This document shows positions 1 through 35,542 of a DNA stretch of 35,542 nt, one piece after another (the first letter of the stretch is position 1; each line of letters starts with the position of its first letter). The position numbers and the translations under genes are program-made. The stretch spans positions 1-35,542 of the IMG/VR virus record IMGVR_UViG_3300027974_000079, one strand, 5' to 3'. Origin of the DNA: a virus. The notes under the pieces were generated by a model. That model did no database searches and was not told where the DNA came from. It saw nothing but the letters and a program-made list of their open reading frames with translations.

Positions 1-149
1 TCCAACGTGAGCGTGATGTTTTTGTGCTTGATCCTGAGTACGCATCAGTTGCTTATCTGCGTCCCTTCCAGACAGTTGAACTGGCTAAGACAGGTGATGC
101 CGAGAAGCGTATGCTCTTGTGTGAGTGGGGCTTGAAGATCAAGAATGAG
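1..149. repeat. Terminal overlap, left copy (contig circularises)
   Basis: These 149 bases match 35394-35542 with a single difference, T at 23 against C at 35416. Both copies lie in the same capsid reading frame and the difference is a silent Phe codon change (TTT/TTC). The simplest reading is an assembly overlap of a circular or circularly permuted genome, with the mismatch reflecting population variation. A true 149-base terminal repeat inside a gene is less likely. Confidence 0.95.
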
Positions 150-197
150 AAGGCTCATGGCGCTGTCTATGACCTGAACTCAACAATTCAGACCTAA
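1..197 (+). CDS. Major capsid protein, SU10/DUF5309-like, C-terminal end
   Basis: An open frame enters from the left edge and stops with TAA at 195-197. It continues the capsid frame that runs off the right edge. After joining across the overlap, bases 150-197 add the last 15 residues, giving a 326-residue protein. The visible part includes LDPEYASVAYLRPF and a TGDAEKR segment near the C-terminus, as in SU10-type capsid proteins. The stop is followed within 14 bases by a strong intrinsic terminator. See the entry at 34610 for the main part. Confidence 0.9.
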   Translation, partial: QRERDVFVLDPEYASVAYLRPFQTVELAKTGDAEKRMLLCEWGLKIKNEKAHGAVYDLNSTIQT

Positions 198-210
198 TCT
201 GAAAACAACT

Positions 211-238
211 GGGTGGGCTAATAACCCACCCTTTTTTT
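211..238 (+). terminator. Intrinsic terminator after the capsid gene
   Basis: A perfect 7-bp GC-rich stem (GGGTGGG at 211-217 with CCCACCC at 225-231) closes a 7-base loop and is followed by seven T residues. This is a textbook rho-independent terminator 13 bases after the capsid stop. The next gene's ATG (239) begins directly after the T-tract. Confidence 0.93.
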
Positions 239-553
239 ATGACTACAAAAATCTTTGATACAAACCTAGAGATGGGGACTCAGAAACTTTGGCATTACGA
301 TGCTGATAAAGATGAGGCAACCATTCAGACAATTATTGACGCTACAAATGTAGTAGAAGCAAATAAAGAACGATTTAATTCGTTTGATGAGAAGGCCAAT
401 TGGAAGGGTGATATGCACCATGTTGCATCCATCCCTATGGCTTTGTATTATCAAATGAAAGCCGAAGGCAAACTTGATGACCAAGCTTACATGAAGCGTT
501 GGTTAAATGACCCTGATAATCGTGCATTTCGCACAAGACCTGGAGAAGTTTAA
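239..553 (+). CDS. Conserved phage structural-region protein, function unknown (104 aa)
   Basis: A small protein directly downstream of the capsid gene, sharing the A of its stop with the ATG of the next gene at 553. The C-terminal half holds KGDMHHVASIP and ends LNDPDNRAFRTRPG. I associate this ending, from memory, with a conserved phage protein found next to capsid genes; its role is not known to me. The ATG at 239 touches the terminator T-tract and has no ribosome-binding site. An internal ATG at 272 (MGTQKLWHYD) is a plausible alternative and would give 93 residues. A head-completion or capsid-associated job is inferred from position only. Confidence 0.75.
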   Translation: MTTKIFDTNLEMGTQKLWHYDADKDEATIQTIIDATNVVEANKERFNSFDEKANWKGDMHHVASIPMALYYQMKAEGKLDDQAYMKRWLNDPDNRAFRTRPGEV

Positions 554-1218
554 TGGATAGTAAGACCATTGGAATTTTGGTTCCAACACGGGATTTTGTT
601 AACTCTGGATTTGCTTTTGATTTAGCGAGGCTAGTTGGATTTACTGTAGGTACAACAAATCACAAAGTAGTGATCTACACTAGTTCTGGGACATTGTTGT
701 CAGCACAACGTCAGGATTTGGCTAGGGATGCTATTGCGGCTGAGTGTACGCATACTCTTTGGTTAGATAGCGATATGCGCTTCCCAAAGGATTCGATTAT
801 CAGATTACTGGCACATGATACGGGTATTGTCTGTGGAAACTATGCCAAGCGTAGATTCCCTACAGAACCAATTGCGGTGAAAAAAAATACCCCAGATATG
901 GATGCAACTTTTATCAATCGGGTATATACTGAGGACGATTCAACTGGACTTGTTGAAGTAGACTACTGCGGAATGGGTGTAATGCTCGTTAAATCCGAAG
1001 TCTATAAATCTATGGAATATCCTTGGTTTGCTATCCCTTGGGTTCCCGCTGCGGAAGACTATATTGGTGAAGATGTATGGTTTTGCCGTAGAGCCGCCCA
1101 AAATGGGCATAAAACTTATGTTGACCAGGATCTTTCAAAGCAGATCCATCATATTGGCACATTTGAATACAAACATGAACACACACTAATGTGTAGGGAT
1201 GTAGAAAATGGCACTTAA
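553..1218 (+). CDS. GT-A type glycosyltransferase-like protein
   Basis: 221 residues resembling family 2 glycosyltransferases, which move a sugar from a nucleotide donor. The N-terminus (IGILVPTRD) fits the nucleotide-binding strand. LWLDSDMRFP carries a DxD-type motif at residues 72-74, the usual metal/donor site, and GEDVWFCRR (172-180) resembles the acidic ED motif before the acceptor site. HH at 199-200 may add a metal ligand. It lies between capsid and adaptor genes in the late operon and overlaps the next gene by 11 bases, so a virion or host-surface glycan substrate is plausible. The substrate cannot be read from sequence. Confidence 0.8.
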   Translation: MDSKTIGILVPTRDFVNSGFAFDLARLVGFTVGTTNHKVVIYTSSGTLLSAQRQDLARDAIAAECTHTLWLDSDMRFPKDSIIRLLAHDTGIVCGNYAKRRFPTEPIAVKKNTPDMDATFINRVYTEDDSTGLVEVDYCGMGVMLVKSEVYKSMEYPWFAIPWVPAAEDYIGEDVWFCRRAAQNGHKTYVDQDLSKQIHHIGTFEYKHEHTLMCRDVENGT

Positions 1219-1828
1219 TACTTTTGCAGGGCTTAAAGCAACAATAGCTGATTATCTCAATCGGGATGATCTGACTACTATTATTCCTAGCTTTATCACT
1301 ATCGCAGAAGCTAAATTTAACCGCAAGTTGCGTGTTAGACAAATGGTTACTAGGGCTGAAGGTCAGATTGAAACTGCATTCTTTGCCTACCCCTCTGATT
1401 GGCTAGAGGCCAAAGAGTTCCAATTAAATACAAATCCTATAACAAGGCTTAAGTTTGTAACTGAAGCTCAAGGGGATGAATTAAAAGCTACTAGGTATAC
1501 TACTGTTGGAACACCAGCTTATTACACAATTACTGGCTCCCAATTAGAATTTATTCCTACTCCAGATACAACATATAGCGCAGAACTTACATATTATGCT
1601 AAGATTCCTGCGTTGAGTGATTCAAACACAAGCAACTGGCTTTTAGCTTATGCCCCAGACTTGTACCTATATGGTGCGCTAATGGAAGCTACACCATATT
1701 TGAAAGACGATGAACGTCTACCAGTATGGAGTCAGATGTATGTCAACTCCTTGGGCGACATTGAGGTAGCAGATGAAAGGGCTTCTGTTTCTTCAACTCC
1801 ACTTGTTCGTGCCCGTACTTTGGGATAA
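1208..1828 (+). CDS. Phage adaptor / head-tail connector protein, SU10-like
   Basis: 206 residues resembling the adaptor proteins that bind below the portal ring and join head to tail in podoviruses. The N-terminus has the usual short helical pattern (LKATIADYLNRDDL, then IITIAEAKFNR-like text at about 25-40). It is followed by a beta-rich middle with PSDWLEAKEF and a TPAYYTITG segment typical of this family. The ATG lies inside the end of the glycosyltransferase gene, implying coupled translation. The position after capsid and before tail genes supports the role. Assignment is by family pattern, not by catalytic residues. Confidence 0.8.
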   Translation: MALNTFAGLKATIADYLNRDDLTTIIPSFITIAEAKFNRKLRVRQMVTRAEGQIETAFFAYPSDWLEAKEFQLNTNPITRLKFVTEAQGDELKATRYTTVGTPAYYTITGSQLEFIPTPDTTYSAELTYYAKIPALSDSNTSNWLLAYAPDLYLYGALMEATPYLKDDERLPVWSQMYVNSLGDIEVADERASVSSTPLVRARTLG

Positions 1829-1831
1829 AAA

Positions 1832-2227
1832 ATGTCATCATTTACAGACTACACAGAAAATCTTGCACTAACGTATTTGTTTAATACAGGTGCTGTTACT
1901 CGTCCTACCGCATGGTTTGTAGGATTGTTTACTGCTGCTCCTAGTGATACTGGTGGCGGTACAGAAGTATCTGGTAGTGCCTATGCCCGTGTATCTGCGG
2001 GAACCATTTCTGGTAGCGGCACGGCAACAACCTTTACCAATGCGGCAGCAATTGAGTTTGCCGCTGCTTCTGGTGGCAATTGGGGAACAATTGGTTGGGC
2101 AGGTATTTTTACTGCTTCAACTGGTGGCACTTTGCTTGCCTGGGCGCCATTGACTACTGCAAAAGCAATTAATGACGGAGACATTTTCCGCATTCCTGCT
2201 TCTAGCTTGACTATTACATTGAGCTAA
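1832..2227 (+). CDS. Tail fiber-like protein of the short Gp80-like family
   Basis: 131 residues rich in Gly, Ala, Ser and Thr. The order is an N-terminal helical piece (MSSFTDYTENLALTYLF), a TRPTAWFVGLFTAAPS segment and a beta-rich C-terminus ending IPASSLTITLS. This pattern matches short phage proteins usually annotated as tail fiber protein. It starts three bases after the adaptor stop and is followed one base later by another tail-type gene. A distal tail or head-decoration role is possible; exact placement in the particle is not shown by sequence. Confidence 0.7.
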   Translation: MSSFTDYTENLALTYLFNTGAVTRPTAWFVGLFTAAPSDTGGGTEVSGSAYARVSAGTISGSGTATTFTNAAAIEFAAASGGNWGTIGWAGIFTASTGGTLLAWAPLTTAKAINDGDIFRIPASSLTITLS

Positions 2228-2228
2228 T

Positions 2229-2633
2229 ATGGCTGCTTACGGGCGTGGCGATTATGGTGGGGGTGCATACTCCTTTGGAGCGTACATAGGTGCGCTTGCA
2301 ATCGCTTCTGCCTCTACTGTAGTTGTTGCTGGTGAGAAGATAAAAGACGCTCAGTTCGAGATAAGTTCAAGCAGTACAGTAGCTGTAGGTGCAGTAAAGA
2401 TTTCTGGTGGTGCATTTGCAGTTGTTGATACTTCTGTAATGACAGCGGCTGGTGGAATAGATGCTGTAGGCAATGTTAATATTGTTGCAACAAGTATTTT
2501 AGATATTCAATACAACCGCATACAACGTGGTCAAGTGATAATTATTGATACTTCTAGCGTTGTGATTAATGCTAGAAAGAAATGGGAAACAGAAGCAGAT
2601 GTGTCCGAAACATGGACAAAAGTTTCTGTATAA
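2229..2633 (+). CDS. Beta-rich tail-module protein, unknown (134 aa)
   Basis: The N-terminus is Gly/Tyr rich (YGRGDYGGGAYSFGAY). It is followed by at least three alternating Val/Ser/Ala strands of about 30 residues with similar spacing (STVVVAGEK, STVAVGAVK, SVVINARKK). This suggests a small repeated beta structure. The C-terminus ends KWETEADVSETWTKVSV, a tail seen in several environmental phage tail proteins. It sits between two fiber-like genes. No enzyme motif is visible, so a structural tail role is inferred from context. Confidence 0.6.
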   Translation: MAAYGRGDYGGGAYSFGAYIGALAIASASTVVVAGEKIKDAQFEISSSSTVAVGAVKISGGAFAVVDTSVMTAAGGIDAVGNVNIVATSILDIQYNRIQRGQVIIIDTSSVVINARKKWETEADVSETWTKVSV

Positions 2634-2657
2634 AGTTCAGACTATTAGGGGTAAAAC

Positions 2658-3347
2658 ATGGCAGATACAACCACCACAAACTTAAGCTTAACGAAGCCAG
2701 AAGTTGGCGCTTCAACAGACACATGGGGTACAAAGATCAATACTGATCTAGACTCTATTGATGCGTTGTTTGATACTGGTCCAGTATTAAAAGTATCAAA
2801 AGGCGGTACTGGTGCTGCAACCCTTACTGGAGTTGTTAAGGGTAATGGTACATCAGCATTTACTGTGGCTACCGCAGGTACTGATTATGTAACCCCAACA
2901 GGCTCTGAAACACTTACAAACAAGACCCTGACAAGCCCAACTCTGACAACACCAGCATTGGGAACTCCATCAAGCGGAACATTATCCTCTTGCACAGTAG
3001 ATGGGACAGATGCAGTTGGTTTTAGAAATATTCCTCAGAATAGCCAATCTGCTGCTTACACATTAGTTTTAGCTGATGCTGGAAAACACATTTTCCATCC
3101 CTCTGGCGATGCCAATGCTAGGACATACACAATCCCTGCAAATAGTTCTGTTGCTTATCCAATAGGAACGGCAGTCACATTTGTAAACATGACAAGCCAA
3201 GTGGTGACGATTGCAATCACGACAGACACAATGTATTTGGCTAAAGATGGCACTACTGGCTCACGAAGTCTTGCTCAGTATGGTTCAGCTACAGCGTTAA
3301 AGATTACTTCTACAAACTGGCTCATTTCTGGGAGTGCATTGACATGA
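2658..3347 (+). CDS. Tail fiber-like protein (229 aa)
   Basis: It begins with a conserved environmental-phage fiber opening ([20 protein letters not shown]). This is followed by a Thr/Gly-rich shaft with short repeats ([20 protein letters not shown]) and a compact beta-rich end (residues about 120-229). The shaft repeats resemble collagen-like or triple-helical fiber stems. It has a good ribosome-binding site (AGGGG upstream) and overlaps the next gene by four bases (ATGA). A trimeric host-recognition fiber or its anchor is the likely role; the receptor is unknown. Confidence 0.75.
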
Positions 3348-4648
3348 GTGGTGCATTACAAGCTGTTTTTCAAAACTTTAGAAGTTTTGGTGCGCCATAC
3401 TTCTTTGGAATACTTGGAACTGGTACGGATGATTCAACCGCTAATACGGCTAAAACTATTGCAGTAGATGCAAATTTTAATGTTTATGTTTTTGGTGGAA
3501 AAAACTCTGGCGAAAGTTCAGATAATTTTCAATTAGCTAAATACGATACTTCTGGTTCTATTCAATTCCAAAAAACACTTAGCGGAGCAACGTCATCTGA
3601 TAAGGGTAACGACATGGCTCTTGACTCTAGTGGGAATGTTTATGTTGTTGGAAGTTCAAATGATGGGCCAAGTAATAATTTCCAAATAGCAAAATACAAT
3701 TCTTCTGGCGTAGTTCAATGGCAAAGAAGATTGGGTGATGAAAGTTCAAATGATGTAGGTTTTGGAATTTCTTTAGACAGTAGTGACAATGTATATGTTA
3801 CTGGTGTTCAAACCTATGGTGGAGGCGGTGAACTATGCCCTCAAATTGCCAAATATAATTCTTCTGGAACTATTCAATGGCAAAGGCGGCTTAGACCCGC
3901 TTCAGGTGATGACTTTTTTTATGGCGTAGCTGCTGGCTCTAGCGTATATGCCTGTGGATATTCACAAGCCGCAGGAAATAATAATTTACTGTTGGTGAAA
4001 TACGATACTTCTGGAACACTCCAATGGCAAAAAAGATTGGGCGGTGCTAATGCTGAATTTGGGTATGGCGTAGCAATAGATAGTAGTGGTAATGTGTTTG
4101 TTTCAGGGCAAACAAATGTATCGGGTAACTACGATATGTTGATTGCCAAATACGATTCTTCTGGAACTGTAATTTGGCAAAGAAAACTTGGTGATTCTGC
4201 CGTTGATTCGGTTTATGGCTCACATTCAATTGCGTTAGACAGTAGCAACAATGCTTATGTATGTTGGTCTAATGGTAGTCAAATACTACAACTTGCCAAA
4301 TATGATTCATCAGGCTCAATCCAATGGCAAAGAAGCATTACTGGAAATAATTACCAAGGTTGGAGCGTAGCAATAGATAGTATTGGGAATATGTATATTA
4401 GTGGCTATGTAGTAGTTGGGGCTAGACGTTTTCTATTTGCAAAATTACCTAGCGATGGCTCATTAACTGGAACATACTCTTTTGGAGATGCAACTTTGAC
4501 TTATGCGGCATCTTCTCAAACAGATTCAGCAACGACTTTGACAGAAGCAACTGCAACCTTAACAGCCGCCACATCTACTTTAACTGATGCGGCAACGACT
4601 TTGACAGAGGCTACTTCTACCTTAACCTCGGCAGTAAAAACAATATGA
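3344..4648 (+). CDS. SBBP-repeat beta-propeller tail/adhesion protein
   Basis: 434 residues built from seven similar units of about 50 residues. Each unit holds a variant of [18 protein letters not shown] preceded by an [12 protein letters not shown] strand. This is the SBBP (seven-bladed beta-propeller) repeat pattern. After residue about 388 the propeller gives way to five tandem heptads (pattern x-x-T-L-T-x-A). Propellers of this type usually bind ligands or sugars; in a tail operon the likely job is host-surface recognition. It overlaps both neighbours by four bases. No catalytic residues are recognisable. Confidence 0.75.
4529..4633 (+). repeat. Five tandem 21-base repeats encoding heptads
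   Basis: Five exact 21-base periods near the 3' end of the propeller gene encode [28 protein letters not shown] and TSTLTSA. Units 1 and 4 are nearly identical at the DNA level. Leu recurs every seven residues, which could form a short helical bundle or fibrous stalk. The copy number could vary between strains. Confidence 0.9.
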
Positions 4649-4896
4649 CCGCCTTTATTAAACTTTCAACAAACGAATATCCTCGCCATGCGGGTGATAT
4701 TGCTCTTGATCCTACGGGTGAGTATGCGGCTGTGCAATGGGTTGATAGACCCGCTTTTAATAGAGAAACACAAAGATGTGTAGAAGGTGTACCAGAGCAA
4801 GTTGATGGTCAATGGCGCATGACTTGGATTGTGCGGGATGCTACGCCAGAAGAAATTGAAATAGCAAACAGACCTTTTGACCCGTTTTTAAGATAA
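4645..4896 (+). CDS. Tail fiber assembly-like small protein (83 aa)
   Basis: The N-terminus reads FIKLSTNEYPRHAGDIAL, followed by AAVQWVDRP and a C-terminal VRDATPEEIEIANRP. Short proteins with this order usually follow fiber or adhesin genes and are annotated as fiber-assembly or tail-chaperone proteins. The start overlaps the propeller stop by four bases (ATGA), so the two are probably made together. A chaperone for the propeller or fiber is the best guess; no enzyme signature is present. Confidence 0.6.
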   Translation: MTAFIKLSTNEYPRHAGDIALDPTGEYAAVQWVDRPAFNRETQRCVEGVPEQVDGQWRMTWIVRDATPEEIEIANRPFDPFLR

Positions 4897-4915
4897 ACAA
4901 CTATCTTGGATTAAC

Positions 4916-5143
4916 ATGACAAACGAAGTCACCCATGCCCAAATCTACGAAAGGCTTATTGAAGTTGAAGCCAAGGTGGATACCATCGACAAGAACACAA
5001 GAGGTCTTGTAGAGGCTATAAACGCCTTGGATGGGGCTTTTAAAGTCTTAGGTTGGGTTGCCTCTGCTGCCAAGCCAATACTTTGGGTGGGTGGTTTGAT
5101 TATGGCTGCTGGTGCTATCTGGCAGACATGGCTTAAAAAGTAA
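4916..5143 (+). CDS. Small membrane protein, holin-like (75 aa)
   Basis: Residues 1-45 are a charged helix with heptad-like spacing (IYERLIEVEAKVDTIDKNTR). Residues about 50-70 form one hydrophobic segment (ILWVGGLIMAAGAIW), ending in WLKK. A helix followed by one transmembrane segment and a positive tail fits class III holin-like or tail-linked membrane proteins. It lies in the tail block, far from the lysis cluster at 14-15.6 kb, so a holin call is tentative. Its stop overlaps the next ATG by one base. Confidence 0.65.
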   Translation: MTNEVTHAQIYERLIEVEAKVDTIDKNTRGLVEAINALDGAFKVLGWVASAAKPILWVGGLIMAAGAIWQTWLKK

Positions 5144-5799
5144 TGGCTAATGTCAAACAACAATTAGATAGCCCTGCAATCCCATCTTTAGGATTGTCAG
5201 GACCGATCTATTCTCAAAATGTCCAAAACCAGAACAATGGCATATTGAGGTTGTTTTTTACCAAGCTAACAAACGTAATTGGTTCTTTGATTGGCCCTTC
5301 TGGTGGGAAGTACCTAAACAATCCTTATGGTGTTTTTTTAGATACTACAGATCAAGTTGCAGCCAACACAACAACCGCTTATCCAGTTACTCTAAACACA
5401 ACAAGTTTGTCCAATGGTGTTTCTGTTGCAAGCAATTCAAGGATTACTGTAGCTTTTGATGGCATTTGGAACTTACAGTTTTCAATTCAATTTAAGAATA
5501 CCACCAATGATGGCCAAGACTTTGATATTTGGTTTCGCAAGAATGGTGCAAATATAGCTAATTCAAATAGCCGTTTTCACCTGCCAGCAAGAAAAATTCT
5601 TGCCGATCCAAGTCATTTGATTGCATCTTTAAATTTTATGGAAAGCTTGGTAACAGGTGATTACATTGAAATAGTGTGGAGGACAACCGACACGGGAGTC
5701 AGTATTGAGCATTTTGCTGCTAGTTCAAGCCCAACAAGACCAGTAGTCCCTTCAGTCATTGTCACAATGACGTTTGTGTCTAACCTACCTACGCTATAG
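5143..5799 (+). CDS. Putative jelly-roll tail protein (218 aa)
   Basis: After an N-terminal linker (residues 1-60) the protein is beta-rich. It has an AYPVTLNTTSLSNGVSV strand, FDGIWNLQFSIQFKN, DIWFRKNGANI and a closing VPSVIVTMTFVS strand. This order resembles the C1q/TNF-like jelly-roll heads seen at fiber tips (my pattern reading). It follows a membrane protein and precedes the nozzle-like protein, so a tail-tip or receptor-binding role is likely but unproven. Confidence 0.6.
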   Translation: MANVKQQLDSPAIPSLGLSGPIYSQNVQNQNNGILRLFFTKLTNVIGSLIGPSGGKYLNNPYGVFLDTTDQVAANTTTAYPVTLNTTSLSNGVSVASNSRITVAFDGIWNLQFSIQFKNTTNDGQDFDIWFRKNGANIANSNSRFHLPARKILADPSHLIASLNFMESLVTGDYIEIVWRTTDTGVSIEHFAASSSPTRPVVPSVIVTMTFVSNLPTL

Positions 5800-5808
5800 A
5801 ATGCAGAT

Positions 5809-7284
5809 ATGGCTTACATTCCACTACAAATTCCTCCAGGCGTATATAAAAATGGGACTGAATATCAGTCTAAAGGCCGTTGGAACGGCTCAAATTTGGT
5901 ACGTTGGTACGAAGGCACTATACGTCCAGTAGGTGGATGGAGAAAACGTGCGTCTTCACAATTAACAGGCATGGCCCGTGGTCTGATTAACTGGAGAGAT
6001 AACTCAAACAATAGACGTATTGGGATTGGCACTCATTCAAAGTTATACGCAATGAATGAAGCAGGTACTCTTACGGATATAACCCCTGCAACCTTTACTG
6101 TTGGCAATGCAGATGCTGTATTGAAACTTGGCTATGGCTATGGAACTTATGGAACATCTGCTTATGGTGTTTCTAGACCAGATTTAGGAACATATTCACC
6201 TGCTACTACATGGAGTTTGGATACCTTTGGTGAGTATCTAGTTGCTTGTTCATCTACAGATGGAAAGCTGCTTGAATGGCAATTGAATGTCGCTAATGAT
6301 GCTGCTGCCATTACAAATGCTCCAACAAGTTGTACTGGTTTAATTGTTACTCAAGAACGATTCTTGTTTGCATTGGGTGCAGGTGGTAATCCTCGTAAAG
6401 TTCAATGGTGTGACCAAGAAAACAATACAACATGGACTCCTGCTGCCACTAACCAAGCTGGTGACTTTGAGTTAACTACTATTGGCTCTCTAATGTGCGC
6501 TAAACGCATTCGTGGGTCGACTATTCTGTTTACTGATGTGGATGTACATACTGCCACTTATATTGGTCCTCCATTCATTTATAGCTTTGAGCGTGTAGGT
6601 AGTGGTTGTGGTGTTATTTCTAAGCAAGCAGTAGCCGCTACTGACAATGCCTGTATTTGGATGTCTGGATCAGGATTCTGGATATACGATGGCTTTGTTA
6701 AGCCCTTAAATTCAGACGTTTCTGATTATGTGTTCAGTAATATGAACACTACTCAGTCATCTAAGGTTTATTGCGTACACAACTCCAATTTTGGTGAGAT
6801 TTGGTGGTTTTACCCAAGCTCTGCATCCAATGAAGTAGATTCTTACGTTTCTTACAACTATCGTGAGAACCATTGGGCTATTGGTACGTTAGCACGTACG
6901 TGTGGGACAGATCGTGGGATCTTCACTTACCCAATTATGGTATCTACAGACGGGTACGTCTATGAGCATGAAGTTGGTTTTGCTTATGATGGCCAGACAC
7001 TATTTGCCGAGTCAGGACCAGTAGAGTTGGGTAATGGAGATAGAACTGTGAGTCTGACGGGATTAGTTCCTGATGAAAAGACTCTTGGTGATGTCCAAGT
7101 TCGGTTTAGCACCAAGTTTTATCCCAATGCAACAGAATATAACTATGGCCCATATTCAATGGCTAATCCTACTTCAGTACGCATAAGCGGAAGACAAGTA
7201 GCCGCCAAGATTGAGGGCGTTAGATTAACTGATTGGCGAGTAGGTGTTATCAGGTTTGATGGAAAACTAGGCAGTCAGCGTTAA
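5809..7284 (+). CDS. Tail nozzle / stabilisation protein-like (491 aa)
   Basis: The N-terminus IPLQIPPGVYKNGTEYQSKG followed by RWYEGTIRPVGGWRKR is a familiar opening of large podovirus tail proteins resembling P22 gp10 or nozzle proteins. The body is beta-rich with repeated aromatic strands (GYGYGTYGTSAYGV, TERFLFALGAGGNPRKVQWC-like text, SGSGFWIYDGFVKPL), compatible with a propeller. The C-terminus ends in ISGRQVAAKIEGVRLTDWR. Such proteins form the tail tube end that stabilises packaged DNA. Placement after the adaptor and before ejection proteins agrees. Confidence 0.75.
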   Translation: MAYIPLQIPPGVYKNGTEYQSKGRWNGSNLVRWYEGTIRPVGGWRKRASSQLTGMARGLINWRDNSNNRRIGIGTHSKLYAMNEAGTLTDITPATFTVGNADAVLKLGYGYGTYGTSAYGVSRPDLGTYSPATTWSLDTFGEYLVACSSTDGKLLEWQLNVANDAAAITNAPTSCTGLIVTQERFLFALGAGGNPRKVQWCDQENNTTWTPAATNQAGDFELTTIGSLMCAKRIRGSTILFTDVDVHTATYIGPPFIYSFERVGSGCGVISKQAVAATDNACIWMSGSGFWIYDGFVKPLNSDVSDYVFSNMNTTQSSKVYCVHNSNFGEIWWFYPSSASNEVDSYVSYNYRENHWAIGTLARTCGTDRGIFTYPIMVSTDGYVYEHEVGFAYDGQTLFAESGPVELGNGDRTVSLTGLVPDEKTLGDVQVRFSTKFYPNATEYNYGPYSMANPTSVRISGRQVAAKIEGVRLTDWRVGVIRFDGKLGSQR

Positions 7285-7291
7285 ATATATT

Positions 7292-7762
7292 ATGATTGAA
7301 CATGATTCTCAAGATTGGCGTGAACTAAGGAATGCCAAACTGTTAGAATGGTTTGGTGGCAACCAGAGTGCTGTAGACTTTTTAGTCGCTTTATCAAGTA
7401 TTGCTGAGTTATGGGATGACTTAGTAGACAAGGATAAAGAGCCTAGCAGAAAAGACATAGATGTTGTCTTTTGGAATGCGCTGGTGACGCTACCTACAAA
7501 TGAGTTCTTTAATGTTAATAAGGCGTTTTTAATGCCATTAGTCATTCAGAGTATAAATGCCTGGCAAGACTCTGTAGAACTTGAAAATGGGAATACCAAC
7601 GACAGAGCCTATGCGCTCACATTGCGTATTATTTCATTACAAATAGCACCAATGATTGTCTTATTGCTTAGAGGAAAAGAAGCAATGAGAGATGTTAGTA
7701 CAGAAATGTGGCGATATTTTACGTCACATGATGATGCAATTAAATGGATACAAGGGGAATAA
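7292..7762 (+). CDS. Unknown helical protein between nozzle and ejection genes (156 aa)
   Basis: The protein looks all-helical with a central acidic stretch (AELWDDLVDKDKEPS) and a hydrophobic helix near residues 118-128 (LQIAPMIVLLLRG). It starts seven bases after the nozzle-like gene and stops just before the next gene, clearly inside the late operon. I do not recognise a family. A tail-assembly or ejection chaperone role would fit the location but has no direct support. Confidence 0.65.
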   Translation: MIEHDSQDWRELRNAKLLEWFGGNQSAVDFLVALSSIAELWDDLVDKDKEPSRKDIDVVFWNALVTLPTNEFFNVNKAFLMPLVIQSINAWQDSVELENGNTNDRAYALTLRIISLQIAPMIVLLLRGKEAMRDVSTEMWRYFTSHDDAIKWIQGE

Positions 7763-7763
7763 T

Positions 7764-9209
7764 ATGTCTCTAGGTGGTGGAAGCTCAAGTCAGCAGCAAT
7801 TAGATCCTGCAATGCGTGATGCATTCTTGCAAAACTATCAAGGCGCTCAAGGTGTTGCGTCTGGATTAGAAGCTCGTCAATTTGCAGAACTTACTCCAGA
7901 TCAACAAAGAGCGTTTGAGTTAACTCGTCAATTTGCAGATCCTAATGCTGAAGCATTTGCAGGTATACGTAATGCCTATACTGCTGCAAACACAGCGGCA
8001 AACTACGCCCCTCAACAGGTAGCATCCCGTGATGTTACAGCTAATTTAGCTAGTGCTGCTCAATTAGGCCGTGGAGCAGTTCGTGATGTTAATGCAGAAC
8101 GTATTGCCGCAGAACGTATTGCTGCCGCACAAGCGCAAAGAAGTGGCGCTAGAGATGTTTCTACTACTGGTGTTACTGGTCAGCAAGTAGCTCAAGAAGC
8201 ATTAGGTGCAATTGCTCCACAAGCCCGTGCAAACATTCGTGATATTACTGCTGGCTCATTCTTAAACCAGAATATGCAACAGTATATGAATCCATATACT
8301 CAAGCAGTTACTGAGCAAGGTTTGACAGAATTAGAGCGTTCACGCCAGTTGCAACAACAACAGACTGCGGCTCAAGCTACTGCGGCAAGGGCTTTTGGTG
8401 GATCTCGCCAAGGCGTGGCAGAGGCAGAAACTAATCGTGCATTTGGTGAAACTGCTCAAAAGTATGTTGCCCAACAAAATGCCGCTGCTTATGATGCCGC
8501 ACAACGTGCTTCTGAGGCTGATCTTGCCCGTCAAATGCAAGCTCAACAACTTAATCAAGCACAAGATTTGGCAACAACTCAACAGTCTTTACAGTTAGCA
8601 GGACAGTTTGGTTTGGCTAATCAAGATGCGGCTTTACGTGCGGCTTTGGCTAACCAAGGTGTAGATGTTCAATATGGCTTAACAAATGCCCAACTTCAGC
8701 AACAAGCGGCATTGGCAAATCAATCTACTGGTTTAGCTGCGGCTCAAGCCAATCAGGATGCAATGTTGAAAGCGGCTCTTGCAAATCAAGGTTATGACTT
8801 TAATGTTGGTCAGCTTAATACGCAAAATCAGCAACAAGCAAATCTTGCTAACCAAGCGGCTCAAAACCAAATTGCCCAACAAAATGCACAGAATTTCTTG
8901 CAAGCTAATTTAGCTAATCAAGGCGCTGGCTTAACTGCTAATCAGCAACGTACTACTGCCGCAGGTCAAATGGCTAATATTGCACAAGGTGGTCAGCAAA
9001 TGGGCTTTGCAGGAGCAAATCAACTTGCTCAACAAGGCGCATTGCAACAAGGGTTATCACAGCAACAGTTGGATGCAATCCGCAATCTGCCATTGGAGCA
9101 ACAACAGATTCTCAATCAAGCATTGGGTATCAATGTTGGTGGTGGATCTGGTGTACAACAAACATCTACTTCACGCCAAGGTTTGCTTGGCTTGTTGGGT
9201 ATTGGTTAA
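7764..9209 (+). CDS. Gln/Ala/Asn-rich putative ejection protein (481 aa)
   Basis: Start chosen at 7764, where MSLGGGSSSQQQ follows an AAGGGG ribosome-binding site. A longer frame from 7692 would overlap the previous gene by 71 bases. The protein is extremely rich in Gln, Ala and Asn with low-complexity repeats (LANQGAGL, AALANQG and LAAAQANQ variants), probably long helices. It is first of three large proteins that occupy the place of P22 gp7/20/16 or T7 gp14/15/16. These internal virion proteins leave the capsid to make a channel through the cell envelope. The role is inferred from order and composition. Confidence 0.75.
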   Translation: MSLGGGSSSQQQLDPAMRDAFLQNYQGAQGVASGLEARQFAELTPDQQRAFELTRQFADPNAEAFAGIRNAYTAANTAANYAPQQVASRDVTANLASAAQLGRGAVRDVNAERIAAERIAAAQAQRSGARDVSTTGVTGQQVAQEALGAIAPQARANIRDITAGSFLNQNMQQYMNPYTQAVTEQGLTELERSRQLQQQQTAAQATAARAFGGSRQGVAEAETNRAFGETAQKYVAQQNAAAYDAAQRASEADLARQMQAQQLNQAQDLATTQQSLQLAGQFGLANQDAALRAALANQGVDVQYGLTNAQLQQQAALANQSTGLAAAQANQDAMLKAALANQGYDFNVGQLNTQNQQQANLANQAAQNQIAQQNAQNFLQANLANQGAGLTANQQRTTAAGQMANIAQGGQQMGFAGANQLAQQGALQQGLSQQQLDAIRNLPLEQQQILNQALGINVGGGSGVQQTSTSRQGLLGLLGIG

Positions 9210-9218
9210 GGAGTCTAT

Positions 9219-10763
9219 ATGTTTAATATTGGGTTGTTATCTGATGCCGCATTGACGGGCTTGTCTGATGCTGACAAAGAATCAATGCAAAAGCAAGCCA
9301 CTCAACAGTTCTTGCTGGGAAGTTTGTTAAGTGGTGATCCTGCTACTGGCTTTAAGTCAGCATCAGAGATTCCTGCTACTGCTATATCAATGCAAGATAT
9401 GTTGCGTAAAAGCCAACTTGCTCAAGCAGATCAGGCGGCTCTTGAAGGCTTCCGAGCCAAGTACACTCCTACTAGATTCCAAGAAGCAAACCCTGCTTAC
9501 ATGGGTCCTGTTATGCCTGAACAATTGGCACAACAAGAACAACTTAAAGGCGCTCAAGCTAGAGGATTGCCCTTTAATATTCAAAATGCTTTGCAAGATG
9601 TATTGGCATTACCTACTGCATCACAAAGTGCTATGCGTGAAACTATTACTGCTTTGCAACCTAAAGTGCAAGGTAATTTATTGCTAAACCCAAATATGGA
9701 AATATTGCGTGGTCTGCCAACACAAGATAAGGGTATTACCTCTCAATACAACCCATTAACTGGTGGATATTCTGCGGCTCCTGTGCAGAACTATATGCAA
9801 TCCATGATTCAGACTACTCCTCCAGAAGTATCTCCAAATACTATGCTTGTTCCAATGCAGGGCGGTGGATTTACTCAACAAGTAATTCCAGGGGGTACTA
9901 CTGCAATTGGCGATATTGAAAGAGCTAAAGCAGTTGGTCAGGCTGGTGGTCAAGTTGAGCGAGTTGTTGGTGCAGATGGAACAGAATATTTTGTCCCTAG
10001 ATCTTCTTTGCTTACTCAGCGTCCAACTGGCGCTCCAACTACAGTTGGTACGGCTGGTGGCGCACCTGTTGGTTCAGTAGCCAAAGCTTCTCCAGCGCAA
10101 CAAACACTAGATGCAGCAACAAATGCTCGATTCTTAGATTTTTCTAAGAACAGTTTAGAGTCTGCAAATAGTGCTAGTGGACGCAAGATTGCGGCTGAAC
10201 AACTGTATGACCTTGCAACACAAGTTAACAACAATAAATTGACTGGCTTGCAAGCAGGTGTTTATGGATACATGAATGCAATTCCAGGTGTTGGAAAATT
10301 ATTTGAGCAGGACATTACTGATGTAACCCGCATGACTCAGATGATTAAGACTGCACAGTTAGAAAAAACTGCAATGCAAAAAGGTGCTGCCAGTAACTTA
10401 GACGCTACAACGATTGAGAAGAGCTACGCATCTATAACAGATCCTGCTTCTTCAACACGAATGGCTGCCGCCTTTGAGGTTGCACTTGCTGATAAAGACG
10501 TTGCTAAGAATCAGTTCGTTGAAGCCTACAGAGGTGATCCTGGCAAGATAAATACAGCATGGCAAACTTCTCCTGACAATAAACCAGTTTTTAGTCATCC
10601 AAAATTCAACCAGTTCCTTACTGAACAAGTTAATGCTTGGAATCAAGGTGGCGCTCAAGGAAAGCCTGTGCTTCCCGCAGGATTTACATTCGGTACTGGT
10701 AAAAAATCAGGTGAGTTTCAAATTAAACGTCCTGATGGCTCAATCTATCGCATAGGTCAATAA
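9219..10763 (+). CDS. Putative second internal/ejection protein (514 aa)
   Basis: It has a strong TAAGGAG ribosome-binding site. Most of the protein is helical and Gln/Ala rich (residues 25-130), followed by a Gly/Thr-rich section around 215-290 and a helical C-terminal part. It ends IKRPDGSIYRIGQ, a short beta-hairpin common at the ends of such proteins. Its stop overlaps the ATG of the transglycosylase gene. It resembles no enzyme; position between the Gln-rich protein and the lytic transglycosylase supports an ejectosome role. Confidence 0.7.
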   Translation: MFNIGLLSDAALTGLSDADKESMQKQATQQFLLGSLLSGDPATGFKSASEIPATAISMQDMLRKSQLAQADQAALEGFRAKYTPTRFQEANPAYMGPVMPEQLAQQEQLKGAQARGLPFNIQNALQDVLALPTASQSAMRETITALQPKVQGNLLLNPNMEILRGLPTQDKGITSQYNPLTGGYSAAPVQNYMQSMIQTTPPEVSPNTMLVPMQGGGFTQQVIPGGTTAIGDIERAKAVGQAGGQVERVVGADGTEYFVPRSSLLTQRPTGAPTTVGTAGGAPVGSVAKASPAQQTLDAATNARFLDFSKNSLESANSASGRKIAAEQLYDLATQVNNNKLTGLQAGVYGYMNAIPGVGKLFEQDITDVTRMTQMIKTAQLEKTAMQKGAASNLDATTIEKSYASITDPASSTRMAAAFEVALADKDVAKNQFVEAYRGDPGKINTAWQTSPDNKPVFSHPKFNQFLTEQVNAWNQGGAQGKPVLPAGFTFGTGKKSGEFQIKRPDGSIYRIGQ

Positions 10764-12964
10764 TGGCAACTAAAGACGAAATCTTTGCTTTTGCTGCTCA
10801 AGAGGCAGAGAGACAAGGTGTTCCTCTTTCTATGGTACAGGGCGTTGTTGAGACTGAGTCTGGCGGTACTTTCAATGCTATTGGGCCTAAGACTAAAACT
10901 GGTGATCGTGCCTATGGTCCTATGCAGTTGATGGCTACTACTGCTAAAGATCTTGGTGTTAACAGAATGGAATGGAAAGATAACATCCGAGGTGGTGTTA
11001 AATATCTAAGCCAGTTATCACAAAGATACGATAACCCCGATTTGGTTCTTGCTGCATATAACGCAGGGTTGGGTAATGTAGACAAGTATGGCGGTATTCC
11101 TCCATTTAAAGAAACACAAAACTATGTTCAAAAGGTTAAAAACTTTATGGCTAAATCTACAACTGATGATGAGTTTGTTCCTTTCGGACAAGGTACAACA
11201 ACTCAAGCGCCTACTCAAACTGTAGGGACTGATGACTTTGTGCCATTTACTGGTTCACAAAAGCAAGTTCAACAACAAGTACAACAAACTCAAGCCGCAC
11301 CTAGTCCTGCTGAGTTCATGCAGAGTGTTAGACAACAAGCATTTCAGCCTAAGACTCAGTTTCAACAAGATGTTGCCGCAAGCTTTAACCCATTAGACGT
11401 ATTGCGTGGCAAGACTACTAGTGGACAGTTAATCACTGGTACTGCCAATTTAATGTCTAGAGGAATTAAAGGTGGTTTAAGTGCGCTTGGCTTGTCTGAT
11501 GAATACCTTGGCATTGATCGCACCAAACAATATCCTACTCTAAATCCAGTGCCATCATTAACTGACATTCTAAAAGGCACTTACAAGGTGGCTACAGAGC
11601 GTCCAGGACTGCTAGTTGGTGGTCTTGGCACTAGTGTATTTGATCCTATAAATTTAGCATTGCCTGGCGCTTTACAGAAATCCCTTGTTGCTGGTACACC
11701 TACTGCTCTCACACAGATGGCTCCAAGAACTGCTGCTTTAGCTCAAAATGTTTTAACTGGATCAACTACTGCTGCTATAACATCTGCCGCCCAACAAGCC
11801 GCAGATACTGGCACTATTAATCCTTTGCAACTAGCAAACGAAACTGTTGCTGGTGCGTTAATGACATTGCCAACGGCTACTGTTAGTGGATTGACTACCC
11901 CCAAAAGACCAGCTAATTTAACTCAGGCTCAATTGGTTGCTGAAAAGGCTATTGCTGAAGGCGCTACATTGCCTCCAACACAAGTTAATCCTTCAATGCT
12001 AAATAGAATTATTGAGGGTATATCTGGCAAACAACAAACAAGCCAAATTGCTTCTGTTAAGAATCAGCAATTGATTAATGAACAAGCTCGTAAAGCTTTA
12101 AACCTTGCTCCTGATGTTGAAATTACACCACAAGTGTTGCAGCAATTTAGAGCTGAAAAAGGTTTGGCATACGATGCTTTAAGAGCTAATCCTACATATT
12201 ATGCTGACAAACAGTTTTTTGCGGATCTTGGCAAAGAAACAGCAAGACTGCAAAACATGAAGGCTTTAGATGTATCCGCAGAATTAAAACTGTTGAACAA
12301 TTTAAAGCAAATCAATTTTAATGGTGATGAATTAGTTGAGTCAATAAAACGACTTAGAGATAGCGCACAAACAAACTCATCGCCTCTTGCTAATGCTAGA
12401 GATAAAGATCTTGGTAGAGCGCAAAAGTTTGCTGCACAACAACTAGAAGCACTTGCAGAGCGTAATTTAACAAACTTCAATCAACCTGATGTGATGGCAA
12501 ACTTTAAGCAAGCCCGACAGGATATTGCAAAAAGTTACACCATTGAAAAAGCATTGAATGCAACAACTGGTAATGTATCTGGTGCTGATTTAGGAACGCT
12601 TGCTAGAAAAGGTAAGATTGTTCCTGCTGAACTACAAACCTTGGCAAATGCCGCAGGTGCATATCCAACCGCATTCCAAAATGTAGCAAGAATTGGTAGT
12701 GTTCCAGGTTTCAGTCCACTAGATATTGGAACGGCAGGTATCGCTAGTGCTGCCGCAGGAAATCCTGCACTTATGGTGAGTGCCGCAACAAGACCTACAT
12801 TGCGTTCTCTTGCGGTATCTCCAATGTATCAACGCAATATGTTGCCTAGTTCGCAACCACAAATGCCAGGCTTACTGAATCAGATAACTTCCAATCCATT
12901 GCTAAACTATGGGTTAGGTCAGGCGCCTCAGTATGATGCCGAGCGTTTCTTGCTTCCTAGATAA
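10763..12964 (+). CDS. Ejection protein with N-terminal lytic transglycosylase domain
   Basis: 733 residues. The first ~130 form an SLT (goose-lysozyme-like) domain: VVETESGG at 29-36 with Glu32 as likely catalytic acid, YGPMQLM at 51-57 and AAYNAGLG at 97-104. These are the three signature blocks. Such a domain cuts peptidoglycan locally so that the ejection channel can pass. The long remainder is helical with Gln-rich linkers (about 145-200), hydrophobic helices (about 280-375) and a coiled region (about 490-600). It is the third of the large ejection genes, as with T7 gp16, and overlaps the previous stop by one base. Confidence 0.9.
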   Translation: MATKDEIFAFAAQEAERQGVPLSMVQGVVETESGGTFNAIGPKTKTGDRAYGPMQLMATTAKDLGVNRMEWKDNIRGGVKYLSQLSQRYDNPDLVLAAYNAGLGNVDKYGGIPPFKETQNYVQKVKNFMAKSTTDDEFVPFGQGTTTQAPTQTVGTDDFVPFTGSQKQVQQQVQQTQAAPSPAEFMQSVRQQAFQPKTQFQQDVAASFNPLDVLRGKTTSGQLITGTANLMSRGIKGGLSALGLSDEYLGIDRTKQYPTLNPVPSLTDILKGTYKVATERPGLLVGGLGTSVFDPINLALPGALQKSLVAGTPTALTQMAPRTAALAQNVLTGSTTAAITSAAQQAADTGTINPLQLANETVAGALMTLPTATVSGLTTPKRPANLTQAQLVAEKAIAEGATLPPTQVNPSMLNRIIEGISGKQQTSQIASVKNQQLINEQARKALNLAPDVEITPQVLQQFRAEKGLAYDALRANPTYYADKQFFADLGKETARLQNMKALDVSAELKLLNNLKQINFNGDELVESIKRLRDSAQTNSSPLANARDKDLGRAQKFAAQQLEALAERNLTNFNQPDVMANFKQARQDIAKSYTIEKALNATTGNVSGADLGTLARKGKIVPAELQTLANAAGAYPTAFQNVARIGSVPGFSPLDIGTAGIASAAAGNPALMVSAATRPTLRSLAVSPMYQRNMLPSSQPQMPGLLNQITSNPLLNYGLGQAPQYDAERFLLPR

Positions 12965-12965
12965 C

Positions 12966-13058
12966 ATGAAAGACTGGCTGCTTGCAACAATTGCGGCAGT
13001 CGGTATGGTTGCCCTTATCGTTTGGTCATTCTCAGTAATCATCTGGGCATGGCAGTAA
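12966..13058 (+). CDS. Tiny single-pass membrane protein (30 aa)
   Basis: A 30-residue frame starts two bases after the transglycosylase stop: MKDWLLATIAAVGMVALIVW, then a short end WAWQ. Nearly the whole length is one hydrophobic segment with aromatic ends. Its last 10 bases overlap the next small gene. The tight packing on both sides argues that it is translated. Function unknown. Confidence 0.6.
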   Translation: MKDWLLATIAAVGMVALIVWSFSVIIWAWQ

Positions 13059-13174
13059 TTAGTTTTTTACTGGCTGTATCTATTGAATACAGGTGTGTCA
13101 AGTGGGCTTGGGTTGGGGATGTGTACAACCGAAAAGTCTACTGTATTGAATGGAAGAAGGTAGAAAAGAAATGA
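13049..13174 (+). CDS. Small conserved-looking phage protein (41 aa)
   Basis: The frame reads MAVISFLLAVSIEYRCVKWA and continues to a basic end (EWKKVEKK). The pattern of a hydrophobic start, a Cys-x-x-W and a second Cys-x-x-W near the end is one I recall from aquatic phage genomes without a known function. It starts within the preceding tiny gene and ends in an ATGA overlap with the gene at 13171. That overlap also fixes the start of the latter. Confidence 0.6.
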   Translation: MAVISFLLAVSIEYRCVKWAWVGDVYNRKVYCIEWKKVEKK

Positions 13175-13668
13175 TAGATCCAATCACGGCTCTAGCTGGC
13201 ATACAGTCAGCAATCAGCATGGTCAAGAAGGCAGCTAATGTTGCCAATGACTTAGGCTCACTTGCGCCCATGATTGGTAAGCTATTTGACGCTAAGTCTG
13301 TAGCTACCAAAGCCATGCTTCAGGCTAAACAGTCTGGCAAAGGCTCGAACATGGGTACGGCTTTGCAGATTGAGATGGCCTTAGAGCAAGCCAGAGCGTT
13401 TGAGGAAGAGTTAAAGATGCTCTTCATGCAGACAGGCAAGATTGACGTATGGCAAAAGATTAAAGCCCGTCAAGCAGAGATGGACTTGGCAGATGCTAAA
13501 GAGATAAGTGCATTAAAGAAAGCAGAGAAAGAAGCCAAGCAGAAAGAGCAAGAACAACTAGAGATTGGCTTGGCAATAGGTGGAATCTGCTTTGTTTTGT
13601 TTTTAGTCTTTGTTGGCGTAAATGAGTTAATGACATTCTGTGAGGCTACTAAAAGGTGCGGTAGGTGA
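13171..13668 (+). CDS. Coiled-coil protein with C-terminal membrane segment (165 aa)
   Basis: Start chosen at 13171 because it overlaps the preceding stop as ATGA and has GGTAGAAAAG upstream; a start at 13150 would add seven residues. The N-terminus (MIDPITALAGIQSAISMVKK) is a type often seen in phage internal proteins. A long charged coiled coil follows (about 75-130, with KKAEKEAKQKEQEQ), then one transmembrane helix (GGICFVLFLVFVG). It sits between ejection and lysis genes, so it could belong to either group. Function unknown. Confidence 0.75.
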   Translation: MIDPITALAGIQSAISMVKKAANVANDLGSLAPMIGKLFDAKSVATKAMLQAKQSGKGSNMGTALQIEMALEQARAFEEELKMLFMQTGKIDVWQKIKARQAEMDLADAKEISALKKAEKEAKQKEQEQLEIGLAIGGICFVLFLVFVGVNELMTFCEATKRCGR

Positions 13669-13820
13669 ATGAGTACCAAAAGACCTTTGATATGTGCCTA
13701 AAGATATTCGTATATGGATGCGTGGCGCTTTATTTCTTGGGTTTTTTAAAGTTCTTACCTGATGATCTGTCAGACAGAATTGTCAATCTCCTACTTGGAA
13801 GGATTGGTTTAGGTAAATGA
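13665..13820 (+). CDS. Small membrane protein with GTG start (51 aa)
   Basis: A GTG codon overlaps the preceding TGA (GTGA), giving MNEYQKTFDMCLKIFVYGCV and a single hydrophobic segment (residues about 11-29), then an amphipathic end (DRIVNLLLGRIGLGK). The stop overlaps the ATG of the lipoprotein gene (ATGA). An ATG at 13692 would shorten it to 42 residues. Tight coupling on both sides supports real translation. Function unknown. Confidence 0.6.
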   Translation: MNEYQKTFDMCLKIFVYGCVALYFLGFLKFLPDDLSDRIVNLLLGRIGLGK

Positions 13821-14023
13821 AATATATTCTGATTTTTATAGCACTAATGCTATCTGGATGCGAAGACAGGTATCGCTACAAGTGCCAGAACCCTGACCAC
13901 TTCCATGCTGAAGAGTGCCAAAAGCCTAAATGTTTGTTTACCCAACAATGCCCTGAATACTTGGTAGCCCCAATCTTGGAGAAAAAAGTTAATGACATCC
14001 AACCCGAAAAACCTAACAACTGA
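13817..14023 (+). CDS. Small Cys-rich lipoprotein (68 aa)
   Basis: MKYILIFIALMLSGC is a clear lipoprotein signal with lipobox LSGC at residues 12-15. The mature part begins CEDRYRYKCQNPDHFHAEEC and holds five further Cys residues. The combination of lipobox and CEDRYRY start recurs in podovirus late regions (from memory). It should be exported and anchored to a membrane, where it might affect superinfection or lysis. It overlaps both neighbours. Confidence 0.7.
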   Translation: MKYILIFIALMLSGCEDRYRYKCQNPDHFHAEECQKPKCLFTQQCPEYLVAPILEKKVNDIQPEKPNN

Positions 14024-14516
14024 AGAATTTGAGGTCAGAGTCTGGGGATTTGTCGTGATTGTTGTCACACTTATTCTTTGCTTTATCGTCATTGCCTTGC
14101 TCTACTCTGTCACATTTGTGACTCAGCCTATCAAGAGTATGGCTCCAATTGACCAAGCCTATACCAAGATGCTGAACGACATTGTTTTGCTAATTGTGGG
14201 TGGCATTGGTGGGGTTATGACAAAAAGGGCGGCAGGAGCCGTTTCTAGGGCTTTTGGAGCGCCTCAATCACCCATGGGGCAACCTATGTGTCAGCCAATG
14301 CAATATGGTCAGCAATACGGCTATAGCAACAATCACGGGTTTAATGCCACTACCAATGGCATACCAAATCAACCATTTGGTGCTATGCCAAAGTGGACTA
14401 ATCCTGAACTGGATGAATCTTGGACACCTGGACCGCCTCCGACTACTCCTCCAGAACACTTGGAAGATTTTGAAGAGCGTGAACACATGGCAATGGCAAG
14501 AAAAGAGGCTGAATAA
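13992..14516 (+). CDS. Two-helix membrane protein, holin candidate (174 aa)
   Basis: Residues about 18-44 (VWGFVVIVVTLILCFIVIAL) and about 63-80 (DIVLLIVGGIGGVM) are hydrophobic, with a charged N-terminus. The C-terminal half is soluble, rich in Pro, Gly, Gln and Met, and ends in charged residues. It lies directly before Rz, Rz1 and the endolysin, so a holin or antiholin is likely. The 80-residue Pro/Met-rich tail is long for a holin, which leaves other membrane roles open. Its stop overlaps the Rz start by one base. Confidence 0.65.
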   Translation: MTSNPKNLTTEEFEVRVWGFVVIVVTLILCFIVIALLYSVTFVTQPIKSMAPIDQAYTKMLNDIVLLIVGGIGGVMTKRAAGAVSRAFGAPQSPMGQPMCQPMQYGQQYGYSNNHGFNATTNGIPNQPFGAMPKWTNPELDESWTPGPPPTTPPEHLEDFEEREHMAMARKEAE

Positions 14517-15013
14517 TGTTTCCTATACCTTTACCTTGGTTAATTGTTGGCGCTTTGGTATCTCTCTTTGGTACATACCAAGTAGGACATCACTATGGGT
14601 GGCTAGAGCGTGATAACGACATGAAGATAGCCATTGCCAAAAAGAATGAAGAAGCTCGTCAGATCGAGCAAAACATGGGTGAAAAACTTAATCAACAATC
14701 TTTGAAATTACAGGAGGCTAATGATGCCATCAACAAAAAAACTACTGCTCTTACTGTTGCCAATCGTGCTGGCAAGTTGCGCCTCTGCCCCACAAGTAAC
14801 GTACAAGCCTCCTCAAGTGCCTCCTCTACCAGCGCAGATTCAAAAGCAACCAGCCAACCTGACAGACAGGCTAATGAACCTTCTGATGCCGAAAGAGCAA
14901 CAATCGATGCCATTGCAGAAATAGTTGCCCAAGGTGATAGAAATACTGTTGCTTTAAATGCTTGTGTGGACTCGTATAACCAGATGAGAGATTTACTAAA
15001 TGTCGGTAAATAA
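14516..15013 (+). CDS. Rz: Rz-like inner-membrane spanin
   Basis: 165 residues: an N-terminal membrane anchor (LPWLIVGALVSLFGTYQVG, 6-24), then a long charged helix (about 33-80) predicted to be coiled-coil, a Ser/Thr-rich linker (about 95-120) and a helical C-terminus. This is the class I inner spanin layout, which works with an outer-membrane lipoprotein to fuse the two membranes at the end of lysis. The call is strengthened by an Rz1-type lipoprotein gene nested in another frame. The C-terminal end overlaps the endolysin start by 14 bases. Confidence 0.85.
   Translation: MFPIPLPWLIVGALVSLFGTYQVGHHYGWLERDNDMKIAIAKKNEEARQIEQNMGEKLNQQSLKLQEANDAINKKTTALTVANRAGKLRLCPTSNVQASSSASSTSADSKATSQPDRQANEPSDAERATIDAIAEIVAQGDRNTVALNACVDSYNQMRDLLNVGK
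14724..14924 (+). CDS. Rz1: Rz1-like outer-membrane spanin lipoprotein, nested in Rz
   Basis: Read in the +1 frame inside Rz. The signal STKKLLLLLLPIVLASC has a lipobox LASC, and the mature part is Pro-rich (YKPPQVPPLPAQIQKQ), both hallmarks of Rz1. A strong AGGAGG sits at 14712-14717. The second ATG (14724) has better spacing (6 bases) than the one at 14721. The product is 66 residues. Complete nesting of Rz1 within Rz is a known arrangement and supports both calls. Confidence 0.88.
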   Translation: MPSTKKLLLLLLPIVLASCASAPQVTYKPPQVPPLPAQIQKQPANLTDRLMNLLMPKEQQSMPLQK

Positions 15014-15599
15014 AGAAAAACTCCAACAACTTCATATTGGTGAGCAATGGGTAGATGCCCTTAATGCTACTTTTGATCGTTTTAACATTGACACACCTAC
15101 TCGCCAAGCGGCATTTATTGGTCAATGTGGGCATGAATGTGGCAACTTCAGAATTCTTGAAGAAAATCTAAACTATCGTGCAGAAGCTTTACAGAAGTTA
15201 TGGCCTAAAAGGTTTGATGCTGCTAAAGCACAGGCTTGCGCTCGTAATCCTAAGTTGATTGCCAATACTGTATATAGCTCACGCATGGGCAACAGAGATG
15301 AGGCTTCTGGTGATGGGTGGCGTTTCCGAGGCCGAGGATGTATTCAGCTAACTGGCTCTGCAAATTACCATCATGCGGGTCAGGCACTAGGTGTTGACTT
15401 CATTATGGAGCCTGATTTGGTTGCTACACCCCAGTACGCTGCCCTGACAGCAGGGTGGTTTTGGGACACCCATAAGCTCAACCAATTTGCTGATGTACGT
15501 GACTATAAGACCATGACCAAGAAGATAAATGGTGGTTTTATTGGTCTTGAAGACCGCATAAAGCACATAGAACACGCTTTACAAGTGTTAACATCTTAA
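15000..15599 (+). CDS. Endolysin, glycoside hydrolase family 19
   Basis: 199 residues covering a single GH19 domain. GHECGNF (44-50) carries the likely catalytic Glu46, YRAEAL is at 59-64, and WRFRGRGCIQLTG (107-119) is the family signature. AGWFWDTHKLNQFAD (151-165) is also typical. The enzyme cleaves peptidoglycan glycan strands once holins open the inner membrane. There is no signal peptide, so release by the upstream holin is expected. It overlaps Rz and completes a canonical lysis cassette. Confidence 0.93.
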   Translation: MSVNKEKLQQLHIGEQWVDALNATFDRFNIDTPTRQAAFIGQCGHECGNFRILEENLNYRAEALQKLWPKRFDAAKAQACARNPKLIANTVYSSRMGNRDEASGDGWRFRGRGCIQLTGSANYHHAGQALGVDFIMEPDLVATPQYAALTAGWFWDTHKLNQFADVRDYKTMTKKINGGFIGLEDRIKHIEHALQVLTS

Positions 15600-15615
15600 A
15601 TTAAACTGTAATAAT
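15588..15615 (+). promoter_or_regulatory. Candidate sigma70-type promoter
   Basis: TTAACA (15588-15593), a 16-base spacer, and AATAAT (15610-15615) preceded by TGT. Both boxes match consensus at five of six positions. It would start transcription near 15622, just before the AAGGTG ribosome-binding site of the gene at 15635. The -35 box overlaps the end of the endolysin gene. Confidence 0.45.
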
Positions 15616-15634
15616 ACTTGTATAAGGTGTTGAT

Positions 15635-16009
15635 ATGTCTAATATTCCTACACCTGAACACGCAGAATTGTTTGCCAAAAGCGTTAAAAAATGGCAACAA
15701 GTTTTAAGTCTTGGGGATTGGAGAATAGAGAAAGGCATGAAGCCAGCTAAATCGGCAATGGCTTCTGTTGAGTTCACTCCTGCTGCAAGACTTGCTGTTT
15801 ATCGTTTGGGAGACTTTGGTGCTGAAAAAGTCACCCCAGAATCTCTGGATCAGACTGCTTTACATGAGTTGCTTCATGTATTCCTGCACGATTTAATGAC
15901 TGTGGCACAAGACCCAAAATCATCTCAAGATGAGATTGAAATGCAAGAGCATAGAGTCATTAACCTTTTAGAAAAGTTATTGTCTAAGGATTCCAATGGG
16001 CGCTCATAA
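15635..16009 (+). CDS. Putative zinc metalloprotease-like protein (HELLH)
   Basis: 124 residues with HELLHVFLHDL at 77-87, an HExxH zincin motif plus a further His at 85. Upstream lies a small mixed domain (WRIEKGMKPAKSAMASVEFT). Zinc-binding and peptidase activity are expected from the motif but the substrate is unknown. Short HExxH proteins of this type occur in phage late and accessory regions. AAGGTG precedes the ATG. The gene follows a candidate promoter and overlaps the phosphoesterase gene by 14 bases. Confidence 0.75.
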   Translation: MSNIPTPEHAELFAKSVKKWQQVLSLGDWRIEKGMKPAKSAMASVEFTPAARLAVYRLGDFGAEKVTPESLDQTALHELLHVFLHDLMTVAQDPKSSQDEIEMQEHRVINLLEKLLSKDSNGRS

Positions 16010-16982
16010 TGAAACGTGTACAGATATGGAGTTCATCCAACTTTGGGGACAACTTCAATCTGCAACAAGAATTGCTGAACATTTAGGAATAAATACTAGG
16101 GCAGCTCATTTGCGTAGAAGGTGGATTGAGGATCAATATCAGATCAAATTACCCGCAAAAGATCATCGTGGCGCTCAATATGACGCTAACAGGCCAAAAT
16201 CCTTCTCCCCGCTAAAACAAATAGAACTAGGGATGCTAGATGGAACTGTAATTGTCTTCTCAGATGCTCACTTCATACCTGGTCAACGCACTACAGCGTT
16301 TAAAGGTCTTCTATGGGCTATAGAACAGTTCAAGCCAAAGGCGGTGATATGTAACGGGGATGCGTTTGATGGAGCCTCTATAAGCCGCCATGACGTTACT
16401 GAACAACCGCAGACTTCTGTTATCCAAGAGTTGAAGGCTTGTCAGGGTGCATTGGGTGAAATCGAGGAAGCCGCTAAAGCTGCCAGACACAATGTAAAGC
16501 TATTGTTTACATGGGGAAACCACGATATTCGGTTTGGCAATCGTTTAGCGCAACACGCACCACAATTTAAAGATGTTGTCGGTTTTAAGCTAACAGACCA
16601 TATCCCAGAGTGGGACTTCTGTTGGGCAGTATGGCCTACTCCTAATTGCATCATCAAACACCGCTACAAGGGTGGTGTTCATGCTACTCACAACAATACT
16701 GTTAATGCGGGAGTTAGCGTGGTGACGGGTCACTTGCACTCGTTAAAAGTGACTCCATTTGCTGACTACAACGGCAATCGTTTTGGAGTAGATACAGGAA
16801 CCCTTGCTGAGACTGATGGCCCTCAGTTTACCTATGCTGAGATAAACCCAAACAACCATAGATCGGGCTTTGCGGTGCTGAACTTCTTTAATGGCAAACT
16901 ATTGTGGCCTGAGTTAGTTCACAAGTTTGATGAAGATCAGATTGAATTTCGTGGTGATGTATTTGATGTAGGTGCATTTTGA
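15996..16982 (+). CDS. Metallophosphoesterase with N-terminal HTH-like segment
   Basis: 328 residues. The calcineurin-like core shows all metal-binding blocks in order: SDAH (89-92), NGDAFD (120-125), GNHD (174-177), VHATHN (228-233) and GHLH (245-248). It should hydrolyse phosphoesters, perhaps nucleic acid or nucleotides. Residues 11-45 look like a small helix-turn-helix (SATRIAEHLG then AAHLRRRW), which might guide DNA binding. Start 15996 has AAGGA upstream; MEFIQLW at 16026 is an alternative. Its last four bases overlap a TTG-started small gene. Confidence 0.88.
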   Translation: MGAHNETCTDMEFIQLWGQLQSATRIAEHLGINTRAAHLRRRWIEDQYQIKLPAKDHRGAQYDANRPKSFSPLKQIELGMLDGTVIVFSDAHFIPGQRTTAFKGLLWAIEQFKPKAVICNGDAFDGASISRHDVTEQPQTSVIQELKACQGALGEIEEAAKAARHNVKLLFTWGNHDIRFGNRLAQHAPQFKDVVGFKLTDHIPEWDFCWAVWPTPNCIIKHRYKGGVHATHNNTVNAGVSVVTGHLHSLKVTPFADYNGNRFGVDTGTLAETDGPQFTYAEINPNNHRSGFAVLNFFNGKLLWPELVHKFDEDQIEFRGDVFDVGAF

Positions 16983-17122
16983 GTGCCTGGCTAATCATTC
17001 TCACAGGGGCTATATACGCCTACATTGCTGGTGAGCAGCTATTAAAAGATAACCCACACATGGCTATTGTCTATGCGGGTTATGCTTTTTCTAATGTCGG
17101 ACTTTACTTATTGGCTAAGTAA
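16979..17122 (+). CDS. Small membrane protein with TTG start (47 aa)
   Basis: A TTG start overlaps the phosphoesterase stop (TTGA). It reads MSAWLIILTGAIYAYIAGEQ and later YAGYAFSNVGLYLLAK, two hydrophobic segments with a short charged turn (about 22-27). I recall this two-segment pattern in aquatic phage genomes without a known function. It ends in an eight-base overlap with the convergent MazG-like gene, marking the end of the rightward late block. Confidence 0.65.
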   Translation: MSAWLIILTGAIYAYIAGEQLLKDNPHMAIVYAGYAFSNVGLYLLAK

Positions 17123-17423
17123 TATCCTTCTGGAAGACCCCATTTGGCAAAAGAGTACCCCTACGATTCTTGATCTGATCGTATGCAACTTCCATGCAGT
17201 CTACCAGATGTATGTCCTGTAGAGCGCAGTAATTGATAAGACAGACCATGACATCACCAACAGCATCCACAATAGCTTCCCTGTCATTTTTAATCGTGGC
17301 ATCTGCTAGTTCTCCCATCTCTGACATTGCTTTGAGAAGCTGAACGTCTGGTGTACTGTTTGGAATAATCTTTCGGGCTTCTGCCCATTGGATTATCTTG
17401 ATTTCAACTGCTGCATAACTCAT
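17115..17423 (-). CDS. MazG-like nucleoside triphosphate pyrophosphohydrolase
   Basis: 102 residues with the all-alpha NTP pyrophosphohydrolase signature. Glu35-x-x-Glu38 (MSEMGELAD) is followed by Asp53-x3-Asp57 (DAVGDVMV), the acidic residues that hold Mg ions. The family hydrolyses NTPs or dNTPs to monophosphates and pyrophosphate; phage versions may clean damaged nucleotides or lower the alarmone ppGpp. It is last in the leftward recombination operon. The next upstream gene overlaps it by 20 bases. Confidence 0.85.
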   Translation of the reverse strand: MSYAAVEIKIIQWAEARKIIPNSTPDVQLLKAMSEMGELADATIKNDREAIVDAVGDVMVCLINYCALQDIHLVDCMEVAYDQIKNRRGTLLPNGVFQKDIT

Positions 17424-17574
17424 TTTTATCCCTTAAAACATTTTCAATTTGGCTAAGAGTATCATGGTCAACATAAGAGCAAAAGTAAACAAACTCCTCC
17501 TCTGTAAGACCTTGCCATTCAGGTTGGCTCTTTTGCACTTCTCTCATTGAAATTTCATGCAAATCTTTAGTCAT
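17404..17574 (-). CDS. Small acidic protein, unknown (56 aa)
   Basis: MTKDLHEISMREVQKSQPEW is followed by an acidic helix (GLTEEEFVYFCSYVDHD) and ends NELCSS. A strong AGGAG lies just upstream, and the ATG overlaps the stop of the preceding gene (ATGA). The 3' end overlaps the MazG-like gene by 20 bases. No family is recognised; operon coupling suggests a helper or regulatory protein. Confidence 0.65.
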   Translation of the reverse strand: MTKDLHEISMREVQKSQPEWQGLTEEEFVYFCSYVDHDTLSQIENVLRDKNELCSS

Positions 17575-17753
17575 CTAACTCTCCTTAAAGGCTCTTGATA
17601 TTTCTCAGGTGGTGGTGGAAGCATTTTCTCTGAAGGTGGAGTCCATCCAAACTTTCTCCAAATAGCCTGAACGTCTGACCCTGAAGACCATACGAAATCC
17701 TTGTTTGGCACAGAGGGATAGCTGATCTTTGAGTATGGTGGTTTTTCTATCAT
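17571..17753 (-). CDS. Small Pro-rich protein, unknown (60 aa)
   Basis: A basic, Pro-rich protein with MIEKPPYSKISYPSVPNKDF at the start, a central DVQAIWRKFGWTPPSE and PPPPEKYQEPLRRVR at the end. Both ends overlap neighbours as ATGA. WRKFGWTPPS is a motif I have seen in small phage early proteins without known function. It may be a short adaptor peptide; nothing shows enzyme activity. Confidence 0.65.
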   Translation of the reverse strand: MIEKPPYSKISYPSVPNKDFVWSSGSDVQAIWRKFGWTPPSEKMLPPPPEKYQEPLRRVR

Positions 17754-18088
17754 TTAATCGCTTTCAAAACTCGTTGAGAATGGCCTGTAGTAGCCTTGCG
17801 TCTTTCACCAGTATCTTCAATAAATCCTTTGCGGATCAATGGTGCATAACGTGGTGAAATTGTTTGAACACCTCTATCTGGGAAGTGTTCAAGTATCTCG
17901 TCTGAGATACATCCATTTGGATACTTGGCTATAACTTCATAGACCTGTTGCTCAAGAGTTGTTGAATCAACCTTCTCAGCAGCATCCATGCTTGTGTCTG
18001 GATCTGTGGTCCTGACCATCATCTTTGGCTCTGAACCAAAGAGTCTATTAAAGGTATCTTTAAAATACACGCTCGTTAGTAAACTCAT
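17750..18088 (-). CDS. Winged-helix DNA-binding-like protein (112 aa)
   Basis: Residues about 42-105 form a winged helix-turn-helix: LEQQVYEVIAKYPNGCISDE, then ISPRYAPLIRKGFIEDTGER, ending with a basic wing (RKATTGHSQRVLKAI). The N-terminus holds TTDPDTSMDAAEKV, a phrase common before this domain in phage proteins. It could regulate early genes or act in replication. A GGAGTTAATA ribosome-binding region precedes the ATG, and a 58-base foldable RNA segment lies just upstream on the same transcript. Confidence 0.75.
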   Translation of the reverse strand: MSLLTSVYFKDTFNRLFGSEPKMMVRTTDPDTSMDAAEKVDSTTLEQQVYEVIAKYPNGCISDEILEHFPDRGVQTISPRYAPLIRKGFIEDTGERRKATTGHSQRVLKAIK

Positions 18089-18105
18089 TATTAACTCCTA
18101 TTGGG

Positions 18106-18163
18106 TGGAGGGAAAACTGCTCGTCTGCAAGCTAGGAAAATCCTTTGCACAGCTCTCCCCCCA
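18106..18163 (-). ncRNA. Candidate structured RNA element in the leftward operon
   Basis: The 88-base gap between the SSB-like gene and the winged-helix gene folds neatly as RNA on the minus strand. P1 pairs 18163-18157 with 18106-18112 (7 bp including one G-U). Inside it are GCU/AGC, then UGCAA/UUGCA (18149-18145 with 18130-18126), then AGGA/UCCU closing a UUU loop, with a three-base bulge. There is no U-tract, so it is not a simple terminator. It lies 18 bases before the next start codon. A cis-regulatory role or RNase barrier is possible. I do not match it to a named family. Confidence 0.4.
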
Positions 18164-18176
18164 GGTTTATATTAAC

Positions 18177-18416
18177 TTAAAAGGGCATATCCATGTCATC
18201 AAATCCTGAACTTTTAGGACTTGCTTTTTGGGGGGCTTGTTGCTCTTTAGGTGATAAAGCTAGTCCCATGAACTTGCCGCCCTTACCTTCTTTGATCCAT
18301 GCAGATAGCCAAAAGTCCTGACCATTTACAGTAATGTTTCCCTTGTAATCAGGGTGTTTTTCTGATTCCTTCTTGTCGTTTTTAAATAAAACACCTGAGT
18401 TATCACGCTTTTCCAT
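18177..18416 (-). CDS. Small SSB-like protein with acidic C-terminal tail (79 aa)
   Basis: Start set at 18416, one base after the ERF stop, with AAAGG upstream; 18431 would add five residues. The core ([20 protein letters not shown], then [20 protein letters not shown] and MGLALSP) is a short OB-fold-like beta barrel. The end FDDMDMPF copies the acidic-aromatic tail by which single-strand-binding proteins recruit partners. Directly behind ERF, it would coat ssDNA during annealing. The length is about half of a standard SSB, and the fold is inferred. Confidence 0.7.
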
Positions 18417-18417
18417 A

Positions 18418-19035
18418 TTAACCTTTCGCATTCTTTAATGCACTTCTTACTTTACTAGGAAGCAAAGTCCATAAAGCGACTTTCTGTTCGCTGTCTAGGT
18501 TCTCTCCTTCCAACTTTACCCAAGCCGTCTTAGGTTCTTCATTCTCACAGATAGCAATTAACTCCATTGCTAACTCTCTGAGATAATTCTGCTCATCTTC
18601 TGGGATGCTATCCATTGCACCTTGTGTTGGCGTAATGATAGGGGGTTGCTTTTCTTCCTTTACTGGAGGAGATGAATCAAGCGCATCATGTTCACAAATT
18701 TCAAGGGCTGATACATATAAATATCTCCGAGTGTAAGTCTCAACAGCGCCCAAATTTTGTATGGGGTGGCATCCCTTTAGATTGGCATCTGCCATGGGGC
18801 TTGTCAGAACAATCTGAGAGTTATCATCTGTATCAGTAATACACATGGTAGCCAAATCTTTGTCAAAAGAGATTACGCTACATAAACCCAACTTGTGGAA
18901 GATTGTGTTAATTGTAGGTAAAAAGTCTCCAAGTTCAAAGTATTGATACCCTGCAAACTTGTTGTGGCCTGACTTTTTGAGTGGAGCCGCTTGCAAGGCA
19001 ATCCTTGCTTCCATCAGTTTTTTATGAACGCCCAT
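18418..19035 (-). CDS. ERF-family single-strand annealing protein
   Basis: 205 residues. The N-terminal ~130 match the ERF pattern: [20 protein letters not shown] (20-39), then [17 protein letters not shown] and [19 protein letters not shown] (about 95-113). ERF proteins form rings on ssDNA and anneal complementary strands, supporting phage recombination or circularisation. The C-terminal ~80 residues are a separate acidic helical part. It is second in the leftward operon, followed immediately by the SSB-like gene and preceded by a small Cys-rich gene nine bases away. Confidence 0.88.
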
Positions 19036-19044
19036 GATATTTCC

Positions 19045-19227
19045 TTAAGTGTTATCTTCTAATTCAGAATCAATGATATATTTTTGGTCCTCAATATCTA
19101 AGTCTTTGAACTCGATAAAGTGGTTTTCTTGGCAGCAATGCCATTTCTCGCCCTGTGGCTCCAAGCAGTAACAGCAGTACGGAATATCTGAAAATTGATC
19201 TCTGTACTGTTCAAATAATGTCTTCAT
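19045..19227 (-). CDS. Small Cys-rich, putative zinc-binding protein (60 aa)
   Basis: Start set at 19227, with AGGAG five bases upstream; a GTG at 19233 would add two residues. CCYCLEPQGEKWHCC gives Cys pairs that could bind zinc, followed by an acidic tail (DLDIEDQKYIIDSELEDN). It is the first gene after the operator-bearing leftward promoter at 19303-19331. That suggests an early protein, perhaps a regulator or host-takeover factor. No family recognised. Confidence 0.65.
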   Translation of the reverse strand: MKTLFEQYRDQFSDIPYCCYCLEPQGEKWHCCQENHFIEFKDLDIEDQKYIIDSELEDNT

Positions 19228-19302
19228 ATTCACTCCTGTTTGTTTATCAAAAATGTGGGTTATTTACTGCCCACACCGATAATGTGCCACGAATTTTATC
19301 TT

Positions 19303-19331
19303 TTTATACTAGGATAAACCCTAATAGACAA
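19303..19331 (-). promoter_or_regulatory. Leftward promoter with palindromic operator in its spacer
   Basis: On the minus strand TTGTCT (19331-19326) and TATAAA (19308-19303) are separated by exactly 17 bases. The spacer holds GGGTTTATCC (19321-19312), a member of the palindromic GGGT-TT-ACCC family found in the intergenic regions. A protein bound there would cover the polymerase site, so repression of the ERF operon is expected. The leader to the first gene is about 70 bases. Confidence 0.7.
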
Positions 19332-19359
19332 GCATAAAAACAACAGTAGTATTCTGAGT

Positions 19360-19539
19360 ATGAAAACTGAAATACTTGAAAAAAGATGCGCTGAAGCCTT
19401 GCTTGGGTACTCTCAAACAATGGTAAATGCTTATACAACCGAACCAGAGGACTTTGATGCGGCTGTAATAGCTTTGCTTGCCAGAACGCTAGAGCTCCAT
19501 CTAAACCGCCCAATCAACCTGGAGAACCTTTACAAATGA
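19360..19539 (+). CDS. Small helical protein, unknown (59 aa)
   Basis: MKTEILEKRCAEALLGYSQT begins a fully helical protein ending LHLNRPINLENLYK. It is transcribed away from the ERF operon and overlaps the next gene by four bases (ATGA). The sequence before it has no clear ribosome-binding site. No family is recognised; location suggests an early gene. Confidence 0.65.
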   Translation: MKTEILEKRCAEALLGYSQTMVNAYTTEPEDFDAAVIALLARTLELHLNRPINLENLYK

Positions 19540-19904
19540 CCCAAGAAGCAGTTATCAGATGCCTACAGAATGGACCACTTACGTCCTACCAATTAGAAGA
19601 CTTAACTGGCATACCTAGACTACACATTGCAGCTTGTTGCACAAAAATGCGTTATAAGAAGAAATTAACAATTGAAAAAGTTAAGATGGGCCGTTCATGG
19701 GTTTCTAAGTACACTCTATCCCCGCATATGATTGAGGCTCAAGAAGTTATCAAGGATGAGCCACGTTGCCGACTAAACCCCTTTGACATTAGGAACGCAC
19801 AGGGTATCTTTACCAAGGCTGAGTATGCGGTTATGAACGCCCAAGCTACACGATTACTTGGTAGACAACCAACAAACGAAATTACCAACAATCAATTTAT
19901 TTGA
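19536..19904 (+). CDS. Winged-helix DNA-binding-like protein (122 aa)
   Basis: Residues 1-60 look like a winged HTH: AVIRCLQNGPLTSYQLEDLT, then IPRLHIAACCTKMRYKKKLT, then a wing (VKMGRSWVSKYTL). The rest is a flexible end with NPFDIRNAQGIFTKAEYAVM. It probably binds DNA and may regulate early transcription or assist replication initiation. It is translationally coupled to the gene at 19360. The gap that follows holds a promoter and candidate small RNA. Confidence 0.7.
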   Translation: MTQEAVIRCLQNGPLTSYQLEDLTGIPRLHIAACCTKMRYKKKLTIEKVKMGRSWVSKYTLSPHMIEAQEVIKDEPRCRLNPFDIRNAQGIFTKAEYAVMNAQATRLLGRQPTNEITNNQFI

Positions 19905-19910
19905 TACAAT
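19882..19910 (+). promoter_or_regulatory. Candidate promoter for the intergenic RNA
   Basis: TTACCA (19882-19887), a 17-base spacer and TACAAT (19905-19910), with TG at 19902-19903 forming an extended -10. Transcription would start near 19917, just at the beginning of a foldable stretch. The -35 lies inside the end of the upstream gene. Confidence 0.55.
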
Positions 19911-19916
19911 GTTTTG

Positions 19917-19990
19917 AAACACGGCTAGATAGGGCTTGATCTCCCTATCGAAAAGAGAAGTCTCCCCTCCTGCCGCAGTTTCTTTTTGGG
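19917..19990 (+). ncRNA. Candidate small structured RNA, possibly C4-like
   Basis: The 108-base gap before the DUF1376 gene contains a perfect 7-bp hairpin, GATAGGG (19928-19934) with CCCTATC (19943-19949), loop CTTGATCT. It can be enclosed by CGGC (19922-19925) and GCCG (19972-19975), and is followed by TTTCTTTTT. TCTCCC (19961-19966) can pair with GGGAGA downstream (19988-19993). The overall plan, own promoter, and GAAGTCTCCC-type block resemble, from memory, C4 antisense RNA of phage P1, which blocks translation of a downstream gene. This family match is unchecked. Confidence 0.45.
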
Positions 19991-20012
19991 AGAATTGGAA
20001 CAAGAGACTGTT

Positions 20013-20774
20013 ATGCACTATTACCAATTTCATATTGGTGACTACAAAAGTCACACCCATCATCTTTCTTTGATGGAAGATTTAGCTTACAGACGTTTGC
20101 TAGACTTCTACTTTCTCCATGAACAACCCATAAAACACCGAGATATTGCTCGTCAGATCGGTATGCGTGAGCATGAAGAAGACGTAATGACTGTCCTCAA
20201 TGAGTTCTTCATTTCAACGGCAGATGGCTTTGTTTCTCCTCGTGCAGATAAGGAAATCAAGCAATACAAAGAGTTTGCTGAAGCAGGTAAACGTGGGGCG
20301 GCTAAGAGGTGGGGAACACCCCCCAATGGGGAGGCTATTAGCCCCCCTAATGCTACCCCAATAGCAACCAATAACCATAAACCAATAACCAATAACCAAA
20401 TAAAAGAGAAAGCAACTAGCGTTGCAACACCTGTCGGTGTTTCTGATTCTGTTTGGCAGGAATTTAAAACTTTGAGGAAAGCCAAGAAAGCACCGATAAC
20501 CCAAAGAGCCATTGATGCCATAACCAATGAAGCAAACAAGGCAGGTTGGACTTTAGAAAAAGCTTTGGAGGAATGTGTTGTTCGTGGTTGGCAAGCATTC
20601 AAAGCAGATTGGGTTGCGACTAAAGCAAATCCTGCCGACATAGTAAGGCTCACAGTTCCAATGAGTTATGAGCCTGATCCTGCGCTTGAAAAGATTAAAG
20701 CTGATGAAAAAACAACTCGCCCTCCAACACCCGAAGAGAGAGCAATTCTTAACGCTTACAGGAGAAAAGCATGA
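20013..20774 (+). CDS. DUF1376-family replication-associated protein
   Basis: Start set at the ATG at 20013 (MHYYQFHIGDYKSHTHHLSL) rather than a TTG at 19986. The N-terminal ~95 residues match DUF1376 (YdaU-like): LSLMEDLAYRRLLDFYFLHE, then a winged-helix pattern with REHEEDVMTVLNEFF. After a basic, low-complexity linker (KRGAAKRWG then Asn/Pro-rich) there is a helical C-terminus (about 150-225) that resembles helicase-loader domains. Such proteins are thought to recruit host replication machinery. It is the only candidate replication initiator here. Confidence 0.8.
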   Translation: MHYYQFHIGDYKSHTHHLSLMEDLAYRRLLDFYFLHEQPIKHRDIARQIGMREHEEDVMTVLNEFFISTADGFVSPRADKEIKQYKEFAEAGKRGAAKRWGTPPNGEAISPPNATPIATNNHKPITNNQIKEKATSVATPVGVSDSVWQEFKTLRKAKKAPITQRAIDAITNEANKAGWTLEKALEECVVRGWQAFKADWVATKANPADIVRLTVPMSYEPDPALEKIKADEKTTRPPTPEERAILNAYRRKA

Positions 20775-20935
20775 CAAATGCAGAATGGGAAATTGTTGGT
20801 CAATTTGCAAAAGATATTGCAGAGCGATTTGATGACCAAGAAAAACGCATCAAGCATCTTGAAAAACAAATTGAATTGCTTACAGAGGATGAGAAGTGGA
20901 TTCCTGAACATAAGCAAGTGAGGGAGGCTGAATGA
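20771..20935 (+). CDS. Small coiled-coil protein (54 aa)
   Basis: MTNAEWEIVGQFAKDIAERF is followed by a charged coiled coil (DQEKRIKHLEKQIELLTED) and an acidic end. It overlaps the DUF1376 gene (ATGA) and the following gene by four bases, so it is translated with them. Possibly a small partner of the replication protein; no family recognised. Confidence 0.65.
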   Translation: MTNAEWEIVGQFAKDIAERFDDQEKRIKHLEKQIELLTEDEKWIPEHKQVREAE

Positions 20936-21045
20936 ACTACTTTGAAGCCATGAGACTGCTAGACAGAGTTAAGGAAGGCGTACCATATCCCGTACGTCTA
21001 ATCAATCAAGCATTGGAGTTAACTGGTGACTTGGAGCAGACGTAA
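20932..21045 (+). CDS. Tiny helical protein (37 aa)
   Basis: MNYFEAMRLLDRVKEGVPYP continues to INQALELTGDLEQT. The pattern MRLLDRVKEG...I..AL.LTGDL recurs in small proteins of aquatic phages (from memory). It starts inside the previous gene and its end overlaps the next gene by 20 bases, making real translation likely. Function unknown. Confidence 0.6.
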   Translation: MNYFEAMRLLDRVKEGVPYPVRLINQALELTGDLEQT

Positions 21046-21238
21046 CATTCAAGGCCCAAGCGATAGAGTAATTCTTGAGCAAGCCGAGGCAAGAGAGCTT
21101 TATCGGAATTGGGAAGGAAGTAAAAATCGTGATCTCATTCGTGCCAGACTTGAAAGAGCAGAGCGAATCTACGGCATTGGTGCTAGAGACAGGATCAGGG
21201 AATATATGAACCGAATCAAAGACGGAACACTTTTATGA
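21026..21238 (+). CDS. Small basic protein, unknown (70 aa)
   Basis: A GTG start gives MTWSRRNIQGPSDRVILEQA, then a basic helix (NRDLIRARLERAERIYGIGA) and REYMNRIKDGTLL. High Arg content suggests nucleic-acid contact. It overlaps the previous gene by 20 bases and the RusA gene by four. It sits in the replication/recombination operon; I know no function. Confidence 0.65.
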   Translation: MTWSRRNIQGPSDRVILEQAEARELYRNWEGSKNRDLIRARLERAERIYGIGARDRIREYMNRIKDGTLL

Positions 21239-21663
21239 CTTTTATGGTGACTTTTAAAGTAGACGCTAACCCTGTTGGCAAGCAAAGGGCTAGATATGTC
21301 AAGAGGGGAAACTTTGTGCAAACTTACACCCCTGAAAAAACTAGAACCTATGAGACTTTAATCAAAGATGCTGCAATCGAGGCAATGGGTGCTTCTGAAC
21401 CATTGGAAACCCCTGTTAGCCTTTATCTCTACATTCGAGTGCCAATCCCTAAGTCATGCACTAAAAAGCGTCTAGAAGCCATTTCTGACGGATCAGAGAA
21501 GCCAACAAAGAAGCCAGACGCAAGCAATATCCTAAAAAGCGTAGAAGATGGCATGAACGGGGTTGTTTACCATGACGATTCGCAGATCATAAATATCCAC
21601 GTTACGAAGGTTTATTCAAGTCTGCCAGGCGTTGATATTTGCGTAAAAGAATGCTTGGACTAA
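21235..21663 (+). CDS. RusA-like Holliday junction resolvase
   Basis: 142 residues with the RusA layout: GKQRARYVKRG (15-25) near the N-terminus, KKPDASNILKSVEDGMNGVV (92-111) with catalytic Asp candidates at 95 and 105, and YHDDSQI with Asp114-115. RusA resolves four-way DNA junctions by paired cuts, consistent with ERF-driven recombination and branched replication intermediates. It closes a tightly overlapping gene run, and its stop is followed directly by an operator-like site. Confidence 0.9.
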   Translation: MTFMVTFKVDANPVGKQRARYVKRGNFVQTYTPEKTRTYETLIKDAAIEAMGASEPLETPVSLYLYIRVPIPKSCTKKRLEAISDGSEKPTKKPDASNILKSVEDGMNGVVYHDDSQIINIHVTKVYSSLPGVDICVKECLD

Positions 21664-21704
21664 GGGTTTATCCCTATTCCAAACCATAAACAATTTGATA
21701 ACAT
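21664..21704 (+). promoter_or_regulatory. Operator-like site next to a weak promoter
   Basis: GGGTTTATCC occupies 21664-21673, directly after the RusA stop. TGATAACAT at 21696-21704 is an extended -10 candidate (TAACAT 21699-21704) with only a weak -35 (ATTCCA 21676-21681). The operator lies just upstream of the -35 area, so it could tune the gene at 21729 and the regulator gene after it. Confidence 0.5.
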
Positions 21705-21728
21705 TTAATTTTTAAACAGGAGTTAATG

Positions 21729-21962
21729 ATGAATACATGGGAATTTGACACAACAGTAGGTGCGGGTAGCGAAGTCGTAACAGTCGTTTACGAATACGAG
21801 CAAGACCAAGACTCAACCTATAACGAATCCATAAGAGAGATTTGGTTTGAGGGACGTGATGTCATTGGACTTCTTTCTGATGAGCAGTTCAAAGATCTAG
21901 AGATGGAAGGAGCCATGCGGTTCCAGTATCACAAACTCAACTACAAATCAGAAGACGTATGA
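21729..21962 (+). CDS. Small acidic protein, unknown (77 aa)
   Basis: Two adjacent ATGs follow AGGAG (21718-21722); the second at 21729 has better spacing. The protein is acidic and beta-rich: MNTWEFDTTVGAGSEVVTVV, then EYEQDQDSTYNESIREIWFE, ending LNYKSEDV. I recall the MNTWEFDT opening from other phage small proteins. It sits between an operator-like site and the tandem-HTH regulator. No function can be assigned. Confidence 0.7.
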   Translation: MNTWEFDTTVGAGSEVVTVVYEYEQDQDSTYNESIREIWFEGRDVIGLLSDEQFKDLEMEGAMRFQYHKLNYKSEDV

Positions 21963-21995
21963 CTAAACAATAAAACAGGCGTTAAATTTAACAAA

Positions 21996-22802
21996 ATGAA
22001 AATCAATCATATGACTATGAAGCAAACATTTGCTGCCCTTGGAGGACCAACCAAAATTGGTCAAGCGTTAGGCATAAGACCACAGGCGGTATCTCTTTGG
22101 GTTATTCGAAATCAAATTCCATTTGAGCGAATTCCATCTTTAATTTCTATTGGCAAAAGTCAGGGTATTGAGTTAACCCCAGAAGACTTGCGTTCTGACG
22201 TAGATTGGGATGCGTTAAGCAACAATGATAAAGACCAAACTCAAAAAGTATTACATAGTAGTAATAAAGATTTTGGTGATGCTCTTTATGAAGATAGAAA
22301 GTTATTGGGTTTTACTCAAGAAGAGTTTTGTCGTTGGCTTACGGATTTTGTAGATACAAATTACGCTGTGAAACAACAAGACCTCACACGTTGGGAAAAC
22401 GGGGCTGTACCATTTTTTAGAAATATGTTTCCATTGTTGGCTTTTTTAAAATTTATGTTCAGAAATATCGGCATAGAGTCCAATGTTTTAAAACTTATAT
22501 TGCCAACACCAGACCCAGACTCTAATTGGGGGAAAGAAATTCGTAAAAAAGAAGATCTTTTTAAAGCAGGAGAACATTATTATCAAGATCAATTTGATAG
22601 ATATTTTATAGAGTATAAAAAAACATCAGGGCAAAAAGAAACTGATGAAATAACTATAATTTCTCATGGTGATTCAAACATAATCAATTTAGTAAGCCGT
22701 AGGACAAACAAGAAAACAATTGACGAACTTGCCAAGATTAACAATGAGCAAGCAAAAGAGATTGTTAAACTAAAAAATGTAATACAAGCGTTAATGGCTT
22801 AA
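21996..22802 (+). CDS. Tandem helix-turn-helix regulator with coiled-coil end (268 aa)
   Basis: Residues about 9-45 form a Cro/YdaS-like HTH (LGGPTKIGQALGIRPQAVSL). A second XRE-like HTH spans about 88-135 (DALYEDRKLLGFTQEEFCRW, then QQDLTRWENGAVPF). The middle is helical and charged. The end carries a short strand (EITIISHGDSNIINLVSR) and a coiled coil (IDELAKINNEQAKEIVKLKN), suggesting oligomers. It is the largest likely transcription regulator in the genome and the leading candidate to bind the GGGTTTACCC sites. Starts at 22011 or 22017 are possible. Confidence 0.75.
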   Translation: MKINHMTMKQTFAALGGPTKIGQALGIRPQAVSLWVIRNQIPFERIPSLISIGKSQGIELTPEDLRSDVDWDALSNNDKDQTQKVLHSSNKDFGDALYEDRKLLGFTQEEFCRWLTDFVDTNYAVKQQDLTRWENGAVPFFRNMFPLLAFLKFMFRNIGIESNVLKLILPTPDPDSNWGKEIRKKEDLFKAGEHYYQDQFDRYFIEYKKTSGQKETDEITIISHGDSNIINLVSRRTNKKTIDELAKINNEQAKEIVKLKNVIQALMA

Positions 22803-22832
22803 AAATTTATTCAAACTTAAGTAAAAGAACAT

Positions 22833-23348
22833 ATGAAAACAGAACTTTTAATTGGTTGTGGATCTAACCACTCCAAAAGATTGGCAACAGATGGAACCAA
22901 AGGTTGGGATAACCTGACCACTTTGGACTATAACGCTACTCACAGACCTACTGTGGTGTGGGACTTAATGAAGCTTCCACTTCCATTTAAAGACAAAGAG
23001 TTTGATGAAATTCATGCTTATGAGGTGTTAGAGCATCTTGGACAACAGGGTGACTACAAGCTTTTTTTTGCACAGTTTTCAGAGTTCTGGAGACTACTCA
23101 AGCCCAATGGTCACTTTCTTGCGACTTGTCCATCAAGGAATTCAGTCTGGGCATGGGGTGATCCAAGCCATACAAGAATCATGCAACTAGAGCAGTTGGT
23201 GTTCTTGTCCCAAGAAGAGTATAGAAAACAAGTTGGCAAGACTCCAATGTCAGACTTTAGGAATATCTACCAAGCTGACTTTAGAACTGTCTTCCAAGAG
23301 GATGACGGGGAAACAATCAAGTTTGTGCTGCAAGCTATCAAGATTTGA
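22833..23348 (+). CDS. SAM-dependent methyltransferase-like protein (171 aa)
   Basis: LLIGCGSNH (5-13) is a Gly-rich SAM-binding motif I, and FDEIHAYEVLEHLGQ (57-71) is the class I post-motif block that often contacts the methyl donor. LLKPNGHFLATCPS follows, as in small-molecule or sugar methyltransferases of the UbiE/type 11 group. It lacks the DPPY/NPPY motif of DNA adenine methyltransferases, so DNA modification is not indicated. The substrate is unknown. It stands between the regulator and the next promoter. Confidence 0.8.
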   Translation: MKTELLIGCGSNHSKRLATDGTKGWDNLTTLDYNATHRPTVVWDLMKLPLPFKDKEFDEIHAYEVLEHLGQQGDYKLFFAQFSEFWRLLKPNGHFLATCPSRNSVWAWGDPSHTRIMQLEQLVFLSQEEYRKQVGKTPMSDFRNIYQADFRTVFQEDDGETIKFVLQAIKI

Positions 23349-23358
23349 TTTTGTAGCA

Positions 23359-23364
23359 TATAAT
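23359..23364 (+). promoter_or_regulatory. Consensus -10 box, possibly for a leaderless mRNA
   Basis: A perfect TATAAT lies eight bases before the ATG at 23372, so transcription would begin at or next to the start codon. The upstream -35 area (TATCAA near 23336) is weak. There is no ribosome-binding site before the ATG. If used, the message for the next gene would have almost no leader. Confidence 0.45.
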
Positions 23365-23371
23365 TCAAGCC

Positions 23372-23692
23372 ATGAAACAACGTGGCGGCTCAAGAAAAGG
23401 CGCTGGTCGCAAGAAGATCAGCGAACAAGGTAGGACTATCCGAGCAAGGGTAGCGCCTATCCATGAGCAAGCATTGACCTTGGCAGGGAATGGTTCCTTG
23501 TCCGAAGGAATAAGACGTTTAGCTGAGAAGCATTGGAGATTAATTCATGGAGAGCCAGATAAGCCCCGACAAAGCAATTCAGTATTTGATCGACACCGCA
23601 CCCTTGTACGCCCAAGCGAAAGCAGAGCGCCTGTACTTGGAGGAGTTCCGCAAGTCAAAGAAGGCTCACCTGATGAGCCAGGCAGGGACTGA
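23372..23692 (+). CDS. Small basic phage protein (106 aa), overlapping the next gene
   Basis: The first ~57 residues (RGGSRKGAGRKKISEQGRTI, then VAPIHEQALTLAGNGSLSEG, IRRLAEKHW) look like a genuine small DNA-binding protein with a ribbon-helix-helix-like second half. The GGSRKGAGRK start is common in phage regulators. The last ~49 residues overlap the next gene in another frame and look like a random extension. The frame is open throughout, so the longer product is kept. Confidence 0.6.
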   Translation: MKQRGGSRKGAGRKKISEQGRTIRARVAPIHEQALTLAGNGSLSEGIRRLAEKHWRLIHGEPDKPRQSNSVFDRHRTLVRPSESRAPVLGGVPQVKEGSPDEPGRD

Positions 23693-23879
23693 AGTTCTGG
23701 GTAAACAAGAAACCTTTGCTTACGCCCATGAAGAATACATAGAAGTACTTGAGGGTATAAGAGCTGCAGTAGAGAAGGAAGAGAAGTATCGGTGGTTGAT
23801 GACCGCTGCCCAAGCAAGGATCGAGGTCTGGAGAACTAACCAGTACTCAGCCAGAATGGAAGTCAGGGCAACCCAATGA
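23547..23879 (+). CDS. Helical phage protein, unknown (110 aa)
   Basis: MESQISPDKAIQYLIDTAPL starts an all-helical protein with KAERLYLEEFRKSKKAHLM, YIEVLEGIRAAVEKEEKYRW and ARIEVWRTNQYS. This order is familiar to me from conserved hypothetical phage proteins of the early region. It overlaps the preceding gene by 146 bases and the next by four (ATGA). Coupling to an HNH/Ref-like gene hints at a DNA metabolism role. Confidence 0.7.
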   Translation: MESQISPDKAIQYLIDTAPLYAQAKAERLYLEEFRKSKKAHLMSQAGTEVLGKQETFAYAHEEYIEVLEGIRAAVEKEEKYRWLMTAAQARIEVWRTNQYSARMEVRATQ

Positions 23880-24160
23880 ACAACAAGCTGAACAATAAGG
23901 AAAGATTCCACCTAGCAAGGGTGAAGATGCTTCCCTGTTCAGTATGTGATAAGTCAGGACCATCAGAAGCTCACCATTACAAACAAGGTCTTCAATATAC
24001 TTGCATAGCATTATGTCAAGACTGCCATACTAATTCAGTATTAGGTTGGCATGGTCAAAAGAGAATGTGGCATTTAAAGAAAATGGATGAGATTGATGCC
24101 CTTAATAATACGATTAGACGATTATTTGATACCCCGTCTGAAAATAATAATGCTTTCTAA
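23876..24160 (+). CDS. HNH/Ref-like zinc-binding protein (94 aa)
   Basis: CSVCDKSGPSEAHHYKQG (21-38) gives a CxxC plus an HH pair, and ALCQDCHTNSVLGWHGQKR (45-63) gives CxxCH and a further His. This is the HNH-type layout of phage P1 Ref and related recombination nucleases, which cut DNA at sites of RecA action. Length is short but includes the metal core. It is the last rightward gene before a 543-base gap. Enzyme activity is inferred from motif. Confidence 0.75.
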   Translation: MNNKLNNKERFHLARVKMLPCSVCDKSGPSEAHHYKQGLQYTCIALCQDCHTNSVLGWHGQKRMWHLKKMDEIDALNNTIRRLFDTPSENNNAF

Positions 24161-24254
24161 TTTCCAAACTTTCAAAAACTTTGAGTTTCCAAAAATTGGT
24201 TAACTTGACTTTCTAAAAAGTAAATGCCACTTTTTTGTAAAACACCCATTTTTA

Positions 24255-24264
24255 GGGTTTACCC
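24255..24264. promoter_or_regulatory. Operator-like palindrome GGGTTTACCC
   Basis: A perfect GGGT-TT-ACCC palindrome flanked by TTTA and TTAG. It lies between two convergent gene blocks, away from any obvious promoter. It could act in silencing, replication control or long-range looping with the array at 26827-26913. Confidence 0.5.
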
Positions 24265-24282
24265 TTAGATTGTTGTTAGTTA

Positions 24283-24489
24283 GTACTCACTTCACAAAAT
24301 TAGGTAAGTTGGCGCTCACTTCGCTAAACCTAAAAATAGCGCATGAGACACAATCTAAATATATGCCTAGAATGCCATTAAAACCCGTTTTAAGCGCTTT
24401 TTTTGCCTAGGCTATATCTACTATGCTTTGCAACATGAAAACCGATTCTAGGCGCTTTAAGTCAATTTGCATGATGTGAGCGCTCACTT
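24283..24489 (+). repeat. Three spaced CTCACTT repeats with a 12-bp palindrome
   Basis: Copies are GTACTCACTT (24283-24292), GCGCTCACTT (24312-24321) and GCGCTCACTT (24480-24489), the first two 29 bases apart. Each is followed by a C-x-AAA-like tail (TCACAAAA, CGCTAAAC, ACAAAAC). The third lies in a perfect palindrome GTGAGCGCTCAC (24476-24487). Repeats of this kind can be initiator or regulator binding sites. Confidence 0.6.
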
Positions 24490-24502
24490 ACAAAACACTT
24501 TC

Positions 24503-24527
24503 AAAAAAACCCGCATATTGCAGCGGG
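24503..24527 (-). terminator. Intrinsic terminator of the leftward cassette
   Basis: Read leftward, CCCGC (24527-24523) and GCGGG (24514-24510) pair across an eight-base loop and are followed by seven T residues (24509-24503). It lies about 180 bases beyond the last cassette gene. In the rightward direction the same hairpin lacks a good U-tract, so it works mainly for the minus strand. Confidence 0.8.
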
Positions 24528-24686
24528 AATTTTGGAAAATGCTTTTTAGATGCTATCGATCAAAACCCAGAATTCCTCGATATAGCAGCATTTTTGCATT
24601 TTGGGATTGTGCAAAGCATGGCAAAAAACCATGCCAGCGACTATGCAATCAATTTCCATTAAGGTTTCATTTTCGCTTGTTATAAC

Positions 24687-24716
24687 ACCCACAGCTCCCG
24701 TTTTCATGCTGTGGGT
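24687..24716. repeat. Nine-bp inverted repeat at the cassette 3' end
   Basis: ACCCACAGC (24687-24695) and GCTGTGGGT (24708-24716) form a 9-bp stem with a 12-base loop that overlaps the stop codon of the last cassette gene. Downstream sequence on the minus strand (GTTATAAC) lacks a T-tract, so it may protect the 3' end or slow polymerase rather than terminate. Confidence 0.6.
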
Positions 24717-24949
24717 TCCTCAAGATCTGTCCATTGTTCGATTAATTCGGTTCCAGCGCACAATGCGGCCCTAATGCTTTGCAGCGCCAAGCCCCCATGA
24801 TACGAATTAAATTTATCGCTTTTCATGTAAACCTCAAACGCTATCAATGCACCAAAAACCGAATTGATATCATTTAAGCCCTCATAAACCATAAAATCAT
24901 TCAAAATTTTAGGGTGAATAGCGGGTTTTTTTACTTTTCTAATAGTCAT
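24704..24949 (-). CDS. Small helical protein, last gene of accessory cassette (81 aa)
   Basis: Start set at 24949 (MTIRKVKKPAIHPKILNDFM), preceded by GGGAGAC and overlapping the upstream stop as ATGA; 24985 would add 12 residues. The N-terminus is basic and the rest helical (LNDINSVFGALIAFEVYMKS, then ALQSIRAALCAGTELIEQWT). No family is recognised. It ends within a 9-bp hairpin and about 180 bases before the terminator. Confidence 0.6.
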   Translation of the reverse strand: MTIRKVKKPAIHPKILNDFMVYEGLNDINSVFGALIAFEVYMKSDKFNSYHGGLALQSIRAALCAGTELIEQWTDLEEPTA

Positions 24950-25116
24950 ACTGTCTCCCATGCTTTTAATGCTGCTTTTTTGCAATTTTCAACTTGATTT
25001 TTGGTTAACCCGTAAGCAATTTGTTCCGCTAAATCGCTTGCTTGCTTAGATTTTGCATCATTAGGCGCTGTCAATGCCAAAATGAGCGCTTGTGTGAGGG
25101 CTTGTGATTGTGTCAT
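24946..25116 (-). CDS. Small helical protein (56 aa)
   Basis: Start set at 25116 (MTQSQALTQALILALTAPND), with AAAAGG upstream. The longer open frame to 25326 lies within the GP88-like gene in another frame and is likely spurious. The protein is Ala/Gln-rich and helical, ending QVENCKKAALKAWETV. It begins ten bases after the GP88-like stop and is coupled to the following gene. Function unknown. Confidence 0.6.
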   Translation of the reverse strand: MTQSQALTQALILALTAPNDAKSKQASDLAEQIAYGLTKNQVENCKKAALKAWETV

Positions 25117-25126
25117 TGTGGGCCTT

Positions 25127-25792
25127 TTAATGTAGTTCGTAAGATATAACGCTGTCGCTCCAGCATTCCCGACAATCCAGGCAAGCCCCGTTTTGCTGGG
25201 GCGCTTTGCATGGTGAACCCATAGGGGTTTTTGTATGCACATTAGATGCTGTGATGCCTGGTACGTTTTGCAAGCTTGCGGGTATTTGTACGGGCTTATC
25301 GGGATACATTGCCGACAGTCGCACAATTAAATTTTGGGGAATGCTGTTTTTTCCATGCTTTGCAATAAAAGCTTTTATAACCCCGTATTCCCTAGTAGGT
25401 AACCAATGCATTGTGCTGGGTGTCGCATGGCATACCGCTGCTATTTTTTCTAAGTGATAAAGCCCTTGCAGATCTCCCGAATCATGCCAGCGAAAATAGG
25501 GATCTTTTCCAATATGGGAAACCATACCCGACACCCAAAATTCCCCGTTGATACTATCTAAGCGGGAAAATTGAGCGGGTTTAATGTTGTTTTCGTACAT
25601 TCGATAAAAGCCCTTATCCGCATAACACATAGAGCAGATAGAACCCTCGATTTTGGACATTTTAAAGCCAGTATCGCAAGCTTCAGTTGGTAGGCTGTAG
25701 CTTTTACATGGCATTTTTGACGTTGACGTAAGAGATCCGCAAGCTATTGCAGCCTGGGTTTTTGTCATTGGGATAATTGGGATAATTTTCAT
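25127..25792 (-). CDS. GP88-like cysteine-cluster protein (221 aa)
   Basis: Start set at 25792 (MKIIPIIPMTKTQAAIACGS) with AGGTG upstream; a longer frame to 25987 lacks a ribosome-binding site and overlaps the upstream gene. Cys39, Cys53-x2-Cys56 and a C-terminal Cys185, Cys194-x2-Cys197-x2-Cys200 (CLDCREC) could hold a metal or iron-sulfur cluster. FRWHDSGDLQG (100-110) and MHWLPTREY (118-126) are the conserved core I associate with the phage GP88 family, sometimes likened to radical-SAM folds. Its reaction is unknown. It is the largest gene of the leftward cassette. Confidence 0.7.
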   Translation of the reverse strand: MKIIPIIPMTKTQAAIACGSLTSTSKMPCKSYSLPTEACDTGFKMSKIEGSICSMCYADKGFYRMYENNIKPAQFSRLDSINGEFWVSGMVSHIGKDPYFRWHDSGDLQGLYHLEKIAAVCHATPSTMHWLPTREYGVIKAFIAKHGKNSIPQNLIVRLSAMYPDKPVQIPASLQNVPGITASNVHTKTPMGSPCKAPQQNGACLDCRECWSDSVISYELH

Positions 25793-25823
25793 GTAACACC
25801 TATTAAAAAAAAGAAAAAACAGT

Positions 25824-26048
25824 TTAGATTGTGCAGCACCCGCAACATGGTGCATCGATACAGCGGCCTTTTTTGTTCCTATAGAACGTATTTGGGCCGT
25901 TTTCACCAAAAAAAGTAATTGTGTCGCTATCGGGTTCAAGTACAGCCTTTTTTGTAGCTGTATCGTATAGGATCCAGTCCCCAACATTTATCACAGCCTG
26001 GGACTTTGAACACCTAGAACGGAATTTTGAGCGCATTTTTTTAAGCAT
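25824..26048 (-). CDS. Small basic protein with Cys-rich end (74 aa)
   Basis: Start set at 26048, with AGGTG upstream; a GTG at 26057 would overlap this site. The N-terminus is strongly basic (LKKMRSKFRSRCSKSQ). A small beta-rich section follows (INVGDWILYDTATKKAVLEP) and the end is CCGCC (RCIDAPCCGCCTI), likely metal-binding. It lies directly upstream of the GP88-like gene, so it may be a partner or metal donor. That link is inferred. Confidence 0.65.
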   Translation of the reverse strand: MLKKMRSKFRSRCSKSQAVINVGDWILYDTATKKAVLEPDSDTITFFGENGPNTFYRNKKGRCIDAPCCGCCTI

Positions 26049-26060
26049 TGTTGACACCTT

Positions 26061-26336
26061 TTAAATATTGCCTTCGGAGACATCACAGCAAGCTACCCAC
26101 AGTAAACGGGTTAAATTCTCATTATGATCGCTTAATTCTAGATCATTCCATGCCCCGTATTCCTTAAGAGCAGCGGAGACAATGACGGGATCTAGCTTTT
26201 TAAGTTGACGGGCAATAGACGGGTTTAGCTTTAAAGCTTCAACGTCAACGTCACATTGTCCTGGGTGGCTGCAGCTATCGGCCTGTTTTTTAGTGATCTG
26301 CAATTCGATTCGGCCTAATGATTCGGTCCAATACAT
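26061..26336 (-). CDS. Small helical protein, unknown (91 aa)
   Basis: Start set at 26336 (MYWTESLGRIELQITKKQAD), with AAGGGGCG upstream; 26366 would overlap the preceding gene. The middle reads DVDVEALKLNPSIARQLKKL, and the end LTRLLWVACCDVSEGN carries a Cys pair. All predicted helical apart from the first strand. It stops 12 bases before the next start. No family recognised. Confidence 0.6.
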   Translation of the reverse strand: MYWTESLGRIELQITKKQADSCSHPGQCDVDVEALKLNPSIARQLKKLDPVIVSAALKEYGAWNDLELSDHNENLTRLLWVACCDVSEGNI

Positions 26337-26346
26337 GATGCGCCCC

Positions 26347-26442
26347 TTACTTAACCAAAACGTCAAAGTAAGCCAGCATCAAAGCCAGCAAGCCGCAAAA
26401 CAATGCAAGCCCACAAAGTGATTGAAAGATAATTGATTTCAT
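26347..26442 (-). CDS. Tiny membrane protein, first cassette gene (31 aa)
   Basis: MKSIIFQSLCGLALFCGLLA then LMLAYFDVLVK is a single transmembrane helix. AGGTGT lies directly upstream, the same leader type as the genes at 26048 and 25792. A longer frame to 26754 has no ribosome-binding site and runs through the repeats, so I reject it. It is first in the leftward cassette, about 65 bases from a promoter candidate. Function unknown. Confidence 0.6.
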   Translation of the reverse strand: MKSIIFQSLCGLALFCGLLALMLAYFDVLVK

Positions 26443-26509
26443 ATTGACACCTATTAATGGATACGTTCCGATTGAACGTGCATTTATAGTAGCAACAAAA
26501 TAAAAGAAA

Positions 26510-26538
26510 AGTATAGGTACAAACCCTATGTTCAACAA
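26510..26538 (-). promoter_or_regulatory. Leftward cassette promoter with operator-like spacer
   Basis: On the minus strand TTGTTG (26538-26533), a 17-base spacer, and TATACT (26515-26510). The spacer contains GGGTTTGTACC, a variant of the operator core, in the same place as at 19303-19331. The -35 is weak. Transcription would start near 26503 and reach the first cassette gene after about 60 bases. Confidence 0.55.
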
Positions 26539-26604
26539 CTTTAAACCCTTACGTATAAACCCTAATGCGCTTTGATTTTGTAGCCACAATTGAGAAAAGA
26601 AAAC

Positions 26605-26681
26605 AAGGGGAAACCCACAACAAGGGATCCAGTTATGTAAGGGGATAGTAAAGGGGAATACATAAGGAACATAAGGGGAAC
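26605..26681 (+). repeat. Run of AAGGGGA direct repeats
   Basis: AAGGGG-type elements occur at 26605, 26622, 26639, 26651, 26664 and 26673, often followed by A or AAC. Spacings are 17, 17, 12, 13 and 9 bases. They lie between the leftward promoter and the Fur/LexA sites. They may be binding sites or G-rich structure-forming DNA. Confidence 0.6.
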
Positions 26682-26782
26682 GGATAAGACAAGCATTGAT
26701 AGACCTACATTTAAAACATTGATAGAGAAACCTTTTAGACACCGACACAATCAATCCCTACGCACACATGAGACAAGATGCG

Positions 26783-26801
26783 AATGCGAATCATTCTCAT
26801 T
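26783..26801. promoter_or_regulatory. Fur-box-like palindrome
   Basis: AATGCGAATCATTCTCATT is an inverted repeat with one mismatched pair around the centre. The frame shifted to 26780-26798 matches 14 of 19 positions of the classical Fur consensus GATAATGATAATCATTATC as I recall it. Fur represses genes when iron is plentiful. It lies upstream of both the leftward cassette and the rightward packaging block, but no perfect promoter overlaps it. Confidence 0.55.
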
Positions 26802-26806
26802 TGCGT

Positions 26807-26826
26807 TACTGTATGAATTCACAGTA
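26807..26826. promoter_or_regulatory. LexA (SOS) box
   Basis: TACTGTATGAATTCACAGTA has perfect outer half-sites, fits CTGT-N8-ACAG exactly, and matches 16 of 20 positions of the E. coli consensus TACTGTATATATATACAGTA. The first GGGTTTACCC site starts on the next base. A host LexA dimer here would tie phage gene control to DNA damage. Confidence 0.72.
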
Positions 26827-26913
26827 GGGTTTACCCTCATAGGGTTTCTACCTAGGGGTTTACCCTGTTAGGGTTTCTACGTAAGGGTGGGGTTTACCAG
26901 TAAGGGTTTACCC
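26827..26913 (+). repeat. Operator/iteron-like array of GGGTTTACCC
   Basis: Full or near-full palindromes lie at 26827, 26856, 26890 (GGGTTTACCA) and 26904. Variants GGGTTTCTAC lie at 26842 and 26871. Starts fall 15, 14 and 15 bases apart in the first four, so two copies of a 29-base unit (GGGTTTACCCTxxTA plus GGGTTTCTACxTAx) are visible. The array directly abuts the LexA box and ends in a C-run. Such arrays bind repressors or replication initiators. Confidence 0.8.
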
Positions 26914-26984
26914 CCCCCCTTGTGTAAAAGTAGGGGGCGCTGTGGCAGGGGACATAAACACACATCGACATAGCATTAAAAAGA

Positions 26985-27013
26985 TAGACCCCCCTACACA
27001 TATTTGCGATAAT
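26985..27013 (+). promoter_or_regulatory. Rightward promoter candidate
   Basis: GATAAT (27008-27013) with TGC just before it forms an extended -10. TAGACC (26985-26990), 17 bases upstream, is a weak -35. Transcription would start near 27020 and lead into the zincin gene at 27046, which has GGAG before its ATG. The -35 lies about 70 bases beyond the operator array. Confidence 0.55.
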
Positions 27014-27045
27014 GAGGCATAGTCAAAAAAATTTTTGGAGTATTT

Positions 27046-27759
27046 ATGGCTGAAAAGGGATTGCTAGGTTACTTCACGGGGCAGGGAGAAACTAGGCCAA
27101 GTAGTTTGGCTGAGAGTAAGAACCCTGTTCAATACTTGATGCAGTTGGCATCTGAGAGGCCAGAGTACGCAGCATTGGCTGAGTATTTACAGTCTCGTAA
27201 TGCTATGCCGCCTATTTCATTTGGTTATATGCCTGAAGGCTCTTCTGGTCAATTTGTGCAGCGTGGTATTTTTAGTAGTAGTGATACTCCAGTAACTGGC
27301 AAAGTTAATTTAAGTGATGCGTTTGTAAGAAGGGGATATGACCCAACAAATGCTATTCCAACTTTGACTCATGAATTAACCCATGCAACTCAAAAAGAAA
27401 TGGATAGTCAAATAAGGCAGAAAGATATTGCTGATCCAGAAGCAAAGCAGCAGTTTTTAGACGCATATAGAAAACTTAGCTATGACCCATCAAAAAGAGG
27501 TAGAAATGCTTTTGGCGAAGGTGCATTGGCTAATAAGTTAAATCCTGAGTGGACTGCTAAAAATGAGGAATATAGGTCTTCAGTTGGCGAGTTACCAGCT
27601 TGGGCTATGGGTGCTGTTGCAAATAGAAACCAACTAGTTCAGTATGACCCATATAAACCACCAGCACACTTAAATGCCACATTAGCTACTGAGCGTCAGA
27701 TTCTGCTAGACCTGGCAACAAGAGATGCTAGAAAAAATCCAAACAAGAGAACTAGATAA
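27046..27759 (+). CDS. Putative zinc metalloprotease-like protein (HELTH)
   Basis: 237 residues. LTHELTHATQKEM holds an HExxH motif at 109-113, typical of zincin peptidases, preceded by IPTLT as in the active-site helix. A possible third ligand region lies further on (SVGELPAWAMG). The N-terminus (GLLGYFTGQGETRPSS) is flexible and the end basic. It is the first gene of the packaging block, just after the control region. It might process a head protein or act on a host protein; the substrate is unknown. Confidence 0.75.
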   Translation: MAEKGLLGYFTGQGETRPSSLAESKNPVQYLMQLASERPEYAALAEYLQSRNAMPPISFGYMPEGSSGQFVQRGIFSSSDTPVTGKVNLSDAFVRRGYDPTNAIPTLTHELTHATQKEMDSQIRQKDIADPEAKQQFLDAYRKLSYDPSKRGRNAFGEGALANKLNPEWTAKNEEYRSSVGELPAWAMGAVANRNQLVQYDPYKPPAHLNATLATERQILLDLATRDARKNPNKRTR

Positions 27760-27764
27760 TCAAA

Positions 27765-27773
27765 TGATATACT
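27765..27773 (+). promoter_or_regulatory. Extended -10 candidate before terminase
   Basis: TGATATACT gives TG plus TATACT (27768-27773), a good extended -10, with no clear -35. A start near 27780 would leave a 25-base leader containing AAGGAGA before the ATG at 27806. Confidence 0.4.
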
Positions 27774-27805
27774 TGATTTTGTAACCATTAAATCAAGGAG
27801 AAGAT

Positions 27806-28255
27806 ATGGCTGGGTTTCCTATGAGGAGGGCGTTGGAGAAGAAGATAGAAGAGCTTGGGGGGATAGAGTTCGTTACCGCACACATCTCTCAAGGAATGAC
27901 CATTGGACGCTTGGCAGAGTTCATAGAGTGTTCTAGGCCCATGCTTTCTTTTTGGATCAACCATACTGATGAGCGTAGAGATGCAGTACTTGCTGCTCGT
28001 AAGCTAAAGGCTGAGAAACTGGCTGAAGAGGCTTTAGACATTGCTGACCAAGCAGATGAGACAAGCAATAGTGGAGTCAATAAAGCTAGACTCCAAGTTG
28101 ACACCCGTAAGTGGATGGCCTCTAAGCTTGATCCTGAGAATTATGGAGACACCGCCAAGACCCAAGTCAATATCTCTTTGGGTGATCTACACCTCCAAGC
28201 ACTAAAGCACATGGGTAAGGCTGAAGTTGTAACTTTGGAAAACAATGGCACATAA
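27806..28255 (+). CDS. Terminase small subunit-like protein
   Basis: 149 residues. Residues about 15-55 resemble a helix-turn-helix (IEFVTAHISQGMTIGRLAEF, then CSRPMLSFWI), the DNA-recognition part. A helical section follows (AARKLKAEKLAEEALDIADQ) and MASKLDPENYGD is a phrase typical of small terminase proteins. It binds the packaging site and hands DNA to the large subunit. It overlaps the large-subunit gene by 11 bases, as usual, and has AAGGAGA upstream. Confidence 0.8.
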   Translation: MAGFPMRRALEKKIEELGGIEFVTAHISQGMTIGRLAEFIECSRPMLSFWINHTDERRDAVLAARKLKAEKLAEEALDIADQADETSNSGVNKARLQVDTRKWMASKLDPENYGDTAKTQVNISLGDLHLQALKHMGKAEVVTLENNGT

Positions 28256-29642
28256 CCCGTTTATCCAGTTCATTACCCTATACAGGAATGACCCTGTTCT
28301 GTTTGTTAAAGAGGTTCTTGGAGTAGAACCTGATGATTGGCAACAAGACTTTCTTAATGCCGTAGCCTCTGGTGAACGGAAAATATCCATTCGTTCTGGC
28401 CACGGGGTGGGTAAATCAACCACCGCTTCTTGGGCAATGCTTTGGTTCTTGTTGACCAGGTATCCCGTCAAAGTCGTGGTGACTGCCCCTACTTCTGCCC
28501 AACTGTATGATGCTTTGTTTGCCGAGCTAAAGAGATGGGTTAAAGAACTACCCCAACCTATCCAAGACCTACTCGATGTCAAACAAGAGAGGATAGAGCT
28601 AAAGGCTTCCGCTACCGAGGCGTTTATCTCTGCAAGGACAAGTAGAGCTGAACAGCCCGAAGCCCTCCAAGGTGTCCACTCTGAGAACGTCATGTTGGTT
28701 GCGGATGAGGCTTCTGGTGTCCCAGAGGCAGTATTCGAGGCTGCCGCAGGTTCTATGTCTGGCCATAACGCTTTGACCATCCTACTTGGCAATCCAGTAC
28801 GTAGTTCTGGCTTTTTCTTTGACACGCATAATCGGCTCAAAGATGAGTGGTGGACAAAGAGAGTATCCTGTATTGACTCTACTAGGGTGAGTAAAGAGTA
28901 CGTAGAAGACATGAAATCCCGCTATGGCGAGGAAAGTAATGCCTATCGGATCAGGGTTCTGGGTGAGTTTCCAAGGAGCGATGATGACACGATTATTCCT
29001 ATGGAGTTGCTTGAGTCTGCTAAACACAGGGATACAAGAGCTTATGAAGATGCTCCGATCATTTGGGGACTCGATGTGGCTCGTTTTGGCTCCGATTCTT
29101 CAGTTCTATGTAAACGTCAGTCTAATGTTGTACACACTCTTGAGAGGTGGAGGAACTTGGATCTGATGCAGTTAACTGGTGCAGTAGTCGCCCAATACGA
29201 AGCCTGTGACCACAAAAGTAAACCTACAGAGATTTTGGTTGACTCTATTGGCCTCGGAGCAGGCGTTGTTGACCGACTAAGAGAACTAAAGCTTCCATGT
29301 CGAGGAATTAACGTGTCCGAAAGCCCTGCTATGGGTGGAACGTATCTCAACCTGAGAGCAGAACTCTGGCACAAAACCAAGGCTTGGCTTGAGAAACGGG
29401 ACTGCAAGATACCAAACAACGAAGATTTCATTGCTGAACTGGCAACTGTAAGGTACACCTTTACATCGAATGGCAAAATAAAAATCGAATCTAAAGATGA
29501 TATTAGACGTAGGGGCTTGAAATCTCCCGACATGGCTGATGCTTTTGTCTTGACATTTGCCTCAGATGCCGCCACCATCTCTTGGGGGTCTAATCTTTCT
29601 TGGGGTAAACCGATCAAAAGGTTGATTCGAGGATTGGTCTGA
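28245..29642 (+). CDS. Terminase large subunit
   Basis: 465 residues with all expected blocks. Walker A is GHGVGKST (52-59) and Walker B VMLVADEA (149-156) with Asp154/Glu155. The nuclease shows GLDVARFGSD (275-284) with Asp277, ILVDSIG (330-336) with Asp333, and SPDMADAF (427-434). The ATPase pumps DNA into the capsid and the nuclease cuts concatemers. An intrinsic terminator follows within 16 bases. The length is normal for the compact podovirus forms. Confidence 0.95.
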   Translation: MAHNPFIQFITLYRNDPVLFVKEVLGVEPDDWQQDFLNAVASGERKISIRSGHGVGKSTTASWAMLWFLLTRYPVKVVVTAPTSAQLYDALFAELKRWVKELPQPIQDLLDVKQERIELKASATEAFISARTSRAEQPEALQGVHSENVMLVADEASGVPEAVFEAAAGSMSGHNALTILLGNPVRSSGFFFDTHNRLKDEWWTKRVSCIDSTRVSKEYVEDMKSRYGEESNAYRIRVLGEFPRSDDDTIIPMELLESAKHRDTRAYEDAPIIWGLDVARFGSDSSVLCKRQSNVVHTLERWRNLDLMQLTGAVVAQYEACDHKSKPTEILVDSIGLGAGVVDRLRELKLPCRGINVSESPAMGGTYLNLRAELWHKTKAWLEKRDCKIPNNEDFIAELATVRYTFTSNGKIKIESKDDIRRRGLKSPDMADAFVLTFASDAATISWGSNLSWGKPIKRLIRGLV

Positions 29643-29657
29643 TTGCCGTTGCCATTT

Positions 29658-29689
29658 AGAGCCACCCTAAAAAAGTGGCTCTTTTTTTT
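29658..29689 (+). terminator. Intrinsic terminator after terminase
   Basis: AGAGCCAC (29658-29665) and GTGGCTCT (29675-29682) form an 8-bp stem with a nine-base loop, followed by eight T residues. It ends the packaging transcript just after the terminase stop. Confidence 0.92.
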
Positions 29690-29694
29690 AAATA

Positions 29695-29703
29695 TGGTAA
29701 TAT
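29695..29703 (+). promoter_or_regulatory. Extended -10 candidate for the portal/head transcript
   Basis: TGGTAATAT lies six bases after the terminator T-tract. TAATAT (29698-29703) preceded by TG would restart transcription for the head genes. No good -35 is visible because the terminator stem occupies that place. AGGAG follows before the ATG at 29730. Confidence 0.4.
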
Positions 29704-29729
29704 CACGTAACCTATGTTAGGAGATTCCT

Positions 29730-29915
29730 ATGAAAATGGATGAAGCCGCCAAAAAGATTGGCAAGGTAATGGGCGAATACAAGCGAGGCAAGCTCAAGTC
29801 TTCCTCTGGTGACAAGGTTAAATCCCGTGACCAAGCTGTCGCTATCGCAATGAGCGAGGCTCGTTCTATGCCCAAACGTGGTGGTAGAACTGCAACTAAT
29901 CGGAGCAAAAAATGA
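29730..29915 (+). CDS. Small basic protein, DUF6496-like (61 aa)
   Basis: A Lys/Arg-rich protein with KKIGKVMGEYKRGKLKSSSG followed by KSRDQAVAIAMSEARSM and a basic tail. The segment SRDQAVAIAMSEAR is typical of short DUF6496 proteins. High positive charge suggests DNA or RNA contact, perhaps in packaging. It has TTAGGAG upstream, and its stop overlaps the next ATG (ATGA). Confidence 0.65.
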   Translation: MKMDEAAKKIGKVMGEYKRGKLKSSSGDKVKSRDQAVAIAMSEARSMPKRGGRTATNRSKK

Positions 29916-30058
29916 AAGCTGGACTCTATGCCAATATCAATGCCAAACAAGAACGAATTAAAGCTGGCTCTAAAGAAAAGATGCGAAAGCCTGGCACTAA
30001 AGGTGCGCCAACTGCTAAAGACTTTAAGCAAGCGGCTAAGACTGCTAAAAAGAAATGA
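29912..30058 (+). CDS. Tiny basic protein (48 aa)
   Basis: MKAGLYANINAKQERIKAGS then EKMRKPGTKGAPTAKDFKQA and a run of Lys. The Lys content is very high, and MKAGLYANI-type starts occur in several phage head regions (from memory). It overlaps both neighbours by four bases, which supports translation. It may bind DNA inside the capsid; function unproven. Confidence 0.65.
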   Translation: MKAGLYANINAKQERIKAGSKEKMRKPGTKGAPTAKDFKQAAKTAKKK

Positions 30059-30306
30059 TTAAGCGTGGTTCGGAAGAGTTCTCTGGTTACAACAAGCCAA
30101 AGAAAACACCTAACCACCCAAAGAAAAGCCATGCTGTATTGGCTAAGTCTGGTGACGAAGTGAAGTTAATCCGCTTTGGTCAGCAAGGTGTTTCTGGTAG
30201 TCCTGACGGATCTAAAAGAAACGAAGCATTTAAAGCCCGTCATGCTCAGAACATTGCCAAAGGCAAAATGAGTGCAGCGTTCTGGGCAAACAAGGTTAAA
30301 TGGTAA
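30055..30306 (+). CDS. Small basic protein, unknown (83 aa)
   Basis: MIKRGSEEFSGYNKPKKTPN is followed by SHAVLAKSGDEVKLIRFGQQ and ends FKARHAQNIAKGKMSAAFWA then NKVKW. This C-terminal block is familiar as a conserved phage head-region protein. The third small basic gene in a row suggests a functional set near the packaged DNA or portal. Start overlaps the previous gene by four bases. Confidence 0.7.
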   Translation: MIKRGSEEFSGYNKPKKTPNHPKKSHAVLAKSGDEVKLIRFGQQGVSGSPDGSKRNEAFKARHAQNIAKGKMSAAFWANKVKW

Positions 30307-30310
30307 AAAT

Positions 30311-30751
30311 ATGAAATGCCCTATTGCTACTTATGACATCAAGGTCAATCTAAAAGCCCGTGATTGGGCATTTAAGAATGTCGGCTATGGTCCTGCTAAT
30401 CCCGAAGAAGATAACATTGACTTCTGGATGGCAAGAGCAGATGAGTGGCAAACTCCTGTTGAAGAAGCCCAAACCATGCGTTGTGGTAACTGCGCTGCCT
30501 TTATCCAAACACCTGAGATGCTAGATTGCATTCTCAAAGGCATTGACGAAGAGACTGATGGCTATGCCAAAGATGTTCAAGGTGCGGCTAATCTTGGCTA
30601 CTGTGAACTGTTTGACTTTAAGTGTGCAGGTGAGCGTACCTGTTCAGCATGGTTATCTGGTGGTCCTATCACCAAGAAGATGACCAAGAATCAGCAGAAT
30701 ATGTTGATGATGGCTAAGACTGAATACGACATGGAAGAAGAGGAAGACTAA
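30311..30751 (+). CDS. Cys-rich, putative zinc-ribbon head-region protein (146 aa)
   Basis: Start set at 30311 (MKCPIATYDIKVNLKARDWA); a longer frame from 30272 runs into the previous gene and has no ribosome-binding site. RCGNCAAFIQTPEMLDC gives CxxC plus Cys, and later YCELFDFKCAGERTCSAW gives three more Cys. This eight-Cys layout suggests one or two metal sites. The end is acidic (DMEEEED). Similar proteins occur before portal genes in aquatic phages. Role unknown. Confidence 0.7.
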   Translation: MKCPIATYDIKVNLKARDWAFKNVGYGPANPEEDNIDFWMARADEWQTPVEEAQTMRCGNCAAFIQTPEMLDCILKGIDEETDGYAKDVQGAANLGYCELFDFKCAGERTCSAWLSGGPITKKMTKNQQNMLMMAKTEYDMEEEED

Positions 30752-31162
30752 ATGGAAGCCTTTTTAGCTGCATTGATGGAATCTTTTTTGCCTGCTGCTA
30801 CCGAAGCGGTTGGTGGTAGTGCTATGTCAGAGGCGGTTGCTGGTGGCGGCATGGCTCCTCCTACTGCTATGGAAAGTTTGGGAGGCACTATTGGTGGAAT
30901 GGGCAATCAAGCTATTGCACCAACAATGCAAGCCTATAACACTATGACAAATCCCAATGCTACTGCTGGCGATATGTTGTCAGGCGCATACAAATATTCG
31001 TTTAGCCCCCAAGGTCAACAAGATGAGCAAATGATGTCTACTCCTCAAATGCGTATGGGTGGTGGCGGTATGGCAAATAATTATGTTGGTGGCATTCCAT
31101 CATTACTTCAAGGTTATGGTGGTGCTTCACAAGGTATTCTTCCATACATTGCTGGACGTTAA
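30752..31162 (+). CDS. Gly/Met-rich protein before the portal (136 aa)
   Basis: Low-complexity sequence with Met, Gly, Ala and Gln: FLAALMESFLPAATEAVGGS at the start, GGGGMANNYVGGIPSLLQGY near the end. It starts right after the Cys-rich gene stop and ends ten bases before the portal start. A flexible structural or ejection-related peptide is plausible. No family recognised. Confidence 0.6.
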   Translation: MEAFLAALMESFLPAATEAVGGSAMSEAVAGGGMAPPTAMESLGGTIGGMGNQAIAPTMQAYNTMTNPNATAGDMLSGAYKYSFSPQGQQDEQMMSTPQMRMGGGGMANNYVGGIPSLLQGYGGASQGILPYIAGR

Positions 31163-31171
31163 GGATTTAAA

Positions 31172-33319
31172 ATGAAACAAGAAAACCCAATGTTGATGGC
31201 TGAAACCTTGCAAGGTGAGATGCAAGAAGATGAGGTAATGTCTGAAGAGCAACTTCAAGGCGTTGTTTCTGCTGAAATTTATGACGCAATTTCTTTCATT
31301 GATGATGACATTGGTGGCAATCGTGCATTAGCTACTGAATACTACTATGGCTTGCCTTTTGGTAATGAAGAAGATGGTCGCTCACAAGTAGTGTCAATGG
31401 ATGTGCGAGATACTGTGCAAGGCATTTTGCCTAGCCTGATGCGTATTTTCTTTGGTCCAGAGCGTGTGGTTGAGTTTGCCCCCCAAGGGCCAGAAGACAT
31501 TGCTTCTGCCGAGCAAGCAACAGACTATGTTGACTTTATTTTCAAGCGTGACAACCCAGGCTTTAAGATTTTGCACTCAGCATTTAAAGATGCTTTGGTA
31601 CGCAAATGCGGTATTGTGAAGTACTGGTGGGATGAGTCTGTTGAAGTTAAGGCTGAGTCTTTCTCCATGCTTGATGAGCAGACAATGATGTTCCTGACTC
31701 AAGACCCAGACATCGAGATTTCTGCGGTGCGTGAGTATCCAATCCCTGGCATGGCAGAACAGAATGTTGCCCAAGGAATTATGACTCCACCCCCCATGAT
31801 GTACGATGTGGAGATCAAGCGCAGAATCAAATCAGGAAAGGTAAAGATTGAAGCATTGCCCCCTGAAGAGTTCTTGATTGACCGCAGAGCAAAGTCTATT
31901 GATGAGGCTACTTTTGTAGGCCACAGGACTATGAAAACTGTTTCCGATCTAGTCGCAATGGGCTATGACTACGATGAAATGGTTGAAGTCGCTGGCAATG
32001 GTAATGACTTTGATAACAACGAAGAATATACCGCCCGTAACCCGTATGCTGTTATCAGTACTGCAAACAATGGCGATCCATCAAGCAAGAGTGTTTTGTA
32101 CATTGAAGGCTACTTAAAGGTAGACTTTGATGGCGATGGCATTGCTGAGATGCGTAGGATTTGCACAGTTGGTACTGGCAATAAAGTCATGCGTAATGAG
32201 ATTGTTGCTGAACGACAGTTTGCTGACTTCTGTCCTGATCCAGAACCCCATACCTTTTTTGGTATGTGTCCTGCTGATGTGGTCATGGACATTCAGCGCA
32301 TCAAGTCAAGTGTCCAACGTGGCATCCTAGACTCTTTGGCTCAAGCTATTAACCCTCGCACAGCGATTGTTGAGGGACAGGCCAACATGGATGACGTCCT
32401 TAATACTGAAGTTGGTGCTGTTATTCGTATGAGAGCGCCAGGTATGGTGCAGCCATTCACAACTCCATTTGTTGGTCAGGCAGCATTTCCAATGCTTGAC
32501 TACTTGGATGACATTAAACAGACCCGTACAGGTATTTCTAAGGCGGCTTCTGGCTTGGATGCAGATGCATTGCAAAGCACCACCAAGGCGGCAGTATCTG
32601 CGACTGTTAATGCTGCCCATCAGCATATTGAGATGATTGCCAGAACCTTTGCTGAAACTGGTTTGCGTAAATTGTTTACTGGTGTTTTGAAACTCGTTAT
32701 TGAGAATCAAGATAAAGAGCGAATGATTCGTTTGCGTAATACATTTGTGCCAATTGATCCCCGTTCTTGGGATGCCAATATGGATGTTATTGTTAATGTA
32801 GGTGTTGGTGATGGCACTCTTGAAGACAGAATTAATATTTTGAATCAAGTGGCAATGCGTCAGGAAATGATTCTCAAAGAAACTGGAGTTAATAACCCTG
32901 TTGTTTCTTTACCACAATATACCAATACATTAAGTAAGTTATTGCAGTTAGCGGGTATTAAAGATTCTCAGAATTACTTTAACCAGTTACCTGTTGACTT
33001 CCAATTGCCACCTCCTCCAGAGCCAAAGCTTACTCCAGAGGAGATGTTGGCCCAGGTACAGGCTCAGTCTATTCAAGCTGATATTCAAAAGAAAGCCGCT
33101 GAATTGCAATTAGATCGTGAAAAAATGATTATGTCTGACGATAGAGAGCGTGATCGTATTGAACAAGATGGTATTTTGCGTAGATATGAGCTAGAATTGA
33201 AATATGGTGTACAAATTCAAAGTGCGGAAATAGAAGCCGCAATGAATAAAGACCGAGAATTAATCAGACAACAAGCTGCAATGAGCCAAGTACCTCAACA
33301 GCCCCAACCAATGATGTAA
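31172..33319 (+). CDS. Portal protein, P22-like
   Basis: 715 residues. The first part carries the portal signature: AISFIDDDIGGNRALATEYY (residues about 38-57), then VVSMDVRDTVQGILPSLMRI and FKDALVRKCGIVKYWWDES. The middle includes KIEALPPEEFLIDRRAKSID and a long stem (SSVQRGILDSLAQAINPRTA). The C-terminus is a long charged coiled coil (about 620-700) with a Gln/Pro tail, the barrel-like end typical of P22-type portals. A ring of 12 forms the DNA channel. It is followed immediately by a small helical gene and the scaffold. Confidence 0.88.
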   Translation: MKQENPMLMAETLQGEMQEDEVMSEEQLQGVVSAEIYDAISFIDDDIGGNRALATEYYYGLPFGNEEDGRSQVVSMDVRDTVQGILPSLMRIFFGPERVVEFAPQGPEDIASAEQATDYVDFIFKRDNPGFKILHSAFKDALVRKCGIVKYWWDESVEVKAESFSMLDEQTMMFLTQDPDIEISAVREYPIPGMAEQNVAQGIMTPPPMMYDVEIKRRIKSGKVKIEALPPEEFLIDRRAKSIDEATFVGHRTMKTVSDLVAMGYDYDEMVEVAGNGNDFDNNEEYTARNPYAVISTANNGDPSSKSVLYIEGYLKVDFDGDGIAEMRRICTVGTGNKVMRNEIVAERQFADFCPDPEPHTFFGMCPADVVMDIQRIKSSVQRGILDSLAQAINPRTAIVEGQANMDDVLNTEVGAVIRMRAPGMVQPFTTPFVGQAAFPMLDYLDDIKQTRTGISKAASGLDADALQSTTKAAVSATVNAAHQHIEMIARTFAETGLRKLFTGVLKLVIENQDKERMIRLRNTFVPIDPRSWDANMDVIVNVGVGDGTLEDRINILNQVAMRQEMILKETGVNNPVVSLPQYTNTLSKLLQLAGIKDSQNYFNQLPVDFQLPPPPEPKLTPEEMLAQVQAQSIQADIQKKAAELQLDREKMIMSDDRERDRIEQDGILRRYELELKYGVQIQSAEIEAAMNKDRELIRQQAAMSQVPQQPQPMM

Positions 33320-33592
33320 ATGGACGATCTAGAAATTAACCTCGCAAGAGGAGATAGAGCAAAGTTACTTCTTGAGGATGAACTTCTCAATGAAATGCTT
33401 AAGAGAATTGAAGACGATTGTTATCGTGAGATTCGTTCTTCCAAACTAATGGAAGGACCAGTTAGAGAGCAAGCTTACTTGCTTCTGACAACAGTTGATA
33501 TTCTGAGAGCAAAACTTAGATCTGTTATGGATACAGGCAAGATGGCAGAAGTTGCCCTTGTACGTAGACGGGGTAGACCCCCAAACAAATGA
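33320..33592 (+). CDS. Small helical protein with AT-hook-like end (90 aa)
   Basis: Starts on the base after the portal stop. The body is helical (LLLEDELLNEMLKRIEDDCY, then REQAYLLLTTVDILRAKLRS), ending VRRRGRPPNK. RRRGRPP is an AT-hook-like minor-groove motif. It may bind packaged DNA near the portal or assist assembly. Small helical proteins at this site are common in related phages, usually of unknown role. Confidence 0.7.
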   Translation: MDDLEINLARGDRAKLLLEDELLNEMLKRIEDDCYREIRSSKLMEGPVREQAYLLLTTVDILRAKLRSVMDTGKMAEVALVRRRGRPPNK

Positions 33593-33613
33593 TTGTTAAA
33601 CTAAGAGGTAAAT

Positions 33614-34600
33614 ATGTCCGATAACGCAAATGCAGTCGGTTCGATTACAGTAAACCAAGCAGCGCAAAGCTTTGCTACTATGCTAGACAGCCAAGAGGGT
33701 GTTGACACTAGTGCAGAGGCGCAACCAGAGGAGGGGCAACTCGAATCTGAGTCTGAGGAAGTGGATTCTGCGGAGACGCAAGATGAAACAGAGGAATCTT
33801 CCGAGGAAGTAGAAGGTGAATACGAAGAGTCCGAAGAGGAAGCTCCAAGGGATGAGAAGTTTGTTGTCAAAGTTGATGGCAAAGAAATCGAAGTCCCAAA
33901 GGATGAACTTATCCGAGGTTATCAACGTGAAGCTGACTACACACGGAAAACGCAGAAACTAGCAGAAGAGCGCAAATTAGTCGAGTCTGAGTTTCAGCAA
34001 GTACGTGGAGAGCGTGAACAATACTCTCAGATATTAGGACAATTACAGCAGAAATTGCAGGAGTTTGAGCCTCCAGAGCCTGATTGGAATCGTTTAGAAG
34101 TTGAAGACCCAACTGAATATGCCCGTCAATGGACATCTCATCAGCGTAGGCAACAACAGATATATGCGGTTCAAGCAGAGCAACAAAGGCTTAACCAAAT
34201 GCAGCAAGCTGAACTACAAAAGACTTTGCAACAAGTCATGGCTACCGAGGTGTCTCGGTTGAAAGAGAAAATTCCAGAATGGAGTTCTCCAGAAAAAGCC
34301 AAGGCAGAAGGCAAAGCTTTAATGGAATATGGTCAGAATTTAGGTTTTTCAGAGCAGGAACTGAACGGCATTACAGATTCACGGGCATTACTTGCGCTTC
34401 ACAAAGCGTGGAAGTATGACCAGATGATGAGTAAGCGTCCAGAATTCCAAGCAAAGATTAAAAAAGCCCCGAAGATGGTCAGTCCTGGTTCAGCAGGTGG
34501 CGTGAGTTCTAAGTCGAGTGATTTAAATAACGCAAAAAAGCGTCTTGCACAAACTGGAAGCGTCAGAGATGCCGCATCCCTTTTCGAGAAATTTATTTAA
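33614..34600 (+). CDS. Capsid scaffolding protein
   Basis: 328 residues, very acidic for the first ~85 (ESESEEVDSAETQDETEESS). This is followed by a small domain (KFVVKVDGKEIEVPKDELIR, then GYQREADYTRKTQKLAEERK), a long Gln/Glu coiled coil (about 110-225) and a basic C-terminal segment (KKRLAQTGSVRDAASLFEKF). This order is standard for podovirus scaffolds, which guide coat assembly and then leave. The short basic end probably binds the coat. It lies directly before the capsid gene. Confidence 0.88.
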   Translation: MSDNANAVGSITVNQAAQSFATMLDSQEGVDTSAEAQPEEGQLESESEEVDSAETQDETEESSEEVEGEYEESEEEAPRDEKFVVKVDGKEIEVPKDELIRGYQREADYTRKTQKLAEERKLVESEFQQVRGEREQYSQILGQLQQKLQEFEPPEPDWNRLEVEDPTEYARQWTSHQRRQQQIYAVQAEQQRLNQMQQAELQKTLQQVMATEVSRLKEKIPEWSSPEKAKAEGKALMEYGQNLGFSEQELNGITDSRALLALHKAWKYDQMMSKRPEFQAKIKKAPKMVSPGSAGGVSSKSSDLNNAKKRLAQTGSVRDAASLFEKFI

Positions 34601-34609
34601 GGAATTAAC

Positions 34610-35542
34610 ATGGCTGCTATTACAAACACCTACACCCGCTTTGACGCAAAGGGTGTACGGGAAGATCTTTCAAACGTCATTTATCAGATCTCTCCAGAAG
34701 AGACTCCATTTATGAGCAATGTTGGCCGTGAGAACGTCACCAACACTTTCTTTGAATGGCAGACTGATGATTTGGCCGCTGCAATCACAACTAATGCACA
34801 GATCGAGGGCGATGACATCACCTCTTTCACAGCAGTTACAGCTACAGTTCGTTTGGGCAACTACACCCAGATTAGCCGTAAGGATGTAATCATTGCTGGT
34901 ACATTGGAAGCGGTTGACAAGGCAGGACGCCGCTCCGAGCTGAGTTACCAAATGGCTAAAAAATCTGCGGAAATTAAGCGTGACATGGAGGCCACAATGT
35001 TGGCTAACCAAGCCGCTGCCGCTGGTTCTACATCTGCCGCTCGTAAAACTGGCGCTTTGTTGGCCTTCTTGAAGACCAATACAAACGAAGGTTCTGGTGG
35101 TGGTGATCCTTCATACACAACCATTCCTGATGCAGCTCGTACTGATGCTACAACTACTAACTTGCGTTCATTCAGCGAAGTATTGCTGAAAGACGTAATT
35201 CAGAAGGTGTGGACAGAAGGCGGCAACCCATCTATCGTTATGGCTGGTCCTGTTAACAAGCAGAACTTGTCCAAGATGGCTGGTATTGCTGGTCAGCGTT
35301 TCAATGTCACAGGTCCTAAGCCTTCCACAATTATCGGAGCCGCAGACATTTATGTTTCCGACTTTGGTAACGTGAGCATTGTTGCCAACAGGTTCCAACG
35401 TGAGCGTGATGTTTTCGTGCTTGATCCTGAGTACGCATCAGTTGCTTATCTGCGTCCCTTCCAGACAGTTGAACTGGCTAAGACAGGTGATGCCGAGAAG
35501 CGTATGCTCTTGTGTGAGTGGGGCTTGAAGATCAAGAATGAG
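34610..35542 (+). CDS. Major capsid protein, SU10/DUF5309-like (5' part)
   Basis: The frame starts at 34610 with AAGGAATTAAC upstream and runs off the right edge after 311 codons. Joined to bases 150-197 it makes 326 residues. MAAITNTYTRFDAKGVREDL then IYQISPEETPFMSNVG is the conserved start of this capsid family. Later come FFEWQTDDLA, LGNYTQISRKDVIIAGTLEA and KKSAEIKRDMEATMLANQ (the long-helix region), and RFQRERDVFVLDPEYASVAY near the end. It assembles the HK97-type shell. It follows the scaffold after ten bases. Confidence 0.92.
   Translation, partial: MAAITNTYTRFDAKGVREDLSNVIYQISPEETPFMSNVGRENVTNTFFEWQTDDLAAAITTNAQIEGDDITSFTAVTATVRLGNYTQISRKDVIIAGTLEAVDKAGRRSELSYQMAKKSAEIKRDMEATMLANQAAAAGSTSAARKTGALLAFLKTNTNEGSGGGDPSYTTIPDAARTDATTTNLRSFSEVLLKDVIQKVWTEGGNPSIVMAGPVNKQNLSKMAGIAGQRFNVTGPKPSTIIGAADIYVSDFGNVSIVANRFQRERDVFVLDPEYASVAYLRPFQTVELAKTGDAEKRMLLCEWGLKIKNE
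35394..35542. repeat. Terminal overlap, right copy
   Basis: Matches bases 1-149 with one silent difference (C at 35416 against T at 23). Both copies keep the capsid frame, so joining the ends restores a continuous gene. Confidence 0.95.

Follow-up and report, generated by a model that had tools for sequence, protein, structure and literature searches.

The Pfam family PF17338 (GP88), named after gp88 of mycobacteriophages L5 and D29, is a family without assigned function. Two other families resemble it, DUF7227 (PF23872) and DUF5131 (PF07505; phage Gp37/Gp68). Sequence matches to DUF7227 were found in 22 of 71 members (best E-value 3e-9) and to DUF5131 in four of the 71 (best 0.002, a weak match), and both families were also matched by fold (see below). 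Both are without known function, and no description of either being paired with a cysteine tag was found in the open-access papers searched. When open-access PMC was searched for GP88, DUF7227, DUF5131 and the tag reported here, nothing relevant was returned (subscription papers lay outside the scope of the search). Several hundred records of cultured phages (Mycobacterium, Streptomyces, Pseudomonas, Klebsiella and Gordonia) carry a GP88-superfamily gene. No solved homologue was found by sequence.

The window analyzed here, an IMG/VR virus record of 35,542 bases, contains a leftward block of seven ORFs (26442-24546) flanked by replication genes (primosomal/O-like gene, 19986-20774; RusA, 21235-21663) and by terminase genes (small subunit, 27806; large subunit, 28245). 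The sequence-only reading of this DNA had described a cassette between the replication and packaging blocks, and its position agrees with that description; six small genes had been counted where there are seven. All seven lie on the minus strand. The first, p1 (26347-26442), encodes a 31-aa membrane-type protein, MKSIIFQSLCGLALFCGLLALMLAYFDVLVK, and p2 (26061-26336) a 91-aa protein of unknown function that matches phrog_14450 (1.6e-15). The 74-aa protein p3 (25824-26048) ends in CCGCCTI and carries the cysteine tag described below (25827-25883, YRNKKGRCIDAPCCGCCTI). The fourth gene, p4 (25127-25792), encodes the 221-aa GP88 protein, and its proposed GP88 likeness was confirmed as membership of PF17338 (59.6 bits against a cut-off of 24.4). 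The remaining ORFs, p5 (56 aa, 24946-25116), p6 (81 aa, 24704-24949) and p7 (53 aa, 24546-24707), had no family in the Pfam and PHROG searches, p6 giving nothing above chance; p6 and p7 are proteins of unknown function. Profile searches of the cassette proteins thus returned PF17338 for p4, phrog_14450 for p2 and tail-only PHROG matches for p3. No known metal or antirestriction family was found for the small proteins in Pfam, PHROGs or NCBIfam, and a search for RNA families within the cassette returned none. Two cysteine-rich motifs and a tiny membrane protein had been noticed earlier, and all are present: CLDCRECW lies within GP88, CCGCC within p3, and the membrane protein is p1. The earlier statement that none of the products has a known role likewise holds for the cassette proteins.

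To compare gene content, 80 loci encoding close relatives of GP88 were collected, and counts were taken from the nearest loci with enough flanking sequence. GP88 was present in 43 of 43, p1 and p3 each in 33 of 40, p6 in 29 of 36 and p7 in 25 of 36; p2 was a variable member (9/40) and p5 was never found (0/36). The dN/dS ratio, computed for p1 to p4, was about 0.10 for p3 and GP88 and 0.16-0.18 for p1 and p2 (0.18 for p1). A conserved module of six genes was ruled out, as p2 is rarely and p5 never conserved. The most constant core of the cassette is GP88 (25792-25127) with the CCGCC protein (26048-25824). It had been proposed that free variation of the GP88 neighbours would speak against a module; the answer is split, since p2, p5 and others do vary and the pair of GP88 and CCGCC-tagged protein is much more constant. 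Where GP88 is about 65-71 % identical, the p3 homologue is found downstream, 670-1140 bases from the GP88 start, rather than upstream, and most of the p3 homologues listed from these less close relatives retain the cysteine tail. We also observed that a p1-type membrane protein with a conserved C-terminal YFD[VI]L adjoins GP88 at loci that lack the tag protein as well. In three loci (L021, L023 and L025) a non-homologous protein of 136-138 aa (MNTITWVRKPHNF...) replaces the tag protein directly upstream of a GP88 that is about 89 % identical.

The cassette had been credited with its own promoter and terminator. An intrinsic terminator was found on the minus strand past p7, at 24527-24510 (CCCGC-TGCAATAT-GCGGG-TTTTTTT), and a hairpin with a T-run lies 3' of GP88 in every one of the 41 related loci whose sequence extends far enough, mostly in the same place. 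It is well supported because its stems differ among the relatives (CCCGC/GCGGG, CCCTG/CAGGG, ACCCAG/CTGGGT and AAACCCG/CGGGTTT) yet always pair. The promoter was not recovered: four sigma-70 sites were found against 8.8 expected, so none stands above chance, and none lies upstream of p1 on its strand. The AGGTG leaders said to be shared by the cassette genes precede p1, p3 and GP88 (3 of 7; among the 41 other starts listed, 1 has such a leader) and are absent from the remaining four.

The C-terminal tag of p3 has the consensus [Y/F]RNxxGRC[E/I]DAPCCGCC and is found at the end of small proteins that otherwise differ. When the DNA of DAPCCGCC only was used to search the 2.9 million viral contigs of IMG/VR, at least 119 loci were obtained; among the matches listed, 117 of 119 read in frame and fell close to the C-terminal end of an ORF, the ORFs being mostly small. 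The tag is usually trailed by one or two residues. The invariance of DAPCCGCC in this scanned set is by construction, because the search pattern fixes those eight residues. However, among 61 N-terminal homologues of p3, collected from GP88-seeded loci, 59 end in the tag, and one has DSP instead of DAP. Of the 133 distinct DNA versions of the tag, 130 encode Asn at the fifth residue ahead of the first Cys and 132 encode Gly at the second, both positions lying outside the search pattern. All wobble positions vary among these 133 versions, which indicates that selection acts on the protein.

The PHROG matches of p3 (phrog_2656, 6e-8; phrog_5664, 1.6e-5) are confined to this tail. Its N-terminus looks by eye like a degenerate zinc ribbon, and the N-terminal parts of the tag proteins in general are degenerate or intact zinc-ribbon-like (also by eye), DUF5710-like (a weak match, E-value 4e-4) or short and basic. 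In two loci (L154, 5562-6188; L167, 4578-5093) the tag sits on a protein with a weak match to the N-terminal domain of the antirestriction protein ArdC (E-value 0.006 for the L154 protein). The tag has no name in Pfam or NCBIfam. About 195 mycobacteriophage records match it, and 84,980 genomes of bacteria and archaea yielded only 11 loci, nine of them seen at a C-terminus; it is therefore largely viral. A composite query for a plasmid-borne tag gave no match.

Among the 117 tag loci listed, a GP88 ORF was found in 47 and one from a second enzyme group in 52, and 98 have either. Searches of whole records added four enzymes (GP88 in L089, L103 and L111, and a second-group enzyme of subfamily A5 in L152), so that a GP88-superfamily gene was found in 102 of 117 tag records, among the matches listed. 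When tag and enzyme occur together, they are on the same strand in 158 of 159 loci and within 700 bp in 155 of 159, and both gene orders occur. As some of the loci counted are close relatives of one another, the number of enzyme clusters is a fairer measure, and the tag-linked enzymes form eight clusters at a 40 % identity threshold. The pairing recurs with three divergent enzyme subfamilies, in very different phages; the subfamilies are GP88, a DUF7227-like one and a third that is unnamed.

The second enzyme group comprises two subfamilies, A4 and A5. When these were compared with each other and with the GP88 subfamily (A3) using hhalign, pairwise E-values of 2.7e-5 (A3-A4), 1.2e-4 (A3-A5) and 3.5e-9 (A4-A5) were obtained, the A3-A4 and A3-A5 matches with moderate probabilities (74 and 55), and by sequence the three look homologous. 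A5 is unnamed in Pfam and NCBIfam, save for a sub-threshold DUF7227 match. Seven cysteines are conserved in each subfamily, three of them towards the N-terminus and four towards the C-terminus. In p4 these are C39 (conserved in at least 90 %) and the invariant C53/C56 and C195/C204/C207/C210. The N-terminal spacings (CX13CX2C in A3, CX3CX5-6C in A4 and CX2CXnC in A5) are non-canonical for radical SAM enzymes, and Pfam Radical_SAM does not appear among the 25 families that 71 members matched, as listed, at an E-value of 10 or lower. Some GP88 relatives in tag loci, such as those of L121 and L145, have the three N-terminal cysteines only. The gp88 of D29 has a similar cysteine plan (CX6CX3C and a C-terminal CxxCxxC), but D29 lacks a tag-bearing protein.

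AlphaFold2 models were made for GP88 from 71 sequences (pLDDT 93.6, pTM 0.91) and for A4 from 14 sequences (pLDDT 91.9), and both subfamilies were predicted to adopt a TIM-barrel-like fold. When the models were compared with the PDB using Foldseek, neither had a match at an E-value of 1e-3 or lower; the matches were TIM barrels of many kinds, and designed or ordinary ones scored like radical SAM enzymes. Viperin was among the higher-probability matches of the GP88 model (probability 0.66). Among the viral models of BFVD, GP88 matched other GP88 proteins, including those of archaeal viruses, as well as DUF7227 and a Gp37/Gp68-like protein (probability 1.00). The predicted fold and the cysteines would fit a compact Fe-S enzyme of radical-SAM-like type, a reading suggested by the cysteine plan and the weak structural matches.

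The reading that we favour, at a probability of roughly 40 %, is that GP88 acts on the Cys tag of p3, either by modifying it or by supplying it with a cofactor. GP88 would then be a compact Fe-S enzyme, probably radical-SAM-like, with a catalytic [4Fe-4S] cluster bound by its three N-terminal cysteines at the opening of a small beta/alpha barrel and an auxiliary cluster bound by the four C-terminal ones (CxxCxxC type). The last ~17 residues of the partner (NxxGRC[E/I]DAPCCGCC) would serve as a dedicated recognition and modification site, which the enzyme would alter chemically or provide with a metal or Fe-S cofactor. The differing N-terminal domains (zinc-ribbon-like, DUF5710-like or short basic) might then bring the modified or metallated tag to its target during infection. 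The cassette had been suggested to be a metal-dependent modification or exclusion system; the former may reasonably be read from the seven conserved cysteines, and no pointer to exclusion was found.

The main rival holds that small regulator-like proteins carry the tag as a self-sufficient tail that binds zinc or Fe-S, that the chemistry of GP88 is separate (for example on tRNA or a nucleotide), and that the two genes are co-located only as accessory genes of one class. We regard this as quite possible, if tentatively, since a tail of five cysteines could simply bind zinc, some of the tag proteins have intact-looking zinc ribbons at their N-termini (HINdeR gp76 and L084, for example), and each partner is found without the other. 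The tag occurs without the enzyme in about 15 of the 117 listed virus records and in five of ten complete tag-bearing mycobacteriophages. The other five of these ten have GP88 (four Backyardiganvirus phages and Keziacharles14), while the five without it (Timshelvirus and Veracruzvirus) gave no match to GP88, A4 or A5. Conversely, the tag pattern is absent from the whole records of nine cultured GP88 phages, D29, Karimac, CRP-4, AM24, CRP-125, 023Pt_psg01, Tiffany, HTVC027P and Seuss, and in PAK_P1 and Superchunk the enzyme is present with no tag adjoining. The pairing is not obligatory, as complete genomes show most strongly. Phages with only one of the two partners imply that the enzyme may have other substrates, and that in certain phages the tag may act by itself, use another enzyme or be a relic. 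Against a plain metal-binding tail, the tag adjoins the enzyme in most virus records, in both orders and with three subfamilies, and a plain metal site has no obvious need for invariant Asn, Gly, Asp, Ala and Pro around its cysteines.

No recurrent alternative cysteine tail was found in the tag-less GP88 phages, and no common alternative enzyme beside the tag in the records without GP88. Gp11 of Streptomyces phage Karimac (L286, 1395-1898), encoded near the GP88 homologue, ends in GCGPDCSICG (DYGCGPDCSICG) and possibly carries a different tag. The A4 enzyme of Pseudomonas phage PAK_P1 (L318, 2501-3172; 1.7e-94) is annotated as hypothetical, and the A4 query finds matches in 166 records of Pseudomonas phages.

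The cassette might also be an ordinary accessory (moron) cassette in which unrelated small genes are swapped blockwise between conserved borders, with no functional pairing. The 35.5-kb window has four copies of GGGTTTACCC, all bracketing the cassette, where 0.12 would be expected: three lie upstream (26827-26913) and one past the terminator (24255-24264). At least one upstream copy was found in 43 of 43 relatives and the downstream copy in 34 of 40, despite varying cassette length. The downstream site lies between convergent genes and so is not an obvious promoter operator. The gene content from these sites to the terminator differs strongly among close relatives, p3 is missing in some, and another ORF stands in its place in L021, L023 and L025. 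Nevertheless, the low dN/dS of p3 and GP88 and the conservation of the pair far outside the lineage of the window make this reading unlikely. The intergenic region at 24290-24490 contains a GTGAGCGCTCAC palindrome along with AAGTGAG repeats, which might be iterons or mark an origin. It is improbable that the tag protein serves the enzyme instead, as a small Fe-S or thiol electron donor or as a cluster carrier maturing GP88: radical SAM enzymes require an electron donor, and the adjacency and the five closely spaced cysteines would suit one, but searches of Pfam and NCBIfam gave no ferredoxin or carrier family for the tag proteins, and many GP88 phages have no tag protein.

The GP88 family is known but functionless; what appears to be new is its pairing with the tag, and the recurring pair of enzyme and invariant tag appears undescribed. 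The same pairing beside three divergent enzymes in very different phages suggests an undescribed module of an enzyme and its tagged partner. For the GP88 superfamily, the near-invariant tag of the partner gives a concrete pointer to a substrate. Were the tag modified, viruses would have a post-translational chemistry whose recognition sequence is portable, and cultured phages such as Peaches and Keziacharles14 make tag modification testable. A wider and rather doubtful reading is that of a phage-specific protein-tagging system, in which an invariant C-terminal Cys tag on many small domains would be modified by a dedicated superfamily of compact Fe-S enzymes (GP88, a DUF7227-like branch and a third, unnamed one); tagged proteins would then gain a new chemical function during infection.

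Of the described systems, the radical SAM maturases of RiPPs are among the closest, as the predicted compact barrel, the three plus four cysteines and the adjoining gene for a small Cys-rich protein would fit such a system. SkfB (PDB 6efn) was among the higher-probability Foldseek matches of the A4 model, with a probability of 0.87 and a TM-score of 0.35, at an E-value of only 0.015. In contrast to the RiPP maturases, A3, A4 and A5 lack the CX3CX2C motif. No RiPP-type protease, export or transporter genes were found among the cassette proteins or recognised among the neighbour clusters. The layout of the partner differs from that of RiPP systems as well: here the would-be core is invariant, and it is the N-terminal part that varies.
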